Of a DNA stretch of 64,000 nucleotides, positions 1 to 64,000 are shown in pieces; position 1 is the first letter of the stretch, and every line of letters starts with the position of its first letter. Origin of the DNA: Halosolutus halophilus (lineage in GTDB: Archaea > Halobacteriota > Halobacteria > Halobacteriales > Natrialbaceae); contig NZ_CP094974.1 of the NCBI RefSeq assembly GCF_022869805.1, positions 3,348,001 to 3,412,000 on the forward strand, read 5' to 3'. The position numbers and the translations under genes are program-made. The notes under the pieces are model-generated. The model did not search any database and was not told where the DNA came from. It worked only from the letters and a program-made list of their open reading frames with translations.

Positions 1-2
1 TC

Positions 3-1508
3 GAGGCGAGACGGGTGGACCCCGCCCGTGCCCGGGAGATGCTCGTCCGCCCGGAGACGGTGGACATCATCACCAACAGCCTCCTGCTGATGGCGTCGGT
101 GACCGTCCTGTCGGTGCTGATCGGCGTGCCACTGGCGTGGCTGACCGTCCAGACGGATCTCCCGTTCCGACGCTTCTGGTCGATCGTCGTCGCGTTGCCG
201 CTCGTGGTCCCGAGCTACATCGGGGCGTTCGCGTTCGTCTCCGCGTTCGGCCCGCGAGGCGAGTTCCAGTCGATCCTCCAGCCGTTCGGGATCGAACAGT
301 TGCCGGAGATCTACGGGCTCCCCGGTACGACGCTGGTTATCACGCTCTACACCTATCCCTACGTCTACCTCACGACCCGCGCGGCCCTGCTGTCGTTCGA
401 CACGACGCTGCTCGATGCCGCTCGAACGCTCAACCACGACGAGTGGGACGCGTTCCGCCGGGTGACGCTCCCGCAGATCCGCCCGGCGATCGTCGCGGGT
501 GCCCTGCTCGCGGCGCTGTACGGCGTCTCGGACTTCGGGACCCCGGCGATCATGCAGTTCCCGGTGTTCACGCGACAGATCTTCGTCGAGTACAACAACG
601 GCGGACTGGACTACGCGTCGTTGCTCTCCCTGCAGTTGCTCGCGATCGTCCTCGTCGTGCTGGCCCTCGAGTGGTGGGTGCGGCCCGATCGAACGATCCG
701 GGGCGACGGTGCGGAGGGATCACACGAACCCGTGGTCTCGCTGGGCGTCTGGCGCTGGCCGGCGGCGGCGTTCCCTGCGGCGGTCACGACCCTCGCGCTC
801 GCCGTCCCGATCTGGATCCTCGGGCTCTGGATGGTCACCGCCGATCCGTACGCGCGACAGACGCTGGCGTTCGAATTCAGCTACGCGCTGAACTCGGTGC
901 TGGTCGCCACGGCGGCCGCGATCGTCGCCGTCCTCGCGGCGTTGCCGGTCGCGTACTTCGCGGCGCGATACGAGTCGCTGGTGGCGGTGGTGTTCGAGCG
1001 AGCGACGTACGTCGGCTTCGCCGTGCCGGGGATCGTCCTGGGGCTCGCGCTCGTCTACTTCGCGACGGGCTACGACTCGCTCGACCTCGCCTACGCCCCC
1101 GCGCTCTACCAGACGCTTCCGCTGCTCGTGTTCGCGTACGTCGTCCGCTTCATGCCCCAGGCCGTCGGCTCGATCCGGACGACCACGCTCCAGGTCGATC
1201 CGCAACTGGTCGAAGCCGCGCGGACGCTCGGCGAGACGCCGCTGCGGACCTTCCGGAAGATCACGCTCCCGCTCGTCACGCCGGGCGTGACCGCTGGCGC
1301 CGCGCTCGTGTTCCTGACGACCATGAAAGAGCTTCCGGTGACCCTGATCCTCCGTCCGAGCGGGTTCGAAACCCTCGTGACGATCATCTGGCGAGCCCAG
1401 GAAGCCGCCTACTTCCAGTACACCGCGATTCCGGCGTTCCTCCTGCTCGCCGTCTCCGGACTCTCGATGCTCGTGCTCCTCTCGCAGGGCGGGCGCGAGG
1501 GGCTGTAG
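3..1508 (+). CDS. Fe3+/thiamine-type ABC transporter permease, 5'-partial
   Basis: Inner-membrane permease of a binding-protein-dependent ABC importer of the FbpB/ThiP (ferric iron, thiamine or related ligand) class. The protein has two fused BPD_transp_1 units, each with an EAA-type cytoplasmic loop: the first near DAARTLNHDEWDAFRRVTLP, the second near EAARTLGETPLRTFRKITLP. About 12 hydrophobic segments are visible. The frame is open to the left edge, and the first in-window start (GTG at 15) is immediately preceded by sense codons (E-A-R-R), so the true start is probably outside the window. The solute-binding protein and ATPase would be expected upstream; they are not in view, so the substrate is inferred from fold only. 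Confidence 0.85.
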   Translation, partial: EARRVDPARAREMLVRPETVDIITNSLLLMASVTVLSVLIGVPLAWLTVQTDLPFRRFWSIVVALPLVVPSYIGAFAFVSAFGPRGEFQSILQPFGIEQLPEIYGLPGTTLVITLYTYPYVYLTTRAALLSFDTTLLDAARTLNHDEWDAFRRVTLPQIRPAIVAGALLAALYGVSDFGTPAIMQFPVFTRQIFVEYNNGGLDYASLLSLQLLAIVLVVLALEWWVRPDRTIRGDGAEGSHEPVVSLGVWRWPAAAFPAAVTTLALAVPIWILGLWMVTADPYARQTLAFEFSYALNSVLVATAAAIVAVLAALPVAYFAARYESLVAVVFERATYVGFAVPGIVLGLALVYFATGYDSLDLAYAPALYQTLPLLVFAYVVRFMPQAVGSIRTTTLQVDPQLVEAARTLGETPLRTFRKITLPLVTPGVTAGAALVFLTTMKELPVTLILRPSGFETLVTIIWRAQEAAYFQYTAIPAFLLLAVSGLSMLVLLSQGGREGL

Positions 1509-1536
1509 GCTCCGGCGATCGACGCCGTCGGCTCGA

Positions 1537-2238
1537 TCACTCGATCTCGATCGGCTCGATCAGCGAGGGCTCGTCGATCGACGGATCGTTGACCGCAGTC
1601 GAGACCGGATACGCCCGTAGCTCGTCGGCCGGATACGGCTCGAGGAGGTCCCGCGGATCGGTCGCCGTCAACCACGCTCGCTCGCGATCGCGAGGGAGGA
1701 CGACCGCCATCCGGTGGTGCAGATCCGCGACCAGGTCGTTCGGTTCGGTGGTGACGATCGTGAACGTCTCCAGCGCCCCGCCCTCGTCCGTCTCGTCCTC
1801 GACGCCACCGCCGAACGCGTCGAGCCCGGTCTGTGTCGTCTCCGGCTCCCAGCGCCCCCACAGCCCCGCCATCGCGAACGGGCGATCGTCCTCGAAGGCG
1901 ACACGGTAGGGCTGTTTTCCCGACTCCGTCTCGACCCACTCGTAGAAGCCGTCGGCAGGGACCAGACATCTGCGTCGCTCGTAGGCGTCCCGAAAACTCG
2001 GCTTCTCGTCGATCGTCTCCGCCCGCGCGTTGATCAGGCCGTCGCGATCGTCGTCGGCCCACGACGGGACGAGTCCCCACTCGAGGTACTGGACGACGTC
2101 GGGTTCGTCGCCCGTGATCACCGGCAACTCCTGGCCGGGCGCCATATTGTACCGCGGCCGAAACGACCCCCTAACTGCCGCGTCGAATCGGTCTTCGAGG
2201 TCGTCTCGATCGACGATCAGCGTGTACCGGCCGCACAT
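1537..2238 (-). CDS. SRAP-family DNA-protein crosslink protein (YedK/HMCES)
   Basis: SOS-response-associated peptidase (SRAP) family protein that caps abasic sites in single-stranded DNA through a covalent link to Cys2. The 233-residue protein begins MCGRYTL, so Cys2 becomes the N-terminal nucleophile after Met removal. Other family hallmarks are visible: the N-A-R-A-E-T segment, the GFYEW motif with the active-site Glu, and LHHRMAVVL with the catalytic His. The length is normal for the family. It converges with the ABC permease gene and has no obvious operon partner. Function is inferred from strong family motifs. Confidence 0.92.
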   Translation of the reverse strand: MCGRYTLIVDRDDLEDRFDAAVRGSFRPRYNMAPGQELPVITGDEPDVVQYLEWGLVPSWADDDRDGLINARAETIDEKPSFRDAYERRRCLVPADGFYEWVETESGKQPYRVAFEDDRPFAMAGLWGRWEPETTQTGLDAFGGGVEDETDEGGALETFTIVTTEPNDLVADLHHRMAVVLPRDRERAWLTATDPRDLLEPYPADELRAYPVSTAVNDPSIDEPSLIEPIEIE

Positions 2239-2412
2239 ACACGTCCGAACGGGCGGCCGGTACTAATCGCTGTTCGTCCACGGCCCTCGTCGTCCCCTCT
2301 CCCGTTCCCTCCGAAACCGGTTATGGAGCGTCTACTCCCCGTTTTGAGGCTGGTAGGCCACTCGTTACGATACCCGATCGGGATGGAGTCCTCGTCGGGG
2401 TCACGATCCAGG

Positions 2413-2526
2413 ATGACCGATCGCTACGAACTCGTGGTGTGTCAGAGCGGGTTACTCGAGTTGCGGGACCCGGACGATCCTGACCGGTGGATCAAGACCG
2501 ATACCCCCGCGGAGATCGAGCAGTAG
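2413..2526 (+). CDS. Small hypothetical acidic protein (37 aa)
   Basis: A 37-codon frame starting MTDRYELVVCQSGLLELRDP and ending in TAG. The composition (D-P-D-D-P-D-R-W-I-K-T-D motif, acidic, GC-rich third positions) looks like genuine haloarchaeal coding sequence rather than noise. Short proteins with a ValxxxxGxLxLxDPxxxxxWIxSD-like layout are common in haloarchaea; the YDE..DAWIQSD tail of the 58-aa protein at 18.4 kb is similar in style. No function can be assigned. Confidence 0.5.
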   Translation: MTDRYELVVCQSGLLELRDPDDPDRWIKTDTPAEIEQ

Positions 2527-2743
2527 TGGAACGGACCGCTGGCGCTCGTTCTCGCTCGCGTCGATCGCTGCTCGGACTGGGGTCGGAATGTACTGCTTCC
2601 CGAGGGCTCACGACGGCCGCAGAACACCGGGACTAATCCGCTAGCCCGATCGGAATCGCGTCCGTGTGCTCCGTTCGTCGCGACGCGGCGTCTCGACCGC
2701 ACCCGAATTCACGAATACCGGCCGCTACCGGTTATGAAATGTC

Positions 2744-2749
2744 GAAAAA
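2744..2749 (-). terminator. T-run terminator after tRNA-Ser
   Basis: Five consecutive T residues on the minus strand directly follow the tRNA discriminator base, the typical archaeal oligo-T termination signal. Confidence 0.6.
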
Positions 2750-2831
2750 CGCCAGGACTGGGATTTGAACCCAGAATCCCGAAAGGGAACACGCTTTCCA
2801 GGCGTGCGCCTTACCGTTCGGCCATCCTGGC
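2750..2831 (-). tRNA. tRNA-Ser (GGA anticodon)
   Basis: Read on the minus strand the gene forms a full cloverleaf. The acceptor stem GCCAGGA pairs with TCCTGGC, the D arm follows, and the anticodon stem CACGC/GCGTG encloses loop CTGGAAA with anticodon GGA (reads UCC/UCU). There is a long class-II variable arm (TTCCCTTTCGGGAT) and a canonical T arm (GGGTTCAAATCCC). The discriminator base is G, as expected for archaeal tRNA-Ser. No CCA is encoded and no intron is present. Confidence 0.97.
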
Positions 2832-2878
2832 TCACCTCGTCCTAACCACGTCCGTCGTTTAACTGTTACGAGACGGCC

Positions 2879-3133
2879 TCACTCTTCGGCCCGATCGCGG
2901 GCCCACGCCGCGATCGAGTCCTCGAGGACGTACGCCCCGATCGTGGCCCCGATCCCGACCAGCGCGGCGATCCCGACCCCCTGGGAGATCGTCACGAGCG
3001 GGTCGACGACCAGGGCGTACCCCTGGAGGAGGACGAGGAAGGTCAGCGCGCCGACGGCACCCCACAGGAGTGCGGATTTCCGCCGGGCCGTGAGGGCGCG
3101 TTCGGACTCGGTCGCGGTACGATCCGTGGTCAC
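2879..3133 (-). CDS. Small two-TM haloarchaeal membrane protein
   Basis: An 84-residue protein with a basic/polar N-terminus (MTTDRTATESERALTARRKS) followed by two hydrophobic helices (about residues 21-46 and 51-71) and an acidic, charged C-terminus. It lies 6 bp downstream of the ridA-like gene on the same strand, so the two are probably co-transcribed. No catalytic motif is visible. It resembles small conserved haloarchaeal membrane proteins of unknown function. Confidence 0.75.
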   Translation of the reverse strand: MTTDRTATESERALTARRKSALLWGAVGALTFLVLLQGYALVVDPLVTISQGVGIAALVGIGATIGAYVLEDSIAAWARDRAEE

Positions 3134-3139
3134 GCAGGC

Positions 3140-3520
3140 TCACTCGATCGACGCGACGGCCTCGATCTCGACGCCGACGCCCTTCGGAAGGGCGGCGACT
3201 TCGACGGCGCTCCGGGCCGGCGGTTCGTCGTCGAAGTAGTTCGCGTAGGCCTCGTTCATCGTCTCGAAGTCGTCGATGTCGTCGAGGAAGACGGTCACTT
3301 TGAGGATGTCCTCGGCGGACGCGCCCGCCTCGTCGAGGATGGCGTCGAGGTTGTAGAGGGCCTGTTCGGTCTGACGATCGATCGGGTCGTCGTCGAGCAG
3401 GTCCCCGTCGGCGGTCATGGGGATCTGTCCGGCGGTGAACAGCAGCGAGTCGTCGGTCGTCGCCTGACTGTACGCGCCGACCGCGGCGGGTGCGTCGTCG
3501 GTTTCGATGATTCGTTTCAC
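3140..3520 (-). CDS. ridA: RidA family reactive imine/enamine deaminase
   Basis: RidA (YjgF/YER057c/UK114) protein, 126 aa from the GTG start at 3520. It hydrolyses 2-aminoacrylate/enamine intermediates released by PLP enzymes. Family motifs are clear: AAVGAYSQA, FTAGQIPM, KVTVFLDD, and the signature PARSAVEVAALPKGVGVEIEA, which carries the key Arg. The upstream in-frame ATG (3547) would add a non-conserved leader, so I prefer GTG. Its neighbour 57 bp upstream on the same strand is threonine ammonia-lyase, whose enamine product is the classic RidA substrate. A paralogue lies at 63161-63541. Confidence 0.93.
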   Translation of the reverse strand: MKRIIETDDAPAAVGAYSQATTDDSLLFTAGQIPMTADGDLLDDDPIDRQTEQALYNLDAILDEAGASAEDILKVTVFLDDIDDFETMNEAYANYFDDEPPARSAVEVAALPKGVGVEIEAVASIE

Positions 3521-3577
3521 GATCGAGTGGTCTCGGCGGTGGGGCATAAAAGCAGGCGAAGTGTTCGAGGACGCCGC

Positions 3578-4789
3578 TCAGACGAGCACGTCGACCTCGT
3601 AGCCCGCGTCCCGCATGTCCGAGAGGAAGGCGTCGACGTGATCGGGGCCGCGCATCTCGAGTTCGATCTCGACCTCGGTGTCGCTCATCTCGACGTCCCG
3701 GGAGGTCCGATCGTGGTGGATCGCGTAGATGTTCGCCCGGTGGGCGGTGAAGATCTCGAGCAGGTCTTCGAGCGCGCCCGGCTGATCTTTCAACACGGTG
3801 CGGATCTTGAGATATCGGCCCGTCTCGACCAGTCCGCGGACGATGACGTTCGTGAGCGTGTTGAGGTCGATGTTCCCGCCACAGAGGGCGGGGACGATCG
3901 TCTCGTCGTCCTCGAAGTCGAACTTCTCGAAGAGGAGTGCGGCCAGCGGGACCGCGCCCGCGCCCTCGACGAGGGTCTTCGATCGCTCGAGCAGGTAGAC
4001 CAGCGCGACCGCGATCTCCGGATCGGAGACGGTGACGACTTCGTCGACCCGGTCCCGAATGATCGGGAAGGTCTTCTCACCGACGCTGCGGGTCGCGATC
4101 CCGTCGGCGATCGTGTCGACGCCGTCGAGGGAGACGCGTTCGCCCTTTTCGAGGGACGTCGCGACGCTCGACGCGCCCTCGGCCTGGACGCCGATGACGC
4201 GGGTGTCGGGTTTCCGTTCCTTCACTGCGGTCGCGATCCCGCTGATGAGTCCGCCGCCGCCGATCGGTACCACGACCGTATCGACTTCGGGACAGTCCTC
4301 GACGATCTCGAGGCCGATCGTGCCCTGGCCGGCCATGACGTACTCGTCGTCGAACGCGTGGACGTAGGTCCGGTCTTCCTCGCGTTCGATCTCGTGGGCC
4401 CGCTGGGCGGCCTCGTTGTAGTCGGCGCCGGCGAGGACGACCTCCGCGCCGTAGTTGCGCGTCGCCTTGACCTTCGAGATCGGCGCGTGTTCGGGCATGA
4501 CGATCTTCGCGTCGACGCCCACGCGGGTCGCCGCGAGCGCGACGCCCTGGGCGTGGTTGCCCGCGCTGGCGGTGACGACGCCGGCCTCCTTCTCGGCGTC
4601 CGATAGCGTCGCGATCCGGTTCGTCGCGCCGCGGATCTTGAACGCGCCGGTCCGCTGGAAGTTCTCCAGTTTCAGACGGACGTCGGCACCGGTCATCGCG
4701 GAGTAGGTGTGGGAGTGTTCGAGCGGGGTGTGCCGCGAGGTCTCGCGGACGCGATCGCGTGCCTCGAGAATATCCGAGAGTCCGAGCAT
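3578..4789 (-). CDS. ilvA: Threonine ammonia-lyase
   Basis: PLP-dependent threonine dehydratase giving 2-oxobutanoate, the first step from threonine to isoleucine. The 403-aa form begins MLGLSDILEARDRV; the longer upstream frame lacks conservation. The N-terminal catalytic domain contains the PLP-lysine motif RTGAFKIRGA, the SAGNHAQGVA substrate loop and the PIGGGGLISGIA phosphate-binding loop. The final 80 or so residues form an ACT-like domain (LKDQPGALEDLLEIF), as in the short ilvA/tdcB type, suggesting allosteric control. It is followed on the same strand by ridA, a functionally sensible pair. Confidence 0.95.
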   Translation of the reverse strand: MLGLSDILEARDRVRETSRHTPLEHSHTYSAMTGADVRLKLENFQRTGAFKIRGATNRIATLSDAEKEAGVVTASAGNHAQGVALAATRVGVDAKIVMPEHAPISKVKATRNYGAEVVLAGADYNEAAQRAHEIEREEDRTYVHAFDDEYVMAGQGTIGLEIVEDCPEVDTVVVPIGGGGLISGIATAVKERKPDTRVIGVQAEGASSVATSLEKGERVSLDGVDTIADGIATRSVGEKTFPIIRDRVDEVVTVSDPEIAVALVYLLERSKTLVEGAGAVPLAALLFEKFDFEDDETIVPALCGGNIDLNTLTNVIVRGLVETGRYLKIRTVLKDQPGALEDLLEIFTAHRANIYAIHHDRTSRDVEMSDTEVEIELEMRGPDHVDAFLSDMRDAGYEVDVLV

Positions 4790-4880
4790 ACGCCCGACTA
4801 CTCGGCGCGTGTTGTAAGAGTTACTGTCGGGGTGCGGCCGTCGCGGGCGGTCCGCACAGCCGTCGTCCCCCCAACAGGGA

Positions 4881-4901
4881 CGTGCTGCCGGTGGCAGCAC
4901 G
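4881..4901. repeat. Perfect 9-bp inverted repeat (hairpin) upstream of ilvA
   Basis: CGTGCTGCC and GGCAGCACG flank a 3-nt loop (GGT), a perfect GC-rich stem. It sits between the stop of the GGCT-like gene (5048) and the start of ilvA (4789), both minus strand, about 90 nt before ilvA. It could terminate the upstream transcript or act in the ilvA leader. No T-run follows on the minus strand, so it is not a canonical terminator. Confidence 0.6.
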
Positions 4902-5047
4902 ACAGGGAATACAGGGATTGCACGGCGTGTGACGTGCGAGTGTAGACGGGGCCCGGTACCATATAAAGGTCATGGAGGCGGACCGAAAGTGATACCGCAC
5001 GAGGGCGACGGGAGAATCTCCGGCGTCAGACGCTGGACAGACGATCG

Positions 5048-5467
5048 TCATTCGTTACTTTCTACCACAATTTCCGACGTCGAGATATACCGTTGGACCC
5101 GATCCACCAGCGACCCATCGCCGGGCCACTCGACGTCGACGCTCAGCCGATCGGGATCGCCGACGTAGGTCCAGGCCGTCCCGGTCGTCTCGCTCCGCGG
5201 GACGGCGACGCGCACGTAGAGCCCTCGATCGACGCCCTCGTAGCGATCGAGGCGATCGAGTCCGGCCTCGTCGACGGCGAGCAGTCGCCCGTCGACGTTT
5301 CCACCGGGGGCCAGCGTAGGGTACCGACCGTCGACGCGGTGGAATCCGTCGAGGGTCGCTGAGTCCGTGAATTCCCACGCCGTCTCGCCCTCGGTTTCGT
5401 CTCCGGGGCCGAGAACGTGCTCGACCTGCGCGGGATCCGTCAGCGTTCCGTACACGAAGACGTACAT
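5048..5467 (-). CDS. Gamma-glutamylcyclotransferase (GGCT/AIG2-like) family protein
   Basis: A 139-aa GGCT-fold protein starting MYVFVYGTLTDP, the diagnostic YGTL substrate-binding loop. The fold continues with LDGFHRVDGRYPTL, a conserved VDGRLLAVDEAGLDRLDRYEG segment with the catalytic acid (E in DRYEGVD), and a C-terminal YVGDPDR strand. Such proteins form 5-oxoproline from gamma-glutamyl compounds; the haloarchaeal substrate (perhaps gamma-glutamylcysteine) is inference. The gene is divergent from the surface-protein gene at 5551, sharing an 83-bp promoter region. Confidence 0.88.
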   Translation of the reverse strand: MYVFVYGTLTDPAQVEHVLGPGDETEGETAWEFTDSATLDGFHRVDGRYPTLAPGGNVDGRLLAVDEAGLDRLDRYEGVDRGLYVRVAVPRSETTGTAWTYVGDPDRLSVDVEWPGDGSLVDRVQRYISTSEIVVESNE

Positions 5468-5520
5468 GGTCGTCGCCTCCGTCCAGGGCTCGAACGTGTT
5501 TTCGTCCCGACCACACAAAA

Positions 5521-5530
5521 CACTTATACA
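5521..5530 (+). promoter_or_regulatory. TATA box for the 5551 gene
   Basis: CACTTATACA centred about 26 nt before the ATG at 5551, consistent with a leaderless or near-leaderless haloarchaeal promoter. The GGCT-like gene diverges from the same intergenic region. Confidence 0.55.
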
Positions 5531-5550
5531 ACTACATCAGTTTCTCTGAC

Positions 5551-6615
5551 ATGAATCGGGAGTCCGCCCTGATGGTCGCCGCGCTCGTCGTCGCCGTCGC
5601 GGCCCTCACGACCCTCGCCCTCTCCGGTGCAGTCAGCGATCCAAGCGCTCCGGATACGGGTGCCGCGATCGATCGCGCCGGAACCGCATCGCTGCTCGAA
5701 GTGACGATCGCCGCCGACGAGGTGTCCGGCGAGACGGCCACGCTGGCGGTCGATACCTACCTCCAACACGAGGGTCCGGCCGTCGAGAACGTCACGGTTG
5801 TCCACCGGACGACGGACACCGACACCAACCTCGTGGTCGACGTCACCGAACGCGAGGTCGGGGGACTGGAGAGCGAGTCCGAAGAGGTCGTCTCGGGAAC
5901 CGTCGACGTCCCCCGGGAAGGAACCCACCGGATCGAGACGATCGTCTACACCGACGGGACGCGAACGGAGTCGGTAAGCCACCGCGTCTCCGGCGTCGAT
6001 TCGCTGACACCCGCCTACGCCGACACCGGACTCGAGTTCCACAGCTACACCGGTGCACTCGCCGACGTCCCCGCGATCGAGTACGAGGTCGAGTCGTCGA
6101 CGGGCGACCGGGTCGAACTCGCGGTCGAGAGTTATCTCACAAACGCGGGTGACCGTACCGCTGACGGCCTCGAACTCGAACTGAAAGCCCGACAGGCGGA
6201 CTCGAACATCGTCGCCGACTCGGCCACGGTCGACCTCTCGGGCGTCGAACCCGGCGAGACGGTCTCGCCCACGACCACCCTCGAGATCCCCGGCGAGTAC
6301 GCCTACCACCTCGACGGAATCCTCTGGCTCGACGGCACCATCGTCGCGACCGATCGGGCCGGCGCCGATCTCCGTCCGAACGCGACGGACGGCGGCGACC
6401 TCGACACGGCCGAGTTCGACGAAAACGGGACCTCGAAAGAATTCGAGACCAGCGAAGGGGATGCCGAGTCGTTCGACGAGGAGGACGAGGTGGAGGGCGC
6501 CGATCACGACGACGGGGCCGACAGCGCCGACGGAACCGCCGGCTTCGGCGTCGCCGTCGCCGCAGTGGCACTGCTTGCAACCATCGCACTCGCACGGAGG
6601 TCAACCAATGAGTAA
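5551..6615 (+). CDS. Surface-anchored protein with two repeat domains (DUF7490-like)
   Basis: A 354-aa exported protein. An N-terminal hydrophobic signal/anchor (residues 6-28) is followed by two related beta-sandwich-like repeats of about 120 residues. They share V-S-G-E-T-A-T-L/T-G-D-R-V-E-L openings and D-T/A-D-x-N-L/I-V-V/A-D segments, and each ends in a YxxDGT-type strand. An acidic Glu/Asp/Ser linker and a C-terminal hydrophobic helix followed by RRS come next (TAGFGVAVAAVALL...LARR). That tail resembles the PGF-CTERM/archaeosortase sorting signal, though the PGF is AGF here. It overlaps the next gene by 8 bp (ATGAGTAA). Confidence 0.75.
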   Translation: MNRESALMVAALVVAVAALTTLALSGAVSDPSAPDTGAAIDRAGTASLLEVTIAADEVSGETATLAVDTYLQHEGPAVENVTVVHRTTDTDTNLVVDVTEREVGGLESESEEVVSGTVDVPREGTHRIETIVYTDGTRTESVSHRVSGVDSLTPAYADTGLEFHSYTGALADVPAIEYEVESSTGDRVELAVESYLTNAGDRTADGLELELKARQADSNIVADSATVDLSGVEPGETVSPTTTLEIPGEYAYHLDGILWLDGTIVATDRAGADLRPNATDGGDLDTAEFDENGTSKEFETSEGDAESFDEEDEVEGADHDDGADSADGTAGFGVAVAAVALLATIALARRSTNE

Positions 6616-6919
6616 TCCGACAGCCGACTCGACGATCGATCCCGACGACGAATCGCCTGCCGATCGCCCGCAGCCCGAACCCGACGACGGAGTCGATCTC
6701 CAGTCGTCGACGGTCCGGCGCTATCTCGCGTGGGGCGCGCTCGGAGTCTGCTCGGTGCTCGCGCTGTTCGCGCTCGTCCAGTTCTACGGCAGCGTGGCCG
6801 ACGCGATCGATCTCTGGATCGAGCCCAGACACCAGCCGCTGATGCGCGCCGCGTTCAACCTCGTCGTCCTGCTCGCCTCCCTGACCGGCGTCTCGCTGAT
6901 CGTCCGGGAACTCAGCTGA
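6608..6919 (+). CDS. Small two-TM membrane protein coupled to the surface protein
   Basis: A 103-aa protein starting at the ATG inside the last codons of the upstream gene (overlap ATGAGTAA), so the two are translationally coupled. Residues 1-38 are acidic and probably disordered. Two hydrophobic helices follow (about 43-65 and 78-99), separated by a short loop with D-L-W-I-E-P-R-H. The coupling suggests it works with the PGF-CTERM-like surface protein, perhaps as an envelope partner. No known enzyme motif. Confidence 0.72.
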   Translation: MSNPTADSTIDPDDESPADRPQPEPDDGVDLQSSTVRRYLAWGALGVCSVLALFALVQFYGSVADAIDLWIEPRHQPLMRAAFNLVVLLASLTGVSLIVRELS

Positions 6920-7047
6920 CGATCCACGAGACGTCTTTGACACGGCGTCGCGTCGGTCGATCGTCGATCGACTCGCCGCGTCGATGGCGTCGCCACTCGT
7001 CGACGTGAGACGCGCAAAAACGAGTCCGAGTCCGCGTCAGTCGTGGC

Positions 7048-8196
7048 CTACCGCTCTTCGAGCGGGACGAACTCCTGATCCTGGGGCCCGATGTACCGCG
7101 CACGCGGGCGGATCAGACGGTTCTCCTCCTGGTATTCGAGGACGTGACCGACCCAGCCGCCGACGCGGCTCATCGCGAAGATGGGCGTGTACATGTCGAT
7201 CGGGATGCCCAGTTGATAGTAGACCGACCCGGAGTAGAAGTCGACGTTCGGGGCGATCCCCTTCTCTACGAGCCCCTTCTCCTCCGTGAGGAACTGTTCG
7301 ATGGTCGTGGTGTAGTTGTACCACTTGTCCTCGCCGTTTTCGGCGAGTTCCTCGCTTCGCTCCTGGAGGATCTTCGCGCGGGGGTCCTTGACGTTGTAGA
7401 CGCGGTGGCCGAAGCCGGGAATGCGCCGCCCCTCCTCGGTCGCCTGCTCGACCCACTCGCGGTGGTCGAGGTTGCTCTCGTCGATCTCGATGAGCACTTC
7501 CATGACGTCCTGATTGGCACCGCCGTGCAGCGGGCCGGAAAGGGCGCTGATCCCGCCGGTGACCGCGCTGTAGATGTCGGCCATCGTCGAGCCGATGACC
7601 ATCGAGGTGAACGTCGACGCGTTCAGTCCGTGATCCGCGTGCAGGATCAGCGCCTGATCGAACGTCTCGGCGGCGACGTCGTCCGGTTCTTCGCCGGTCA
7701 GCATGTAGAGGAAGTTCGCGGCGAGTCCGAGGTCGGGATGTGGATCGATCGGGTCTTCGCCCAGTCGATACCGCTCGAAGGCCGCGAGCGCGGTCGGGAT
7801 CTTGGCGGTGATGCGCCGTCCCTTCCGTCGCGTCGCGTCTAGATCGTCGGGTTCGACGTCGTCCTCGGGTTCGTAGGCCGAGAACATCGAGACCGCCGTC
7901 CGGAGGGCGGCCATCGGCCGCTCGTCGGCCTCAGCGAGGCGTTCCATCGTCGCGAGGACGTCCTCGTGGACCTCGCGTTCCTCGTTGATCGACTCGGTGA
8001 ACTCCGCGAGTTCCGCCTCGTCCGGGAGGTGTCCGTGCCAGAGCAGGTACACGACTTCCTCGTAGCTCGCACCGCGCGCGAGGTCCTCGATCGTGTATCC
8101 GCGGTAGATCAGCCGACCTTCGTCGCCGTCGATCGAGCTGAGTTCCGACTCTGCGACCAGGACACCCTCCAGCCCTTTCTTGAGGTCGTCAGCCAT
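7048..8196 (-). CDS. gltA: Citrate synthase
   Basis: Condenses acetyl-CoA and oxaloacetate to citrate (TCA cycle entry, cytoplasm). The 382-aa type-I/II archaeal enzyme begins MADDLKKGLEGVL. Catalytic landmarks are present: HADHGLNASTF with the first active-site His, GPLHGGANQDV with the second, GFGHRVY with the substrate-binding His-Arg, and NVDFYSGSVYY with the catalytic Asp. A TATA-like ATACTTTTCC on the minus strand lies about 28 nt upstream of the start, suggesting its own promoter. It appears monocistronic. Confidence 0.97.
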   Translation of the reverse strand: MADDLKKGLEGVLVAESELSSIDGDEGRLIYRGYTIEDLARGASYEEVVYLLWHGHLPDEAELAEFTESINEEREVHEDVLATMERLAEADERPMAALRTAVSMFSAYEPEDDVEPDDLDATRRKGRRITAKIPTALAAFERYRLGEDPIDPHPDLGLAANFLYMLTGEEPDDVAAETFDQALILHADHGLNASTFTSMVIGSTMADIYSAVTGGISALSGPLHGGANQDVMEVLIEIDESNLDHREWVEQATEEGRRIPGFGHRVYNVKDPRAKILQERSEELAENGEDKWYNYTTTIEQFLTEEKGLVEKGIAPNVDFYSGSVYYQLGIPIDMYTPIFAMSRVGGWVGHVLEYQEENRLIRPRARYIGPQDQEFVPLEER

Positions 8197-8355
8197 AGTG
8201 GGGATTTCGTACCCCGATGGAAAAGTATTGTCGTTTGTCCGCTGTCAGGGCCGAACACGTACGATGTCTTCGTTTACTTTCGTTCGCACGGATGACTGAT
8301 GGGGGAATCCGGGTGGGTAGGTGGACGTACGTCAACCGGAATTCGTTCGTGATGA

Positions 8356-9006
8356 TTATTTTTCCAAGATTGCGTTCAACAGCTTCGTCTGAGCGGCGGC
8401 CAGGTGTTCGGTAAACGTCGATCTCGCGACGCCGAGTTCCTCGGCGACGTCGGTCGCGTTTGCCCCTTTCGGGTACTCGAAGTACCCCATTTCGTGGGCC
8501 GTCTCGACGATCTCGCGCTGGCGGTCCGTGAGTCGATCCCGATCGACGACGACCGGATCGGCCGTCGACTCCTCGTGGTCCTGGGTGAGTTCCTCGACCA
8601 GCACGCCGTCGAAGTACTCCCGGAGGTCGTCGACGATGGCAGCGACCTCCTCGAGTTCGAGCGTCCGGAAGGTGAGCAGCAACGAGCCGTCCTGGGCTCG
8701 GACCGACGAGATCGGCGTTCCCATGCGCTCGACGCGTTCACACGCACAGTCGGCCGCGCTCTCCCGTTCGAAGCGGTAGACCTCTTCTCGATCGTTCGCC
8801 TGCACCGGTGTCAGTTCTGTGTCGTTCTCCGTCGCGACCGACGTCCCAGCGGCGACGCTGAATTCCTCGACGACCGTTCCGTCCGTGGCCGTTCGTGACC
8901 GCGTCACGGAGTCGATCGTTTCGTCGGCACGCTCCGACGCGCTGGCGACCGGACACCCCGCGGGATCGGTGACGACGACTGTTGCTCGAAACCCGGACAT
9001 ATCCAT
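8356..9006 (-). CDS. HTH_10 (bacterio-opsin activator-like) regulator
   Basis: A transcription regulator of the haloarchaeal Bat-like HTH_10 family, about 216 aa from MDMSGFRATV. The N-terminal 130 or so residues form the usual sensory/GAF-like beta-rich domain, including an A-D-C-A-C-E pair of cysteines near the middle. The C-terminus is the HTH_10 domain (LTDRQREIVETAHEMGYFEY, then GANATDVAEELGVARSTFTEHL). Upstream in-frame starts reach into non-conserved sequence. The ligand and target are unknown; it stands alone between citrate synthase and the ABC exporter genes. Confidence 0.88.
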   Translation of the reverse strand: MDMSGFRATVVVTDPAGCPVASASERADETIDSVTRSRTATDGTVVEEFSVAAGTSVATENDTELTPVQANDREEVYRFERESAADCACERVERMGTPISSVRAQDGSLLLTFRTLELEEVAAIVDDLREYFDGVLVEELTQDHEESTADPVVVDRDRLTDRQREIVETAHEMGYFEYPKGANATDVAEELGVARSTFTEHLAAAQTKLLNAILEK

Positions 9007-9229
9007 CGTTTGGCACCGCAATCTGATAACCGGGTGCCGTAATTCCCGCGCGATGAAAACACCGCCCGTCGCGGGGCGACCGGGTTTCTCCACTCTCGTC
9101 AAGGGGCGACCGATTACCTCCCGTCGTACGCCTCCCGACGGCGTCGCTCCCGACGAAATCCAGTCGATCGTGAGAGCACAGCTTCGCGGCACGGAACGAC
9201 TCGAGACCGTACGGGAAGTCGTGTGTCCG

Positions 9230-10042
9230 TCAGTAGTCGCCGAGAACGCCGAGCCGTCTCGCCCGTCGGGTCGCGTACTGAAAGACTGCATACCCCAGCG
9301 CCACGTATCCGGCAGCAACGCCGATCAGAAGCCCCAACTCAATCGGTGTGAACTCCCAGAGCCGAGTTCCGTCGATCATCGCACGCTGGAGGAGGGCGCT
9401 GCCGTGGGCGAGGGGGAGAAATCGCATCCAGCCGAGGTCGAACGCGGGCGCGGAAATGAGCACGATGAACCCGAACTGGAGGAGGTTGAGCCAGTTGCCG
9501 ATCTGTTTGTAGAGCACGGTAACGCCACCGGCTGCGAGCCCGAGACCGAGCACCGAGACGATGCTGAGCGTCGCGATGACACCGATCGTGAACAGCGGCA
9601 ATTCGAGCGACGTGCCGGTGATCCCGATCATCACTGCCAGAATTATCGTCGAGGTGATGAACGACCGCACGATCTTCGCGACGCCTTTCAACAGCGCAAC
9701 GGGCGCGAAGCCGAACGGCGTCATCACGTGGCGTTCGAGGGTCCCCCACTGAACCTCGCTCGAGATATCGTTCGAGATTGCGGAGTACGCGCCCACCGAC
9801 AGCGTCCACAGGAAGTAGCCGACGATGATCCCCTCGATCGAGTCGGTGAGCGCTCGTCCGGCGACCATTCGCCCGCCGTAGAAGAGCACTCCGAAGAAGA
9901 ACAACGAGACGATTATCCCGCCGATAGCGTTCGCGGGGTAGCGAACGAAAATCAGGAATTCACGGTAGAGAACGGCCCGGGCGAGGTGATAGTAGCCGGC
10001 CGCCCGAGGTGCCCCATCCGTGTCGTGCCGTCGTGCACTCAT
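9230..10042 (-). CDS. ABC-2 type transporter permease
   Basis: A 270-aa membrane component of an ABC-2 exporter with six predicted helices and the family's central GTLERHVMTPFG-type segment, followed by a conserved LLKGVAKIVRS stretch. It overlaps the ATPase gene by 4 bp (ATGA-type junction), indicating translational coupling. ABC-2 pairs export drugs, lipids or polysaccharides, or act in natural resistance; substrate cannot be deduced. Confidence 0.9.
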   Translation of the reverse strand: MSARRHDTDGAPRAAGYYHLARAVLYREFLIFVRYPANAIGGIIVSLFFFGVLFYGGRMVAGRALTDSIEGIIVGYFLWTLSVGAYSAISNDISSEVQWGTLERHVMTPFGFAPVALLKGVAKIVRSFITSTIILAVMIGITGTSLELPLFTIGVIATLSIVSVLGLGLAAGGVTVLYKQIGNWLNLLQFGFIVLISAPAFDLGWMRFLPLAHGSALLQRAMIDGTRLWEFTPIELGLLIGVAAGYVALGYAVFQYATRRARRLGVLGDY

Positions 10043-11169
10043 CGGTCCCCCCGTTCGAACGTCGTCAGGTCGACGAACACGTCCTCGAGATCCGGTTCGA
10101 TCGTCCGCACGCGTTCGAGCGTTACGTCCGCGGCGCGGAGGTGGTCTAGCAACTCGTACAGTCCGTCGCTGTCCGTCGTCACGTCGATTCGGCCGCCGCG
10201 ATCACGTGGCTCGACACTGAGCGCGTCGAATCGATTCCGGAGGGTCGAAACGATCGCCGCGTCGAGATCGCTACTCGTGATCTGAATGCGGTGCAGATCA
10301 GTTCCGTAAAGAAGCGCGTCGACGGTGTCGTCCGCGATAACCTTCCCGTCGGACAGGATGAGGACGCGATCGCACACCGTCTCGACGACGTCCATATCGT
10401 GACTGCTGAGGATGACGGTCAGCGCTTCTTCCTCGACGAGCCGTCGTAACTCCTGCTGGAGCGTTCGTGAGCTCTCGATATCCAGCCCCAGCGTCGGCTC
10501 GTCGAGAAAGACGACCTCGGCTCCCCCGGCGAGGACGCTCGCCAGCGACACCTTCTGTTTCATGCCACGCGACAACTCGCGGACGGGGACGTCCGCTTTT
10601 GCCGCGAGCCCCAACTGTGCCAGAAGCCGTTCGTGTCGGTCGCTCACCGAATCCGGATCGACGCCGCTGATCGTGGCGAAGTACCGGAGATTCTCTCGAA
10701 CGGTCAACCGCCAGTAATCGTTCCGCGCACCCTCGAGCATCGCATCGACGTAGGCGTACGCTTCACGCGGCCGATCGTAGACGTCGACGCCCCGGATCCG
10801 GACAGTTCCCTCTTCTGGCAGAACCATTCCGAGAATCGACTTGATGAGCGTCGTCTTCCCGGCGCCGTTCGGACCCAGCAATCCCACTATCGATCCGGTC
10901 TCGATTTCGAAGGAGACGTCGTCCACGGCGGTGATCGCTTCCGGTCCGTCACCGAACCGCTTGCTCAGACCGGTAACGGAAACGGCGACGTCACGGCTGG
11001 CCGTCGTCGATCCTTCGACACCGGCAGGAGATTCGGAGGCGGATTCGCCCCCAGCATCGCCGACCGGATCGGCGAACGGAGACCGGTCGGAAGAGTCCGC
11101 AGCCAGTCCCTCACCGAGCGGGTTACCAGCGCCCTCACTGCCTGGCCTCCCGTCGTCTCGAACGGTCAC
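10039..11169 (-). CDS. ABC transporter ATP-binding protein
   Basis: The ATPase partner of the downstream permease, 376 aa from a GTG start at 11169. Residues 1-60 are a low-complexity acidic/Gly/Ser extension typical of halophiles. The ABC domain follows with Walker A GPNGAGKTT, Q-loop, signature LSRGMKQK, Walker B VVFLDEPTLGLD and H-loop SSHDMD. The last 90 or so residues form a C-terminal domain seen in ABC-2 (CcmA-type) ATPases. An ATG closer to the ABC domain is absent, so GTG is the best start. Confidence 0.92.
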   Translation of the reverse strand: MTVRDDGRPGSEGAGNPLGEGLAADSSDRSPFADPVGDAGGESASESPAGVEGSTTASRDVAVSVTGLSKRFGDGPEAITAVDDVSFEIETGSIVGLLGPNGAGKTTLIKSILGMVLPEEGTVRIRGVDVYDRPREAYAYVDAMLEGARNDYWRLTVRENLRYFATISGVDPDSVSDRHERLLAQLGLAAKADVPVRELSRGMKQKVSLASVLAGGAEVVFLDEPTLGLDIESSRTLQQELRRLVEEEALTVILSSHDMDVVETVCDRVLILSDGKVIADDTVDALLYGTDLHRIQITSSDLDAAIVSTLRNRFDALSVEPRDRGGRIDVTTDSDGLYELLDHLRAADVTLERVRTIEPDLEDVFVDLTTFERGDR

Positions 11170-11350
11170 AGTGATGGTTCAAGTGAGCCAGCTACAAAAA
11201 CGCGAGGCCGCCGGTACGACGCATCGGATAGGCGAGCTATCGATACGACGAACCGGGAAGGTGCGAGACGATACCCCGCGATCGATCGAACGTGCCGGTC
11301 CAATCACGCACCCGTCGTACTGAGACGGCCCGAGGGGCCGTTGCTGGCAA

Positions 11351-12364
11351 CTACAACCCCTGATAGGGGCCCGCCTTCGCCGCCGTCAACCGATCGACCT
11401 GGTCGGCGGAGAGATCGATCGTCGCCGCGGCGAGGTTCTCCTCGAGCTGTTCGACCGTGCGTGCGCCGACGATGGGCGCGGTAACGCCGTCACGATGCAT
11501 GAGCCACGCGAGTGCGACCTGCGCAGGCGATGCGTCGACTTCCTCGGCGACCGCGTCCAGTTCGTCGTGCAGGTCGAAATTCGCCTCGGTGAGATACGAC
11601 TCTCTGAATCGACTCGACTCGGCCACTTTCGAATCTTCCGGGAGGTCCTCGTCGCGAGAGTACTTTCCGGTCAAAAAGCCCTGGCCGAGCGGACTCCACG
11701 GACAGACCGCGAGGTCGCGCTGGCGAGCGAACTCCAGGTAATCGCCCTCGATTTCGCGATCGGCGAGGTTGTACCGCGGCTGGAGGACGGAAAACGGCTC
11801 CCAGCCGTGGGCGTCGGCGATCGCGTTCGCGCGTGCGACTTTCCACGCGTTCGGTCGCAGGGTCGACGCGCCGAGGTAGTGGACCTTTCCGGATTCGACG
11901 ATTCCGTTCAGCGTCTTCATCAGTTCGCGGGTCGGCGTTTCGTCGTCCCAGCGATGGATGTAGAGGACGTCGACGTACTCGGTGTCGAGCCGCTCTAGAA
12001 TGGCGTCGACGCGGTGCCGGACGTTCTTCCGGTTCGTCCCTTTACTGTTCGGATCGCCGTCGCGGATCTGCCAGTACAGTTTCGAGGCGATCGTGTAGCG
12101 TTCTCGATCGCGGTCGGCGAGCCAGTCACCGATCCACCGCTCGCTGTCGCCGCCCCCATACACGTCTGCGGTGTCGATATACCGGCCACCGGCGTCGGCG
12201 TAGGCGTCGAGCAGTTCGTGCGCCCGCTCCTCGCTGATTTCGAGCGTGCCCTCTTCCGTGGTCCGCCCGAAGCGCCACGTCCCGAACTGGAGTTCGCTCG
12301 TCCGAATGCCGGTGCGTCCGAGTCGTACGAAATCGAGGTCGATCTCCGACAGTGATTGCGCCAT
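11351..12364 (-). CDS. Aldo/keto reductase
   Basis: An NADP-dependent (beta/alpha)8 oxidoreductase, 337 aa from MAQSLSEIDLDF (an ATG 21 bp further upstream at 12385 is also possible). The catalytic tetrad is recognisable: Asp and Tyr in DTADVYGGG, Lys in TIASKLYW, and His in YIHRWDDE. The C-terminal cofactor loop is PIVGARTVEQLEEN. It belongs to the YajO/YhdN-like subgroup acting on unknown carbonyl compounds. It is a single gene; a more distant AKR paralogue lies at 13374. Confidence 0.9.
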   Translation of the reverse strand: MAQSLSEIDLDFVRLGRTGIRTSELQFGTWRFGRTTEEGTLEISEERAHELLDAYADAGGRYIDTADVYGGGDSERWIGDWLADRDRERYTIASKLYWQIRDGDPNSKGTNRKNVRHRVDAILERLDTEYVDVLYIHRWDDETPTRELMKTLNGIVESGKVHYLGASTLRPNAWKVARANAIADAHGWEPFSVLQPRYNLADREIEGDYLEFARQRDLAVCPWSPLGQGFLTGKYSRDEDLPEDSKVAESSRFRESYLTEANFDLHDELDAVAEEVDASPAQVALAWLMHRDGVTAPIVGARTVEQLEENLAAATIDLSADQVDRLTAAKAGPYQGL

Positions 12365-12446
12365 CTGGTGGTGCTTGGCGGGCATCGGGAAAAAGGATAC
12401 AGAAAGCGGTTCGATGCTCGTCCCGTGTGGATCGAGCGTGAGTACG

Positions 12447-12602
12447 ATGGAATCCGAAGTACTCGGCCACGAAAGTCCACGCTACGGTCGCCGAACGGAC
12501 CGGATCGATTTCAGGCCGTTCTCGTTCCACCGCGCCAACGGCGTCGGTACGTACGACGTGACGGACGCGATTCGATCGTACTCGGCCGTCGGATCGAGTT
12601 AG
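12447..12602 (+). CDS. Possible small ORF (51 aa), uncertain
   Basis: ATG at 12447 to TAG at 12602 encodes a 51-aa frame starting MESEVLGHESPRYG and ending YSAVGSS, with GC-rich third positions. It fills most of the gap between two genes and runs antisense into the last 4 bp of the methyltransferase gene. No recognisable domain. It could be a small protein or a remnant. Confidence 0.25.
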   Translation: MESEVLGHESPRYGRRTDRIDFRPFSFHRANGVGTYDVTDAIRSYSAVGSS

Positions 12603-13339
12603 ACTGGCAACCGCAACGCGACGCTGTACATCTCCCCGACCGAGTCCTCACCGATCGCCGTCGCGAGGTGCTCCGTCGCTGCCGTCAGGTCCGCGCCGAG
12701 TTCGCCCGGCACCTCCGAAGCCGCCGTGCGCGTCGCATCGGCGTGTGCCTCGACGTGGCTCGCGGTCCACGGAACCGGGTCGAGCAACGTCCGTTCTCGA
12801 TCGAACTGCCACCCGTAGCCGACGAACAGCCTCCGGAGCACCGCTGCCGGATAGAACGTCAGTGCGGGTCGCCCCTCGGCCAGTTCGGTCGCCGCGTTCT
12901 CGAGCGCGAAGAGTTCGCGCACAGCTGCGTCCTCGGGAAGCGGTTCGTAGTCGTCGATAACGAGATGACACCCGGGGGTGGCGACGCGCGTTAACTCCGC
13001 TGCGACCGATTCGAGCGACGCTGGCGGGAGTACGTTGAACAGGCCGTGAGCGGTGATGAGTTCGACCGAATCCGCCGTCAGCGGGAGGCGACGAAGGTCT
13101 GCCTCCAGAACGGCGGCCCGACCGATTTCGTCGTCGATCCGATCGACCGTACGGTTGTCGACCCGCTCGCGAACGGCGGTCGCGTGCTCCCTGTCGTTCG
13201 TGACGGCGTAGACGCGGGTCGCACCAGCGTCGAGCAACCCGGCAGTCGCGTTGCCGACGCCCGCACCGGCTTCGAGACAAACCCGTCCTGTCACCGGGCG
13301 ATCCGCGAGCGCGGCCGTGACCGTTTCGGGGACGTCCAT
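12599..13339 (-). CDS. Class I SAM-dependent methyltransferase
   Basis: A 246-aa Rossmann methyltransferase. Motif I is LEAGAGVGNAT (SAM-binding glycine loop), followed by an acidic motif II near YAVTNDREH, LEADLRRLPL (adenine contact) and ITAHGLFNVLPP in the motif IV position. The substrate is unknown. The start MDVPETV is well placed, with the stop of the AKR gene about 35 bp upstream on the same strand, so the two may be co-transcribed. Confidence 0.85.
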   Translation of the reverse strand: MDVPETVTAALADRPVTGRVCLEAGAGVGNATAGLLDAGATRVYAVTNDREHATAVRERVDNRTVDRIDDEIGRAAVLEADLRRLPLTADSVELITAHGLFNVLPPASLESVAAELTRVATPGCHLVIDDYEPLPEDAAVRELFALENAATELAEGRPALTFYPAAVLRRLFVGYGWQFDRERTLLDPVPWTASHVEAHADATRTAASEVPGELGADLTAATEHLATAIGEDSVGEMYSVALRLPV

Positions 13340-13373
13340 CGCAGGGTTCCTGGCTCTGTCGCCCTCTCCGGAG

Positions 13374-14258
13374 TCAGTGGTGGAGTTGCTCCGGAACGGG
13401 GCTCTGCTCGTGGCGCAGTCGCTCGACGAGCGATCGCTGGGCCGACTCGGCCATCCCGTCGTAGCGTTCGGCCGCGTCGAGTACCATCGCGACGAGCTTT
13501 GGGTCGCCCGGGCTGATGACGCTCGTCAGGCCCTGCGAGGCCGCGAAGTCGAACCGTTCCTCGATCTCGGCGGGCGTATCGACCGGTTCGTACCAGTTCG
13601 CGTACGGGCGGTCGGCCTCGGGTAGTTCGTCTGTCGATGGCCACGGTCCCTTCGCGAAGGCCTTGATCCCGAGCGTCCCGACGTCTAGCTCGTTCGCGCG
13701 CTCGAGTACCGCCTCGTAGTCGTGCTCGTCGTCGTCCTTGCCGACGACGACCGGGTTCAACGGGAACATCACGGTCGCCAGGTCGTCGATTCGATCGAGG
13801 GCGTCCAGGATGAGCTGGGGATCGCCGTGACTGGTCAGCCCGATGTGGTCGACGAGGCCCTCCGATCTGGCCTCGCGGAAGGCCTCGAGCGCGCCGCCCT
13901 CGCCGGTAATCGTGTCCAGTTCGTGCTCGTACTCGAGGCCGTGGATCTGGTAGAGGTCGATCGTCTCGACGCCGAGGCGGGTGAGCGACTGCTCGAGCTT
14001 CCGCGTTGCCCCCTCGTACTCCCGCTCCTGGGTCTTGCAGCCGAGGAAGATGTCCTCGCGGTGCTGGCGGAGCTTGGGCCCCAGCTTGAGTTCCGCGTCT
14101 CCGTAGGTCGGGGCGACGTCGAAGTGGTTGACCCCGCGGTCGAGCACGAGTTCGACCAGCTGATCGGCACCCTCCTGTTCGAGCCAGTTGAGCGCGATCG
14201 CGCCGAAAGTCATCACGGTGCTGTCGTGGCCAGTTTCGCCCAGCGAACGCGTCTCCAT
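13374..14258 (-). CDS. Aldo/keto reductase (second paralogue)
   Basis: A 294-aa AKR from METRSLGETGHDS. Tetrad residues: Asp and Tyr in FDVAPTYGDAE, Lys in LGCKTQ, His in YQIHGLEY. It differs from the 11351 enzyme by a more divergent C-terminus and resembles the AKR type often annotated as oxidoreductase of the ferredoxin-linked YccK group, but without iron-sulfur cysteines. The function is probably carbonyl reduction, physiological substrate unknown. It is divergent from the threonine-synthase-like gene. Confidence 0.88.
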   Translation of the reverse strand: METRSLGETGHDSTVMTFGAIALNWLEQEGADQLVELVLDRGVNHFDVAPTYGDAELKLGPKLRQHREDIFLGCKTQEREYEGATRKLEQSLTRLGVETIDLYQIHGLEYEHELDTITGEGGALEAFREARSEGLVDHIGLTSHGDPQLILDALDRIDDLATVMFPLNPVVVGKDDDEHDYEAVLERANELDVGTLGIKAFAKGPWPSTDELPEADRPYANWYEPVDTPAEIEERFDFAASQGLTSVISPGDPKLVAMVLDAAERYDGMAESAQRSLVERLRHEQSPVPEQLHH

Positions 14259-14399
14259 ACCGCCGCGGTCGGTATCGGCGCACATAAATGTGCTCCCCCC
14301 GATCGGACCGCCTATACTGCGCCGCGAATCGGATCGGATCTCGTTCCCGACGAGCACCGGTCCCCAGCGGTGAACACACCGACAGTTCGGGGACGTGAA

Positions 14400-14408
14400 C
14401 CTATATCA
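14400..14408 (+). promoter_or_regulatory. TATA box for the 14432 gene
   Basis: CCTATATCA lies 26-30 nt upstream of the ATG at 14432, the normal haloarchaeal spacing for a leaderless transcript. Confidence 0.5.
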
Positions 14409-14431
14409 CGTTCTCGTCCGAGAGTCAATCC

Positions 14432-15634
14432 ATGATTCCGTCGGCGGTCTGCTATCGGTGTGATCGGAAGTATCAGGACGATCGAGTTCGCTGTGACTGT
14501 GGCGAACCGCTCTGGTTCGACGCTGACTCGACAGGAGTCGACTTCTCGACCCGTTCGGAGGCACAGGGGTTGTGGCGATACGCGGAACTTCTCCCAGTCT
14601 CCGGGCTCGAGGGGATCGCCACTGCCGCTGGACGCACACCGCTGGTCCGAAGCCGACGGCTCGATCGGGTCGCCGGCTGTCGAGTGTACGTCAAAGACGA
14701 GAGCGAAAATCCGACCGGATCGTACAAGGATCGCGGGAGTGCGGTCGCGGTCTCTCGGGGGCTCCAGCGGGGCACCGACGTCGTCGGGACAGTCTCCTAC
14801 GGGAACATGGCGATGAGCACCGCCGCCCACGCCGCCAGCCTCGGCTGTGAGTGCGTCGTACTCGTCCCCACCGACATTCAGCCCGGCCGCCTGGAGTTGA
14901 TCGCCCAGTACGATCCGACGATCCTGCAGGTCGAAGGGGACTACGGCGACCTGTATCACGAGGTGCTGAAACTGAACCGGGATCTGCCGGTATCGTTTCT
15001 GCCCAGCGACGCTCCAGGACGGATCAGCGGCTACAAGACCGCGCTGTTCGAAATCTACGAGTCGCTGGCCCCCGAGACACCCGACGCGATCGCGCTGCCG
15101 GCCAGTTCGGGCGGGTTCGCCAGCGGGCTCTGGCGCGGAATCCTCGACCTTCAGAACGCCGGGCTACTCGAAACCCCGCCGCGTCTGTACCTCGTCCAGA
15201 CGGCTGCATCGGATCCGATCACCCGCGCGTTCGACGCGAATCGAGACGAGGTATCGGCGCTGTCGACCGAGGCGGTCGGGGAGACGATCGCCCACTCGAT
15301 CGGGAATCCGGATCCACCCAGTGGCACCCGAGCGCTGACCGCTGTCAGGCAGACCGGCGGCGCAGTGTGTTCCGTTACCGACGACGACATCCGGGACGCG
15401 CAGCGGCAGTACGCTCAGCGGAGCGGGCTCTGCGTCGAACCGGCATCGGCGGCACCGCTCGCCGGGGTCGCTCGACTCGGCGCGCGCGGAGAGATCGACG
15501 ACGACGAGACGGTCGTACTCGTTCCGACCGGAACCGGGTTCAAAGAGATGGGAACGGGGTCTGAGTCCGTCCAGACGGAAACGGTCACTCGTTCCGCGCT
15601 TTCGTCACGACTCGAATCCCGTCTCTCGGGCTGA
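14432..15634 (+). CDS. Threonine synthase-like PLP enzyme with N-terminal zinc ribbon
   Basis: A 400-aa fold-type II PLP enzyme. The N-terminus has a ribbon-like Cys set (CYRCDRKY then VRCDCGE), the catalytic region has NPTGSYKDRGSA (Schiff-base Lys), TVSYGNMAMS replaces the usual STGN substrate loop, and LPASSGGFASG forms the phosphate-binding loop. Threonine synthases normally have SSGNTG-like loops, so the SYGNM variation raises the possibility of an altered substrate. A second, more canonical threonine synthase is at 48852. Product assignment is family-level. Confidence 0.8.
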   Translation: MIPSAVCYRCDRKYQDDRVRCDCGEPLWFDADSTGVDFSTRSEAQGLWRYAELLPVSGLEGIATAAGRTPLVRSRRLDRVAGCRVYVKDESENPTGSYKDRGSAVAVSRGLQRGTDVVGTVSYGNMAMSTAAHAASLGCECVVLVPTDIQPGRLELIAQYDPTILQVEGDYGDLYHEVLKLNRDLPVSFLPSDAPGRISGYKTALFEIYESLAPETPDAIALPASSGGFASGLWRGILDLQNAGLLETPPRLYLVQTAASDPITRAFDANRDEVSALSTEAVGETIAHSIGNPDPPSGTRALTAVRQTGGAVCSVTDDDIRDAQRQYAQRSGLCVEPASAAPLAGVARLGARGEIDDDETVVLVPTGTGFKEMGTGSESVQTETVTRSALSSRLESRLSG

Positions 15635-15801
15635 CGGTTCCGATATCAGTCCCCGTATCGAACGGACAATAACGCAACCGTCTTTTCGAGTGCGCTACCG
15701 GGGCGATCCGGAAGCGTTCCACCCCGAGCACGGCATCTCCCGCTCAGGCTCCGACGTCGGAACTGCGCCAGTGGACGGCGAGACGCCGAGGGACGCATCG
15801 A

Positions 15802-16239
15802 TCAGGCGGTGAACACGGGAATATCGAGCGAGCCGACGACTCGATTCGTGATCGAACCGATGAGCGGCTTGTCAGGGTCGGAGCGCCCCCGTTTGCCCAT
15901 CACAACGAGATCGATGTCGTGTTCGTCGACGTACTCGAGGATGGCCTCGACGGGCGTGTTCGGCGTAACCGTCGTGACGCAGGGGACCTCGGCGTCTTCG
16001 GCGAGATCCTCGATCTCCCCGACGAATTTCTGACCCTTCTTCTCCAGGCGGCTTCGCGTCTGCGCGATGTCGCTCGGAACGGCGACGTAGTCGGCGTCAC
16101 CCATGTCCATCGCGTACAGCACGTGCAGGGTCGCACCGTTTCGCCGTGCGAACTTGATAGCCTGTTTCGCCCCGTTGCGGGCGGTTTTGCTGCCGTCGGT
16201 CGGAACGAGGATGTCGTCGAAGTCGGTTACGTCTTCCAT
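15802..16239 (-). CDS. Universal stress protein UspA family
   Basis: A 145-aa USP domain protein from MEDVTDFDDILVPTDGS. It has the ATP-binding motif VVMGKRGRSDPDKPLIGSIT (G-2x-G-9x-G-S/T type) and the C-terminal strand VVGSLDIPVFTA. It is likely a cytoplasmic nucleotide-binding stress protein. Single gene; an AT-richer stretch upstream may hold its promoter. Confidence 0.93.
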   Translation of the reverse strand: MEDVTDFDDILVPTDGSKTARNGAKQAIKFARRNGATLHVLYAMDMGDADYVAVPSDIAQTRSRLEKKGQKFVGEIEDLAEDAEVPCVTTVTPNTPVEAILEYVDEHDIDLVVMGKRGRSDPDKPLIGSITNRVVGSLDIPVFTA

Positions 16240-16659
16240 AAATACCGAACCACTCCAGAGCAGGTAATTCTTGCCCACAGTTCCCATCCCGTGAGAAGAT
16301 TCTCGGGCAATAGACCGGCGTTACGCGTACTCGAGCAGCGTCTTCCAGCGTCCTACCACGACCCGCAGCGTCTCGAGAAGCCCCACGATTCTCGGGACGG
16401 CGTCTCGGACTCGAGCAGTCGACAACTCGTCACGTACGCGAATCGAGTACTGCGATTGATTGGGATCGAAAGGAACACACCCGACGTGATAGCGACATCC
16501 GCTCCGTTCACACGTCACTCCCGACAGTGTTTCGGCGATGTATTCGATCGCAGCTGTATTGCTGCTGCGTAGAAGGCGCGCATGCATCGCCGAGTGGGTG
16601 TTCCAACAGGGGCGAACCGATACGGACGGCCGTCGATCGAACCCGTGATCGATACTCTC
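16240..16659. other. Gene-poor stretch between usp and the HxlR gene
   Basis: No convincing gene. A minus-strand frame of 88 codons (16321-16587) with a cysteine-containing segment (TCERSGCRYHVGC) can be read through most of it, but its composition is not clearly haloarchaeal coding sequence and no family is recognised. Best read as intergenic or a decayed gene. Confidence 0.4.
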
Positions 16660-17034
16660 TTACGCGATTGAACTCTCCACGTCGGCTGCAGCCGTCAGGT
16701 GTTCTCGCCCCCATTCGGCCATCTCCTGGATAACCGGTTCGAGCGATTCGCCGTGTGCAGTCAGCGAGTACTCGACGCGGACGGGTTTTTCGTTGACGAT
16801 CTCCCTGTCGATCAGTCGTTTCCCCTCGAGATCGTCCAAGACGTCCGAGAGGACCTTGCTCGATATCCCCCCGACTTCCGTTTTCAGCGCGTTGAATCCG
16901 AGCGGTCCGTTGGCGAGCAGCCGATGGAGAACCACGGTGTGCCACTTCTTGCCGATCAACGTCGCGGTGGACGTGACGGGACACCAGTCTTCGCCAGCAC
17001 ACCACACTTCCAGTTGCTCTGTCGACTCGTCCAT
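16660..17034 (-). CDS. HxlR-type winged-helix transcriptional regulator
   Basis: A 124-aa HxlR family regulator from MDESTEQLEVW. It has the hallmark N-terminal Cys before the wing helix (WCPVTSTATLIGKKW), then HRLLANGPLGFNALKTEVGGISSKVLSDVLDDLE (recognition helix) and a wing around VNEKPVRVEYSLTAHG. Four Cys/Trp positions near the N-terminus suggest redox or quinone sensing, as in HypR/QorR-type relatives. It is divergent from the thioredoxin-reductase-like flavoprotein, and the intergenic region is full of GTTAC/GTAAC half-sites, so it probably regulates both. Confidence 0.92.
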   Translation of the reverse strand: MDESTEQLEVWCAGEDWCPVTSTATLIGKKWHTVVLHRLLANGPLGFNALKTEVGGISSKVLSDVLDDLEGKRLIDREIVNEKPVRVEYSLTAHGESLEPVIQEMAEWGREHLTAAADVESSIA

Positions 17035-17062
17035 GTTCGTCGAAACGGGCCGAATCACCATA

Positions 17063-17087
17063 TAGTTACGTATTGTTAGCTAGTTAC
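17063..17087. promoter_or_regulatory. Two TAGTTAC half-sites in the HxlR promoter
   Basis: TAGTTAC occurs at 17063 and again at 17081 (18-bp spacing) in an AT-rich stretch 30-55 bp upstream of the HxlR start (17034). This fits an autoregulatory operator overlapping the promoter. Confidence 0.5.
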
Positions 17088-17143
17088 TAGTAGTCACTGT
17101 ATAACTCCCACCGAGACGTCCCGACCTCCGCCCGTTCCGCTCG

Positions 17144-17163
17144 GGGTTACCGATCGGTAACCC
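17144..17163. promoter_or_regulatory. Perfect 20-bp palindrome, candidate HxlR operator
   Basis: GGGTTACCGATCGGTAACCC is a perfect palindrome carrying GTTAC and GTAAC half-sites. It lies in the divergent HxlR/flavoprotein intergenic region, about 70 bp upstream of the flavoprotein start. Confidence 0.6.
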
Positions 17164-17203
17164 GGTGACGGGACGGTTGGCTCGCACTTATGACCAACCA
17201 GGG

Positions 17204-17227
17204 GTAACGGAGTTACAGAAGGTAACT
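17204..17227. promoter_or_regulatory. GTAAC-GGA-GTTAC inverted repeat plus third half-site
   Basis: GTAACGGAGTTAC (17204-17216) is an inverted repeat with a 3-nt spacer, followed by GGTAACT at 17221. It abuts the flavoprotein start at 17232, a position that would block transcription or translation when bound. Confidence 0.55.
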
Positions 17228-17231
17228 GAAC

Positions 17232-18281
17232 GTGACGGCACCAACCGACTCCACCACATCGACCGAACCCGCAGCGACGCACCACTACGAGGTCGCCGTC
17301 GTCGGCGGCGGCCCGGCCGGCCTGACGACCGCCCTGTACGCGGCCCGACTCGGGCACGAAACCGCAGTCTTCGACCGCGGCGGCGGCCGCGCCGCGATGA
17401 TCCAGGAGACGCACAACGTCATCGGCGTTCCGGAATCCGTCTCCGGCAACGACTTCCTGGCGACGGCCGTCGACCAGATCCGATCGTACGGTGCGGACTA
17501 CCGCACGGAGTTCGTGACCGGGATCGACCGCCGCGACGGGTCGTTCCACCTGGAGACGACCGACGGCTCGGCGACCGCCGATCGCGTCGTCCTCGCGACC
17601 GGGTTCTCCGACGGTCGACCCGATCCACCGCTGCCCCGGACCGGACGTGGACTGCACTACTGTCTTCACTGCGACGCGTATCTGTTCGTCGACGAATCGG
17701 TGTACGTGATGGGCAACGGCGACAGCGCCGCCACCGTGGCGATGCTCATGCTCAACTTCACCGACAGCGTCGACCTCCTGTTGCGGGGCGACGACCCCGA
17801 CTGGAGCGACGAGACGGGCGCGTTGCTCGAGCACCACCCCGTCGATATCGTTCGCGAGGAGGTCACCGGCGTCCGGAACGGCGAGGACGGCTGGCTCGAG
17901 GCCCTCGAGTTCGCCGATGGCACCGTTCGCGATTATCGCGGCGGCTTCGCGATGTACGGATCCAACTACAACAACGACCTGGCGGCGTCGCTCGGTGCAG
18001 ATCTCACCGAGGACGGCACGGTCGTCGTCGACGATCACGGCCGAACGACCGTCGACGGCCTCTACGCCGTCGGCGATCTGACCCCCGGCCACAACCAGAT
18101 CCCCGTTGCGATGGGCCAGGGTGCGAAAGCGGGCATCGCGCTTCACAAGAGCCTCCGCGAGTTCCCGAAGTCGCTCGCGGAACTCCAGGCCGACGGCGCA
18201 GTCGAACCGCAGAACGTTCCCGCGATTTCCGCCGAGGTACGGCGGCAAGCGAACACTCACTCGTCGGCAGAAGGTGATTGA
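17232..18281 (+). CDS. Thioredoxin reductase-like FAD/NAD(P) oxidoreductase
   Basis: A 349-aa flavoprotein of the TrxB fold. FAD-binding VVGGGPAGLTTALYAARLG is at residues 23-41, the redox-active CLHC at Cys144/Cys147 (TrxR usually has CATC), the NAD(P) loop VYVMGNGDSAAT follows, and the C-terminal FAD motif is GLYAVGDLTPGHNQ. Residues 1-16 are a polar leader. The intact CxxC pair argues for a disulfide reductase, though the electron acceptor is unknown. It is divergent from HxlR and preceded by GTTAC/GTAAC repeats, so induction by oxidative or electrophile stress is likely. Confidence 0.9.
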   Translation: MTAPTDSTTSTEPAATHHYEVAVVGGGPAGLTTALYAARLGHETAVFDRGGGRAAMIQETHNVIGVPESVSGNDFLATAVDQIRSYGADYRTEFVTGIDRRDGSFHLETTDGSATADRVVLATGFSDGRPDPPLPRTGRGLHYCLHCDAYLFVDESVYVMGNGDSAATVAMLMLNFTDSVDLLLRGDDPDWSDETGALLEHHPVDIVREEVTGVRNGEDGWLEALEFADGTVRDYRGGFAMYGSNYNNDLAASLGADLTEDGTVVVDDHGRTTVDGLYAVGDLTPGHNQIPVAMGQGAKAGIALHKSLREFPKSLAELQADGAVEPQNVPAISAEVRRQANTHSSAEGD

Positions 18282-18362
18282 AGTGGTTCGCTCGAGGCTC
18301 GTTCGTTCGAATTTCTGAATCGGCGATCGGTTCGTCGACGGCGAATCCGGCCCGTCGATCGC

Positions 18363-18539
18363 TCACGCCATCGTCAGCGCGTCGATCCAGTCGTCAGATT
18401 GGATCCAGGCATCTTCGGTCAGTTCGTCGTAGACGAGCAACTGTGAATCGTCCGTCTGGACGGCCGAATATCGCTCGAGCGGGACTGCGTCGACGCCGAT
18501 CGTCGACTGCTGGTCGCGTGGGGTGGTGTCTGCGGACAT
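18363..18539 (-). CDS. Small haloarchaeal protein (58 aa, DUF7331-like)
   Basis: A 58-codon gene on the minus strand starting MSADTTPRDQQSTIGVDA and ending DDWIDALTMA, with strongly haloarchaeal composition. The central LERYSAVQTDDSQLLVYDEL and EDAWIQSD motifs resemble the abundant small DUF7331-type haloarchaeal proteins of unknown function. Its upstream region carries the same GTTAC/GTAAC repeats as the HxlR-flavoprotein intergenic region, which suggests membership of one regulon. Confidence 0.75.
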   Translation of the reverse strand: MSADTTPRDQQSTIGVDAVPLERYSAVQTDDSQLLVYDELTEDAWIQSDDWIDALTMA

Positions 18540-18556
18540 GAGGCTGTTCTCCAGGG

Positions 18557-18626
18557 GTTACCGTACAGTACTAGGTAACACTTAGTAACTGATAAAGACT
18601 CGCGAACGACCTCGTTACGAGGTAAC
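18557..18626. promoter_or_regulatory. Cluster of GTTAC/GTAAC sites upstream of the 58-aa gene
   Basis: GTTAC at 18557, GTAAC at 18575 and 18585, and the 3-nt-spaced inverted repeat GTTACGAGGTAAC at 18614-18626. The last matches the architecture of the site at 17204. All lie between the MarR-like gene and the start of the small gene at 18539. Confidence 0.55.
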
Positions 18627-18637
18627 GACGAGGAAAG

Positions 18638-18901
18638 TCAGTCGCTGGCCGCTGCCGACCCGTCGGTCGGCATCGAGTCGGAAATCGAGTAGAGCGATTT
18701 CCGCGCGTCGCGGAAGTACACGCCTTCGTGGACGACGTCAGCGTCACGGAGGCTCTCGAGTGCGAACCGAACCGTCCGCTTGCTCAGACGGGATTCGGCT
18801 GCGATCTGTCCCTGCGTCATCGCGCCATCGACTTCGAGGACCTTCAACACGAGTTTCGCACTCGGCGGGAGGTCGTAGAGTCGATCCGGAACGTCAGTCA
18901 T
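18638..18901 (-). CDS. MarR/TrmB-type winged-helix regulator
   Basis: An 87-aa single-domain DNA-binding protein from MTDVPDRLYDLPPSAKLVL. The winged helix is visible: helix 2 MTQGQIAAESRLS, recognition helix KRTVRFALESLRDADVV, wing around YFRDARKSLYSI. Such minimal haloarchaeal wHTH proteins lack a sensor domain. It may be co-transcribed with the 58-aa gene downstream, although repeats between them suggest a separate promoter there. Confidence 0.88.
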   Translation of the reverse strand: MTDVPDRLYDLPPSAKLVLKVLEVDGAMTQGQIAAESRLSKRTVRFALESLRDADVVHEGVYFRDARKSLYSISDSMPTDGSAAASD

Positions 18902-19009
18902 ACGTGTCTCCTTGTCCGTATGGGCACATATCCGTTTACTGGTGGTGCGTCGTTCGTGCACGACCGGAAGTGTCAGCTATCGTTGGATCTCTGGCGAGTC
19001 GGATCCGGC

Positions 19010-19519
19010 CTACCCGTCCACCCGGGCCGTCGCGAGTTCGTCGACACGCTCGAGAAGGTCGTCGGCGGTGGGGCGATCGGCCGGGTGTGTTCCACGATGG
19101 ACGTATTCGATCGTCGGCCGGTCACCGGATGCGTCGATGAGGATCGCTTCGGGCATCCGCCCGACCATGTCGTGGAGCGAGCCGACGGCACCGAACCGGA
19201 CGGGCTGATCGTACTGGTCGCTCGTCGTCTTCGATTCGTCGGCCAGGAGCGGAAACGGAAGGTCGTACTGTTCGTTCCACTGCCGTGCTCGCTCGATCGG
19301 TTCGGGAAGGATCGACACGACGTCCGCTCGACGAGCGGTAAATTCGTCGTATCGCGAGGCGACCGTCTGGACCTGTTCACGACACTTCGGGCAGTGATAG
19401 TCCCGCTGAAACAGCAGGCCGATCGCGTCGCGATCGGGATCCGCGGCGAATTCGCTCAGTCGAAATGGATCGGGACCGGTAGCTGCGTTCGAGAGTTCGA
19501 AATCTGTGAGTTCAGGCAT
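19010..19519 (-). CDS. Peroxiredoxin-like AhpC/TSA protein
   Basis: A 169-aa thioredoxin-fold protein from MPELTDFELSNAATGPDPFRL. The redox motif is HCPKC (Cys43, Cys46), where Cys43 is in the position of the peroxidatic cysteine, although the PxxxTxxC signature of classical peroxiredoxins is replaced by FQRDYHCPKC. The later part (LPFPLLADESKTTSDQY) matches AhpC/TSA domains of the bacterioferritin-comigratory type. It probably reduces peroxides or disulfides, and sits near the TrxR-like gene in a redox patch. Confidence 0.85.
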   Translation of the reverse strand: MPELTDFELSNAATGPDPFRLSEFAADPDRDAIGLLFQRDYHCPKCREQVQTVASRYDEFTARRADVVSILPEPIERARQWNEQYDLPFPLLADESKTTSDQYDQPVRFGAVGSLHDMVGRMPEAILIDASGDRPTIEYVHRGTHPADRPTADDLLERVDELATARVDG

Positions 19520-19897
19520 GGTGTGGAATGAATTGATCGTTCAGTTTCTTCGAAATCGGGTATCAGCGTCCGACGATCCGCTCGAAGCGGAGGCACCCTG
19601 GCAGCGTGTCTGGATGCGTCGAACCTCATCGGCAGTCGATTTCGACTCCGGATCGCGACATCGATTTGTCCCGGCATCGTACCGACGTGTGACAGACGGC
19701 GCGCGTTCGACGAGTCTCGAGCAACGGGTTACTCGAAATTCGAGCGGTTGAGGGTGATTGGGGTGATTTCGTCGTTGCAGGGACGTGAAACGTGGTGCAA
19801 TGGGCGCCTCCAGATCAAATATCGACCCCACAAGAATATAAAATATAGTCTAACGATCCCGTTAGTAGATTACCGGCTCGTTACTGTCCCGTGAGGA
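19520..19897. other. Intergenic region upstream of the peroxiredoxin-like gene
   Basis: About 380 bp without a credible gene. The part near 19820-19880 is AT-rich (ATAAAATATAGTCTAACG) and could hold a promoter, but neither flanking gene starts next to it: the YHS-MaoC gene ends at 19898 and the peroxiredoxin-like gene starts at 19519. Confidence 0.45.
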
Positions 19898-20551
19898 TCA
19901 CTCATCATGTGTTCCAAACGGTAATCCGTCGACGAGAACAGTTGCATTTCCGTCGATAACCGACTCTCCACGTTCGTTCTCGACTCGGGTGGTGAGACAA
20001 TATCTGTTCCCGTCAATTCGCTCGTCTATCTGACAACGCGCCGTGACCGTTTCTCCGATGTAGACGGGATCGTAGAACTCGAGCGACTGGGAGATGTAGA
20101 TCGTAATCCCTGGGAGCGAGGCGAGAGCAGCACTAACGAGGCCCGCGACGAGCGTTCCGTGGGCGATTCGCCTCCCGAACCGCGTTCGACCGGCGAACTC
20201 CTCGTTGAGGTGTAACGCGTTGGTATCGCTCGTCGCCACTGCAAACCGATTCACGTCGACTTCAGTGATCGTCTTCGTCAGCGTAACTTCGTCGCCGACG
20301 CCGACGTGATCGTCGTGATGGACGTGGAGTTCGAACGTTCCGCCCGCCGATTCCGAGGAGAGTCTCGGCGTTCTGACGCCGTCTTGACGGTCGAATGCCG
20401 GGATCGCAGCCTCTGCGAACCGTTGTGGGTCCTTTTCGAACTGCTCTTTGCATCCGTTCGAACAGAAGTAGTACAACTGGCCGTCGTACTCGGCTGTCAC
20501 GCTGGACACGAGCGGATCGACTTCCATACCACAGGCGGGATCTGTTACCAT
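19898..20551 (-). CDS. YHS domain-MaoC hydratase fusion
   Basis: A 217-aa two-domain protein from MVTDPACGMEVDP. Residues 1-46 are a YHS (heavy-metal-associated) domain with CGMEV, YYFCSNGCKEQF and DPQRF. Residues 70-215 are a MaoC-like hotdog domain with the hydratase-2 motif centred on Asp109 and His114 (SDTNALHLN). It is related to (R)-specific enoyl-CoA hydratases (PhaJ). The in-frame ATG at 20608 would add a 19-residue leader. The YHS part may sense or bind metal; the pairing is unusual. An acyl-CoA substrate is inferred. Confidence 0.85.
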   Translation of the reverse strand: MVTDPACGMEVDPLVSSVTAEYDGQLYYFCSNGCKEQFEKDPQRFAEAAIPAFDRQDGVRTPRLSSESAGGTFELHVHHDDHVGVGDEVTLTKTITEVDVNRFAVATSDTNALHLNEEFAGRTRFGRRIAHGTLVAGLVSAALASLPGITIYISQSLEFYDPVYIGETVTARCQIDERIDGNRYCLTTRVENERGESVIDGNATVLVDGLPFGTHDE

Positions 20552-20917
20552 CGTGTTCTCGATCGGAAGTACAGCAGGACCCGGAATAACCCACTCTCGG
20601 TCGTGCATCGCGTTCGCACGTTCTCTCAGGTGATGTGATCGACTCGAGCTGTCGCGAGTGTTCGGATCACAAAAAAGCGTCGTGCGACGGCGGAAGACGG
20701 CCAGTTTCGTGGCGATTCGACCACCTGGAACCGCACGACGGGCGAAGCAGCCGACGGACGACAACTGACGCGACTGCCGACGCGGCGTCTCTTCGCGTTC
20801 GCCTGGCAGGACGATCACGGCCCGGACGCGTTTTTCGAGTGACGAGTGTCCAACCGTTCGGTTCCGATGCACGGCGACCACACGCCGGAGACGAACGGAG
20901 GGTCGTCTTCCGGAAAT

Positions 20918-21769
20918 TCACTCGAGGAAGTTCGAGAGCTGGTCGACGTACTGCGACGGACGATCCGCCGGGACCCAGTGGTTCGCGTCCAGTCGGGCGA
21001 TGCCAGCCGTGTTCTCGAGGTCGTCGTCCAACCGCTCCGCGAACTCGATCGGCTGGAACTCGTCGTTCTCGCCCCAGATGAAGTACGTCTCCGCCGTGAT
21101 CGCACCGTAGTCGATTTCGGTCGTGTGGCTCGTGTTCGTCGCGATCGCGTTTCGGCTGAGGGAAATCCGGCCGTCGTCGCTCCGGAATCGGGACGCCATC
21201 GCCTCCACGAATTCGTCGTCCGGGTCGACGAGCGTCGATCGGAACATGCCGGTGAGTTGTTCGTCCACGTCGTCGACGGTCATGTCGTTGATCGTCGCGG
21301 GAAGCCCGAGATCGACGACGAACTGTATCGGCCACGAATCGTACGCGATCGAGTTCGAGAGGACGAGTTTCCCGACGGCATCTGGATTGTGTGCCGCGTA
21401 GCGCAGCGCGACGCCGCCGCCGATGTCGTGAGCGACGAGGTCGATCTGGTCGACCTCGAGCTGTGCCAGAAGGTCGTCGAGTACCTCCTCCTGAGCACGG
21501 ACGGAGCGGTCGAAACCGTCGTGCATCGCGGAGTTACCGTATCCGACGAAGTCCGGCGCGATCACTCGTCGCTCGTCCTCGAAGGCCGGCGCGACGTCGC
21601 GCCAGAGGTACGACCACGTCGGAATGCCGTGGAGGAACACGATCGGGTTCTCGGTCGCCGTGGTAGCGCCGTCGTCGTAGTACGACACCGTCAGTTCGTG
21701 AGTGTCGAGCGAGACCGTCGTCTCTTCTTGCGCGTTCGTCCATTCCTGAGCGGTAGGTTCGTTTGCCAT
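20918..21769 (-). CDS. Alpha/beta hydrolase (Asp-nucleophile, dehalogenase/epoxide-hydrolase class)
   Basis: A 283-aa alpha/beta hydrolase. Oxyanion loop HGIPTW (residues 48-53), nucleophile elbow AHDIGGG with Asp115 as nucleophile, and the C-terminal catalytic His in DANHWVPADRP. The Asp nucleophile places it with haloalkane dehalogenases and epoxide hydrolases. The halide-stabilising residues of dehalogenases (Asn in HGNP, Trp in HDWGG) are Ile here, so a dehalogenase role is doubtful. It is followed on the same strand by the YHS-MaoC gene, with about 365 bp between them. Confidence 0.85.
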   Translation of the reverse strand: MANEPTAQEWTNAQEETTVSLDTHELTVSYYDDGATTATENPIVFLHGIPTWSYLWRDVAPAFEDERRVIAPDFVGYGNSAMHDGFDRSVRAQEEVLDDLLAQLEVDQIDLVAHDIGGGVALRYAAHNPDAVGKLVLSNSIAYDSWPIQFVVDLGLPATINDMTVDDVDEQLTGMFRSTLVDPDDEFVEAMASRFRSDDGRISLSRNAIATNTSHTTEIDYGAITAETYFIWGENDEFQPIEFAERLDDDLENTAGIARLDANHWVPADRPSQYVDQLSNFLE

Positions 21770-21986
21770 CGAACTATCGGTCGGCGCCCCACTATTTGTA
21801 ACTTCGGATGTTACAATCTATTGCTATCCCGGCGAAACTGCGTGAGGGGGATGCAGTTGCTAACGAAACCAGTGAGGAAAGGCGAAACCGGGGCGCTGGT
21901 CGTGACGTTGGCGATGCGATTTGCTCCGGACGGAACCGTTTTCGGGCAGTTATTTTTACGACGACAATCCGAAAAGCGGCACACTT

Positions 21987-22451
21987 TTACTCGCCGATGC
22001 CGGGGTTCTCGGCCTCTCCGTCCGGCGTGGCGGATCGATCGAGAATCCGATCGGAGAGGTCGGCTACGGTGACGCCTTCGAGTTCGTCTTTCAGCGCGAC
22101 CTCCGCCGGTTCCAGCGTCTCGGTGAGGACTTCCTGGATGTTGTCGCCGACGGGACACTCTTCGTTCGGGTCGTTCGGATGGAACACGAAGAGCGATTCC
22201 AGTTCGACTGCCTCGTACACGTCGGCGAGCGTCACGTCGTCCGGACTTCGAGCCAGTGCGAACCCGCCGTTCGGTCCACGTTTGGACGTGACGAGGTCAG
22301 CGTCCCGCAGATCACCGAGAAGACGACGGACGACGACGGGATTGGTGTCGAGGCTCCAGGCGAGTTTCTCCGACGAGAGGCGTTGCCCTCGCTTGACAGC
22401 GAGTACTGTCAGCACGTGCGTCGCGACGACGAACCGACTACTCCCGTTCAT
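21987..22451 (-). CDS. Rrf2 family transcriptional regulator
   Basis: A 154-aa Rrf2 protein from MNGSSRFVVATH. The winged helix holds LSSEKLAWSLDTNPVVVRRLLGDL with the family wing RGPNGGFALAR, and the dimerisation helix follows. Only one cysteine (NEECPVGD) sits where iron-sulfur members (IscR, NsrR) have three, so it is more like cluster-free YwnA/SaiR-type members that sense small molecules or redox through cysteine. Targets are unknown. The neighbouring hydrolase and YHS-MaoC genes are on the same strand. Confidence 0.9.
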   Translation of the reverse strand: MNGSSRFVVATHVLTVLAVKRGQRLSSEKLAWSLDTNPVVVRRLLGDLRDADLVTSKRGPNGGFALARSPDDVTLADVYEAVELESLFVFHPNDPNEECPVGDNIQEVLTETLEPAEVALKDELEGVTVADLSDRILDRSATPDGEAENPGIGE

Positions 22452-22615
22452 ACCGGGACTAGTGACCCTGCGTTGTAACGTCTTCCGATACCTCACTGAA
22501 GCGCCCAGTTTCCGACGGATCTGGAGGGAGCGACCACCGCGTCGTTCGGTCGGGTGTGTAGTCGAAATACACTACCGCAGAAGGTATTCTCCGTTCCCAT
22601 TCCTTCTGTCACAGT

Positions 22616-23041
22616 ATGGTAACACTGCTTGCGGGACTCATTGGTGGCGCGGTTGCAACGATCGTCATGACGACGGGGATGATGATTCTGGGTGACGACG
22701 GGCCGCTGCCGACGGCCGGACTCGTCGCGAAAATTGCGGATGGCGAGCCTGCGGCGTACAAGCTGCCGGGAATGCTCTTGCACATGGCCTTCGGCGTCGG
22801 GGCCGGTGCCGTCTTTGCCCTCGGGGTCCCCCTAATCGGATTGCATTTCGACTCGATCGCCGTCGCGGTAGGTCTGGGCCTCGTCTACGGGTTGAGTCTC
22901 ATGATTGGGGAGATGGTGTTCTGGATGCGGACCGTGCTCGGGATGGAACCCGATCGCGACGCGATGGTGATGTTCGGTGCCGTCCACGTCGTCTACGGCG
23001 TCGTCCTCGGTGCCGTCCTGAGTGCCGGTATTTTCGCCTGA
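22616..23041 (+). CDS. Multi-pass membrane protein of unknown function
   Basis: A 141-aa protein with four hydrophobic helices (about 1-23, 53-75, 79-102, 118-141), rich in Gly and Ala, with the sequence MMILGDDGPLPTAGLVAKI between helices 1 and 2. A conserved-looking GMLLHMAFGVGAGAVFALG helix holds a His. No transport signature. It faces the same direction as the broken TauE/SafE gene 168 bp downstream. Confidence 0.75.
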   Translation: MVTLLAGLIGGAVATIVMTTGMMILGDDGPLPTAGLVAKIADGEPAAYKLPGMLLHMAFGVGAGAVFALGVPLIGLHFDSIAVAVGLGLVYGLSLMIGEMVFWMRTVLGMEPDRDAMVMFGAVHVVYGVVLGAVLSAGIFA

Positions 23042-23208
23042 GCGAATGTCTCGCGCGCTACCGACCGGATTCATACATCCACCCGTCGATTCGTGTACGT
23101 ACCTGGTGGCCCCGTCTCGATTCACATGATACGATTCCCAGCGTTCGACCTCGAAGCCGGCTCCGTAGCGTCTCAGGACCGTTCCGCGAACGCGCAGTCG
23201 GAGTACGA

Positions 23209-24200
23209 ATGAGGGATGTAGCTCCACGGCGGTTCGGCCTGGCGAGTTTCGGGCTACTGACCGGCCTGCTGCTCCTCGGCGATTCGACCGGCGTCGTGGC
23301 GGCGTCTCTCGACGGACCGCTCGCGACGGTTCCACTGATCGGTTCGTTCCCGACGGCGGCGTTCCTGGCACACTGGTGGATCTTCCCCGCGTCGATCGCG
23401 TTTTCGACGATCGCGCTCGCCTCCGGCGTCTCGGGAGCCCTCTTTTTCAGTCCGTTCTTCCTGCTGGTCGTCGGGTTGCAGCCGGCCCAGGCGATCGGTG
23501 CCGGGCTCCTGACGGAGGTCTTCGGGATGGGGAACGGCCTCCGATCGTACGTCAAGCAGGGACTCGTCGACTACGCGACGGCGAAGTGGCTCCTGCTCGG
23601 GGCCGTCCCTCGATCGTCGTCGGCGCGTTCGCCGCACAGTACGCCCCGGAAGCTCTCTTGCGTGGCATCTTCGGTGTCGGACTACTCGTTCTCGGCGGGT
23701 TCCTCTTTTACTACGAGCCGCCGGAGAAGTGCGTTCCCGGTGAAGGCGAGGGACCGTATCTGAAAGAGAAGAATACCGGTCGAGGACAGACCGTCGTCGA
23801 GGCCGCCGACGGCGAGCGATACGCGTTCGACACCTGCTGGCGTCCACCGGGGGTAGCGCTGGCGACGATCGGCGGCTTCGTAACCGGACTCATCAGCGCC
23901 GGTCTCCCGGAAATCGTGACGACGCAGCTCGTCATCCGGTGTCGCGTCCCGCCCCGGGTTGCGATCGCGACCTCGGTCTTCGTCCTCGGCGTCGCCGCCG
24001 TCGCAGGGGCGGCCGTTCACGCGCTAAGCGCGACCCCCGTCTGGTACGTCGTCGCCTGGTCGATTCCGGGCGTCCTGATCGGCGGCACGATCGGTACCCG
24101 CGTGGGCAAGTACGTTCCGAGCGACCTGATGGAGGCGGGGCTCGGCGTGATCTTCGGCCTCGTCGGCGGAATCGTTCTCGTGACGACGTTCCTGCTGTGA
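23209..24200 (+). pseudogene. TauE/SafE sulfite-exporter-like permease, frameshifted
   Basis: The frame starting at 23209 (MRDVAPRRFGL) encodes the N-terminal membrane half up to WLLLGAVP. It then runs into Ser/Arg-rich nonsense ending at 23763. From about 23614 the coding sequence continues one base out of register (IVVGAFAAQYAPEALLRGIF ... VTTFLL) to the stop at 24200. Joining the frames gives an eight- to nine-helix TauE/SafE permease of about 330 aa with a mid loop containing DTCWRPPGVALA. A single missing base near 23612-23618 explains it. Either a true recent mutation or an assembly error. Confidence 0.85.
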
Positions 24201-24534
24201 GATCCGGTTGGCCACGACGGACAGTATCGACGATCGAACGGCCGAACGACGCGCGTCGGCGCCGGGTCAACGACCCGGACGAGGACGTCACGGAACGATC
24301 TGCGTAGCAATAAGTTCGGACGAGGTCGTCCGAATTCGCGATCCCGAACGTAAACGGAGGACTGGTGCAGGCCGACGATTATGCGCCTACGGTGGGGTCC
24401 ATCGACTGACACCGCCTCCGTCCGATGACAGCCGAGACTCCCTGGCGACCCCGCTCGACGATCGAATCGAACAGACGACGTACCGATCACCGTTCGATCG
24501 CGCCGACGCGACGTCGATCCGCCACTCGTTTCTC
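24201..24534. other. Intergenic stretch before the phospholipase-D-like gene
   Basis: About 330 bp with open but unconvincing frames (Arg/Pro-rich translations, no motifs). No clear TATA box, repeat or RNA seen. The in-frame extension upstream of the phospholipase start is part of this non-conserved DNA. Confidence 0.45.
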
Positions 24535-25707
24535 ATGACTACGAACAGACGATCTCTTCTCAGGGCGGTCGGTTCGATGAGCGTGGTGGGATCGGTCGTA
24601 CTCGGGTCGGGCACGAGACGGGAGCGGACGAGTCTCGGATCCGCCCCTCGCATCGAGCCGATTTTCAGTTATCCGTCGGCGCTGGGGATGCCCGACGACG
24701 TACACGAACGGACGGTGCTCGACCTGCTGCACCGGGCCGTGCCCGGGACGGCGGTGCACCTCTCCTCGTACACGTTCACGCGCACCAACGTCGCGAGGGC
24801 GTGTATCGCGGCTGCCGACCGCGGAGTCGACGTCAACGTCCTGCTGGACGACCACCTCGCGGAGGCGGACGCGGTGCAGCGACTCCGCGAGACGTCGGTC
24901 GATCGCATCTCGATCACCGCCGGCGGGGGGCTCGGCGACGGCAGGAATCACAACAAGTTCCTCCTCGTGGAGGAACTGGAGAACGGCGAGTCGAACGTGG
25001 TGTGGCAGTCCTCGTCGAACTTCACGAACACGCAGCGCTACCTCCACAACACGTCGGTCGTGTTTCGCGGCGACGGCGACCTGTACGACGTGTACCGGGG
25101 GTACTGGAACGAACTGGCCGTCGGCGACACCGACCCCCACTACAATCGCACGGCTGAGACCGATTCCGCGACCGTGTACTTTTCTCCTCGATCCGACTTC
25201 GACACGCACCTCGCGGCGCTGGAGAACGTCGTTCCGACGCGTGACGCGACGATCCGATTCATGTACTCGATCTGGAACGAGAAGCGTCCCGCGATCGTCG
25301 ATCGCGTCGCGGAACTCGTCGACGGCGGCTGTACGGTCGAAGTGATCCTCAACGGCGAGAAATCCGACATCGGCCACCGCTTGCGACGGGCGGGCGCGGA
25401 CGTGTTCGAGTACCCGTCGACTACCCTGGGACGATTGACGCCGTGGCAGTCGCCGAACGTCCACTCGAAGACCATGCTCGTCGACGCCGACGTCGACGTG
25501 GGCGGCGAAACGAGACGCCGGCGCCTCGTCTACACGGGGTCGCAGAACTTGAGCAGAAACGGGTTGTCCACCAATGACGAGACGGTCCTCCGGATCGAAG
25601 ACGACGACGTCTACTCCCGGTTCGTCCAAGACTGGGAGCGCGTCCACGAACAGGGACGTCGCCTGGCCAGCGGCGGGGCGACGGCGATCGTTCGGTCCCT
25701 CTGGTGA
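24535..25707 (+). CDS. Tat-exported phospholipase D-like protein
   Basis: A 390-aa secreted phosphodiesterase-family protein. The start MTTNRRSLLRAVGSMSVVGS is a Tat-type signal with twin Arg and a hydrophobic core; the longer upstream frame has no conservation. Two PLD motifs are visible: NHNKFLLVEE (His139, Lys141, with Glu rather than Asp at the motif end) with SSNFTN, and VHSKTMLVD (His310, Lys312, Asp317) with GSQNLSRNG. It could cleave phospholipids or nucleic acid outside the cell; the substrate is unknown. Confidence 0.88.
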   Translation: MTTNRRSLLRAVGSMSVVGSVVLGSGTRRERTSLGSAPRIEPIFSYPSALGMPDDVHERTVLDLLHRAVPGTAVHLSSYTFTRTNVARACIAAADRGVDVNVLLDDHLAEADAVQRLRETSVDRISITAGGGLGDGRNHNKFLLVEELENGESNVVWQSSSNFTNTQRYLHNTSVVFRGDGDLYDVYRGYWNELAVGDTDPHYNRTAETDSATVYFSPRSDFDTHLAALENVVPTRDATIRFMYSIWNEKRPAIVDRVAELVDGGCTVEVILNGEKSDIGHRLRRAGADVFEYPSTTLGRLTPWQSPNVHSKTMLVDADVDVGGETRRRRLVYTGSQNLSRNGLSTNDETVLRIEDDDVYSRFVQDWERVHEQGRRLASGGATAIVRSLW

Positions 25708-25803
25708 CGCGTTTCGGAGCGCACTCTCCGGCGTTCTTCGCCCCCGTGCACGGTGGTTGCCTGACCGGGTGGACTATATAACGATCGTCGGAGTACGGAC
25801 CCC

Positions 25804-26667
25804 ATGACGAACGGTACCCTCGAATTGCAACCCCCGGAGCTATCGGCAGACGACTTCCTCCGCATTCCGGACGACCATTTCACAGCGGACACCGTCGCCA
25901 TCGTCACCGGCGGCGGATCGGGTATCGGACAGGCGACGAGCGTCGCCCTGGCGACCAACGGACTGACCGTCGCCGCCGTCGACATCGACGAGGAGGGTCT
26001 CGAGGAAACCGTCGACGTCGCAGCGTCTATCGACGCGGACGGACGCGTCGTCCCGATCGAGGGCGACCTCACCGACGACGACGCCGTCGAAGCGGCCGTC
26101 GAGGAAGCCGCCGACCACGGGACGGTGCGCTACGCCGCGAACATCGCTGGGATGCAACACATCGCGTCGATCGCCGACTTCCCGATGGAAACGTACGACT
26201 TCATGCACGACCTCATGCTGCGGTCGCCGTTCCTGCTCTCGAAGCACGTAATTCCGCACGTCGAGGCGACCGACGACGGCGTCGGCGCGATCGGAAACAT
26301 GTCCTCGGTGCACGGCCACTACGCGACGCAGGACAAACCGGCCTACATCACGCTGAAACACGGTCTCATGGGGTTGACTCGGGCGATCGCGGCCGAGGGC
26401 GGCGGAACCCTCCGTGGATTCTCCGTGAGCGTGGGCTACGTGCTGACGCCGCTGATGGTCGATCAGATCGAAGACACCGCCGAGGAGCGCGGGATCTCGG
26501 AGCGAGACGTCATCGAGGACGTGATGCTCGGCCAGGCGCGAACGAAGGAGATGATGACGCCCGCGGAGGTGGCGAACCTGTTCGTCTTCGGGTTCTCGAG
26601 TCACGCGAGGCACCTCAACGGCGCCGACTTGCTCTGGGACGGCGGCTACACCACGACGTATGAGTGA
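25804..26667 (+). CDS. SDR-family 3-hydroxybutyrate dehydrogenase-like enzyme
   Basis: A 287-aa classical short-chain dehydrogenase. Cofactor loop TGGGSGIG (residues 35-42), Asp60 in VAAVDID favouring NAD, catalytic Ser near NMSSVHG and Tyr181-x3-Lys185. It overlaps the patatin gene by 8 bp (ATGAGTGA), so the two are co-translated. In Haloferax mediterranei a 3-hydroxybutyrate dehydrogenase gene (bdhA) lies beside the patatin-like PHA depolymerase gene phaZh1, which suggests the same role here: oxidising 3-hydroxybutyrate released from storage polymer. A start closer to the SDR core is possible but none is better placed. Confidence 0.85.
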   Translation: MTNGTLELQPPELSADDFLRIPDDHFTADTVAIVTGGGSGIGQATSVALATNGLTVAAVDIDEEGLEETVDVAASIDADGRVVPIEGDLTDDDAVEAAVEEAADHGTVRYAANIAGMQHIASIADFPMETYDFMHDLMLRSPFLLSKHVIPHVEATDDGVGAIGNMSSVHGHYATQDKPAYITLKHGLMGLTRAIAAEGGGTLRGFSVSVGYVLTPLMVDQIEDTAEERGISERDVIEDVMLGQARTKEMMTPAEVANLFVFGFSSHARHLNGADLLWDGGYTTTYE

Positions 26668-27697
26668 GCGCAACGACGACGCGAACGCATCGACGAACGT
26701 CGCCGTCGCCTGCCAGGGCGGCGGGAGCCACACGGCGTTCACCGCGGGCGTACTGAAAGGGCTGCTCCGCGAGTGGCCCGAGGAGTACGAACTGGTCGGG
26801 ATCAGCGGGACCTCCGGCGGCGCCTTCAACGCGCTCGCGACCTGGTACGGACTCGTCACGGCCGACGAAGAACGCGCCATCGAACTCCTCGAGGCGCTGT
26901 GGGAGGACCTGTCGGCGACCGGCGTCACCGATCGGTTCCTCAACGACTGGGCCACCGGCCTGTCGCGCCTCGAGAGCAGCGGGTTGCCGATTCCGCGGGT
27001 CAGCCCGTACCAGATGCCAGGGCCGGAACTGGGCAAAGAGGAGATCCGGAACACCCTCGAACGGCACATCGAGTTCGAGGAGATTCCCGATCTCTGCACG
27101 CGAGACGCGCCGGAACTCGTCGTCGGAACGGTCGACGTCAACGCGGGCGTGTTCGAGACGTTCGTCGACGAACAGGTGACGCCGGAGGCGGTGCTCGCCT
27201 CGGCCGCCGTCCCGACGCTCTTCGAGGCCGTCGAGATCGATGGCCACCTCCACTGGGACGGCCTCTTCTCGCAGAACCCGCCGATCGACGACCTCATGAC
27301 CGTCGATTCCGAGCACAAGCCGGACGAACTGTGGGTCATCCAGATCAATTCACAGGAGATCGACGGGGAACCCACGTCGTTCGAGGAAATCGCCGACAGG
27401 CGCAACGAACTCGCCGGAAACATCTCGTTGAACCAGGAGTTGAACGTCATCAAGCGGGTCAACGAGTGGATCGACGCCGGCCACCTCCCGGAGAGCGAGT
27501 TTTCGAAGACCGCCGTCCGACGGATTCCGATGGAAGAGAACTACCACTGCTCGACGAAGGTCGATCGCAGCCCGTCGTTCGTCCGGGAGTTGATGACCCT
27601 CGGCGAAGAGCGTGCGGCCGCGTTTCTCGAGACCGGCCCGCCCGACGAGAGCGAGTACACCGTCCCGGAGCCGCGGCACAGCCCATCGACTCAGTAA
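26660..27697 (+). CDS. phaZh1: Patatin-like hydrolase, probable PHA depolymerase
   Basis: A 345-aa patatin-family acyl hydrolase. Glycine-rich oxyanion loop CQGGGSHTAFTAG, nucleophile elbow GTSGG with Ser52, and catalytic-dyad Asp203 in HWDGLFSQNPP. The Haloferax mediterranei homologue PhaZh1 depolymerises native polyhydroxyalkanoate granules. The operon with a hydroxybutyrate-type dehydrogenase supports that function rather than general phospholipase activity. The gene symbol is by homology and context, not experiment. No signal peptide, as expected for granule-associated action. Confidence 0.82.
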   Translation: MSERNDDANASTNVAVACQGGGSHTAFTAGVLKGLLREWPEEYELVGISGTSGGAFNALATWYGLVTADEERAIELLEALWEDLSATGVTDRFLNDWATGLSRLESSGLPIPRVSPYQMPGPELGKEEIRNTLERHIEFEEIPDLCTRDAPELVVGTVDVNAGVFETFVDEQVTPEAVLASAAVPTLFEAVEIDGHLHWDGLFSQNPPIDDLMTVDSEHKPDELWVIQINSQEIDGEPTSFEEIADRRNELAGNISLNQELNVIKRVNEWIDAGHLPESEFSKTAVRRIPMEENYHCSTKVDRSPSFVRELMTLGEERAAAFLETGPPDESEYTVPEPRHSPSTQ

Positions 27698-27751
27698 TCG
27701 ATCACGAGACGGCGATACACCACGACGACAACCGATCACAGACCGAAACCC

Positions 27752-28321
27752 ATGTCACGACTTCCACTCCTCGAACTGGACGACATCCCGAAAGAGTACC
27801 ATCACCTGTTCACCGACGAGTACCTCGGCGATCGCCACATCTTCCGCGCGTGGGCCCACAATCCCGAGGTGCTCGAGGCCACGCTGGAGTACCTGAATAC
27901 CCTCTACGATCAACTCGGAGACCGACGAAAGGAACTGGTCATCCTCACGGTCGCTCGAGCGCGTGGAGCTCGCTACGAGTGGCATCAACACGTCGACATC
28001 GCCCGCGAAAAGGGCGTCACGACCGCGGAGATGCGTGCGATCGGCGGCGACGACTTTTCGTCGTTCGACGACGCCGAATTCGTTTTGCTCCAGTACGTTC
28101 GAGCCGTCGAGTCCGGAACGGTGACGGACCAGATCCACGACGCGCTGGCTCGCGAGTATTCGCCGTCGGAGATCGTCGCGGCCGGCCTGCTGATCGACTT
28201 CTACGTCGGCCTGTGCAACTACATCGCGTCGGTCGACCTGCCGTTCGAGGGCGGCGAGTTCGTCGGCTGGATCCCGGACGACGAGACGGTTTCACGGCTC
28301 TTCGACGGAGACTCGTCGTAG
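27752..28321 (+). CDS. Carboxymuconolactone decarboxylase-like (AhpD-fold) protein
   Basis: A 189-aa all-helical protein with a CMD domain. The conserved LVILTVARARGARYEWHQHVDIA segment contains the Glu-x3-His active-site pattern of 4-carboxymuconolactone decarboxylases. The CxxC of AhpD peroxidase-reductases is absent, so it is not a disulfide reductase. It is 54 bp downstream of the patatin gene and probably the third gene of the operon; its role in polymer breakdown is unknown. Confidence 0.85.
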   Translation: MSRLPLLELDDIPKEYHHLFTDEYLGDRHIFRAWAHNPEVLEATLEYLNTLYDQLGDRRKELVILTVARARGARYEWHQHVDIAREKGVTTAEMRAIGGDDFSSFDDAEFVLLQYVRAVESGTVTDQIHDALAREYSPSEIVAAGLLIDFYVGLCNYIASVDLPFEGGEFVGWIPDDETVSRLFDGDSS

Positions 28322-28331
28322 ACAGTCCCGG

Positions 28332-30443
28332 TCAGTCCGGCGGGTACCGGCCGGTGTTCACTTCGAACCGCGCGCCGCCGTCGACGCTTTCGGTCACGTC
28401 GACGGTCCAGCCGTGGGCGTCGGCGATCCCCCTGACGATCGCGAGGCCGAAGCCGGTTCCGTCGCTCGTCGTCGAAAAACCCTGGTCGAATATCGCGTCG
28501 CGTATCGCAGGCGGGACGCCCGGTCCGTCGTCCGCGACGTAGAATCCCGCTCCATCGTCCAGCGGACCGATTCGGATCGTCACGTCTACGCCGCCGTGGT
28601 TGAGCGCGTTCGAGAGGAGATTCTCGAGCAACTGACGCAACCGCGCCTCGTCCGCTTCTATACGGTAGTCGTCGAGCGCGACGTCGATGGTGGCGTCGTC
28701 GCCCGGAATCGTCTCACAGACTGTCTCGACCAGGCCGGCGAGTGCGACGGGGTGCGTCTCGTCGACCTGCTGGCCGTCGCGTGCGAGCGTTAACAGGTCG
28801 TCGATCAGCGCGTTCATCCGCCCGTGTGCCGCCTCGATGCGATCGAAATCTTCCGACGAACCGCTCTCCCGGGCGAGTTCGAGCGCGGCCTGCGCGACTG
28901 TGAGTGGGTTGCGAAGATCGTGGCTCACGACGGATGCGAACGCCTCGAGACGATCGTTGGTCCGTTGAAGCGTCCGCTCGCGTTCCTTGCGCTCGGTGAT
29001 GTCCTGGAACGCGCCGCGGGCACCGATCAGTTCGCCCTCGTCGTCGTACCACGGCGTTCCCAGCGTTCGAACCCAGCGTGGTTCGTCGCCGTTCGCGATG
29101 ATCCGCAACTCCAGATCGTACCCGTCTCCCGTCGTCTGTAGCCGCTCGAACGCGTCCGTGATCGTCGCCTTGTCTCGAGGGTGATAGAAGCCGATTCCGT
29201 CTTCCACCGTCGGCTCGTACTCCAGGGGCATATTGTGGATGCGATAGACTTCGTTCGTCCATCGCATCGTCTCCGTCCGGAAGTCGACCTCCCACCCGCC
29301 GATCGCTGCGACCGACTGGATATGCCCGAGAAACTCCCGTTTTTGCTCGAGTTCCCGGGCCCGTCGTTTGTGGTCCGTGATGTTTCGTCCCTCGGCCACG
29401 AGCAGGACGACGTCGCCCCGTTCGTCCGTGACCGGACGAAGCGAGAAGTCGATGATCACGGTCCCGTCGGCGCCCTGGACCTCCTCGTCGCACCGGACGA
29501 ACTGGCCGTCGGCTGCCGACTCGATCGCCTCTTTTAGGGTTTCCTGGGCGTCCACGCCGTTCTGCCACCACTCGGACTCCCAAAGTGAATCGCCCAGCAC
29601 GTCCTCGCGGTCGAACCCGCCGAATTCCAGCGCGGAATCGTTCGCCTCCAGCACCGTTCCGTCGGGGTCGAGCAGACCCGTAAACTGGTAGGTCTGGTTG
29701 AGGATAGCGTCGTACTGGCGTTCTCGCTCCTTGCGGTCGGTAATATTGCGCGTTGCGCCGACGATTTTTTCGATTTTGCCGTCGATACTGACCGGTGCAA
29801 TTTGTGTCTCCCAGTAGGTCCGCTCGTCGGGGACCGAGAGGACCTCCTCGTAGTGGAGCGACTCATCGCGGGCGACACACTCGCGGTAGTTTTCGAGGAT
29901 GGCACTCCCCTGCTCGTCGCCGAAGACGTCCCGTAGCCGCCGTCCGCTGAGTTCGTCGTTCGATAGCCCAGTGTGGGATTCGTAGACCGGGTTCACTCGT
30001 TCGAGCCGGAACTCGTCGCTGTCTTCGTCGACGTCGACGAGAAATAGCGCGTCCTGCGTGTTCTCGAACACCGTTTCCGCGAGGTGGACGTCCGCTTCCC
30101 GAACCTTTCGATCGGATATCTCACGGGCGATGATCGACAGGCCGTCCGCGTCGGCATAGAGGGTCACCTCGAACCAGGTGTCAGACGACTCACCGAGCTG
30201 CGTTTCGATCGACCGTGATTCGTGCGTTTCCACAGCCGCACGGCAGTGTGACTCGAGGGGCGATCCGCGAAGCGCCGGCAGGGCATCCCAGAGAACGCCA
30301 CCGACGACGTCCGCTGCCCGACTGCCAGTCCACGCCTCCATCCGTTCGTTCCAGTACGTGATTCGCCATTCGGAATCCACGGCACAGTACGCGTCCGAGA
30401 CGCGTTCGATCAATCGCTCGTACTCGGGCTGGGCGTCGGTCAT
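28332..30443 (-). CDS. Multi-PAS sensor histidine kinase
   Basis: A 703-aa cytoplasmic kinase with no transmembrane helix. Four PAS domains can be seen (about residues 1-115, 125-238, 245-358, 375-488; the third and fourth are followed by GRNITD/FQDITERKE linkers). HisKA follows with phospho-acceptor His508 (SHDLRNPL). The HATPase domain has N-box NLLSNALNHGG, G1 DDGPGVP, F-box FSTTSDG and G2 GFGLAIV. It probably senses redox, light or ligand. It is convergent with the storage-polymer operon and 55 bp upstream of the receiver protein gene's stop. Confidence 0.94.
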   Translation of the reverse strand: MTDAQPEYERLIERVSDAYCAVDSEWRITYWNERMEAWTGSRAADVVGGVLWDALPALRGSPLESHCRAAVETHESRSIETQLGESSDTWFEVTLYADADGLSIIAREISDRKVREADVHLAETVFENTQDALFLVDVDEDSDEFRLERVNPVYESHTGLSNDELSGRRLRDVFGDEQGSAILENYRECVARDESLHYEEVLSVPDERTYWETQIAPVSIDGKIEKIVGATRNITDRKERERQYDAILNQTYQFTGLLDPDGTVLEANDSALEFGGFDREDVLGDSLWESEWWQNGVDAQETLKEAIESAADGQFVRCDEEVQGADGTVIIDFSLRPVTDERGDVVLLVAEGRNITDHKRRARELEQKREFLGHIQSVAAIGGWEVDFRTETMRWTNEVYRIHNMPLEYEPTVEDGIGFYHPRDKATITDAFERLQTTGDGYDLELRIIANGDEPRWVRTLGTPWYDDEGELIGARGAFQDITERKERERTLQRTNDRLEAFASVVSHDLRNPLTVAQAALELARESGSSEDFDRIEAAHGRMNALIDDLLTLARDGQQVDETHPVALAGLVETVCETIPGDDATIDVALDDYRIEADEARLRQLLENLLSNALNHGGVDVTIRIGPLDDGAGFYVADDGPGVPPAIRDAIFDQGFSTTSDGTGFGLAIVRGIADAHGWTVDVTESVDGGARFEVNTGRYPPD

Positions 30444-30498
30444 CGATCAGGCGGTTACACGGGTGGCACGATGCAGTACGGACGAGCGTACGACAGTT

Positions 30499-31266
30499 TC
30501 AATCCTGGGTAGCGGCCTTGCGGATACGTTCGACCAGGACGTCGAACTGTTCGGAGTCGGGTCCCTTCTGGACGTAGTCGGTGACACCAGTTGCGATCGC
30601 CTCGCCCGCAACTCGCTCACTCCCTTTGGCGGTAAAGACGATGAACGGAAGCGTCGGGTCCTCCTCGCGAACAGCTTTCAGAAAATCGAGCCCGGAGATC
30701 GCGGGCATATCGTAGTCACTGACGATACAGTCGAACGACTCGTCTTCGAGCGTCGACACCGCCTCAAGCGCACTCGCCGCGGTAGTGACCTCCACGTCGT
30801 CGTTCTCGCGTTCGATGTAGGCTCCGATGGTTTCGGGGAGTCCGGGTTCGTCGTCGACGAGCAACACCATGATCTCGTCGCCGGATCGATCGTGCGTTTC
30901 GCTCGCGTTTTCGAACCGGATCTGCTGGCGGACCGCGAGATCGAGCCACTCGCCGATTTTGCCCTGGAGGTTCGTCGATTCGGCGATACGCTCGCCAGGA
31001 TCGTACGTGAGGAGGCCGTGATCTTCGAGTAATGGGAGATGACTGTGGAGCAACGACGTTTGCGCGTGCGCTCGGTCGTACTCACCAGAGTCCTCCGTGC
31101 TGGTCGCCGAGAGCACGTCGACCAGTTCGTCGAGCGTCGCAGCCCTGTGCTGACGGAGATGGAACAGTACGGTCCGTCGACTCGAGTCCGAGAGAACGCG
31201 GAACAGGTCGTCGCTCGGGAGAGTCGCGCGATCGTGACCGTCTGGAGTAGTAACCTCGTCTTTCAT
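30499..31266 (-). CDS. Response regulator: N-terminal winged helix fused to a receiver domain
   Basis: A 255-aa protein from MKDEVTTPDGHDRATL. Residues 18-100 are a winged-helix (DUF7344-like) domain (RVLSDSSRRTVLFHLRQH). Residues 133-250 are a receiver with Asp140/Glu141 in LVDDE, the phosphorylation site Asp184 (IVSDYDMP), Thr212 and Lys234. The order is reversed compared with the usual receiver-first layout. Followed by the multi-PAS kinase on the same strand, its likely partner. A TATA-like stretch sits about 30 bp upstream. Confidence 0.88.
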   Translation of the reverse strand: MKDEVTTPDGHDRATLPSDDLFRVLSDSSRRTVLFHLRQHRAATLDELVDVLSATSTEDSGEYDRAHAQTSLLHSHLPLLEDHGLLTYDPGERIAESTNLQGKIGEWLDLAVRQQIRFENASETHDRSGDEIMVLLVDDEPGLPETIGAYIERENDDVEVTTAASALEAVSTLEDESFDCIVSDYDMPAISGLDFLKAVREEDPTLPFIVFTAKGSERVAGEAIATGVTDYVQKGPDSEQFDVLVERIRKAATQD

Positions 31267-31695
31267 AGGTGGTAGGGAGTTCCACACAAAGATAAGTATT
31301 ATTTAATTTCTAGTAATATTATTATTTTGGCTGAGAGTCAAGCTGTGCGGACACTCTCACCCGCGATTCTTCAGTTGGCCGTTTACGTCGTGGGAGCCGT
31401 TGAAGCGTTACATGAACCACTTACGCGAGTGTGGCCGGGACATCGCTTTAGGCTGCCGAATCGTGAGTGGGTGTGCAGTCACGCTCGACGCCTGTTATCG
31501 GTCCCGGAGCGTACCACACGCAAACCGATGCTGGCACGAGTGGCACCCTCGAGAACGAAGCTTCGCTGCCCCAGCGGTAGGAACGGGGTGATCGACGAAC
31601 ACGGCCCACGGGAGGAGTCCGAACAGCCCTCATCGGTAGGGTTGGACGACGCGAAGACGTCGTCACCGTCTAGAGGGAGCGGTATTCGGAATCGG
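31267..31695. other. Gene-free region between the receiver gene and the flavoprotein
   Basis: About 430 bp. The left end is the AT-rich promoter of the receiver gene. The rest (31330-31690) has short open frames on both strands with mixed codon use and cysteine-rich translations, but no recognisable family. It looks like degraded coding DNA; the origin is not identifiable by eye. Confidence 0.4.
31292..31302 (-). promoter_or_regulatory. AT-rich promoter of the receiver-kinase pair
   Basis: On the minus strand TAATACTTATC lies 26-36 bp upstream of the start at 31266, within a longer AT-rich run up to 31335, a good archaeal promoter candidate. Confidence 0.5.
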
Positions 31696-33057
31696 TCACC
31701 TCGAGGCGTCGCGGAACGCCGCCTCGACGACCTTCGCGAGCGTCGGGTGGGCGTGGATCGTCTCAGCCACCTCGTCGACGGCGGCACCGGTCCGCATCGC
31801 GACGACCGTCTCGTGTACCAACATCGACGCCTCGTAGCCGATCACGTGACAGCCCAGGATCTCGCCGTCGGGAGCCCCGAGTACCTTCACGAAGCCCTCC
31901 TCGAGTTTCTTTGCCCGCCCCATCGCCGAGTCGGCGTAGTTGGCGCGGCCGACGACGTACTCGCGGCCTGCTTCTTCGAGTTCCTCCTCGGTAGCACCGA
32001 CGCCGGCGATCTGTGGGTCGGTGAAGATCGTGTGCGGCATCGCAGTGAGATCGAGTGCCAGACGCTCGTCGTGGACGACGTTGTCGATGACGTGGCGCGT
32101 CTCGTAGTCGCCGGAGTGTTTGAACAGGGCGTTTCCGGCGACGTCGCCCTGGGCCCACACGTTCTCCGCGGACGTCTCCAGATACTCGTTCGTCTCGACG
32201 AAGCCGCGATCGTCGACGTCGATACCGGCAGCGTCGAGGTTCAGCGAATCGGTGTTCGGCCGTCGGCCCAGCGCGACGAGGACCTCTTCGCCGTCGACGG
32301 CGATCGTCTCGCCGGCTTCGGTCTCGGCGTGGACGCGGTGTCCGTCTCCAACCGCTTCGACGGCTGTTACTTGATGTCCGGTGTAGACGTCGTGGCGATC
32401 GCTCGCGATTTCGGTGAAAGTCGCGGAGACGTCGCCGTCCTCTCGCGGGACGAGCGCGTCCATCATCTCGACGATGGTGACGTCCGTCCCGATCGACTCG
32501 AAGACGTAGCCGAGTTCGACGGCGATGTATCCACCGCCGAGGACGACGAGGCTCTCCGGCGGGTCGGTCAGGTACAGCGCCTCTTTGCTCGTCAGGTGGT
32601 CGATCTCGTCGAGACCGTCGATCGGCGGCACGACGGGCTGGCTGCCGGTCGCGACGACGATCTTCTCACCAGTCACCTCCCGGCCGTCGAGTTCGACCGT
32701 CCGGTCGTCGACGAACGCCGTTCGTTCCTCGAAGAGCGTGAGGTGGTCTTTCTCGCGGTATCGCTGCGCCATGTCCTCGGCGATTCCGCCGAGCAGGCCG
32801 TCCATTTCGTCGACGACGGCTTCCCAGTCGATCCCCTCGAGGCTGGCGTCGACGTGGAACCGTTCGGCATCCCGAACGTGATTGACCGCGTTCGCCGCCT
32901 GGATGAGCATCTTGGAGGGGTTACAGCCCCGGTTGAGACACGTCCCTCCGAGCGGTCCCGGTTCGACGAGCGCCGTGTCGAGTCCGCGATCCGCCGCCGC
33001 CGCGGCGACGTTGTTGGCTGTGCCACCACCGATGACGAGGACGTCAAAATCGCCCAT
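31696..33057 (-). CDS. Dihydrolipoyl dehydrogenase-like flavoprotein disulfide reductase
   Basis: A 453-aa FAD/NAD(P) disulfide oxidoreductase from MGDFDVLVIGGGTANNVA. Redox pair Cys40/Cys45 in GGTCLNRGCNPSK, NAD loop VVLGGGYIAVELG, second FAD motif NVWAQGDVAGNALF, and C-terminal HAHPTLAKVVEAAFRDA with the catalytic His-Pro. There are no neighbouring 2-oxoacid dehydrogenase genes, so it is probably a stand-alone reductase (mycothione-, mercury- or lipoamide-type). The active-site spacing CxxxxC matches lipoamide dehydrogenases. Upstream in-frame starts are not conserved. Confidence 0.92.
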   Translation of the reverse strand: MGDFDVLVIGGGTANNVAAAAADRGLDTALVEPGPLGGTCLNRGCNPSKMLIQAANAVNHVRDAERFHVDASLEGIDWEAVVDEMDGLLGGIAEDMAQRYREKDHLTLFEERTAFVDDRTVELDGREVTGEKIVVATGSQPVVPPIDGLDEIDHLTSKEALYLTDPPESLVVLGGGYIAVELGYVFESIGTDVTIVEMMDALVPREDGDVSATFTEIASDRHDVYTGHQVTAVEAVGDGHRVHAETEAGETIAVDGEEVLVALGRRPNTDSLNLDAAGIDVDDRGFVETNEYLETSAENVWAQGDVAGNALFKHSGDYETRHVIDNVVHDERLALDLTAMPHTIFTDPQIAGVGATEEELEEAGREYVVGRANYADSAMGRAKKLEEGFVKVLGAPDGEILGCHVIGYEASMLVHETVVAMRTGAAVDEVAETIHAHPTLAKVVEAAFRDASR

Positions 33058-33213
33058 TCCAGCGGTATCGACTCCGAGAACACGTAAATAGCGAACGGGG
33101 GTGTTCGCCGGCGAGACACGACCGACGGGACAGCGGGTGGAGACGCTGCCCGGAGCTCGTCCGAACGATCGGGTCACGTCGACCGGACCGCATCGGTCGA
33201 ACCGTGCCGTCGA

Positions 33214-33714
33214 TCAGTGTTCGGAGTCTTCGATCTCCGCGTAGTACTCGTCTTCCGACCAGTCGCCGTCGAGGTACGCGTTGGCCCACTCCGTTTCGAG
33301 AAAGACCATGAAGTCCACGGTTCCGTCGTCCGCGAGCGCGGTCGGCATCGCCCGCCGATCGAACCCCTGATCGACGATGTCGGCGTAGGCGTCCCCGAGT
33401 ATCGGGACGTCGGCCTCCAGGCCGCCGCTGTCGGCGTACTCCGGGATGAACATCCCGTGTAATTCCCAGTCCGTCACCGAGAGTTCGTCGTCGATGGCAT
33501 CGACCATCTCCGCAGCGAGCGCTCTCTCCTCCTCACTGACGTCGGTTTCGTCGTCCCCGGTTCCGTCACCGGTCCCCTGGGCGGCCTCTTGCTCGGTCCC
33601 GTCCGCGTCGTCCAGACAGCCCGCGATCGTTCCGACGCCGACGGCGGTCGCGGTAGCCAGTACGGTTCGTCTCGATACGCCGTTGGCTCTCCTGAATACG
33701 CTTCGTGGCGTCAT
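33214..33714 (-). CDS. Tat lipoprotein of unknown function
   Basis: A 166-aa exported protein. The signal NGVSRRTVLATATAVG has the twin-Arg motif and ends in the lipobox AGC, giving a lipid-anchored protein. A Thr/Gly/Asp/Glu-rich linker follows, then a helical domain of about 110 residues (ALAAEMVDAIDDELSV ... EWANAYLDGDWSEDEYYAEI). Such haloarchaeal proteins are conserved but uncharacterised. Confidence 0.8.
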   Translation of the reverse strand: MTPRSVFRRANGVSRRTVLATATAVGVGTIAGCLDDADGTEQEAAQGTGDGTGDDETDVSEEERALAAEMVDAIDDELSVTDWELHGMFIPEYADSGGLEADVPILGDAYADIVDQGFDRRAMPTALADDGTVDFMVFLETEWANAYLDGDWSEDEYYAEIEDSEH

Positions 33715-33834
33715 GTATCCTGTCCTCGAGCGGTTTCGAACGGGGGAGTGATTCGAGTCATACGAACTGGTTTCGGGTTCTGCATCCGCGGCGAACGGCC
33801 GAGGGTACGTCGTCGCCGACCGCGGCGATCCCGG

Positions 33835-34851
33835 TCAGGGACGGCTCGGCTGACCCCGCGCACCTGACACTCTCGAGCAGTCGGTGCGCGTCGGCCGCGG
33901 GCGAGCGTTACGCCGGCGGCGTCTCGCTGGACTGCGTTTCCGTGGCCCCCGTCGCGGGAATTCGCCCGGTCGGGGGACCGTTGGAGTCGTTGTCCTCGTC
34001 TCGATCTGCCGGCACGTCCGTCGTTTGCGAACACCGTCAGCACGGTACAAAACCGTTGTGCGGTCCGGCACGAGAGTCGCGAGACCGATCGCTGCTCGTC
34101 GACCAGCACGCGGACCGGCGACGGCCGACGTTTCGAGGCGCGCTCTCACGGCGGAGGCGGTGGCCGACGAGCGAGACGGAACCCACCGAAACGGGCCCTC
34201 CTCTGACTCGCTCGCTATCACCGGTGGTCCCGCAGTCGCCATTTCGGCTCCAGGTTCCTGGACCAGCGGGAGGGGCGAGGTTGCCGGGGCTGGATCGGAG
34301 GGGGTCACGGGACGCCCCCACTGACGAACGGGAGCTCTGCCGATCGCCACCGGGTCCCGTGAGCGCCGCTTCGTTCCACCGTCGCTCTCACCGCGGGAGA
34401 AGCCTTGCGCCGTCCCCGTCAGCGGACAGTAGGTCACCGCGATCGACTCGCCGCCGCCGACGTCGTTGACGACTTCGTGCCAGACGAGGATGTACTGTGG
34501 GTAGGCCTTCGCCTCGCCGTTCAGGACGACGCCGAAGACCGGATCGCCGTCAGCCAGGTTGGTGGGTGGATCGTCGGCCGAGGTAAACTGCGGATCGTCG
34601 ATCGAGGGGATGCCGTCCTGTCCCGGGCCGCCGGAGAGGCTCGCCTCGTCGAGTTCTCGAGTCGTGTACTCCTCGGGGAGCGACCGATCGGCAGTCGGCG
34701 GGCCGCCAGTCGACCCGTTCACGTCACTTGCTCCGCGATCGAAAGCGCCGGAACTATCCAGACACCCTGCCAGGGCGGCGAGACCGACGCCTCCGGTCGA
34801 GTCGATACAATGCCGTCTGGAGATGCCGCCGGGTATCCGTCCGTCTCCCAT
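33835..34851 (-). pseudogene. DUF3179 protein, C-terminus replaced by non-homologous sequence
   Basis: The first 155 or so residues are a DUF3179 start: Tat/lipobox leader (SRRHCIDSTG ... AGC), then IPSIDDPQF, DPVFGVVLNGEAKAYPQYIL, VWHEVVND and TYCPLTGTAQGFSRGE, the DUF3179 core including its Cys. After GFSRGES (about 34370) the frame becomes Arg/Pro/Ala-rich and lacks the remaining 200 or so residues expected of the family; other frames do not supply them either. A deletion or rearrangement is likely. Functional only if the short N-terminal part suffices. Confidence 0.7.
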
Positions 34852-34953
34852 GGGTATCGGAGGGGGCGCGTACCCAATAACCGGACGTTGGTCGTGTGCG
34901 ATCGACGCACAGGCGTGTTTCAGTATTTACTGGCTTCCGACCGAAACTCACGT

Positions 34954-36267
34954 ATGGTCCACCACGAGGACGAGGACATCGGCAGCGAGTCAGGACGGGG
35001 TCGATCGAATCCGACGGCGAGGGACCCGTTCCGGAACGGAATCGATCGCCGACGAGTCCTGCAATCGTCGGCCGTCATCGGCGCGACCGCGACGCTGTCG
35101 GGCTGTCTGTCCGACACGAACGGACAGCGTGCGCCGACGGTGTACGTGTTCAACAACGGCGATCGAACGCTGAGTATCATCGACGCCACGAGTGACGAAC
35201 TGATCGAGACCGTCTTCATCGATACGACCGCGTCGTTCCCGGCCAACCAGTACGGAACCGGCGTCGATTCGGCGTCCGACACGCTCTGGCTCAACGTCTC
35301 CGGCGGCGTCAGAGCCCTCGATCAGCACACGCTAGACGAGATCGCGGCGATCGAAACCGGATTCGAACCGAACTATCCCAACCTGACGCCGGACGAGAAC
35401 CATCTACTCGTCGCTGCCGGCGGGACGACGACCATCGACCCCGACCCGGACGATCCCGAGGATCACGTCCTCGTTCGTATCGATGCCGATCGTGAGAGCG
35501 ACACGTTCGGCGAGGTCACGGGCGAAATCGAGGTCGGGTACACAGGGCCGTGTGATATGACGCTCACTCCGAGCGGCGAGTACGGATTCGTGGCGGACAT
35601 CGCGAACGAGACGCTGACCGTGGTTCGCGTCGATCCGTTCGAAATCGCCGCTCGGATAGACGTCGGCGATCCGGCAGGAGAGGGACGCGTCCTCCCGTTC
35701 ATGTGTACGGCGTCGTTCGACGGCGATCGTCTCCTGGTCGAGAACGGCGAGGGCGAACTCGGACCCGATCCGGATATTCCGCGTCGGGGATCCGAGAGCA
35801 TCTGGGACGTCTCCGATCCCGAGGAGCCAGTCGAACTCGAACGCATCACTCGCGACGACGGGGTATCGGCGCCTCCGATCACGAGCGAAATCGACCCCGA
35901 TAGCGAGGCAGCCTACCTCTTTACCCCCGACATCGACGCCGTGACGGTGATCGACCTCGACGAACGGGCCGTCGACCGTGAACTCGACGTCGGCGGGAGT
36001 GCGATATCCGGGGCTTGGGGTCCTGCTCGGGAGAAACTGTACGTCCCGGTCCAGACGGCGAACCACGTTGCAGTGATCGATCACGAGCAGCGGGACGTTC
36101 TCACGACCATCGATGCCGGAGAGTCGCCGACGGGTGCCGTGGGCGGAATGGTTCGGCCCGAGACGACCACCAGCCAGCGACTGCGGAGTTCCCTGTCAAC
36201 GCTCGGTCTCTCGATCGGTGACCGGGAACCGTCGTTCTGTCCCGACGGCAACTGCTATTGCGGGTGA
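34954..36267 (+). CDS. Tat lipoprotein with YncE-type beta-propeller
   Basis: A 437-aa exported protein. The Tat signal is RRRVLQSSAV, ending in the lipobox LSGC. The body is a seven-bladed propeller of YncE/lactonase type with repeating V-I-D-L/V-I-D-H strands (for example LSIIDATSDELIETV, VTVIDLDERAVDREL, VAVIDHEQRDVLTTI). The C-terminus ends in SFCPDGNCYCG, a small cysteine knot or metal site unusual for YncE. It is divergent from the broken DUF3179 gene. Likely a cell-surface binding protein; ligand unknown. Confidence 0.82.
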   Translation: MVHHEDEDIGSESGRGRSNPTARDPFRNGIDRRRVLQSSAVIGATATLSGCLSDTNGQRAPTVYVFNNGDRTLSIIDATSDELIETVFIDTTASFPANQYGTGVDSASDTLWLNVSGGVRALDQHTLDEIAAIETGFEPNYPNLTPDENHLLVAAGGTTTIDPDPDDPEDHVLVRIDADRESDTFGEVTGEIEVGYTGPCDMTLTPSGEYGFVADIANETLTVVRVDPFEIAARIDVGDPAGEGRVLPFMCTASFDGDRLLVENGEGELGPDPDIPRRGSESIWDVSDPEEPVELERITRDDGVSAPPITSEIDPDSEAAYLFTPDIDAVTVIDLDERAVDRELDVGGSAISGAWGPAREKLYVPVQTANHVAVIDHEQRDVLTTIDAGESPTGAVGGMVRPETTTSQRLRSSLSTLGLSIGDREPSFCPDGNCYCG

Positions 36268-36429
36268 CAGTGGTACCGTCCCGCTGTGGTCCGATCTGCT
36301 CACCTGAATCGTGAGCGTCGCGTTCCGGTCTGCAACTGACGATCCCTCGGTCGGGCCCGGTGCTGGAGTGGACGTGGGTTGCGGTCGCGACGACAGTGCC
36401 GTTTTGCCGTTTCGGTCCGTACACGACGT

Positions 36430-36840
36430 ATGCCCGTAGAGACGGATGCCGAACTGCGAGAGATACTCGAACGGGAAACGATCGCCGTCGTCGGCTGTTC
36501 GTCGACACCCGGCAAGGACGCCCACGAGATACCGAAGTACCTCCAGGCGCAGGGGTACGAGGTCATCCCCGTCAATCCCTACGCGGACGAGGTCCTGGGG
36601 CGGCCGGCCTTCGACTCGCTTTCCGACGTCGACGAAAGGATCGATATCGTGGACGTATTCCGGCCGAGTGACGAAGTTCGCGGGATCGTCGACGAGGTAC
36701 TCGAACGTGACGACGTCGACGTCATCTGGCTCCAGCTCGGCATTCACGACGACGATGCGGTTGCGCGAGCAGAGGACGCTGGGGTGCGAGTCGTCCAGGA
36801 TCGATGTATGAAACCCGAACACCGGCGGCTGCTCCGATAG
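36430..36840 (+). CDS. CoA-binding domain protein
   Basis: A 136-aa stand-alone CoA-binding Rossmann protein (YccU-like). It begins MPVETDAELREIL, then TIAVVGCSSTPGKDAH (nucleotide loop), VIPVNPYADEVLG, and the C-terminal VIWLQLGIHDDDAVARAEDAG and RCMKPEHRRL motifs typical of the family. It is the small variant of the acyl-CoA synthetase N-terminal fold; its role (CoA redox or regulation) is unknown. Confidence 0.92.
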   Translation: MPVETDAELREILERETIAVVGCSSTPGKDAHEIPKYLQAQGYEVIPVNPYADEVLGRPAFDSLSDVDERIDIVDVFRPSDEVRGIVDEVLERDDVDVIWLQLGIHDDDAVARAEDAGVRVVQDRCMKPEHRRLLR

Positions 36841-37082
36841 AACCGGCCCGTCCGGGAGCATCGAGGGTCGACCGTCCCTGTAGAACCTTCGATTCGCATC
36901 GCCGTCTGGGATCGTCGGTACAGCATCGACACTGTTTCCGATCGTCGTCGCCGTCTCGAACTCGGAACTGGTGAACTCGTGTCGAGTTATCCGGCGTACA
37001 CTGTCCCCAGTATCGAGATACCCGTACGTTACTACAGCAGGACCGTCTGGGAATCCCGATGCCGGATCGCTATTGCGATCCC

Positions 37083-38306
37083 CTACTCGATGCCGGGCGA
37101 GTCGGGGCGACCGGTGGTATCGAAGCCGGGCGAGCCCCGCTTTCCGCGGTCCTCGTGGAGGAACACGAGGCCGCCGCCGATGTTGCTCCCGACGGTGAAG
37201 CCTCGAGCGGCCTCGGCGCCCCAGAACGACGTATCGTCGGTGTGATAGCTCGCTACCGTTTCGGGGTTCGCGGGATCGGTTACGTCGTGGACCGTCACGC
37301 CGCCGTCGTACCACGAGGCGTGGAGGCGGTTCGCCGTGACGTCGAAGTTGTGCGACGTGCGGAACGCATCGACGTTCGGCGGGTCGATCCGGACGAGTTC
37401 CCGTGGCTCGTCGTAGTCCGAGACGTCGAAAATCGTGATGCCGCCGTAGTCGTCGTTGTCGGGGTTCTCGACGAAGCCACCGGGGAACGTCTCGGCGCCG
37501 ACGTAGACGAGGTCACCGTCCGGCGACGGCTGGACGTAGTGGGCGTTTCCGGGTGCCGTGAGGTACTCCTCAAGGTCGAACCCTGGCGAGTCCGCGTTCG
37601 GCGCCTCCCCGAACTGCGACACCAGTTGCGGGTCAGTCGGATCGCTCACGTCGGCGACGACGACGCCGGCGTCCCAGAACGCCTGATACAGCAGGTCGTC
37701 CTGGACGTAGACGTCGTGACACGGATTGACGCCGCCCGCGGCGAACTCGGGGAAGTCGTCCTTGAGTCGGTACTCGCCGACGACTTCGGGGTTCCACGGG
37801 TCGCGCACGTCGACGATGGTGGTCCGCGCTTCGCTGAACGCGGCGTCGCCGGACTCGTTGACGGTGAGGTAGGCGTAGCCGTCCGCGAGGAAGTTGTTGT
37901 GGATGTGGTGGCCGACGTCCACGAACCCGATTTCCGTGGGGTCGGTCGGATCGCTCACGTCCACGAGCGTGATGCCGGGACCGCCGTTGCTCGCGAGACT
38001 CGCGAGGTCGCCCTCGACCTTGGCGTCGAGGATACCTCCCGCGGGGTCGGCGGCGGTCATCGATCCGACGACTTCGGGTCGAGTCGGGTTTCGCCAGTCC
38101 ACGACCGCGAGGCCGTTTCCGGTCGCGACGTACGCGCGAGTACCCTGGGTGGAGACTTCGAGGGACCCGCCGACTGCCACCTCGCTGAAGAGGCGAAGCG
38201 TGTCGCCGCCGTCGTCGGGGCCGCTGGCACTTCCGACGCCGGCGATGCCGGCGAGGGCGAGCGCACTGGTCGCCTTCAGGACGTCGCGTCTCTGGGGACT
38301 ACGCAT
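37083..38306 (-). CDS. Tat-exported LVIVD-repeat protein
   Basis: A 407-aa secreted protein with Tat signal RRDVLKATSALALAGIAG and cleavage near GSASG. The body consists of repeated LVIVD-type blades (ITLVDVSDPTDPTEIG, TTIVDVRDPWNPEVVG, VVVADVSDPTDPQLVS, ITIFDVSDYDEPRELV, VTVHDVTDPANPETVA). The family's biochemical role is unknown; in haloarchaea these are probably surface proteins. The start overlaps the stop of the upstream small gene by 8 bp (ATGCGTAG), so the pair is translationally coupled. Confidence 0.87.
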   Translation of the reverse strand: MRSPQRRDVLKATSALALAGIAGVGSASGPDDGGDTLRLFSEVAVGGSLEVSTQGTRAYVATGNGLAVVDWRNPTRPEVVGSMTAADPAGGILDAKVEGDLASLASNGGPGITLVDVSDPTDPTEIGFVDVGHHIHNNFLADGYAYLTVNESGDAAFSEARTTIVDVRDPWNPEVVGEYRLKDDFPEFAAGGVNPCHDVYVQDDLLYQAFWDAGVVVADVSDPTDPQLVSQFGEAPNADSPGFDLEEYLTAPGNAHYVQPSPDGDLVYVGAETFPGGFVENPDNDDYGGITIFDVSDYDEPRELVRIDPPNVDAFRTSHNFDVTANRLHASWYDGGVTVHDVTDPANPETVASYHTDDTSFWGAEAARGFTVGSNIGGGLVFLHEDRGKRGSPGFDTTGRPDSPGIE

Positions 38307-38556
38307 GGGTACGTCCCCCTTCGAAGGCGCGACCCTGTATCGACGAGGAAGCTACCACCTTCCCCGTGAGCGCGTCCTGGCCGTCGTCGCGGACGTCTCT
38401 CTCGGTGTATCCTCCGGGCGGGTCCGAGAGAAGGGCGTGACCGAGTGTCCTGATCCGTCCTTTCGATGGCTGCTCGCGCGCAGTTGCCGTCCCTATGCTC
38501 TCGATCGCGGCCGTACTGCCCAGCACCGTGAGTTGCGTTCGACGTGTAGGTTTCAT
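38299..38556 (-). CDS. Short exported protein, probable truncated LVIVD paralogue
   Basis: An 85-aa frame from MKPTRRTQLTVLGSTAAIES, a Tat-like leader with a twin Arg. The mature part (LGHALLSDPPGGYTERDVRD) resembles the first blade of LVIVD-repeat proteins (GGYxExDVRDDG), then stops after about 30 residues. It overlaps the LVIVD gene downstream by 8 bp (ATGCGTAG), so it may survive as a leader-type partner or be the stub of a duplicated gene whose rest was lost. Confidence 0.45.
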   Translation of the reverse strand: MKPTRRTQLTVLGSTAAIESIGTATAREQPSKGRIRTLGHALLSDPPGGYTERDVRDDGQDALTGKVVASSSIQGRAFEGGRTHA

Positions 38557-38586
38557 TGGACCGTCCACATTGGTGTTTGTATACAC

Positions 38587-39669
38587 GTCCCATAACCTCT
38601 CTTGAGATTCTCAGAAAATGATGAGTGCATCCGTCCGTCGCTCGATACAGACCGCTCGCTGTCGAAGTCTCTTCGGTCGATTCGGCGACTTCGAGACCTC
38701 GATCGCGAAGTCCCGGTCACAGCGTCCGGCCGAAAATCCACCCGATCTCGCTTAGAGAGTGAACGATCCACTCTTCGGGTCGATCGGTTCGCTACGGGCG
38801 CAGCAAGTGAACCGCTCCACCTCTGTCTCCGATTCGTAGAGTCGGTGCGTGCGATTGGAGCCTCGTTCCAACAGAAGGGTCTGACGGGGCGATCAGGGCA
38901 TCGTCACCGTCCATCTCGTTCGCAATCGTGACGTCGCGTACGCACCAGTGAGTACGATTCGAACGAAAATCGATCGCTCGGCGGATCGTAACAGACACGC
39001 GAACGCGAGGCAGCGGTCAATGGAGGTAATTCCAGCAGTATGTGTCGCTCTGGAGCCACGTTTCGACGGTGTCTGTCTCGCCGCGTCTAAATGGTTTCTA
39101 ATCCGTGAGGTTCGACTTTTTATCGCTTAGAATAACTATCCGTTGGTGCTCCGATTTCCGTGTTTTCCGTCTCGAAATCGGAGCCCGACCGGTGAAGTGC
39201 GGCTTCAAGCCGCGGTACTGGATCGACGAGAAACACGCTCTTCGTGACGCTCTGGTTTTCGATGAGTTTACCGTAGAACATCGAAGAAAATAGTGTAGTT
39301 CGGTTTGAATAGAGCGGTACGAGGAGAAATTCGTTCAATGATGGATCGACAGCAGCGTTCAGTCGGTCGCGCTGACCGTCGTGGTGGATCACCACTTCGT
39401 CGATCGGAACCTGAACCGGTTGGATCCCAGTTGCTGACTGCATGTCGACTTTCCGTACCCGGTAATAGATCCTCGAGCGGACTCGTTAGGCACCGCAATT
39501 CCCATAATACAGAACAATATCAATAACTGATAATTCGAAGAGACCGAGCCGGATACTCGAATCAGCCACAACACGAATGGGACGTCGAACACGACCGACT
39601 GTACAGGGACAAAGGTCGCTTCGAGGAACGCGTCTCCGATCGTGAGGCCGGATATCGCCGATCGCCGAT
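38587..39669. other. About 1.1 kb of degraded, gene-free DNA
   Basis: No intact gene. GC content and codon bias are lower than in the flanks. A 6-bp-stem hairpin GCGGCTTCAAGCCGC (39191-39205) sits in a short frame reading PTGEVRLQAAVLD, and long AT stretches occur near 39110-39150, 39290-39310 and 39490-39540. Frames of 60-160 codons are open by chance only. With the acetyl-CoA synthetase remnant next to it, this reads as a decayed accessory locus; mobile-element ends are suspected but not demonstrable. Confidence 0.55.
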
Positions 39670-39995
39670 TCGTACACACGATCGTCTTCGACCGACTCGG
39701 ACTCGCCGGCGAGACCCCTGGGACGACCCCGACGAGCACTGGACCGACGCCGACGAATCGCAGGACGACGATTACGCCACCAGGGAACTTCCGTCGGCCC
39801 AGGAGCCGGTGTTCCTCTATTCGTCGGGAACCGCTGGCAAACCGAAGGACACCGTCCACGTCCACTCGGGCGCGCTGATGCAGGCGGTCAAGGAGAATGA
39901 GCGGGCCGTAGATGCCGATCCGGGACCCACGCCTTCGGCGGGACGGTCTCCATGTACGAGGGCGCCCCCGACTATGTGCGAGGATGCACCTGACG
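39670..39995 (+). pseudogene. Acetyl-CoA synthetase (AMP-forming) remnant
   Basis: Three out-of-frame pieces of an acs-like gene follow in order. IVFDRLGLAGETP comes from the frame at about 39680. DEHWTDAD, EPVFLYSSGTAGKPK and DTVHVHSGALMQAV come from about 39727-39890. FGGTVSMYEGAPDY (about 39936-39977) is in another frame. The SSGTxGKPK piece is the AMP-binding signature. Between the second and third pieces about 20-30 residues are missing. At least two frameshifts and one deletion, with neither terminus left, mean it cannot encode an enzyme. Confidence 0.85.
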
Positions 39996-40120
39996 CCTCT
40001 CAGCCGGACCGCTTCTCGCAGATGATCGATCTTCCTTCGGAGAATCCTCCCCTGTAGGATGGGAGGACGTCAAGTCGCGGCCGAACCGATCGCGAGTCGG
40101 CGTGAAGTGTGAACGACGCA

Positions 40121-40933
40121 CTACGGATCAGTGTTCGACGCCTCTTCTTCCTCTACATACAGGCTTCGACGAAGGAGAAGCGGCATCAGTGAGTCTTTCC
40201 CCATGATTTCAGTTTCCGGGTCGTCCGCGTCGTTCCGGTACCGCCGAACCCGGTAGGAATCGAGTTCGTTCCGGTTTTCGGTCACGCACTCGAGTACTTC
40301 GAGGACGTCACCAGTTACGTCGTCACGATAGGTTCGACCGATTTCGATCCCGATGACGGGGACGTCGGACGGCCAGTCCCAGTTGAAGGTGCGGACGTAC
40401 TGGCCGAACTGCCAGACGAGATGATCTAGATCGGCGTCGTCGGAAACCTCGATGGCCAGTTGTTCGAGCTTTCGATCCCAGTAATCGATCACGCAAGCTT
40501 TGAGATCGTCCTGTAACGTCTCCTCGACCAGCCGTTTTTCGATCGGATAGCCGATTTCGATGCCGACGATCGCGTGATGGTCGAGGTGCGTGAGACAGCG
40601 CTGGCATTCCATTTCGTAGACGGGAATCCGGATCGGGTTTTCGACGGAGAGATGCGCCATCTCCTTGCCACAGTTGGGACACCAGAGGAACACGACGCCG
40701 TTATCGACGGCGGTCAGTTCGTCGAACACGGTCAAATCGTCGAAGGCCTTCTCCTCGGGCGTTGATTCGGACTCGATCGATTCGTCACTCGGTGCGGTGG
40801 CGTGTGCGAACTGCGCTAACTCGTGGTCTTTCAGCAGCGACTTGATGACCGAGTCGTGTGACGAGTGAGACTCCGCGTCCTGAATCTCTTCTAACTGCTC
40901 TTTGGTCCAGTCCCGTATTCTGATCGTGGCCAT
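40121..40933 (-). CDS. Ribbon-helix-helix and zinc-ribbon protein, unknown function
   Basis: A 270-aa protein from MATIRIRDWTKEQL. Residues 1-45 look like an RHH DNA-binding unit (strand ATIRIRD, then two helices QLEEIQDAE and HDSVIKSLLKDH). Residues 85-130 form a zinc ribbon (LWCPNCGKEM ... ECQRCLTHLDHH). The C-terminal 120 residues are mixed alpha/beta with WDRKLEQLAIEV and NWDWPSDVPVIGIEIG. Its own promoter carries a TATACG-CTC-CGTATA palindrome, suggesting autoregulation. It may regulate the neighbouring S17e/rdfA module; this is inference. Confidence 0.7.
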   Translation of the reverse strand: MATIRIRDWTKEQLEEIQDAESHSSHDSVIKSLLKDHELAQFAHATAPSDESIESESTPEEKAFDDLTVFDELTAVDNGVVFLWCPNCGKEMAHLSVENPIRIPVYEMECQRCLTHLDHHAIVGIEIGYPIEKRLVEETLQDDLKACVIDYWDRKLEQLAIEVSDDADLDHLVWQFGQYVRTFNWDWPSDVPVIGIEIGRTYRDDVTGDVLEVLECVTENRNELDSYRVRRYRNDADDPETEIMGKDSLMPLLLRRSLYVEEEEASNTDP

Positions 40934-40937
40934 ACCA

Positions 40938-40952
40938 TATACGCTCCGTATA
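40938..40952. promoter_or_regulatory. TATACGCTCCGTATA palindrome overlapping the RHH gene promoter
   Basis: A perfect 6-bp inverted repeat with a 3-nt centre, 5 bp upstream of the RHH/zinc-ribbon start and overlapping its likely TATA element (GTTTATACGG on the minus strand). It is short and symmetric, as expected for an RHH operator. Confidence 0.5.
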
Positions 40953-41056
40953 AACACAGATAATGGTTTCTTCCGGTTACGTACTCGTAGTCGATCGCAG
41001 TGTCGATCGTTCGAAGAGGCCCGTGACCGGATAGCGCGAACCACCAGGGTATCGGT

Positions 41057-41245
41057 TCACTGGACGTTACCAGTGCGCTTTCGTGTGACGTACCCGGCGA
41101 TCCGATTTCGGACCCGTTTGGATTCGACGTCAGTTAGTTTCTCGACCTGATCCTTGTTCTCCTCGAAGTCGGTCGAGAACCCGTCGGGATACCGTTCGAG
41201 AAGGGTATCACCGACACTGATGATGTTCTCCGAATCGGCTGTCAT
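41057..41245 (-). CDS. S17e-like ribosomal protein paralogue (copy 1)
   Basis: A 62-aa protein from [20 protein letters not shown]. From residue 13 it matches the archaeal 30S protein S17e: [20 protein letters not shown], then a [20 protein letters not shown] segment. The N-terminal dozen residues, normally basic (MAIKPAYVKKTG-like), are acidic here. Ribosomal S17e is normally single-copy and would be encoded elsewhere, so this is an extra, possibly non-ribosomal copy. A TATA-like element (GTTATTGTG) is 26-34 bp upstream. Confidence 0.85.
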
Positions 41246-41637
41246 CTTCGTGTGTGCGTGTGCCTGCCAAACACAATAACGTTTGCCAAACAGTCAGCGG
41301 CGGTGAACGTCGGACGGTCGGTTTCCAGCCGTCGTTATTCAAGATCCCCCAGTAGACGTGTGTATATTCGGTTATATCCTCGGCCAGTGCGAGGCGCATC
41401 GGCCTGTAAAACCACTTTCGTCGATCGGCGTCACGAACGCCTCGTCTCGATCAGTTTCGGGGCCGACGGATCACCTTCCGGGTCGACCACTCGCGAAATA
41501 TCGGTCGTATACGCGCACTATACTCGTAGTGTACGCGCGGATCGGCTATCGTTCCAGGACGCTACTCGATCACGCGGAACTTCCGCGGGAAGTTACCGAT
41601 GCCGGTATATTGATTACCGGTGAGAGAGTGTAGATAA
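41246..41637. other. Intergenic region with an imperfect CACTA/TAGTG inverted repeat
   Basis: About 390 bp between divergent small genes. It includes GTATACGCGCACTATACTCG (41507-41526) followed by TAGTGTACGCGCG: CACTA and TAGTG arms flank TACTCG, and the outer CGCGC arms also pair imperfectly. A TATA box GTATATTG (41605-41612) is 26 bp before the DUF7979-like start. No gene seen. Confidence 0.5.
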
Positions 41638-41895
41638 ATGGTAGCGTTTAGCATGCGATCGCGAGTTACAGTATCCCGAATCGAATCGATTCCACCCTCG
41701 CTGGAGGTCCGCCACATCGACGAACTCTCCGATACAGCCAAAGACTGCTTCTACAGGGTCGTGTGTGAGGACGGCCAGATAGCCGTCGAGTCGGACGTCG
41801 AAGCGGAACTGGCCCAGTACGACGTGGTCAAATTCACCGAGTACTATCGCGTATCGATCGTCAATCCGCATGCGAACTGTCACGTCACCGCGTGA
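41638..41895 (+). CDS. Small DUF7979-like protein
   Basis: An 85-aa protein from MVAFSMRSRVTVSRI (ATG at 41653 is an alternative). The sequence has an RVTVSRIESIPPSLEVRHID opening, an acidic central helix (ELSDTAKDCFYRVVCEDG) and a C-terminal VVKFTEYYRVSIV motif, a pattern I associate with the haloarchaeal DUF7979 family. Function unknown. The TATA box at 41605 gives leaderless spacing. It lies between the two S17e-like genes and is transcribed opposite to them. Confidence 0.7.
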   Translation: MVAFSMRSRVTVSRIESIPPSLEVRHIDELSDTAKDCFYRVVCEDGQIAVESDVEAELAQYDVVKFTEYYRVSIVNPHANCHVTA

Positions 41896-42177
41896 GAATT
41901 AAGTTCTGACTCGCGATTCGACCGGCACGGTGCTCCGAATACCGCACTCGAACGCCACCGCCAGGGGATTTGCTCTAGATGTGCGAGGATCTCGGCGAAC
42001 TCTCCGATCGCGGCGCTGGCCACCATACGCTCTTGTTACCTATTGTCATACGACGTCGTGGTGGTACCAACACTACGCTCCGTTTCTCGATCGAACGTCG
42101 GCCTGATAGGTGTCCGAGAGCGCGATACAGCCCCCTTCTCGGGAGTCGTAGAGCCAACTCGAGACGGACTCGGGGCG

Positions 42178-42360
42178 TCAACTGGACCGTTTTTCCCGGG
42201 TAATGTATCCGGCGATACGGTTTCGGAGTCGATTCGAACTCACGTAGGTCATCGTCCGGACGACATCCCTGTTCGCGCTGAACTCCGTCGAAAACGCGTC
42301 CGGATACTGCTTGAGAAGGCGGTTTCCGATGGATATTACGTCGTTCGGATCGGACGTCAT
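42178..42360 (-). CDS. S17e-like ribosomal protein paralogue (copy 2)
   Basis: A 60-aa protein from MTSDPNDVISIGNRLLKQYP. Like copy 1 it follows the S17e pattern (LLKQYPDAFSTEFSANRDVV, then SSNRLRNRIAGYITREK) with a short acidic N-terminus. The two copies share the Ile-Ser-x-Gly start and the RNRIAGY core but differ at about half of other positions, so the duplication is not recent. A TATA-like element (TTTTATTC) is about 30 bp upstream. It is 207 bp downstream of the SMC-like gene. Confidence 0.85.
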   Translation of the reverse strand: MTSDPNDVISIGNRLLKQYPDAFSTEFSANRDVVRTMTYVSSNRLRNRIAGYITREKRSS

Positions 42361-42567
42361 TTACACCGGACGTACTGCAGAGATGAGAATAAAATCTTCG
42401 TTTACGGCGTCTCTCGTGGGGTGTCGAAAACGCAGCCAGGTATGGCGGTGTATCGTCGCGACCGGTAGTGTGGCACTTCGGGAATCGGTTTGTCCTCCGA
42501 CGAACCGCTCGCGTCGGCAGTTCGATCGTCGAAACGTCGTACGCGAGAAACGGCGCCACCGGATCGG

Positions 42568-44361
42568 CTACTGGTCGACGTCGATCGCTTCACGACTCGC
42601 CACCGACCACGTCGTCGGGTCGATAGTCCGACCCTCGGAGGTCGTGTGTTCCGGATAGGTGGTAAACACCAGATACTCCGTTCGGTCGTCCAGGTACTCG
42701 ACGAGCGTTTGCAGGTTTTCGTCCGCCAGACTCCCGACGCCGTCGACGAGCATGATCGGCACGGCCTCGTCGACGTCGAACGACTCGTACCCCGCGAGCG
42801 CGGCGATGAACCCGATCAGTTCGAGTTCGCCTTCGCTGAGCGCCTCGAGGCTCGCTTCGCGTCCGTCTCGAGCGACCACGAGATCGAAATCACCGGTCAG
42901 GTGAGCCGACTCGAATCCGGTCTCGAACCGTTCGCTAATGTCCTGAATCGATTCGCTGAACTCGTCGCGCGCCTGCTGTTTGATCTCTCGTTTGCGGTTG
43001 CGGAGATCCTCCATCTCCCGTTGAACCTCCTCTCGTTTGCCTTCCAGCAGCTCGATCTGGTCCGCACGAGATTCGAGTTCGTCGAGTTCGGTACGCGCGT
43101 CTTTCAATTCCGCTTCCCGATACTTGATCTCGCTCTCTACGTCCGTAATCTCTCCGACGGTCTCGTCGACCGTCTCGCCGAGCGCCTCGACGCGTTCGTC
43201 CGCGCGTTCGAAGCGATCACGGGCCTCCTCGAGGCTCTGTTTTCGATCGGCGAGTTTCTCTTCGAGATCTTCGATCTCCGTCTCGAGTTCCCGTTTCCGT
43301 CGCCGAGCCTGCGCGCGTTCTTCCCGTCGCGCCTCGAGTTCCTCGACCCGATCACGATGGGTTTCGAGTTGGGCTCGCTTCTCGGTGATCTTCTCCCCGA
43401 GCGCGTCGAGTCGATTCTCGAGATCCGTTCTGGACACCTCCGAATCGCAGGTCCAGCAGACGACCGAGTCGCCGGTAAGTTCCCGGTCGACGGTGGTAAT
43501 GAGATCGAGATGGTCCTCCTCGAGAACCATCTCGTTGGCCGAGTAGACGTTCTGTAACACCTCCAGGGCCCGATTCACCTGCTGACGTTTCTCGCATGCG
43601 GCTTCGAGTTCGGACTCGACGGCGGCGTCCTCGTCGACCTCGACGTCCTCGAGTTCCGAACGGCGGTCCTCGAGGCGGCTTTCGACGCGCGCGATAGTCT
43701 GTGTCAGGCGTTCGAGTTGGCTCTTCGCCTGACTGCGATCCGCTTGCGCTTGACTCAGTTCACCTTGCACGGAGTCGGCCTGATCCTCGGTGCCGGGGGG
43801 CGGCGACAGATCTTCGCGTCGATCGCGGAGGTCTTCGACTTCGCTTTCGAGTTGCGTAACGCGCTCCTGGAGCGCAGGGAGACGTTTGCGCGCCTCCTTT
43901 GCCTGTGCCAGTTCGGAATCGATCTGTTCGCGCTCGTTTTTGAGGTCTGCGATCTGTACGTCGATGTTCTGGAAGTCGAGCGGCCGTAGTAACGCGTCTT
44001 CGAGGTTCTCCCCCTCACGAACGGCCCGACGGATCTCGTTTTGCTCGCCGAGACAGGCGAACAACGAGGTGCGAGCGATGTCGTATTCGGACTCGAGATA
44101 GGGGGACCCCTCGACGGACACGACGCCGTTCGCACGACTGAGTTCGACGGCAATCTCCTCCTCGGGCGTCTCCAGGTGCACGCTCCCGCGGTCTCGCCCT
44201 TCGGTGAGCGTTGCCGCCGTTCCGAGGCCGGTTTTGATCGCTTCGATGAAACTCGACTTCCCCTGCCAGTTCGATCCCTTGACCGCGTTCAAGCCCGGTT
44301 CGAGTCGTGCACTCCCCTCGTAAATACCGGCGATGTTCTCGATATCGATTTCCCAGGTCAT
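42568..44361 (-). CDS. Archaea-specific SMC-related protein (Sph-like ATPase)
   Basis: A 597-aa SMC/Rad50-like ATPase. Walker A GSNWQGKS (residues 29-36), long coiled coils (about 135-295 and 310-470), a CWTC motif at 302-305 at the coil apex that matches a Rad50-type zinc hook, the ABC signature LSEGE (508-512), and Walker B PIMLVDG (535-541) with Gly where Glu is usual. It is downstream of rdfA with a 4-bp overlap (ATGA). Sph proteins are haloarchaeal SMC relatives; the neighbouring rdfA suggests a role in cell shape rather than chromosome segregation, but this is inferred. Confidence 0.88.
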   Translation of the reverse strand: MTWEIDIENIAGIYEGSARLEPGLNAVKGSNWQGKSSFIEAIKTGLGTAATLTEGRDRGSVHLETPEEEIAVELSRANGVVSVEGSPYLESEYDIARTSLFACLGEQNEIRRAVREGENLEDALLRPLDFQNIDVQIADLKNEREQIDSELAQAKEARKRLPALQERVTQLESEVEDLRDRREDLSPPPGTEDQADSVQGELSQAQADRSQAKSQLERLTQTIARVESRLEDRRSELEDVEVDEDAAVESELEAACEKRQQVNRALEVLQNVYSANEMVLEEDHLDLITTVDRELTGDSVVCWTCDSEVSRTDLENRLDALGEKITEKRAQLETHRDRVEELEARREERAQARRRKRELETEIEDLEEKLADRKQSLEEARDRFERADERVEALGETVDETVGEITDVESEIKYREAELKDARTELDELESRADQIELLEGKREEVQREMEDLRNRKREIKQQARDEFSESIQDISERFETGFESAHLTGDFDLVVARDGREASLEALSEGELELIGFIAALAGYESFDVDEAVPIMLVDGVGSLADENLQTLVEYLDDRTEYLVFTTYPEHTTSEGRTIDPTTWSVASREAIDVDQ

Positions 44362-45008
44362 GAGTGTGTACGCGTGCTTGCAGTCGTATCGCTGTGCTGG
44401 TCACAGACGTATCCGCGTTCGAGCGCCACCGCGAGTGGCACCCGCGTGGGGCACTCGTCGCATCGCAGGTGAATCTGCACTTCGACGGTGGACATCGTCG
44501 TTCCGTCGAGTTCTCCTTTATTTGCGAGCGAAGTGAGCGCTTCGTCGACGTTCTCGATGAGGACATCTCGTGCGACGTCGATGCTGTTTTGCTCCCAGTC
44601 CGTGCGAGCACTCGACTGCTCTTTGGACCCGTCGAGACACTCGTTCAGGTGAGTTCGCATCGTCCCCCAGGAGACCATATCGTCGAGCAACTGCTCGCCG
44701 TCGATCCCCGCCGCCGAGAGGCGCTCGATCGTTTCTTCGCGGACCAGTTCGTCGCCGGCAGTCAGCGCCTCGTAGTCGGCGTCGATCTGTGCGTCGAGTG
44801 CCCCCCGTCCGTGCTCGTCGTAGACGCGCTTGAGGAGTCGCTTGTTGAACCACTCGGTCAGCGTCCGATACCCGCTCTCGGAGTGCCCGCTGGCCCCCGT
44901 CCACCGCGCGAGAAGTCCATCGTCGAGCGATTCGTGGCGAGGATCGGCCGTCTCGAGGCCGTACTGATCGATCGTTGCGTCGACCTTGCAACCTGGATCA
45001 GGGGACAT
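44358..45008 (-). CDS. rdfA: Rod-determining factor RdfA
   Basis: A 216-aa protein of the RdfA family, in Haloferax volcanii required for rod-shaped cells. It begins MSPDPGCKVDATIDQYGLET, has an N-terminal helical region with LARWTGASGHSESGYRTLTEWFNKRLL, and ends in a zinc-ribbon-like HLRCDECPTRVPLAVALERG with YVCDQH. The adjacency to an SMC-like gene matches the known rdfA neighbourhood. The 4-bp overlap with the downstream gene indicates one transcript. The promoter is the repeat-rich region upstream. Confidence 0.85.
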   Translation of the reverse strand: MSPDPGCKVDATIDQYGLETADPRHESLDDGLLARWTGASGHSESGYRTLTEWFNKRLLKRVYDEHGRGALDAQIDADYEALTAGDELVREETIERLSAAGIDGEQLLDDMVSWGTMRTHLNECLDGSKEQSSARTDWEQNSIDVARDVLIENVDEALTSLANKGELDGTTMSTVEVQIHLRCDECPTRVPLAVALERGYVCDQHSDTTASTRTHS

Positions 45009-45449
45009 CTACCGGAAGTACCTTCCGCGGTTTAATAAGCCTGACTATGCGTGTACGGTTCGTTGGCGGGCGGTAACCGCGCTTTCCGGGGCTCACGGCG
45101 GCGTTCGTGGCCCCGGTGACCGATCGACGGCGCTCCCGTGACGAATCGCTCGATCGAGTCCCGTTACCGTCCGAATTCACACCCTAAGGGTGTATACTAG
45201 ATCGGCCGTTTCTAACTGGAATGCCACTCCTTCGACGCATTGAATATACACCCTAAGGCCGTATACTCGTGGTGCGGAGGTGGATCGGGAACGGTGACGG
45301 GTCGCTGAATCCCGGCGTCGGTCCGAGCGGCCCTCCTCGATCCCCACCTCTCGAGTCCGTCGAGAGCTGTATACGCGCCGTTCACGCGCGATAGGCGATC
45401 CCGTCCTCCGTCCGGAGAGTGGATTCGAGCGCAAACGGAGAGGGGGCGT
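45009..45449. other. rdfA upstream region
   Basis: About 440 bp without a gene, holding the rdfA promoter. It includes two 20-bp repeats (45179 and 45248) and a GTATACGCGC at 45369. The right-hand end is the 3' side of the amidohydrolase gene. Confidence 0.5.
45179..45267. repeat. Pair of 20-bp direct repeats with a palindromic core
   Basis: ACACCCTAAGGGTGTATACT (45179-45198) and ACACCCTAAGGCCGTATACT (45248-45267) are identical at 18 of 20 positions and spaced 69 bp apart. In the first, ACACCCTAAGGGTGT is a perfect 15-bp palindrome. They sit 170-260 bp upstream of rdfA, a plausible operator pair. Confidence 0.6.
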
Positions 45450-46772
45450 TCAGGTATGCGATTCACCGCCGATTTGCATTCGTTCCCACAGTTCGGCACT
45501 CGCGGCACCGACCGCGTCCATCTCTTCGGCATCGACGGCGTGCACACCGTCGCCGCGCTCGTAGACGGTGTCGCCGTCGACGATCGTCCGGGTGACGTCG
45601 GCCCGACTCGCCGCACTGACGACGTAGTAGGGCGCGCTCTCTCGCAGGACGGGGTTCGGTCCGAGGTCGAGGGTGACGAAGTCGCCGCGCTTCCCTTCCT
45701 CGATGCTGCCGATCCGATCTTCCATTCCCATCACGGTCGCGCTCCCGATCGTCGCCCACTCGAGCGCGGTCGCCATGTCGAACCCGCTCGGGTCGTTCTG
45801 CTTCAGTTTGTGGATCCCGACGGCGGTCCGCATCGTTTCGAACATGTCCGGGTCCCAGCCGTCGTCCCCGATCCCGATCGTGAGCCCCTCCGCTTGCATC
45901 TTCTCGACGTTCGCGATCCCGACCGCGTTGTTCGTATTCGAGTACGGGTTGTGCGCCACGGCGACCTCGTTCTCGCCGAGGACCTCGATCTCCTCGTCGG
46001 TCGCGTGGACGCAGTGTGCGGCGATGACGTCGGCGTCGAAGAACCCCATCGAGTCGAGCGCGTGCACCGGGCGCTCGCCGTACTCCTCGATCGATCTGTG
46101 GACGTCGACCAGCCCCTCTTCGAGGTGGATCTGTATCGGCCGATCGTCGTCGGTCGCCCGGTCGACGCACTCGCGGACGATCTCCTCCGGGTTCGTAAAC
46201 AGCGTGTGGAGGCAGTAGTGGCCGGTCACACGATCGTATTCGGCCTCTTTCTCGTCGATGAACCGTCGGTTCTCGTCGAGTCCCGCCACGGCTTCGTCCC
46301 GGGAGTTCCGGGCGGTGGTCTCGAACGCGATCAGGCCGCGGATCGGCGTCCGGGCGACCCCCTCTGCGACGGCGTCCAGTCCGCCCGGGAGGGTGTTCGG
46401 CCCGGAGTAGTTGTCACAGAAGGCGGTGACCCCGCCCTCGAGCATCTCCTTGCACGATCCGAGCGCCGAGAGGCGCGCGTCCGCCACCGTGAACGCCTCG
46501 TCCACTTCCCACCAGATGTCGACCAGCGCTTCGTAGAAACTCCGTGGCGACGCCGACAGCGGAGCACCCCGGATCGGCAGCGCGTACATGTGCGTGTGGC
46601 AGTTGACCAGTCCGGGAATGACGACTTCGGAACGCGCGTCGACGACGTCGTCACCGGAGACGTATCCGTCCGCAATCTCGACGATTTCCCCGTTCTCGAC
46701 GACGACGTGTACCTCTTCTCTGACCTCGCGCTCGTCGTTCATCGTGACGAGCGTACCAGCATTGAGTATCAC
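45450..46772 (-). CDS. Amidohydrolase of the cytosine/guanine/SAH deaminase class
   Basis: A 440-aa metal-dependent amidohydrolase. Metal ligands NCHTHMYALP (HxH), QIHLEEGL (His), IAAHCVHA (His), and GDDGWDPDMFE (Asp). The AAHC-V-H and HNPYSNTNNAVGIA features resemble the MTA/SAH deaminase and guanine-deaminase branch. I place the start at the GTG encoding the V in VILNAGTLV; longer in-frame leaders are not conserved. It is divergent from the allantoinase-like gene, in a purine/N-heterocycle catabolic island. Confidence 0.88.
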   Translation of the reverse strand: MILNAGTLVTMNDEREVREEVHVVVENGEIVEIADGYVSGDDVVDARSEVVIPGLVNCHTHMYALPIRGAPLSASPRSFYEALVDIWWEVDEAFTVADARLSALGSCKEMLEGGVTAFCDNYSGPNTLPGGLDAVAEGVARTPIRGLIAFETTARNSRDEAVAGLDENRRFIDEKEAEYDRVTGHYCLHTLFTNPEEIVRECVDRATDDDRPIQIHLEEGLVDVHRSIEEYGERPVHALDSMGFFDADVIAAHCVHATDEEIEVLGENEVAVAHNPYSNTNNAVGIANVEKMQAEGLTIGIGDDGWDPDMFETMRTAVGIHKLKQNDPSGFDMATALEWATIGSATVMGMEDRIGSIEEGKRGDFVTLDLGPNPVLRESAPYYVVSAASRADVTRTIVDGDTVYERGDGVHAVDAEEMDAVGAASAELWERMQIGGESHT

Positions 46773-46895
46773 AACGTGGGACTCTCTATCGACCCTCAAA
46801 AAACTACCTCCGGCCCGCCCCACGCTCCGATCGGGAGTCGGGTACCACGGCGCGGTGGCGCGTCAGGGACCGGAGCGACGCAGGAGAGGTACCTG

Positions 46896-46905
46896 AACTG
46901 TTATG
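46896..46905 (+). promoter_or_regulatory. TATA-like element for the 46931 gene
   Basis: ACTGTTATGA is 26-35 bp before the ATG at 46931, the usual haloarchaeal spacing. Confidence 0.4.
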
Positions 46906-46930
46906 AGACTCCCGCATGAGTATACGAACC

Positions 46931-48286
46931 ATGACGGACTGTCTCGTGGAGAACGCGCACATCGTGACGAACGCGGGGCTCCAGCGCGGCTCGATCGCGA
47001 TCGAGGACGGATCGATCGCGGCGATCGGCCCGGACCTCTCGGTGACCGACACCGACGCCGAGACGGTCGTCCGGGCCGCCGGAACGGTCGCGCTTCCTGG
47101 CGCGATCGACGTTCACACGCACATGCACGATCCGGACCTGTTTCCGGACGACATCGATATCGGGACGCAGACCGAGAGCGCCGTTGCGGGTGGGGTGACG
47201 ACCGTCGTCGAACTACCGACGCAAACCTCCGTCACCACGCCCTCGGAACTCCGGGAGAAACGGACCCGTTGCGAGGAACGGGCCCACGTCGACTTCGGAC
47301 TCGTCGCCGGGAACGTCCAGGATGGCGAGGTCGACGTCGAGGGGGTCCTCGAAACCGGTGTGCCGGAATTCAAGACGTTCACGGCGGATCCGTACCGCGC
47401 GGACGACGAGGCGATCCTCGATCTGATGACGGAGGTGGGTGCCGCCGGCGGGACGGTCCGGGTTCACTGCGAGTCGCAGGCGATACTGGACCGAGCGCGG
47501 GAACGGCTCGACGGTACCGATCCGGAACTCTATCCCCGATCGCGCCCGCTCGAGGCCGAACTCGAGGCGATCGGCCGCGCGGGGTGGCTCGCGGAGTACG
47601 CGGACTGCCCCCTTCACGTCGTCCACATCTCGAGCGGGAGCGGCGCTGCGATCGCCGATCGCTTCCAGTCTCGTGCGAACGTTCCGGTGACACTCGAAAC
47701 GTGTCCGCAGTACCTCGCGTTCTCCGTCGACGACGTCGCGGACCGCGGGCCGTTCCTGAAGGTCAATCCGAGCCTGAAATCCGCGGCGGAGGTCGAGCGG
47801 CTCTGGCAGGCGGTACGGGACGGCACCATCGACCTCGTCGCGACGGATCACTTCCCGACGCACCGCGAGGACCGCGAACGAGGGTGGGAGGACATCTGGG
47901 AGCCCTACGCCGGGTTACCGGGTGTCGAGACGATGGTCGAGTTTCTCGTCAGCGAAGGCGTTCACGAGGGGCGGATTTCGTGGCCGCGGCTCCTCGAACT
48001 CGTCTGTGCACAACCCGCGCGCGAGGCCGGCATCTTCCCGCGGAAGGGATCACTCGCGGTGGGGACGGACGCCGACCTCGTCCTTCTCCGCAACGAGGCG
48101 TACGAGGTGTCGGCAGACGAGTTGGCGTACAACGGTGGGTGGACCCCCTTCGAGGGGCGGACCTGGAAGTGGCGGGTCGATACGGTCATCACCGACGGAT
48201 CGATCGCTGCGTGCGATCACGACGTGTTCACGGAACCGGGTGACGGATCGTTCCTTCCACGGGGTCCCCGCGCACCGACGGAGTAA
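46931..48286 (+). CDS. Allantoinase/dihydroorotase-type cyclic amidohydrolase
   Basis: A 451-aa enzyme from MTDCLVENAHIV. HxH at DVHTHMHDPD, a Lys in FKTFTADP (the position of the carboxylated metal-bridging Lys), His in RVHCESQ, His in HVVHISSG, and Asp in VATDHFPTHRED. The sequence fits the dihydroorotase/allantoinase/hydantoinase group. In this island, next to xanthine dehydrogenases and an M20 amidase, allantoinase or a hydantoinase-like role is most sensible. A 5-residue longer start (46916) is possible. Confidence 0.88.
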   Translation: MTDCLVENAHIVTNAGLQRGSIAIEDGSIAAIGPDLSVTDTDAETVVRAAGTVALPGAIDVHTHMHDPDLFPDDIDIGTQTESAVAGGVTTVVELPTQTSVTTPSELREKRTRCEERAHVDFGLVAGNVQDGEVDVEGVLETGVPEFKTFTADPYRADDEAILDLMTEVGAAGGTVRVHCESQAILDRARERLDGTDPELYPRSRPLEAELEAIGRAGWLAEYADCPLHVVHISSGSGAAIADRFQSRANVPVTLETCPQYLAFSVDDVADRGPFLKVNPSLKSAAEVERLWQAVRDGTIDLVATDHFPTHREDRERGWEDIWEPYAGLPGVETMVEFLVSEGVHEGRISWPRLLELVCAQPAREAGIFPRKGSLAVGTDADLVLLRNEAYEVSADELAYNGGWTPFEGRTWKWRVDTVITDGSIAACDHDVFTEPGDGSFLPRGPRAPTE

Positions 48287-48317
48287 CGGAACGGACGGGC
48301 GAACCCGAACGACGCGG

Positions 48318-48590
48318 TCAGTCGGCCGCGCTCGTGGTCGTGGCCTGGAGCGTCTCCGCGTTCTGGAGGTGTGCGAGCAGCGTGTCGTGGAGCGGTCCGT
48401 TCGACCCGACCAGTTCGGTCCTTCTCTCGAGAGCGGCCTTCGGATCGTAGGGGTCGCCGGCGGCGTTCGTTACGGTCGCGCCGGCCGCCCGGCCGATGAC
48501 GAGGCCGGCGTTGACGTCCCACGGGTAGGTGTCGTACTCCCAGACGGCGTCGACGAGAATCTCCGCCCCCGTTCCGGGGACGCTATCGAT
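48318..48590 (-). pseudogene. Inositol monophosphatase-family C-terminal remnant
   Basis: On the minus strand the last 90 or so codons match the C-terminal half of an inositol monophosphatase/fructose-bisphosphatase-family enzyme. The DTYPWDVNAGLVI segment carries the metal-ligand Asp of the WDxxAG motif; AAGATVTNAAGDPYD and a TELVGSNGPLHDTLLAHL tail follow. The N-terminal half with the catalytic DPxDGT motif is missing; upstream sequence is unrelated. A truncated leftover lying between the allantoinase-like gene and the threonine synthase. Confidence 0.75.
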
Positions 48591-48851
48591 CCCACCTCCG
48601 TACACGCTGCGTATACCTCCTCGAACGACCAAGGGTGTCCCGGCTGTCGGACACCGGCTGGTAATCGAAGTCCACCGACGACGGTGGAGAGCCATCTGGT
48701 TCGGATCGATTCGCCATGCGTATCGATCTCTTCCCGTTTTTGCAACTGTAGGTCCTGCAGTCCGGTCTGCCGGCCACAGATTTCGGTGGTACACGGCCAC
48801 ACGGGAGCCCGGAGGCGAGTCTTTATGTGAGCCGCCTGTGTTGTTCCCTGC

Positions 48852-50111
48852 ATGGCGATGGATCACGTTACCACACTCGAGTGTACCATTTGTGGGAAAG
48901 AGTACGATCCGGACCAGATCATCTACACCTGCCCGGAGGAAGACGGCGTCTCCGGCATTCTCGAAGTGAAGTACGATTACGACGTCATCCACGACACCTT
49001 CGACGCCGATCTCGACGGCACCATCGACAGCCAGTGGAAGTACGAGGCGTTCCTTCCGGTCGACGACGAGGCCGACGTCGTGACGCTCAACGAGGGCGGG
49101 ACGGACCTCTTCGACGCGCCGAATCTCAGCGAGGAACTCGGCGTCGAGACGCTCGTCAAGGACGACGGCCGAAATCCGACCGGCTGTTTCAAAGACCGTG
49201 CGAGTTCCGTCGCGGTGACGAAAGCGAAACACGCCGGGCGAGAGATTATCACCTGCGCGTCGACTGGCAACGCCGCGGCTTCGCTGTCGGGCTACGCCGC
49301 CCGCGGTGGTCTGGACTGTCGGATCTTCGTTCCCGGCGACGCCCCTGCCGGCAAACTCGCCCAGCCGCTCGTCTACGGCGCAGACGTCCTGGCCGTCGAC
49401 GGATCCTACGACGAGGCCTACGACCTGAGCGTCGAAGTCACCGACGAGTACGGGTGGTACAACCGCAACGCAGCGATCAACCCCTTCCAGGTCGAGGGCA
49501 AACGCACCGTCGGACACGAACTCGCCGAACAGTCGAAGGTCCGCGGCGAGGTGCCGGACTGGATCGTCTTCTCGATGGGGGACGGCTGTACGATCGCCGG
49601 CGCCTGGAAAGGGTTCCGCGAGTTCCACGAACTCGGCTACGTGAACGACACGCCGAGGATGCTCGGCGTCCAGGCCGAGGGTGCGTCCGCGATTCACGAC
49701 GCGTTCCACGATCACGACGGCGTCGACGACATCGCCGACACGCTGGCCGACAGCATCGCCGTCGGCCGGCCACGGAACACGATCAAAGCGTGCCGCGCGC
49801 TCGAGGAGAGCGGCGGTACCTCCCTGCTCGTCGAGGACGAGGAGATCCTCGAGGCCGAGAAACTGCTCGGCAGTACCGAGGGGATCTACACGGAACCCGC
49901 GGGTGCGACGCCGCTCGCCGGCGTCAAGCGCGCGATCGCCGAGGGAATCATCGAATCCGACGAGACGGTCGTCGTCAACTCGACCGGCTTCGGCCTCAAG
50001 GACACCGAGAGCGCGAAGCGGGCGACCGGCGACGTGATGCGGATCGACCCGGACATCGCCGAAGTCCAGCGACGCTACGACGTCCCGGAATCGGCTGCGG
50101 CCGACGACTGA
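48852..50111 (+). CDS. thrC: Threonine synthase
   Basis: A 419-aa PLP enzyme converting phosphohomoserine to threonine. N-terminal zinc-ribbon-like Cys (LECTICGKEY, YTCPEED), PLP Lys in NPTGCFKDRAS, substrate loop CASTGNAAASLSG, cofactor phosphate loop FSMGDGCTIAG, and C-terminal NSTGFGLKD. The canonical STGN motif contrasts with the SYGNM of the paralogue at 14432. TATA-like TCTTTATGTG is about 26 bp upstream. Its placement inside a catabolic island may be coincidental. Confidence 0.9.
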   Translation: MAMDHVTTLECTICGKEYDPDQIIYTCPEEDGVSGILEVKYDYDVIHDTFDADLDGTIDSQWKYEAFLPVDDEADVVTLNEGGTDLFDAPNLSEELGVETLVKDDGRNPTGCFKDRASSVAVTKAKHAGREIITCASTGNAAASLSGYAARGGLDCRIFVPGDAPAGKLAQPLVYGADVLAVDGSYDEAYDLSVEVTDEYGWYNRNAAINPFQVEGKRTVGHELAEQSKVRGEVPDWIVFSMGDGCTIAGAWKGFREFHELGYVNDTPRMLGVQAEGASAIHDAFHDHDGVDDIADTLADSIAVGRPRNTIKACRALEESGGTSLLVEDEEILEAEKLLGSTEGIYTEPAGATPLAGVKRAIAEGIIESDETVVVNSTGFGLKDTESAKRATGDVMRIDPDIAEVQRRYDVPESAAADD

Positions 50112-50270
50112 GCCAGGCGATCGGTCCGCCCGTCGACCGCGTTTTTCGCCGGCCACCCTCGAGTCGAGACTACGATCGATGTCGATCGCCTATCGAACTG
50201 AAACTAGCGGGCAAGCGCACCGCGAATCGTGATGTGAACGAACCTGTCGTCCGTCGCAGCGTCCAACCTG

Positions 50271-51308
50271 TCAGCGGTAGCCGTCCGCGAACTCGTCGAT
50301 CATGAGCTTCGGATCGTCACCGAGGGGGTACAGAATCGGACACAGACACCCGTTATCGGCGTACTCCCGGACCTTCTCGCGACACTGTTCGGGTCGCCCG
50401 CTCGCCGTCAGCTTGTGAACGACCTCGTCCGGGATGAGATCCATACCCGTCTGGATGTCGTCCTTGTCGGCCGGCCAGCCGCCGATGGCCTCGCCGACCT
50501 CGTCGATCAGGTCCTGGCTCACGCCGCTCGCTTTCATGATGTGTGGCTGCTGGCCGAGGTACTGCGTGATGAGTTCCCGGGCGTTGTCCAGCGCTCGCTC
50601 TTCGTCGTGGTCCATCGAACAGACGATCAGTTGCGGCCGATCGATCTCGTCGAGGGATCGGTCCGATCGATCCGCCCCGGTCGCGAGCGCATCGAGGGCC
50701 TTCTGGTTGTACTCGGGGCTGACGAGGTAGTTCATGAGCGCCCCGTCCGCGAAGTGGCCGGTCAGTTCCATCATCTTGAACCCGGTGGCACCGACGTAGA
50801 CGGGGACGGTTCGAGGTCCGGCGTCCCCGTGGACGACGTCGAGTTCGATGTCGCGAACGGTGACGTGGTCGCCGTCGTAGGTCACGTTCTCCATGTCGAG
50901 CAGTCGTTTCGTCACTTCGACGGTCTCGCGCATCGCCCGCGGCGCGTCCGATCGATCGACGCCGACCTTCTCCGCGAGGGGGTCCCACCAGGCGCCGATC
51001 CCACAGAGGATCCGGTCCGGACCGGCAAGTTCCTCGAGGGTGCTCATCGTCTGCGCGATGAGCGCCGTGTTTCGCGTCCAGTTGTTGATGACGCCGGAGC
51101 CGATCTTGATGTCGTCGGTGACGGCGGCGTAGGCAGCCATCGGCGTGATGGCGTCCCGGGCGAGGCGAGATTCGGCCTGCCAGACTTCGTCGAAACCCTG
51201 CTCCTCGGCGTACTGTACCAGTTCCATGTTCTCCCGAATCGGGTGTTTGTCCTGCAGGTAGAGTCCGACCCTGTCGCTCCCGTCGCTTGCCTCGTGACTG
51301 TAGCTCAT
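50271..51308 (-). CDS. LLM-class F420/flavin-dependent oxidoreductase
   Basis: A 345-aa bacterial luciferase-like TIM-barrel enzyme. It resembles the F420-dependent methylene-tetrahydromethanopterin reductase (Mer) branch: [49 protein letters not shown], then [16 protein letters not shown] and [17 protein letters not shown]. Haloarchaea have F420, so either F420 or FMN is plausible. The start at 51308 fits the TATA box. It is tail-to-tail with threonine synthase. The substrate is unknown; an oxygenase or reductase in heterocycle breakdown is inferred. Confidence 0.85.
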
Positions 51309-51336
51309 GGAGTCGGTTCCAAATAGCATAGCAGGT

Positions 51337-51346
51337 GATATATAAC
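51337..51346 (-). promoter_or_regulatory. TATA box for the LLM oxidoreductase
   Basis: On the minus strand TTATATATCA lies 29-38 bp before the start at 51308 and only about 10 bp before the alternative ATG at 51329, so the downstream start with a leaderless transcript is favoured. Confidence 0.6.
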
Positions 51347-51437
51347 TATGGGGCAAGGTAACACGGATCCGAGGCCGCCTCCGCCAGTGCCCGATTCCGA
51401 GAACACGGTGCCACACGCACTACGTGTCCCGTACCGC

Positions 51438-53075
51438 TCAGAACGCTCTTCGGGAGCGGGACGGACGAGCCCGGCCGTCCCACTCCTCCGTCGATCGGAG
51501 CACGGAGCCGTTCCGGACGCCGGTCGGTTCGCCGTCCTCGACCGCAATCGCGCCGCCGACGAGGACGTAGTCGAAGTCCTCCGTCAACTGGTTCGGGTTC
51601 TCGTACGTCGGCCGTTCGACGATGGCGTCGAGATCGAACGCGACGAGGTCAGCGACGTAGCCTTCCGTCACGTAGCCCCGGTCGGGAAGTCCGAGCAGGT
51701 CCGCCGGTCGACCCGCTGCCTTGTACGCCATGCGTTCGGGTGACAGCGTGTCGCGTTCCCGCACGTATCGTTCGAGGATCCGGGGAAACGTCCCGATCGC
51801 ACGCGGATGGGGTTTGCCGCCGAAGATGCCGTCGCTGCAGAACGTTCCTCGCGGATCGGCGAGGAAGCGCTCGATGTCCGCTTCGGACATGATGAAGTCG
51901 GCCATCGTCACGTCGAGGTCCTCTTCGACGAGCAGGTCGCACATCGCGTCGATCGGTTCGCGATTCCGTTCGGTTGCGATCTCCGCGATCGTTGCCCCCT
52001 GATGCTGCCCGCTCGCCGTTCGCGTGATCAGGATGTTGTCCCACGTCCCCGCCGCACGGGCGAGGTTCTCCCAGTCGCCCGACTCGTCGATGTCCGCGGC
52101 GATTCGATCCCGCGTCGACTCGTCGCGGAGGCGCTCGCGTATCGCCTCGGAATCGTCCCGTCGCGCCCACGGCGGCAGCAGGGCAGTGAGCATCGTCGAC
52201 CCGGCGGTGTAGGGGTACTGATCGAAGGAGACGCGCTGTCCGCGTGCGTCGGCGTCGTCGAACAGCGAGAGAACGTCTTCGGAAGCCCCCCAGTTCTGCT
52301 TGCCGCCGACTTTGAGATGCGAGACGTGGGCGTCACAGCCGCCGCGGTGACAGATGTCGAGGTAGCGCTCGATGGATTCGACGACGTAGTCAGTTTCGTT
52401 CCAGACGTGCGAGATCATGAACGAGTCGCGATCGCCGAGGGTCGCCGCCAGCGCTTCCAGTTCGGGGTCGCGGCCGTAGGAACTCGGCGGGTAGATCATC
52501 CCCTTCGAGAGTCCGAACGCGCCCTCGTCCAGCGCAGTCGCCAGTTCGTCCCGGAGCGTCTCGAGTTCGGCGTCGTCGAGCGGGCGGTCTTCGAACCCGG
52601 CCAGTAGCGAGCGGAGGTTCCCGTGTGGGGCGTAGAAGGCGCAGTTGACGGCCGGTTCGGCGTCGTCCAGTTCGTCGAGATACCCCTCGACGGTCGTCCA
52701 CGGCCACTCGTCCTCGATCGTGCCGTCGAGCGACTGGATCCGGTTCGCCCACTCCGCTTTGCGTTCCGGCGGAACAGGTGCGACGCTAACCCCGTCCTGG
52801 CCGAGGACCTCCGTCGTAACACCCTGCGTCACTTTCTCGGCCGCCCCGGGCCTGTCGAACAGTCGCAGTTCCGAGTGAGCATGCATGTCGATGAATCCCG
52901 GCGCGAGATACGATCCGTCGAGATCGAGTTCGCGATCGGCACCGGCAGGGTCGGGCGCAATTCGACGTATTCGGCCCTCGTCGACGAGGACGTTGGCGGT
53001 GTACGCGTCGCCGCCACTCCCGTCGAGAACCCGCGCGTTGCGGAACTCTATCGACTCGGTGCTCGTAGCCGACAT
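51438..53075 (-). CDS. D-aminoacylase/N-acyl-D-amino-acid deacylase-like amidohydrolase
   Basis: A 545-aa amidohydrolase from MSATSTESIEFRNARVL. Metal ligands FIDMHAHSELRLF (HxH), FDQYPYTAGSTML, HVSHLKVGGKQNWG (His and a substrate loop), and a late FCSDGIFGGKPHPRAIGT with the catalytic Asp. The GxxxLSKGMIYPPSSY segment is typical of N-acyl-D-glutamate/aspartate deacylases. It hydrolyses N-acyl-D-amino acids or related ureido or N-carbamoyl compounds; in this island it may work downstream of ring opening. Divergent from the M20 amidase. Confidence 0.88.
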   Translation of the reverse strand: MSATSTESIEFRNARVLDGSGGDAYTANVLVDEGRIRRIAPDPAGADRELDLDGSYLAPGFIDMHAHSELRLFDRPGAAEKVTQGVTTEVLGQDGVSVAPVPPERKAEWANRIQSLDGTIEDEWPWTTVEGYLDELDDAEPAVNCAFYAPHGNLRSLLAGFEDRPLDDAELETLRDELATALDEGAFGLSKGMIYPPSSYGRDPELEALAATLGDRDSFMISHVWNETDYVVESIERYLDICHRGGCDAHVSHLKVGGKQNWGASEDVLSLFDDADARGQRVSFDQYPYTAGSTMLTALLPPWARRDDSEAIRERLRDESTRDRIAADIDESGDWENLARAAGTWDNILITRTASGQHQGATIAEIATERNREPIDAMCDLLVEEDLDVTMADFIMSEADIERFLADPRGTFCSDGIFGGKPHPRAIGTFPRILERYVRERDTLSPERMAYKAAGRPADLLGLPDRGYVTEGYVADLVAFDLDAIVERPTYENPNQLTEDFDYVLVGGAIAVEDGEPTGVRNGSVLRSTEEWDGRARPSRSRRAF

Positions 53076-53199
53076 ACCAGTGGTATCGTGTATCGTCGGT
53101 TTGATTCTTTTGGTCGTCACACCCCGCTCGACGTGCCGATCGGGCCGCCACACAGTAGCCGTCGGAATGTTAAAGACCGTGGCCTGGGTGGACTGGTGT

Positions 53200-54432
53200 A
53201 TGACGGATGCGACGATCGACGAGCGTCGGTTCCGCGAACGGTTCGACGAATTCAACGAGATCGGTGCGACCGACGCCGGCGGTGTGAATCGCCCCGCACT
53301 CTCCGAGGAGAACAGAGAAGCGCGCGATACGCTGGTCGAGTGGTTCCGCGACGCGGGCCTCGACGTGCGTATCGACGAGATGGGGAACATCTTCGGTCGC
53401 CGCGAGGGGCGCGATACGGATGCGGACGCGGTCCTGTTCGGCTCTCACATCGACAGTCAGTACAACGGCGGCCGGTACGACGGCGTCGTCGGGGTGCTCA
53501 GCGCGCTCGAGGTCGTCGAGGCGTTCAACGACGCCGACGTCGAAACGGATCGCCCGCTCGAAATCGTCGCCTGGAGCAACGAGGAGGGCGTCCGCTTCCA
53601 GCCGGATATGCTCGGCAGCGGCGTGTACACCGGCGTCTTCGACCTCGAGTACGCCTACGATCGGGAGGACAAGGACGGAAACCGGTTCGGGGACGAACTC
53701 GAACGAATCGGATACAAGGGCGAGGAGCCCTGCGAACCGGACGATCTCCACTGTTACTTCGAGGTGCACGTCGAACAGGGACCGTTCCTCGAACGGGCGG
53801 ACCTGAGCGTCGGCGTCGTCGAGGGCGTCTTCGGCTTCTCGTGGATGAACGTTACCTTCGAGGGGCAGGCGAACCACGCCGGCCCGACGCCGATGAACAT
53901 GCGCCACGACGCCTTCGTCGCCACGGCGGACGTGACGAAGGCCGTCCGCGAGATCACGGCCACCGAAGGAACGGATCTCGTCGGCACGGTCGGCAGCGTC
54001 GACGTCTGGCCCAACGCGATCAACGTCATCCCCGAGCGCGTCGAGTTCACCCTCGACTTCCGGTCGTACGACAACGCCGTCGTCGACGCGGCCGTCGATC
54101 GCGTCCGGAACGAGATCGAGTGGGCCGCCGAACGCGAGGGACTCGAGTACGAGTTCGAGGAGATCATGCGCGTCGACGCCGACCCGTTCCACGACGAGTG
54201 TATCGAGACCGTCGCGGACGCGGCCGAGGACGCCGGCTGTGAGTACACGCGATTGGTTAGCGGTGCGGGTCACGACGCCAACTACCTCAACAAGATCACC
54301 CCGACGAGCATGATCTTCGTCCCGAGCGTCGACGGCATCAGCCACCGGGAGAGCGAGTACACCGAGTGGGAAGACGTCGTCACAGGTGCCGAGGTCCTCC
54401 TCCGGGCCGTGAACGAGCAAGCATCCGTCTGA
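53200..54432 (+). CDS. M20 hydantoinase/carbamoylase-type amidase
   Basis: A 410-aa M20 metallopeptidase-fold amidase (allantoate amidohydrolase, ureidoglycolate amidohydrolase, N-carbamoyl-L-amino-acid hydrolase group). Metal ligands FGSHIDSQYNGGRYDGVVG (His, Asp), SNEEGVRF (Glu), EVHVEQGPFLE (His/Glu) and a late SGAGHDANYL (His). The lid domain carries the NHAGPTPMNMRHDA substrate loop. It begins MTDATIDERRF at 53200 with a TATA-like ATGTTAAAGA about 26-32 bp upstream. It probably releases ammonia and CO2 from carbamoyl or ureido groups. Confidence 0.9.
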   Translation: MTDATIDERRFRERFDEFNEIGATDAGGVNRPALSEENREARDTLVEWFRDAGLDVRIDEMGNIFGRREGRDTDADAVLFGSHIDSQYNGGRYDGVVGVLSALEVVEAFNDADVETDRPLEIVAWSNEEGVRFQPDMLGSGVYTGVFDLEYAYDREDKDGNRFGDELERIGYKGEEPCEPDDLHCYFEVHVEQGPFLERADLSVGVVEGVFGFSWMNVTFEGQANHAGPTPMNMRHDAFVATADVTKAVREITATEGTDLVGTVGSVDVWPNAINVIPERVEFTLDFRSYDNAVVDAAVDRVRNEIEWAAEREGLEYEFEEIMRVDADPFHDECIETVADAAEDAGCEYTRLVSGAGHDANYLNKITPTSMIFVPSVDGISHRESEYTEWEDVVTGAEVLLRAVNEQASV

Positions 54433-54526
54433 GGGACCGATCGCGCGGCTCGCGATCGAAACTCGCGAGTGGCCTGCCAGCCAGCAGTAGCAATCATTTT
54501 CAATTTCGACGACGAGTAGAAGGTAT

Positions 54527-55855
54527 ATGATACTATCCGGCACGGTGATCGCGGACGCCGACACCGTCGTCGACGACGGGAGCGTAGTCGTCGAGGGGAC
54601 GCGGATCGAAGCGGTGGGGCGACGGGACGAACTCGTCGATCGGTATCCGGACCGCGAGGAGCGATCGTACGATATTCTCCTTCCCGGTCTCGTCGGCGGA
54701 CACATCCACTCGGTCCAGAGTCTCGGCCGGGGCATCGCGGACGATTCGGAGTTACTCGACTGGCTCTTCGAGTACATCCTCCCGATGGAAGCCTCGCTCT
54801 CGGCGGAGGAGATGGAGATCGCGGCGAAACTGGGCTACCTCGAACTCGTCGAGAGCGGGACGACGACGTGTATCGATCATCTGTCGGTGAACCACGCGGA
54901 TCGAGCGTTCGAAGCGGCCGGCGAAGTCGGGATCCGCGGGCTGCTCGGAAAGGTCCTGATGGATCGACGGTCACCGGACGGACTCGCGGAAGCGACCGAC
55001 GACGCGCTCGCCGAGACGGAACGACTCATCCGGAAGTACCACGGTGCGTTCGACGATCGCATCCGGTACGCGGTGACGCCTCGATTCGCCGTCTCGTGTT
55101 CCGAGGCGTGTCTCCGCGGCGCTCGCGAACTCGCGGATACGTACGACGGCGTTCGCATTCACACGCACGCGAGCGAGAACCGAAGCGAGATCGAGACGGT
55201 CGAATCGGACACCGGGATGCGAAACATCCACTGGCTGGACGAGGTCGGACTCACCGGGGAGGACGTCGTCCTCGCCCACTGCGTCTGGACGGACGAGAGC
55301 GAACGCGAGGTCCTGGCCGAGACCGGAACGCACGTCACCCACTGCCCGTCGTCGAACATGAAACTGGCGAGTGGCGTCGCCCCCGTCGTGGACTACCTCG
55401 ATCGCGGGATCAACGTCGCGCTCGGCAACGACGGACCACCGTGTAACAACACGCTCGATCCGTTCACGGAGATGCGCCAGGGGAGTCTCCTCCAGAAGGT
55501 CGATCGGCTCGATCCCGTCGCGGCACCCGCCGAGACGCTGTTCGAGATGGCGACGATCAACGGCGCGAGAGCCGCCGGCTTCGATCGGCTCGGCGCGCTC
55601 CGAGAGGGGTGGCGAGCGGATATTATCGGGGTTCGAACCGACGTGACCCGTGCGACGCCGCTGCACGATCCACTTTCCCACCTCGTCTTCGGGGCCCACG
55701 GCGACGACGTCGTCTTCTCGATGGTCGACGGTAATGTACTGATGGACGACGGCGAGGTGACGACCGTCGATGCGGACGCGGTCCGCGAACGGGCGAACGA
55801 CGTCGGACTCTCGCTCGAGGAACACCGCGACGCGGCGGCGGAGGTGCGGCCCTAG
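54527..55855 (+). CDS. Amidohydrolase of the 8-oxoguanine/hydroxyatrazine deaminase class
   Basis: A 442-aa metal-dependent amidohydrolase. Metal ligands GGHIHSVQSLGRG (HxH), IHTHASEN (His), LAHCVWTDE (His), and ALGNDGPPCNNTLD (Asp). HASENRSEIETV, the HCPSSNMKLASG loop and the C-terminal GALREGWRADII match the ATZ/TRZ (guanine, cytosine, 8-oxoguanine deaminase) group. It directly follows the M20 amidase (94 bp) on the same strand, so it may be co-transcribed. The substrate is probably an aminopurine or aminopyrimidine. Confidence 0.88.
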   Translation: MILSGTVIADADTVVDDGSVVVEGTRIEAVGRRDELVDRYPDREERSYDILLPGLVGGHIHSVQSLGRGIADDSELLDWLFEYILPMEASLSAEEMEIAAKLGYLELVESGTTTCIDHLSVNHADRAFEAAGEVGIRGLLGKVLMDRRSPDGLAEATDDALAETERLIRKYHGAFDDRIRYAVTPRFAVSCSEACLRGARELADTYDGVRIHTHASENRSEIETVESDTGMRNIHWLDEVGLTGEDVVLAHCVWTDESEREVLAETGTHVTHCPSSNMKLASGVAPVVDYLDRGINVALGNDGPPCNNTLDPFTEMRQGSLLQKVDRLDPVAAPAETLFEMATINGARAAGFDRLGALREGWRADIIGVRTDVTRATPLHDPLSHLVFGAHGDDVVFSMVDGNVLMDDGEVTTVDADAVRERANDVGLSLEEHRDAAAEVRP

Positions 55856-56021
55856 AGCGGTCCTGCTCGGGGCGTGTCGAGAAGTACCCGTCGCCGACGG
55901 CGAGGCCGAATACCGCGATCGGGTTCGCCAACCGACCGCGAACTGCCGCGACAGCCACCGACAAACGGCTGCGACAGCCCAGCCACCAACAGTTATTACG
56001 CGCGTGATCGTAGCGATTCGC

Positions 56022-56333
56022 GTGCACATCGACGTCAGTGGACTGGTCTGTCCGCAACCGGTGAGCATCGTCCGCCGCTGTCTCGAGGCACTCGAACCGG
56101 GCGACGAACTCGTCGTGACTGGGGATTATCCGCCGGCCGAGCGGAGTATCTGCCGAACGTGCTACAAGCACGGATACGCCGTTACCGACGCTACCGATGC
56201 GGACACCGACGGTGCCGATGCGGAGGCCGACAGTATCGATGCGGACACCGACGGAGCGGAGACGTTCACCCTCCGCATCCGCGTAACCGAACGTGCCGAT
56301 CCGTCCACGAGCGAAACGGTATCGCTCCGCTGA
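56022..56333 (+). CDS. TusA/SirA-like sulfur carrier protein
   Basis: A 103-aa TusA-fold protein from the GTG at 56022 (alternative GTG at 56004). The catalytic Cys is in VSGLVCPQPVSIVRR (the CPxP signature). A second cysteine set sits in RSICRTCYKHGY. After residue 58 the protein has three 7-residue acidic repeats. TusA-like proteins deliver sulfur for molybdenum-cofactor maturation and tRNA thiolation. Its place beside two xanthine-dehydrogenase-type enzymes, which need a sulfurated Mo centre, suggests such a role. A TATA-like TTATTACG is about 25 bp upstream. Confidence 0.85.
   Translation: MHIDVSGLVCPQPVSIVRRCLEALEPGDELVVTGDYPPAERSICRTCYKHGYAVTDATDADTDGADAEADSIDADTDGAETFTLRIRVTERADPSTSETVSLR
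56196..56258 (+). repeat. Three tandem 21-bp repeats in the TusA-like gene
   Basis: GATGCGGACACCGACGG (56196 and 56238) and the diverged GATGCGGAGGCCGACAG (56217) mark three in-frame 21-bp units encoding DADTDGA, DAEADSI and DADTDGA, an acidic insertion before the last strand of the protein. Confidence 0.8.
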
Positions 56334-56337
56334 TCGA

Positions 56338-56457
56338 TCAGGAATCGATCGCTGCCGAAAACGCACCGTTCGACGTCCGGTTCCGCCGGGCGTCTCCGTC
56401 GGCGTCGTCGAACCGCGTCACCAGCACCGCCTCCTCGATCTCCTCGATTCCATCCAC
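56338..56457 (-). CDS. Possible 39-aa small protein, uncertain
   Basis: On the minus strand a GTG-started frame (VDGIEEIEEAVLVTRFDDAD, ending FSAAIDS) has haloarchaeal acidic composition and GC-rich third positions, and stops 5 bp from the TusA-like gene on the opposite strand. Too short to assign. It could be the C-terminal remnant of a longer protein. Confidence 0.25.
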   Translation of the reverse strand: MDGIEEIEEAVLVTRFDDADGDARRNRTSNGAFSAAIDS

Positions 56458-56664
56458 TGGCGTTCCTCACGGCCGAGGTCGATCGTCCACCTCTTCACCC
56501 GGTTGGAGCGGCTGAGCGGGTCGCGCGGTGCCGGAACCGGCCTCCGTCGGCCGTGTACGTAGCGTGTGCGACGCGTTCGCGGACTGGGTCCCGACGAAAC
56601 GATCTCTACTCGACGGCCGTTCGCCGAGCGCCCAGGGTCGGCAGAAGATCCCGTCGGAGTCGAC

Positions 56665-59157
56665 CTAGGTCCGCTCTCCACGGCGTTCGATCGCCGCCTT
56701 GACGTCCTCGGGGGTGATCGGCAAGGAGGTCAGTCGCACCCCGACGGCGTCGCGGATGGCGTTGCTCAGCGCCGGCGGGATCCCGTTGGTCGGCAGTTCG
56801 CCGATGGACTTCGCGCCGAACGGCCCCGTCGGCTCGTGGGTTTCTACCAGGAGCGTTTCCATCGGCGGGTGATCCGTCGTCCGGGGCATCCCGTACTGCC
56901 GGAACCCGGTGGTCTGTGGGGCCCCTTCGTCGTCGAACTCCAGGTCGCCGCTGGTCGCGTACTCGAGGCTCATGTGCTGGCCACCCTCGACCTGACCCTC
57001 GGCGAGCGGCGGATTGATCGCGACGCCGCAGTCGGCGGCGTAGACCAGTTTGTCGAGTTCGAACTCGCCGGTTTCCTCGTCGACGGTGACGTCCACGAAC
57101 TGCGCGCCGAACGGCGGCGGACTCTCGTCCGTCGAGTGATGTCCGTCGCCCATGATCTGCTCGCGCTCGTCGTGGCCGTAGGTCGCCTCGTAGCCGACCT
57201 CCTCGAGGTCGACGCTCGCACCCGTCTCCTCGCTGTAGACCTCGCCGTCCTCGGTCTCGAGGTGCGCTTCGGGTTCCTCGAGGAGTTTCGAGCCCCAGTA
57301 GAGGATCCGCTCTTTCGCGTCTTCGGCCGCTTTCTTGACGGCGGTCCCGCTGATGTACGTCGTCGACGAGGCGTAGGAGCCGTAGTCGAACGGGGTGATG
57401 TCGGTATCGGAGGACGTGACGACGATATCGGCCGGCCGACAGCCGAGTACTTCGGCTGCGATCTGGGTGAACATGGTGTCGTTGCCGGTCCCGGTGTCGA
57501 CGCCGCCGACGTGGAGGTGGAACGAACCGTCCTCGTTCATCGCGAGTTTGGCCGCGCCGAGTTCCTTGCCGGCGACGCCGCTTCCCTGTGCGCACATCGC
57601 CATGCCGACGCCCCGGTGGAGATGCTCCTCGTCGGGTTGTTCGACGTCGTCCCAACCGATCGCGTCCATCCCACGTTCGATGCACTCGTCGAGGCCGCAC
57701 GATCGGATCCGCCGGGCGAACCGATCGTCGTCCTTGAGAATGGTCGAGACGTCGTCGAGGTCGCCCTTCCGGATCGCGTGTCGCCGTTTGAACTCGACGG
57801 GGTCGACGCCGAGGTCGCGGGCGACCTCGTCTACGTGGGCCTCGACGGCGAAGTGACCCTGCGGCGCGCCGTAGCCCCGCATCGCGGCCCCCATCGGCAG
57901 GTTCGTGTGGACGACGTCCCCCTCGAACCGGATGTTCGGCACGCGCGGGTACAGGGGGAGCGCCTTGGTCCCGACGTTCGAGGCGACCGTCATCCCGTGG
58001 GTGCCGTACGCTCCGGCGTTCGAGCGCGCGTAGAGGTCCATCGCCACGATGGTCCCGTCCTCGGTCACCGCCGATCGCATCGTCAGGTCCATCGGATGGC
58101 GCGAGCGCAGCGCGTAGAACTCCTCCCGTCTCGTCATCTCGAGTTTGACCGGCCGGTCCGCCGCCAGGTGTAGCGCGAACGCGATCGGTTCGATCGCCAT
58201 CTCCTGTTTCGAGCCGAATCCGGCACCCACGCGCGGTTTCTCCACGCGGACGTCGCGGATCGGGACGTCGAAGACGTGCGCCAGCTGTCGCCGCGTGTGG
58301 TTCGGCACCTGCGTCGCCGTGATGAAGGTGTGTCGGTCGTCTTCGTCGGTGTAGGCGATCGTGGTGTGAGGCTCGGGAACGCAGTGGGACTGGTACGGCG
58401 TCTCCCACTCGGTCTCGTGGACGCGGACGTCGTTCCGATCGAACGCGGCGTCGACGTCACCGATTTCCCCCTCGAAGTGCGACTCGAGGTTTCGCCCGTA
58501 GTCAGCGCCGCTCTGTGCGTTCTCGACCTCGTCGTCCGCGAACAGGCGCGGAGCGTCCGGTTCCGTCGCCGCCCCGACGTCGAAGACGGCCTCCCGTTCG
58601 TCGTACTCGACGTCGATCGCGCGGGCGGCGCGGTCCGCGATCTCGCTCGTTTCGGCGGCCACGGCCGCGATCGGATCCCCGACGAACCGGACGTGTCTCC
58701 TGAGGACGCGCATGTCCCACGGACTCGGCTCCGGATACGACTGTCCGGAACTCGAGTACAGCGTGTCGGGAACGACGTCGTCCCAGGGGGTGACGACCGC
58801 GTACACGCCGTCCATCGCTTCGGCGTCGCTCGCGTCGATATCCGTCACGAAGCCGTGTGCGACCTCGCTGCGAACGACCGTGCCGTGGGCGAGGTCGGGA
58901 AACCGGCGGCTGTAGTCGGCCGTGTAGTGTGCCTCCCCGGTGACGATCTTTCGCGCGTCGTCCTTCTCGACGTCCGTCGTGAGGTTCACGCGTTCGTCCC
59001 TGCTCTTCCGGTTGTTCGCCGGTTCGTCCCACTCCATCGGAGATCCCTCGGCGTCCGCCGCTTGCGGTTCGTCCCGCTCGACGCCTTCCATCCCTCCGTC
59101 CCCCTCGACGGCGTCGGCGTCCGCGTCGGACCGATCGAGTTCGTCGGGTGTACTCAT
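56665..59157 (-). CDS. Xanthine dehydrogenase-type molybdopterin subunit (copy 1)
   Basis: An 830-aa large subunit of a xanthine-dehydrogenase/CO-dehydrogenase-like molybdoenzyme. Residues 1-75 are an acidic extension containing PMEWDEPANN. The fold follows: VTGEAHYTADY, QVPNHTRRQLAHVF, RVGAGFGSKQE, AAMRGYGAPQGHFA, SSTTYISGTAVK, and C-terminal GAKSIGELPTN with the catalytic Glu, then a substrate-channel region GIPPALSNAIRDAVGVR. It overlaps its 2Fe-2S subunit gene by 4 bp. Purine-type substrates are likely, but related aldehyde or N-heterocycle oxidation is possible. Confidence 0.9.
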   Translation of the reverse strand: MSTPDELDRSDADADAVEGDGGMEGVERDEPQAADAEGSPMEWDEPANNRKSRDERVNLTTDVEKDDARKIVTGEAHYTADYSRRFPDLAHGTVVRSEVAHGFVTDIDASDAEAMDGVYAVVTPWDDVVPDTLYSSSGQSYPEPSPWDMRVLRRHVRFVGDPIAAVAAETSEIADRAARAIDVEYDEREAVFDVGAATEPDAPRLFADDEVENAQSGADYGRNLESHFEGEIGDVDAAFDRNDVRVHETEWETPYQSHCVPEPHTTIAYTDEDDRHTFITATQVPNHTRRQLAHVFDVPIRDVRVEKPRVGAGFGSKQEMAIEPIAFALHLAADRPVKLEMTRREEFYALRSRHPMDLTMRSAVTEDGTIVAMDLYARSNAGAYGTHGMTVASNVGTKALPLYPRVPNIRFEGDVVHTNLPMGAAMRGYGAPQGHFAVEAHVDEVARDLGVDPVEFKRRHAIRKGDLDDVSTILKDDDRFARRIRSCGLDECIERGMDAIGWDDVEQPDEEHLHRGVGMAMCAQGSGVAGKELGAAKLAMNEDGSFHLHVGGVDTGTGNDTMFTQIAAEVLGCRPADIVVTSSDTDITPFDYGSYASSTTYISGTAVKKAAEDAKERILYWGSKLLEEPEAHLETEDGEVYSEETGASVDLEEVGYEATYGHDEREQIMGDGHHSTDESPPPFGAQFVDVTVDEETGEFELDKLVYAADCGVAINPPLAEGQVEGGQHMSLEYATSGDLEFDDEGAPQTTGFRQYGMPRTTDHPPMETLLVETHEPTGPFGAKSIGELPTNGIPPALSNAIRDAVGVRLTSLPITPEDVKAAIERRGERT

Positions 59158-59723
59158 CGACGCGTCTCACCTCGCGAGTCGGGTCCGGTCTTCCCGGTGG
59201 CACCGGCGCAGCGGCAGTCGTCACCGCGGTCGGACGATCGCCCGCCGTCCGCGGCCACCCCGCGGTCGGCCATTCGCTCCGACGCGTCGAGGACCGCCTC
59301 GACGATCTTCTTGTAGCCGGTGCACCGACAGAGGTTGTCCGAGAGCGCCTCGCGCACCTCGGCCTCGCTCGGTGACGGGTTCTCCTCCAGTAACGCTTTC
59401 GAGCGCATGATCATCCCGGGGATACAGAACCCACACTGCAGCGCCGAATTGTCGACGAACGCCTGCTGGACCGGGTGGAGGTCGTCCTGCGTGCCGAGTC
59501 CCTCGATCGTCTCGATGGTCGCGCCGTCGACTTTCACGACCGGCGTCACGCACGACATCGCCGGTTCGCCGTCGATCTGGACCGCACACATGCCGCACGC
59601 GCCGGTGTCACACCCTCGCTTGGCACCTGTGTACCCGTCTCGACGCAACACGTCGAGGAGGAGATCGGTCTTCGATACCTCGAACGTCCGCTCATTACCG
59701 TTGATCGTACAGTCGATGTGCAT
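59154..59723 (-). CDS. 2Fe-2S subunit of molybdoenzyme 1
   Basis: A 189-aa small subunit from MHIDCTINGNERTF. The plant-type cluster is formed by Cys38, Cys43, Cys46 and Cys58 (GCDTGACGMC ... MSC). The second, helical cluster has Cys in QCGFCIPGM and NLCRCTGYKK. Partner of the downstream large subunit; the stop overlaps its start. The last 40 residues are a Cys/Arg-rich tail. A longer in-frame leader (to 59846) is unlikely. Confidence 0.93.
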   Translation of the reverse strand: MHIDCTINGNERTFEVSKTDLLLDVLRRDGYTGAKRGCDTGACGMCAVQIDGEPAMSCVTPVVKVDGATIETIEGLGTQDDLHPVQQAFVDNSALQCGFCIPGMIMRSKALLEENPSPSEAEVREALSDNLCRCTGYKKIVEAVLDASERMADRGVAADGGRSSDRGDDCRCAGATGKTGPDSRGETRR

Positions 59724-59904
59724 ATCGCTCACTCTATGGGTGATGCTAACACTATGTGTTGCACATCGCGCGCTGGCACCTAAATAATTGTCGAGGTTTC
59801 TGCTCTCCACTGGCGTGCAAAAAACCCCGTCTGCCCGACGCGGCAACCGATCGCGGGGCCGACCGAAAACGAGTCGGCGGTAGCGACGAGTCCAGGGAGC
59901 GGGT

Positions 59905-62349
59905 TCAGTCGTCGGCCTCGAGCGCGGATTTGATCTTCGCCGCGGTGATCGGCATGTCGGTGATGCGGACCCCGACCGCCTCCCGGATGGCGTTGCTCAG
60001 CGCGGGCGGAACCGTGTTCGTCGGTACCTCCGCGACGGACTTCGCGCCGAACGGCCCCGTCGGTTCGTGGGTCTCGACCAGGATCGACTCGATCGTGGGC
60101 GTCTCCGCCGCCGTCGGCCAGTCGTACTCGTCGAAACTCGTCACCTCCGCTCGACCCTCGTCGTCGAACGTGATGCCCTCGCAGACGGCCATCTCGTAGC
60201 TCATGTGGTTCGCGCCTTCGACCTGCCCCTCCGCCATTCCCGGATTGATCGCGACGCCGCAGTCGACCGCGACGACGAGTTTGTTGACGTCGAACTCGCC
60301 GGTCTCCTCGTCGACGGTGACGTCCGCGAACTGCGCGGCGAACGGCGGCGGACTTTCCTCCGTACAGTGGGTTCCCTTGCCGAGGATGTGTTCGCGCTCG
60401 TCGTGGCCGTAGGCGGCCTCGTAGCCGATCTCCTCGAGGCTTACGCTCGCACCCGTCTCCTCGCTGTAGACCGTCCCATCTCCGGTGTCGAGGTTCGACT
60501 CGGGCTCTTCGAGGAGCTTCGAGCCCCAGTAGAGGATCCGCCCTTTCGCGTCTTCCGCGGCCTTCTTGACCGCCATGCCGCTGATGTAGGTCGTCGAGGA
60601 GGCGTACGCGCCGTAGTCGAACGGCGTGACGTCCGTGTCCGACGACTTGATCACGATGTCCGTCTCCTCACAACCCAGCACTTCGGCTGCGATCTGGATG
60701 AACGCCGTGTCCGCCCCCGTTCCGATGTCGACGCCGCCGACGTGGAGGTGGAACGAGCCGTCCTCGTTCATCATTAGCTGGGCGGCCCCGAGTTCGTCGC
60801 CCGCGACGCCGGTTCCCTGTGCCGAGAGCGCCATCCCGATGCCGCGGTGGCGGTGCTCCTCGTCGGGTTGCTCGAGGGCGTCCCAGCCGATCGCCTCCTT
60901 GCCGCGTTCGATACACTCGTCGAGGCCGCACGATCGAATCCGTCGTTCCGCGCCTTCGCCGCCCATCATGCCGGCGATTTCGTCGAGGTCGCCGACCTCC
61001 ATGTAGTGTCGCTGCCGGAACTCGACGGGATCCAGGTCGAGGTCGCGGGCGACCTCGTCGAGGTGGCCTTCGAGTGCCAGGGTTCCCTGCGGTGCGCCGT
61101 AGCCGCGCATCGCGCCGGTCTGAGGGGTGTTCGTGTGGACGATGTCGGCTTCGAATCGTGCGTTCGGGACCTTCGAGTACAGCGGCATCGGCTTGCTGCC
61201 GACGTTCCCCGCGACCGTCATCCCGTGGCTCCCGTACGCACCCGTGTTCGAGAGCGCGTACAGATCGATCGCTTCGATAGATCCGTCCTCGGTGACCGCG
61301 GTGCGCGCCCGGACGTTCATCGGGTGACGCGAGCGCATCGCGTGGAACTCCTCTTCGCGCGTGGCTTCGTAGATCACGGGCCGATCGGCCGCGAGGGACA
61401 GTGCGAGCGGAATCGGCTCGACGACCATCGCCTGTTTACCGCCGAAGCCGCCGCCGACCCGGGGCTTCGAGACGCGGATATCCCGGATGGGGATGTCGAA
61501 CAGGTGAGCCAGTTGCCGCCGCGTGTGGTTCGGCACCTGCGTACTCGTGACGAGCACGTGTCGGTCGTCCTCGTCGGTGTACGCGAGGGAGGTGTGGGGC
61601 TCGATCTGGGCGTGTGACTGGCGGATCGTCTCCCACTCGGTCTCGTGGACGTGGACGTCGTCGCGCTCGAGGGCGTCGTCGACGTCGCCGATCTCGCCGT
61701 CGATCCGGGACATCCGGTTGCGGCTGTAGTCGTGCCCGACGATCTCGTTCTCGACCTCGTCGTCGTCGAACAGCCGCGGTGCGTCCTCGGAGTAGGCCTC
61801 CTCGGGGTCGAGCACGTAGTCGTCCTCCTCGTACTCGACCTCGATGCTGTCGGCCGCGGTGCGTGCGGTCTCGGCGTCGTCCGCCGCCACCGCCGCGATC
61901 GGATCGCCGACGTAGCGGACGTGGTCGTTGAGCACGTTCATGTCCCACGGACTCGGTTCGGGGTAGGACTGGCCCGCGCTCGTGTACTTCGCGTCGGGGG
62001 TCTCCTCGGACCACGGCGTCAGGACCGCGTGGACCGCGTCCATCCCCTCGGCCGCGCTCGCGTCGACGTCGGTCACGTAGCCGTGTGGGATCTCGCTGCG
62101 AACGACCGCGGCGTGTGCGAGGTCGGGGAACCGTTGCTCGTAATCGGCGGTGTACTTCGCCTGCCCGGTGACGAGTTTCGGATCGTCGTCTTTCTGGGCC
62201 GGTCGCGAGACGCTGGCTCGCTCGTCGGGTTCCAGGTCGTTGTTCTCGGGTTCGTCCCACTCGAGGGGATGGTCCTCGAACTCGGGGGACTCCCTCTCCG
62301 AACGCGATGCGGTACCGCCGTCGGGTTTCGGATCGTCTGGATCAGTCAT
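59905..62349 (-). CDS. Xanthine dehydrogenase-type molybdopterin subunit (copy 2)
   Basis: An 814-aa large subunit, clearly homologous along its full length with copy 1. It shares the acidic N-terminal extension (PLEWDEPENN), QVPNHTRRQLAHLF, RVGGGFGGKQA, AMRGYGAPQGTLA, SSTTYISGMAVK and the catalytic Glu in FGAKSVAEVPTN. The start overlaps the stop of its small-subunit gene (ATGACTGA). GGGFGGKQ is closer to canonical xanthine dehydrogenase than the GAGFGSKQ of copy 1. The two may differ in substrate. Confidence 0.9.
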   Translation of the reverse strand: MTDPDDPKPDGGTASRSERESPEFEDHPLEWDEPENNDLEPDERASVSRPAQKDDDPKLVTGQAKYTADYEQRFPDLAHAAVVRSEIPHGYVTDVDASAAEGMDAVHAVLTPWSEETPDAKYTSAGQSYPEPSPWDMNVLNDHVRYVGDPIAAVAADDAETARTAADSIEVEYEEDDYVLDPEEAYSEDAPRLFDDDEVENEIVGHDYSRNRMSRIDGEIGDVDDALERDDVHVHETEWETIRQSHAQIEPHTSLAYTDEDDRHVLVTSTQVPNHTRRQLAHLFDIPIRDIRVSKPRVGGGFGGKQAMVVEPIPLALSLAADRPVIYEATREEEFHAMRSRHPMNVRARTAVTEDGSIEAIDLYALSNTGAYGSHGMTVAGNVGSKPMPLYSKVPNARFEADIVHTNTPQTGAMRGYGAPQGTLALEGHLDEVARDLDLDPVEFRQRHYMEVGDLDEIAGMMGGEGAERRIRSCGLDECIERGKEAIGWDALEQPDEEHRHRGIGMALSAQGTGVAGDELGAAQLMMNEDGSFHLHVGGVDIGTGADTAFIQIAAEVLGCEETDIVIKSSDTDVTPFDYGAYASSTTYISGMAVKKAAEDAKGRILYWGSKLLEEPESNLDTGDGTVYSEETGASVSLEEIGYEAAYGHDEREHILGKGTHCTEESPPPFAAQFADVTVDEETGEFDVNKLVVAVDCGVAINPGMAEGQVEGANHMSYEMAVCEGITFDDEGRAEVTSFDEYDWPTAAETPTIESILVETHEPTGPFGAKSVAEVPTNTVPPALSNAIREAVGVRITDMPITAAKIKSALEADD

Positions 62350-62887
62350 GCGTCTCACCGCTGCGTTCGGTCGCCTCTCGAGCGGTGGATGCGGGCGACG
62401 TGCCGCCGTCCGTCGCGACGGTCCCGTCGCCGTTCATCCGCTCGGCGGCGTCGAGTATCGCTTCGACTGGTTTCTGGTAGCCGGTACACCGACACAGGTT
62501 GTCGTCGATCGCCGCTCGAACGTCGGCTTCGCTCGGGTCCGGGGTCTCCTCGAGCAACGCTTTCGCCTGGATGATCATCCCCGGGATACAGAACCCACAC
62601 TGGACCGCGAAGTGATCGACGAACGCCTGCTGGATCGGATGGAGGTCGTCCTGCGTGCCGAGGCCCTCGATCGTCCGGATGGACGCGCCGTCGGCCTCCC
62701 GGACGGTCGTCCCGCAGGCCATCCGGGCGTCGCCCCCGATGAGTACCTTCGAGGCCCCGCAGACGCCGCCGTCACAGCCGCACTTCACGCCCGTGTAGCC
62801 TTCGCGTCGCAACACCGACGCGAGGTTGTCCTCCGGCGCCGCGTCGACGTCCATCGATTCGCCGTTGACGGTCAGGGTGAACTGCAC
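62342..62887 (-). CDS. 2Fe-2S subunit of molybdoenzyme 2, Ser at one cluster ligand position
   Basis: A 181-aa small subunit from a GTG start with a strong upstream Shine-Dalgarno-like GGAGGG. The cluster region reads CGCDGGVCGAS, so ligands are Cys38, Cys43 and Cys58 with Ser46 where copy 1 has Cys; an extra Cys36 lies two residues upstream. The helical cluster (QCGFCIPGM, NLCRCTGYQK) is intact. It precedes its large subunit with an 8-bp overlap. Confidence 0.92.
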   Translation of the reverse strand: MQFTLTVNGESMDVDAAPEDNLASVLRREGYTGVKCGCDGGVCGASKVLIGGDARMACGTTVREADGASIRTIEGLGTQDDLHPIQQAFVDHFAVQCGFCIPGMIIQAKALLEETPDPSEADVRAAIDDNLCRCTGYQKPVEAILDAAERMNGDGTVATDGGTSPASTAREATERSGETHD

Positions 62888-62888
62888 A

Positions 62889-62914
62889 GTGATCCCTCCT
62901 GTAAGCGTATCACT
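62889..62914. promoter_or_regulatory. AGTGAT/ATCACT inverted repeat upstream of molybdoenzyme 2
   Basis: AGTGAT (62889-62894) and ATCACT (62909-62914) flank 14 bp in the leader just before the small-subunit start at 62887. A TATA-like element (TAATTATATG on the minus strand, 62955-62964) lies about 70 bp upstream, so this is an expressed leader with a ribosome binding site. Confidence 0.4.
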
Positions 62915-63160
62915 AGCATACGTGTCGTAGTGAAAGATGAGAGACAGCGCTACATATAATTATGGTTGCCCCCGACGAGCGCGTACTGGGACGATTCTCC
63001 GTCAGTCCGTTCTCGCTGGACTGAATCGCTGCACCGATTGTGGTGCCGAAAACCGGGTCGGAGTCCACGACGGGTGTCGAACGGCCGCGATCTCGGCGCG
63101 GGGATTCAGTGACGCCGCTCGCCGGTCTCCGTGACCGAAAACGCGACTGCGGCGGTCGAG

Positions 63161-63541
63161 TCAGCGGTTCGCCGCGATCGCTTCGATTTCGACCCCGACG
63201 CCCTTGGGCAGGTTCGCCACCTCGACGGCGCTCCGGGCCGGCGGTTCCTCGTCGAAGAATTCGGCGTACGTTTCGTTCATCTCGTCGAAGGTCTCGATGT
63301 CGTCGAGAAAGACCGTGACCTTGAGCACGTCGCTCATCTCGAGGTCTTCCTCGGCCAGGACGGCTTCGACGTTGTCGAGCGCCCGTTCCGTCTGGACTGC
63401 GATCGGTTCGTCGTCGAGTAACTCCCCGTCGGCGGTCATGGGGATCTGTCCGGCGGTGAACGTGACGTCGCCGTTGGTCGTCGCCTGACTGTACGCACCG
63501 ACCGCGGCCGGCGCGTCGTCGGTACCGAGGATGCGCTTCAT
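63161..63541 (-). CDS. ridA: RidA family deaminase (second copy)
   Basis: A 126-aa RidA protein from MKRILGTDDAPAAVGAYSQA. It is similar throughout to the copy at 3140 (FTAGQIPMTADG, KVTVFLDDIETFDEM, PARSAVEVANLPKGVGVEIEA with the key Arg). Located beside the purine-type catabolic island, it may remove reactive enamine or carbamoyl intermediates there. RutC of the bacterial pyrimidine (Rut) pathway is also a RidA-family protein. Confidence 0.93.
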   Translation of the reverse strand: MKRILGTDDAPAAVGAYSQATTNGDVTFTAGQIPMTADGELLDDEPIAVQTERALDNVEAVLAEEDLEMSDVLKVTVFLDDIETFDEMNETYAEFFDEEPPARSAVEVANLPKGVGVEIEAIAANR

Positions 63542-63787
63542 ACAGCCCGAATACAGGTACGAGCGCTTAAACGTTGTCCAGCGGAGGGCGGAACGGAGTT
63601 CGTCCGCTCGCCGTTCGACGTCGATGTCGAACCGAATCGATCGCGGAAACGGTCGCGCCAGCGACCCGACGCCGATCGGCATCGGCAGTACGGAGGGTGT
63701 CACCGCGACCCCAGGTCGCCGACGAAATCGTGTGCCACAGTGTGGCCGAACAGTTGTGCGACGGTGACGAATCGGATCGATCAGGGA

Positions 63788-63797
63788 AAATTATATG
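63788..63797 (+). promoter_or_regulatory. TATA box of the purine permease
   Basis: AAATTATATG is 25-34 bp before the ATG at 63822, supporting a leaderless transcript from that start rather than the ATG at 63813. Confidence 0.55.
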
Positions 63798-63821
63798 ATG
63801 ATATGGTGTGGCATGGCGTAT

Positions 63822-64000
63822 ATGTCAGATTCAACTGGCACGAACTCCCGGCTGGGGGAGTACTTCGGATTCGACGAGCACGGGACCGATCTGAAGACGG
63901 AACTGCTCGCGGGGATGACGACGTTCCTCACGATGTCGTACATCATCATCGTGAATCCCGCGATCCTCTCCGAAGCGATCCAGATCGAAGGCTACTCTCA
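63822..64000 (+). CDS. AzgA/PbuG-type purine permease, 3'-partial
   Basis: The first 59 codons of an NCS2-superfamily transporter, cut by the right edge. It begins MSDSTGTNSRLGEYFGFDEH, then TELLAGMTTFLTMSYIIIVN and PAILSEA, the N-terminal signature of guanine/hypoxanthine/adenine permeases (AzgA, PbuG). It would import purines for the catabolic island it adjoins. Confidence 0.88.
   Translation, partial: MSDSTGTNSRLGEYFGFDEHGTDLKTELLAGMTTFLTMSYIIIVNPAILSEAIQIEGYS

Follow-up and report, generated by a model that had tools for sequence, protein, structure and literature searches.

SMC and Rad50 proteins are ATP-driven machines. Archaea-specific SMC-related proteins (ASRPs) have been described with Walker A and Walker B motifs, and the family includes the zinc-hook protein Coalescin (ClsN) of Sulfolobus (PMC9389158), which functions in chromosome compartments (PMC9764264) and is compared with our protein by description only. 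The closest described systems are haloarchaeal. In Haloferax volcanii, rdfA adjoins the SMC-like gene sph3 (HVO_2174-HVO_2175); this pair is needed for rods, as deletion of either rdfA or sph3 leaves cells that form only disks, and adjacency of rdfA and sph genes has already been published (42 of 54; PMC10869688). In the same species, deletion of any of sph1 to sph4 strongly reduces survival in an intermolecular gene-conversion assay, while shape responds differently: sph3 deletion gives disks, sph2 deletion gives rods, and the sph1 mutant has a normal shape (PMC11276520). Overproduction of Sph1 of Halobacterium salinarum made H. volcanii cells rod-shaped (as cited in PMC10869688).

We analysed a window of 64,000 nucleotides from Halosolutus halophilus (contig NZ_CP094974.1, positions 3,348,001 to 3,412,000), which carries a gene pair that is a member of this known RdfA-Sph module. 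An earlier note on this DNA had described rdfA and SMC-like reading frames that overlap by 4 bp, a Rad50-like CWTC in the middle of the coiled coil, and VDG in place of the D-E of Walker B. All three descriptions hold at the following window coordinates:

42568..44361, minus strand: ASRP of the Sph1 clade, 597 aa (NCBIfam NF045487, 461 bits; AlphaFold model; tree)
42739..42756, minus strand: Walker B IMLVDG, residues 536-541, in which Gly541 takes the position of the Rad50/SMC catalytic Glu
42826..42840, minus strand: ABC signature LSEGE, residues 508-512 (motif reading and census)
43447..43458, minus strand: zinc hook CWTC, residues 302-305 (CxxC in 36 of 36 clade members)
44254..44277, minus strand: Walker A GSNWQGKS, residues 29-36 (all 36 clade members conserve its Gly and Lys)
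44358..44361, minus strand: ATGA overlap of the rdfA stop and the ASRP start (from the sequence; a spacing of -4 or +2 recurs among relatives)
44358..45008, minus strand: rdfA, RdfA-family partner protein, 216 aa (Pfam PF21811, 146 bits)
44394..44462, minus strand: C-terminal CxxC...C..H zinc-ribbon-like segment of RdfA, residues 183-205, putatively zinc-binding
45030..45051, minus strand: likely rdfA core promoter region (conserved by eye upstream of rdfA in loci L044-L049; putative promoter role)
45179..45193, no strand: palindrome 1, ACACCCTAAGGGTGT, upstream of rdfA
45248..45262, no strand: palindrome 2, ACACCCTAAGGCCGT, with two mismatches, upstream of rdfA

The overlap consists of the ATGA common to the end of rdfA (...CTCATGA) and the start of the ASRP gene (ATGACC). 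Around the pair lie genes for amidohydrolases, threonine synthase, inositol monophosphatase, and D-aminoacylase, and the same neighbourhood is found on Natrinema, Natronococcus, and Haloterrigena plasmids and, in part, on Haloarcula plasmids. A ribbon-helix-helix-like protein is also encoded nearby, at 40121-40933. The host genome encodes three ASRPs above the profile cut-off and three RdfA proteins, and these are paired.

The 597-aa protein passes the ASRP profile NF045487 by a wide margin (461 bits, cut-off 300) and falls far below the cut-offs of the Rad50 profiles NF041035 (38 bits, cut-off 1000) and NF002572 (48.8 bits, cut-off 1087) and of the canonical SMC profile TIGR02168 (46.2 bits, cut-off 567). 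A sequence search of the PDB returned two weak Rad50 matches. Among 125 genomes of the family, a protein search found about 26 full-length close relatives with 38-100% identity, followed by a gap down to about 30%. The clade of the window protein was first called by its LSEGE signature and then confirmed, with 36 members and an SH-aLRT support of 98, by a tree of head columns from which the motif columns had been left out; this tree covers 88 of 165 rows, was built by a quick method, and has long branches flagged by the program. The remaining haloarchaeal ASRPs do not form one clade in that tree. The 36 members include a protein (L093) that is identical over its last 550 residues to H. salinarum Sph1 (Hp71; our L121). 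H. salinarum Sph1 shares about 36% identity with the window ASRP and has the same zinc hook, intact Walker A, LSEGE signature, and D-G in Walker B, and rdfA is adjacent to it in the plasmid record; in contrast to the window pair, with its 4-bp overlap and twin palindromes, there is a gap between the two genes and no such palindrome. For Sph1 of H. volcanii (HVO_A0180), we infer motifs and clade placement from H. salinarum Sph1 and from other Haloferax members. Four other Haloferax genomes gave 13 ASRP matches, and of 12 loci, 11 are of the other type (D-S in Walker B) and one is of the window type (D-R). H. volcanii Sph3, unlike the window ASRP, has been published in another branch (Sph2-4; PMC11276520). 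The Sph1 clade is mostly borne on megaplasmids: 52 plasmid records match the window protein at 1e-20, and named relatives within the clade occur on megaplasmids of Natrinema, Haloterrigena, Haladaptatus, Haloarcula, Haloferax, Halobacterium, and others.

The AlphaFold model of the ASRP (mean pLDDT 85.9) places the CWTC between two predicted long helices, residues 133-281 and 311-478, and its head superposes on that of Rad50 (3qku; Z 21.5, rmsd 3.8, 308 residues aligned). In the model, the strand formed by residues 536-539 leads into D540-G541, which is the place of the D-E pair in the Rad50/SMC fold. D540 is invariant among 52 aligned ASRPs, and Rad50 (L005) and SMC (L004) of the same genome, taken as controls, read D-E in the Walker B columns. 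The window protein thus resembles Rad50 in its head fold and zinc hook and differs from it in lacking both the Walker B Glu and the H-loop His, which is replaced by Tyr, and in having rdfA rather than mre11 as a neighbour. We rejected a sequencing error or a private oddity as the source of Gly541, because close relatives have the glycine too and its codon, GGC, would need two base changes to encode Glu.

A census of 164 distinct ASRPs (10 duplicates dropped; L003 and the RdfA-centred stretches L011-L043 left out) placed this residue in a wider setting. The catalytic Glu is absent from 153 of the 154 haloarchaeal ASRPs, so that its loss is the rule among haloarchaeal relatives and no oddity of the window protein, and the Walker B that the earlier note had called atypical is typical of the haloarchaeal family. 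The idea that Glu is normal in this family and was lost by the window clade was rejected on the same count. Proteins with the normal Glu do exist, as a rule outside Haloarchaea: among the 10 non-haloarchaeal ASRPs, all of which keep the Walker A Lys, the position reads E in seven, D in one, and N in two. The contrast between presence and absence of Glu holds only against the non-haloarchaeal ASRPs. Within the window clade, the position reads G in 26 members, R in five, S in three, D in one (L098), and E in one (L057, of the Natrinema pellirubrum plasmid type); in the 118 other haloarchaeal ASRPs it reads S in 112, A in five, and T in one.

Walker A also differs between the window clade and the other haloarchaeal ASRPs. 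All 36 members of the window clade retain the Walker A Gly and Lys, the Walker B Asp, and an intact signature, and their H-loop position, which is His in Rad50, reads Y in 34, F in one, and H in one. None of the 118 other haloarchaeal ASRPs has kept the Walker A Gly, and Lys is replaced by Arg in 108, a figure raised by the 79 of these proteins that came from a scan favouring Arg, since its patterns included NATNRTS[FL]L. Without that set (n=39), the Glu position reads S in 35, A in three, and T in one, and the Lys position reads R in 31 and K in eight. Given this pattern of Glu, Walker A, and H-loop residues, hydrolysis seems to have disappeared from the ASRP family in Haloarchaea, with the window clade as the part of it that still looks able to bind ATP. 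The clade-wide motif loss is new as far as the surveyed literature goes. The available parts of PMC9389158, PMC11276520, and PMC10869688 do not mention loss of the Walker B Glu in ASRPs, and the word "Walker" is absent from PMC11276520. We likewise found no statement on haloarchaeal Walker B Glu loss in a literature consisting largely of papers outside subscription, which leaves aside, for example, the original Sph papers.

The partner protein of 216 aa matches the Pfam RdfA family PF21811 with 146 bits (gathering score 27), and its residues C183, C186, and C202 are at least 90% conserved among 53 RdfA sequences. Foldseek found nothing in the PDB at E <= 0.001 for its model (mean pLDDT 88.4); the best Z by VIA-align was 4.3, and a PDB sequence search returned nothing useful. 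From the helices of the model, the region around residues 104-124 can be read as a putative helix-turn-helix-like stretch. RdfA occurs in 167 of 194 haloarchaeal genomes, frequently in multiple copies.

The link between the two proteins that the earlier note proposed was supported by the wider survey. In the window clade, RdfA adjoins the ASRP at 35 of 36 loci, 32 times upstream in the same direction and three times divergently; among the other haloarchaeal ASRPs it does so at 101 of 118 loci (58 upstream, 20 downstream, six divergent, and 17 convergent); the loci with no RdfA in the stretch (1/36, 17/118, and 7/10 outside Haloarchaea) may include cuts at contig ends. Because four gene arrangements occur, co-directional in both orders, divergent, and convergent, it is unlikely that the two genes stay together through a single inherited operon alone. 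The evolutionary distances of RdfA and ASRP are strongly correlated (Mantel r 0.87 for 70 pairs, with none of 999 permutations as high), both within the window clade (r 0.92) and within the rest (r 0.73), and the window-clade RdfA proteins group together in a single branch with a support of 99. RdfA relatives were also found beside ASRPs at three of the 10 loci in archaea that belong to the same phylum but not to Haloarchaea. Their Pfam scores are 35.7, 26.4, and 22.0 bits, one of the three being above the cut-off of 27, and they score 120-143 bits against a profile that includes them. All three neighbouring ASRPs possess the Walker B Glu. An AAA-type ATPase gene lies nearby in six of the seven remaining non-haloarchaeal loci, with Pfam AAA confirmed for the five that were scanned. 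The RdfA partners beside non-haloarchaeal ASRPs are new as far as the surveyed literature goes. Adjacency does not by itself show a complex; taken together, the data point to RdfA as a dedicated partner of the ASRP.

We propose that the window ASRP is a zinc-hook clamp that binds ATP and hydrolyses it poorly or not at all, and that RdfA is its dedicated partner; we give this reading about even odds. The ASRP is a Rad50/SMC-type protein and probably a dimer joined at the zinc hook. The head keeps Walker A, the Walker B Asp, and the signature, which would allow ATP binding and engagement of a second head, and it lacks the catalytic Glu and the H-loop His, so hydrolysis may be absent or very slow. 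Binding of ATP would close the heads, and the protein may act as an ATP-closed clamp or tether on DNA and not cycle as a motor. RdfA, whose gene forms an operon-like unit with that of the ASRP, is probably the subunit that loads, opens, or anchors it. The role that we suggest is taken from published work on relatives: in the Sph1 clade it would be DNA-related (intermolecular gene conversion, from H. volcanii), with effects on shape upon overproduction.

An alternative, which we consider unlikely, is that the ASRP hydrolyses ATP slowly but normally, with a different residue or the partner in charge of catalysis, and cycles like Rad50 or SMC. The motifs that are intact in all 36 clade members (Walker A, Walker B Asp, and signature) agree with this, as do the clade members with Glu (L057) and Asp (L098). 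Against it stand the absence of Glu from all haloarchaeal ASRPs save that one, the variability of the position, the replacement of the H-loop His in 35 of 36 clade members, and the lack, by eye, of a conserved acidic substitute adjoining the Glu position. An acidic residue displaced in space might yet catalyse. The view of the earlier note that the protein is no motor is plausible, since the Glu is missing almost throughout the haloarchaeal family. This does not imply a tuned function: because the position varies within the clade (G, R, S, D, E) and L057 has D-E, the pattern fits a loss of constraint better.

A second alternative, which we regard as rather unlikely, follows the suggestion of the earlier note that the protein could be a structural or signalling ATPase rather than a repair motor: together with RdfA, the ASRP would serve cell shape, either as a cytoskeleton-like structural protein or in signalling. 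The disk-only phenotype of rdfA and sph3 deletions (PMC10869688) speaks for it, as does the rod shape of H. volcanii overproducing H. salinarum Sph1, itself a clade member (as cited in PMC10869688). However, the H. volcanii sph1 mutant combines a wild-type shape with a strong gene-conversion defect, and this defect is common to all four Sph proteins (PMC11276520). As sph1 deletion impairs gene conversion and leaves shape normal, a DNA role is favoured over a shape role for the Sph1 clade. The exclusion of repair was thus not borne out, and "shape rather than repair" is only partly supported for this clade. The shape phenotypes belong to Sph3 and Sph2; given the rods seen on overproduction, Sph1 may have a shape effect too.

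The twin palindromes upstream of rdfA are new and unique to this locus in the genome. In their 17-base form, they are the only two sites in the window genome with two or fewer mismatches, and each of five close relatives has, genome-wide, exactly two sites with one or no mismatch, at the same place. In a neighbouring clade both sites are TTAACAGACTWAGTCTGTTAA-like, and Haloarcula-type loci have a single ACACACTAAGTGTGT-like site; the core CTWAG stays constant, while the arms change on both sides between clades. Paired palindromes were also searched for blindly in the upstream regions of 138 rdfA genes: nine loci of the window clade scored 11-15 and outranked each of the 600 Markov controls, which reached 10 at most. 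A separate search for the palindrome gave 29 hits in 16 loci compared with 16 in 122 other loci. After two of the 29 hits were dropped as chance and one duplicate was removed, pairing (90.9% vs 78.8) and the covariation score (0.307 vs 0.127) both exceeded all 500 shuffles; the number of pairs changed on both sides, three, was not above that of the shuffles (3.3). The palindromes do not look like the known CsmR motif TATCA(N4)TGATA (PMC13286277).

These sites raise the possibility of a megaplasmid maintenance or partition module, in which the twin palindromes would be the centromere-like target of RdfA and the ASRP clamp. The 52 matching plasmid records, the confinement of the palindromes to this locus in six genomes, and their covariation between clades are in its favour; nevertheless, we judge it very improbable. 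The palindrome is missing from many clade members, the window locus lies on the only contig of its genome (5.06 Mb), and in two neighbouring-clade plasmids with the second palindrome form a 5'-deoxyadenosine deaminase gene is preceded, at a distance of about 190 bp, by a further good site that looks like a shared operator. These extra sites make a centromere a less likely reading than an operator that serves catabolic neighbours as well. It is scarcely credible that the pair serves in anti-phage defence as a relative of Lamassu (LmuB) or of comparable SMC-like defence proteins. The PADLOC matches of the ASRP to LmuB are weak (best 61.9 bits, for a model with no given cut-off) and Lamassu chains are among the Foldseek matches, but the ASRP profile is by far the best at 461 bits. 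RdfA has no PADLOC match and is widespread in haloarchaeal genomes, many of which encode more than one, and mutants of relatives in H. volcanii are affected in shape and gene conversion (PMC10869688, PMC11276520).

The clamp reading may extend beyond this locus. Tentatively, and with somewhat less confidence than for the window protein, we suggest that ATP hydrolysis disappeared at the root of the haloarchaeal Sph proteins as a whole, which would make them natural "locked" SMC-like clamps, or pseudo-ATPases, with RdfA as the obligate partner that runs them. The Sph1 clade would still close with ATP, while the other lineages, in which the Walker A Gly and mostly also the Lys are replaced, may have quit the ATP cycle; the partnership with RdfA would predate Haloarchaea and have been kept through the loss of hydrolysis. 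The points worth keeping are the clade-wide loss of the catalytic residue, the older RdfA partnership, and the locus-specific palindromes. They bear on the purpose of RdfA, a shape factor for which we found no fold match here. If the suggestion is true, nature would here provide a test of how much an SMC-like clamp achieves when it does not hydrolyse ATP: a large archaeal branch, with four copies in H. volcanii, is needed for gene conversion and cell shape although almost none of its members has the catalytic Glu.

No consensus neighbour was found for archaea-specific SMC-related proteins (ASRPs) in PMC9389158. Outside the haloarchaea, an AAA-type ATPase gene lies close to the ASRP gene in loci L080, L082, L084, L085, L086 and L088, and a small protein of ~130–145 aa is often encoded between the two. 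For the SMC-like protein Sph3, the literature disagrees: its loss is reported to yield rods (PMC13286277; PMC10570808), whereas PMC10869688 and PMC11276520 describe disks upon sph3 deletion.

The following features surround the rdfA-ASRP pair:
40121-40933, minus strand, ribbon-helix-helix-like protein (N-terminus read by eye)
41057-41245, minus strand, ribosomal protein S17e-like short protein, 3′ of ASRP
near 42026, minus strand, 48-aa ORF with an HTH_50-like start
42178-42360, minus strand, ribosomal protein S17e-like short protein, 3′ of ASRP
45179-45262, twin palindromes, 5′ of rdfA

S17e-like genes recur in the plasmid neighbourhood of the pair, close to bigger putative DNA-binding proteins; the copies in L119 and L122 match Pfam Ribosomal_S17e at 37–39 bits. 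The beginning of the 48-aa ORF resembles that of a 325-aa HTH_50-like protein in a related plasmid (L119:10320-11297), and the HTH_50-like gene here seems to be disrupted or truncated.

Within the host genome, the twin palindromes occur solely at the rdfA locus, and between clades their sequence is altered in both arms. Two related plasmids carry additional palindrome sites 5′ of a 5′-deoxyadenosine deaminase gene. The protein at 40121-40933, in which a Pfam scan returned nothing above cut-off, appears to have a ribbon-helix-helix-like N-terminus followed by cysteines of zinc-ribbon-like type. It is retained 3′ of the pair in plasmids of Natrinema, Haladaptatus and Haloarcula, and is a candidate binder of the twin palindromes.
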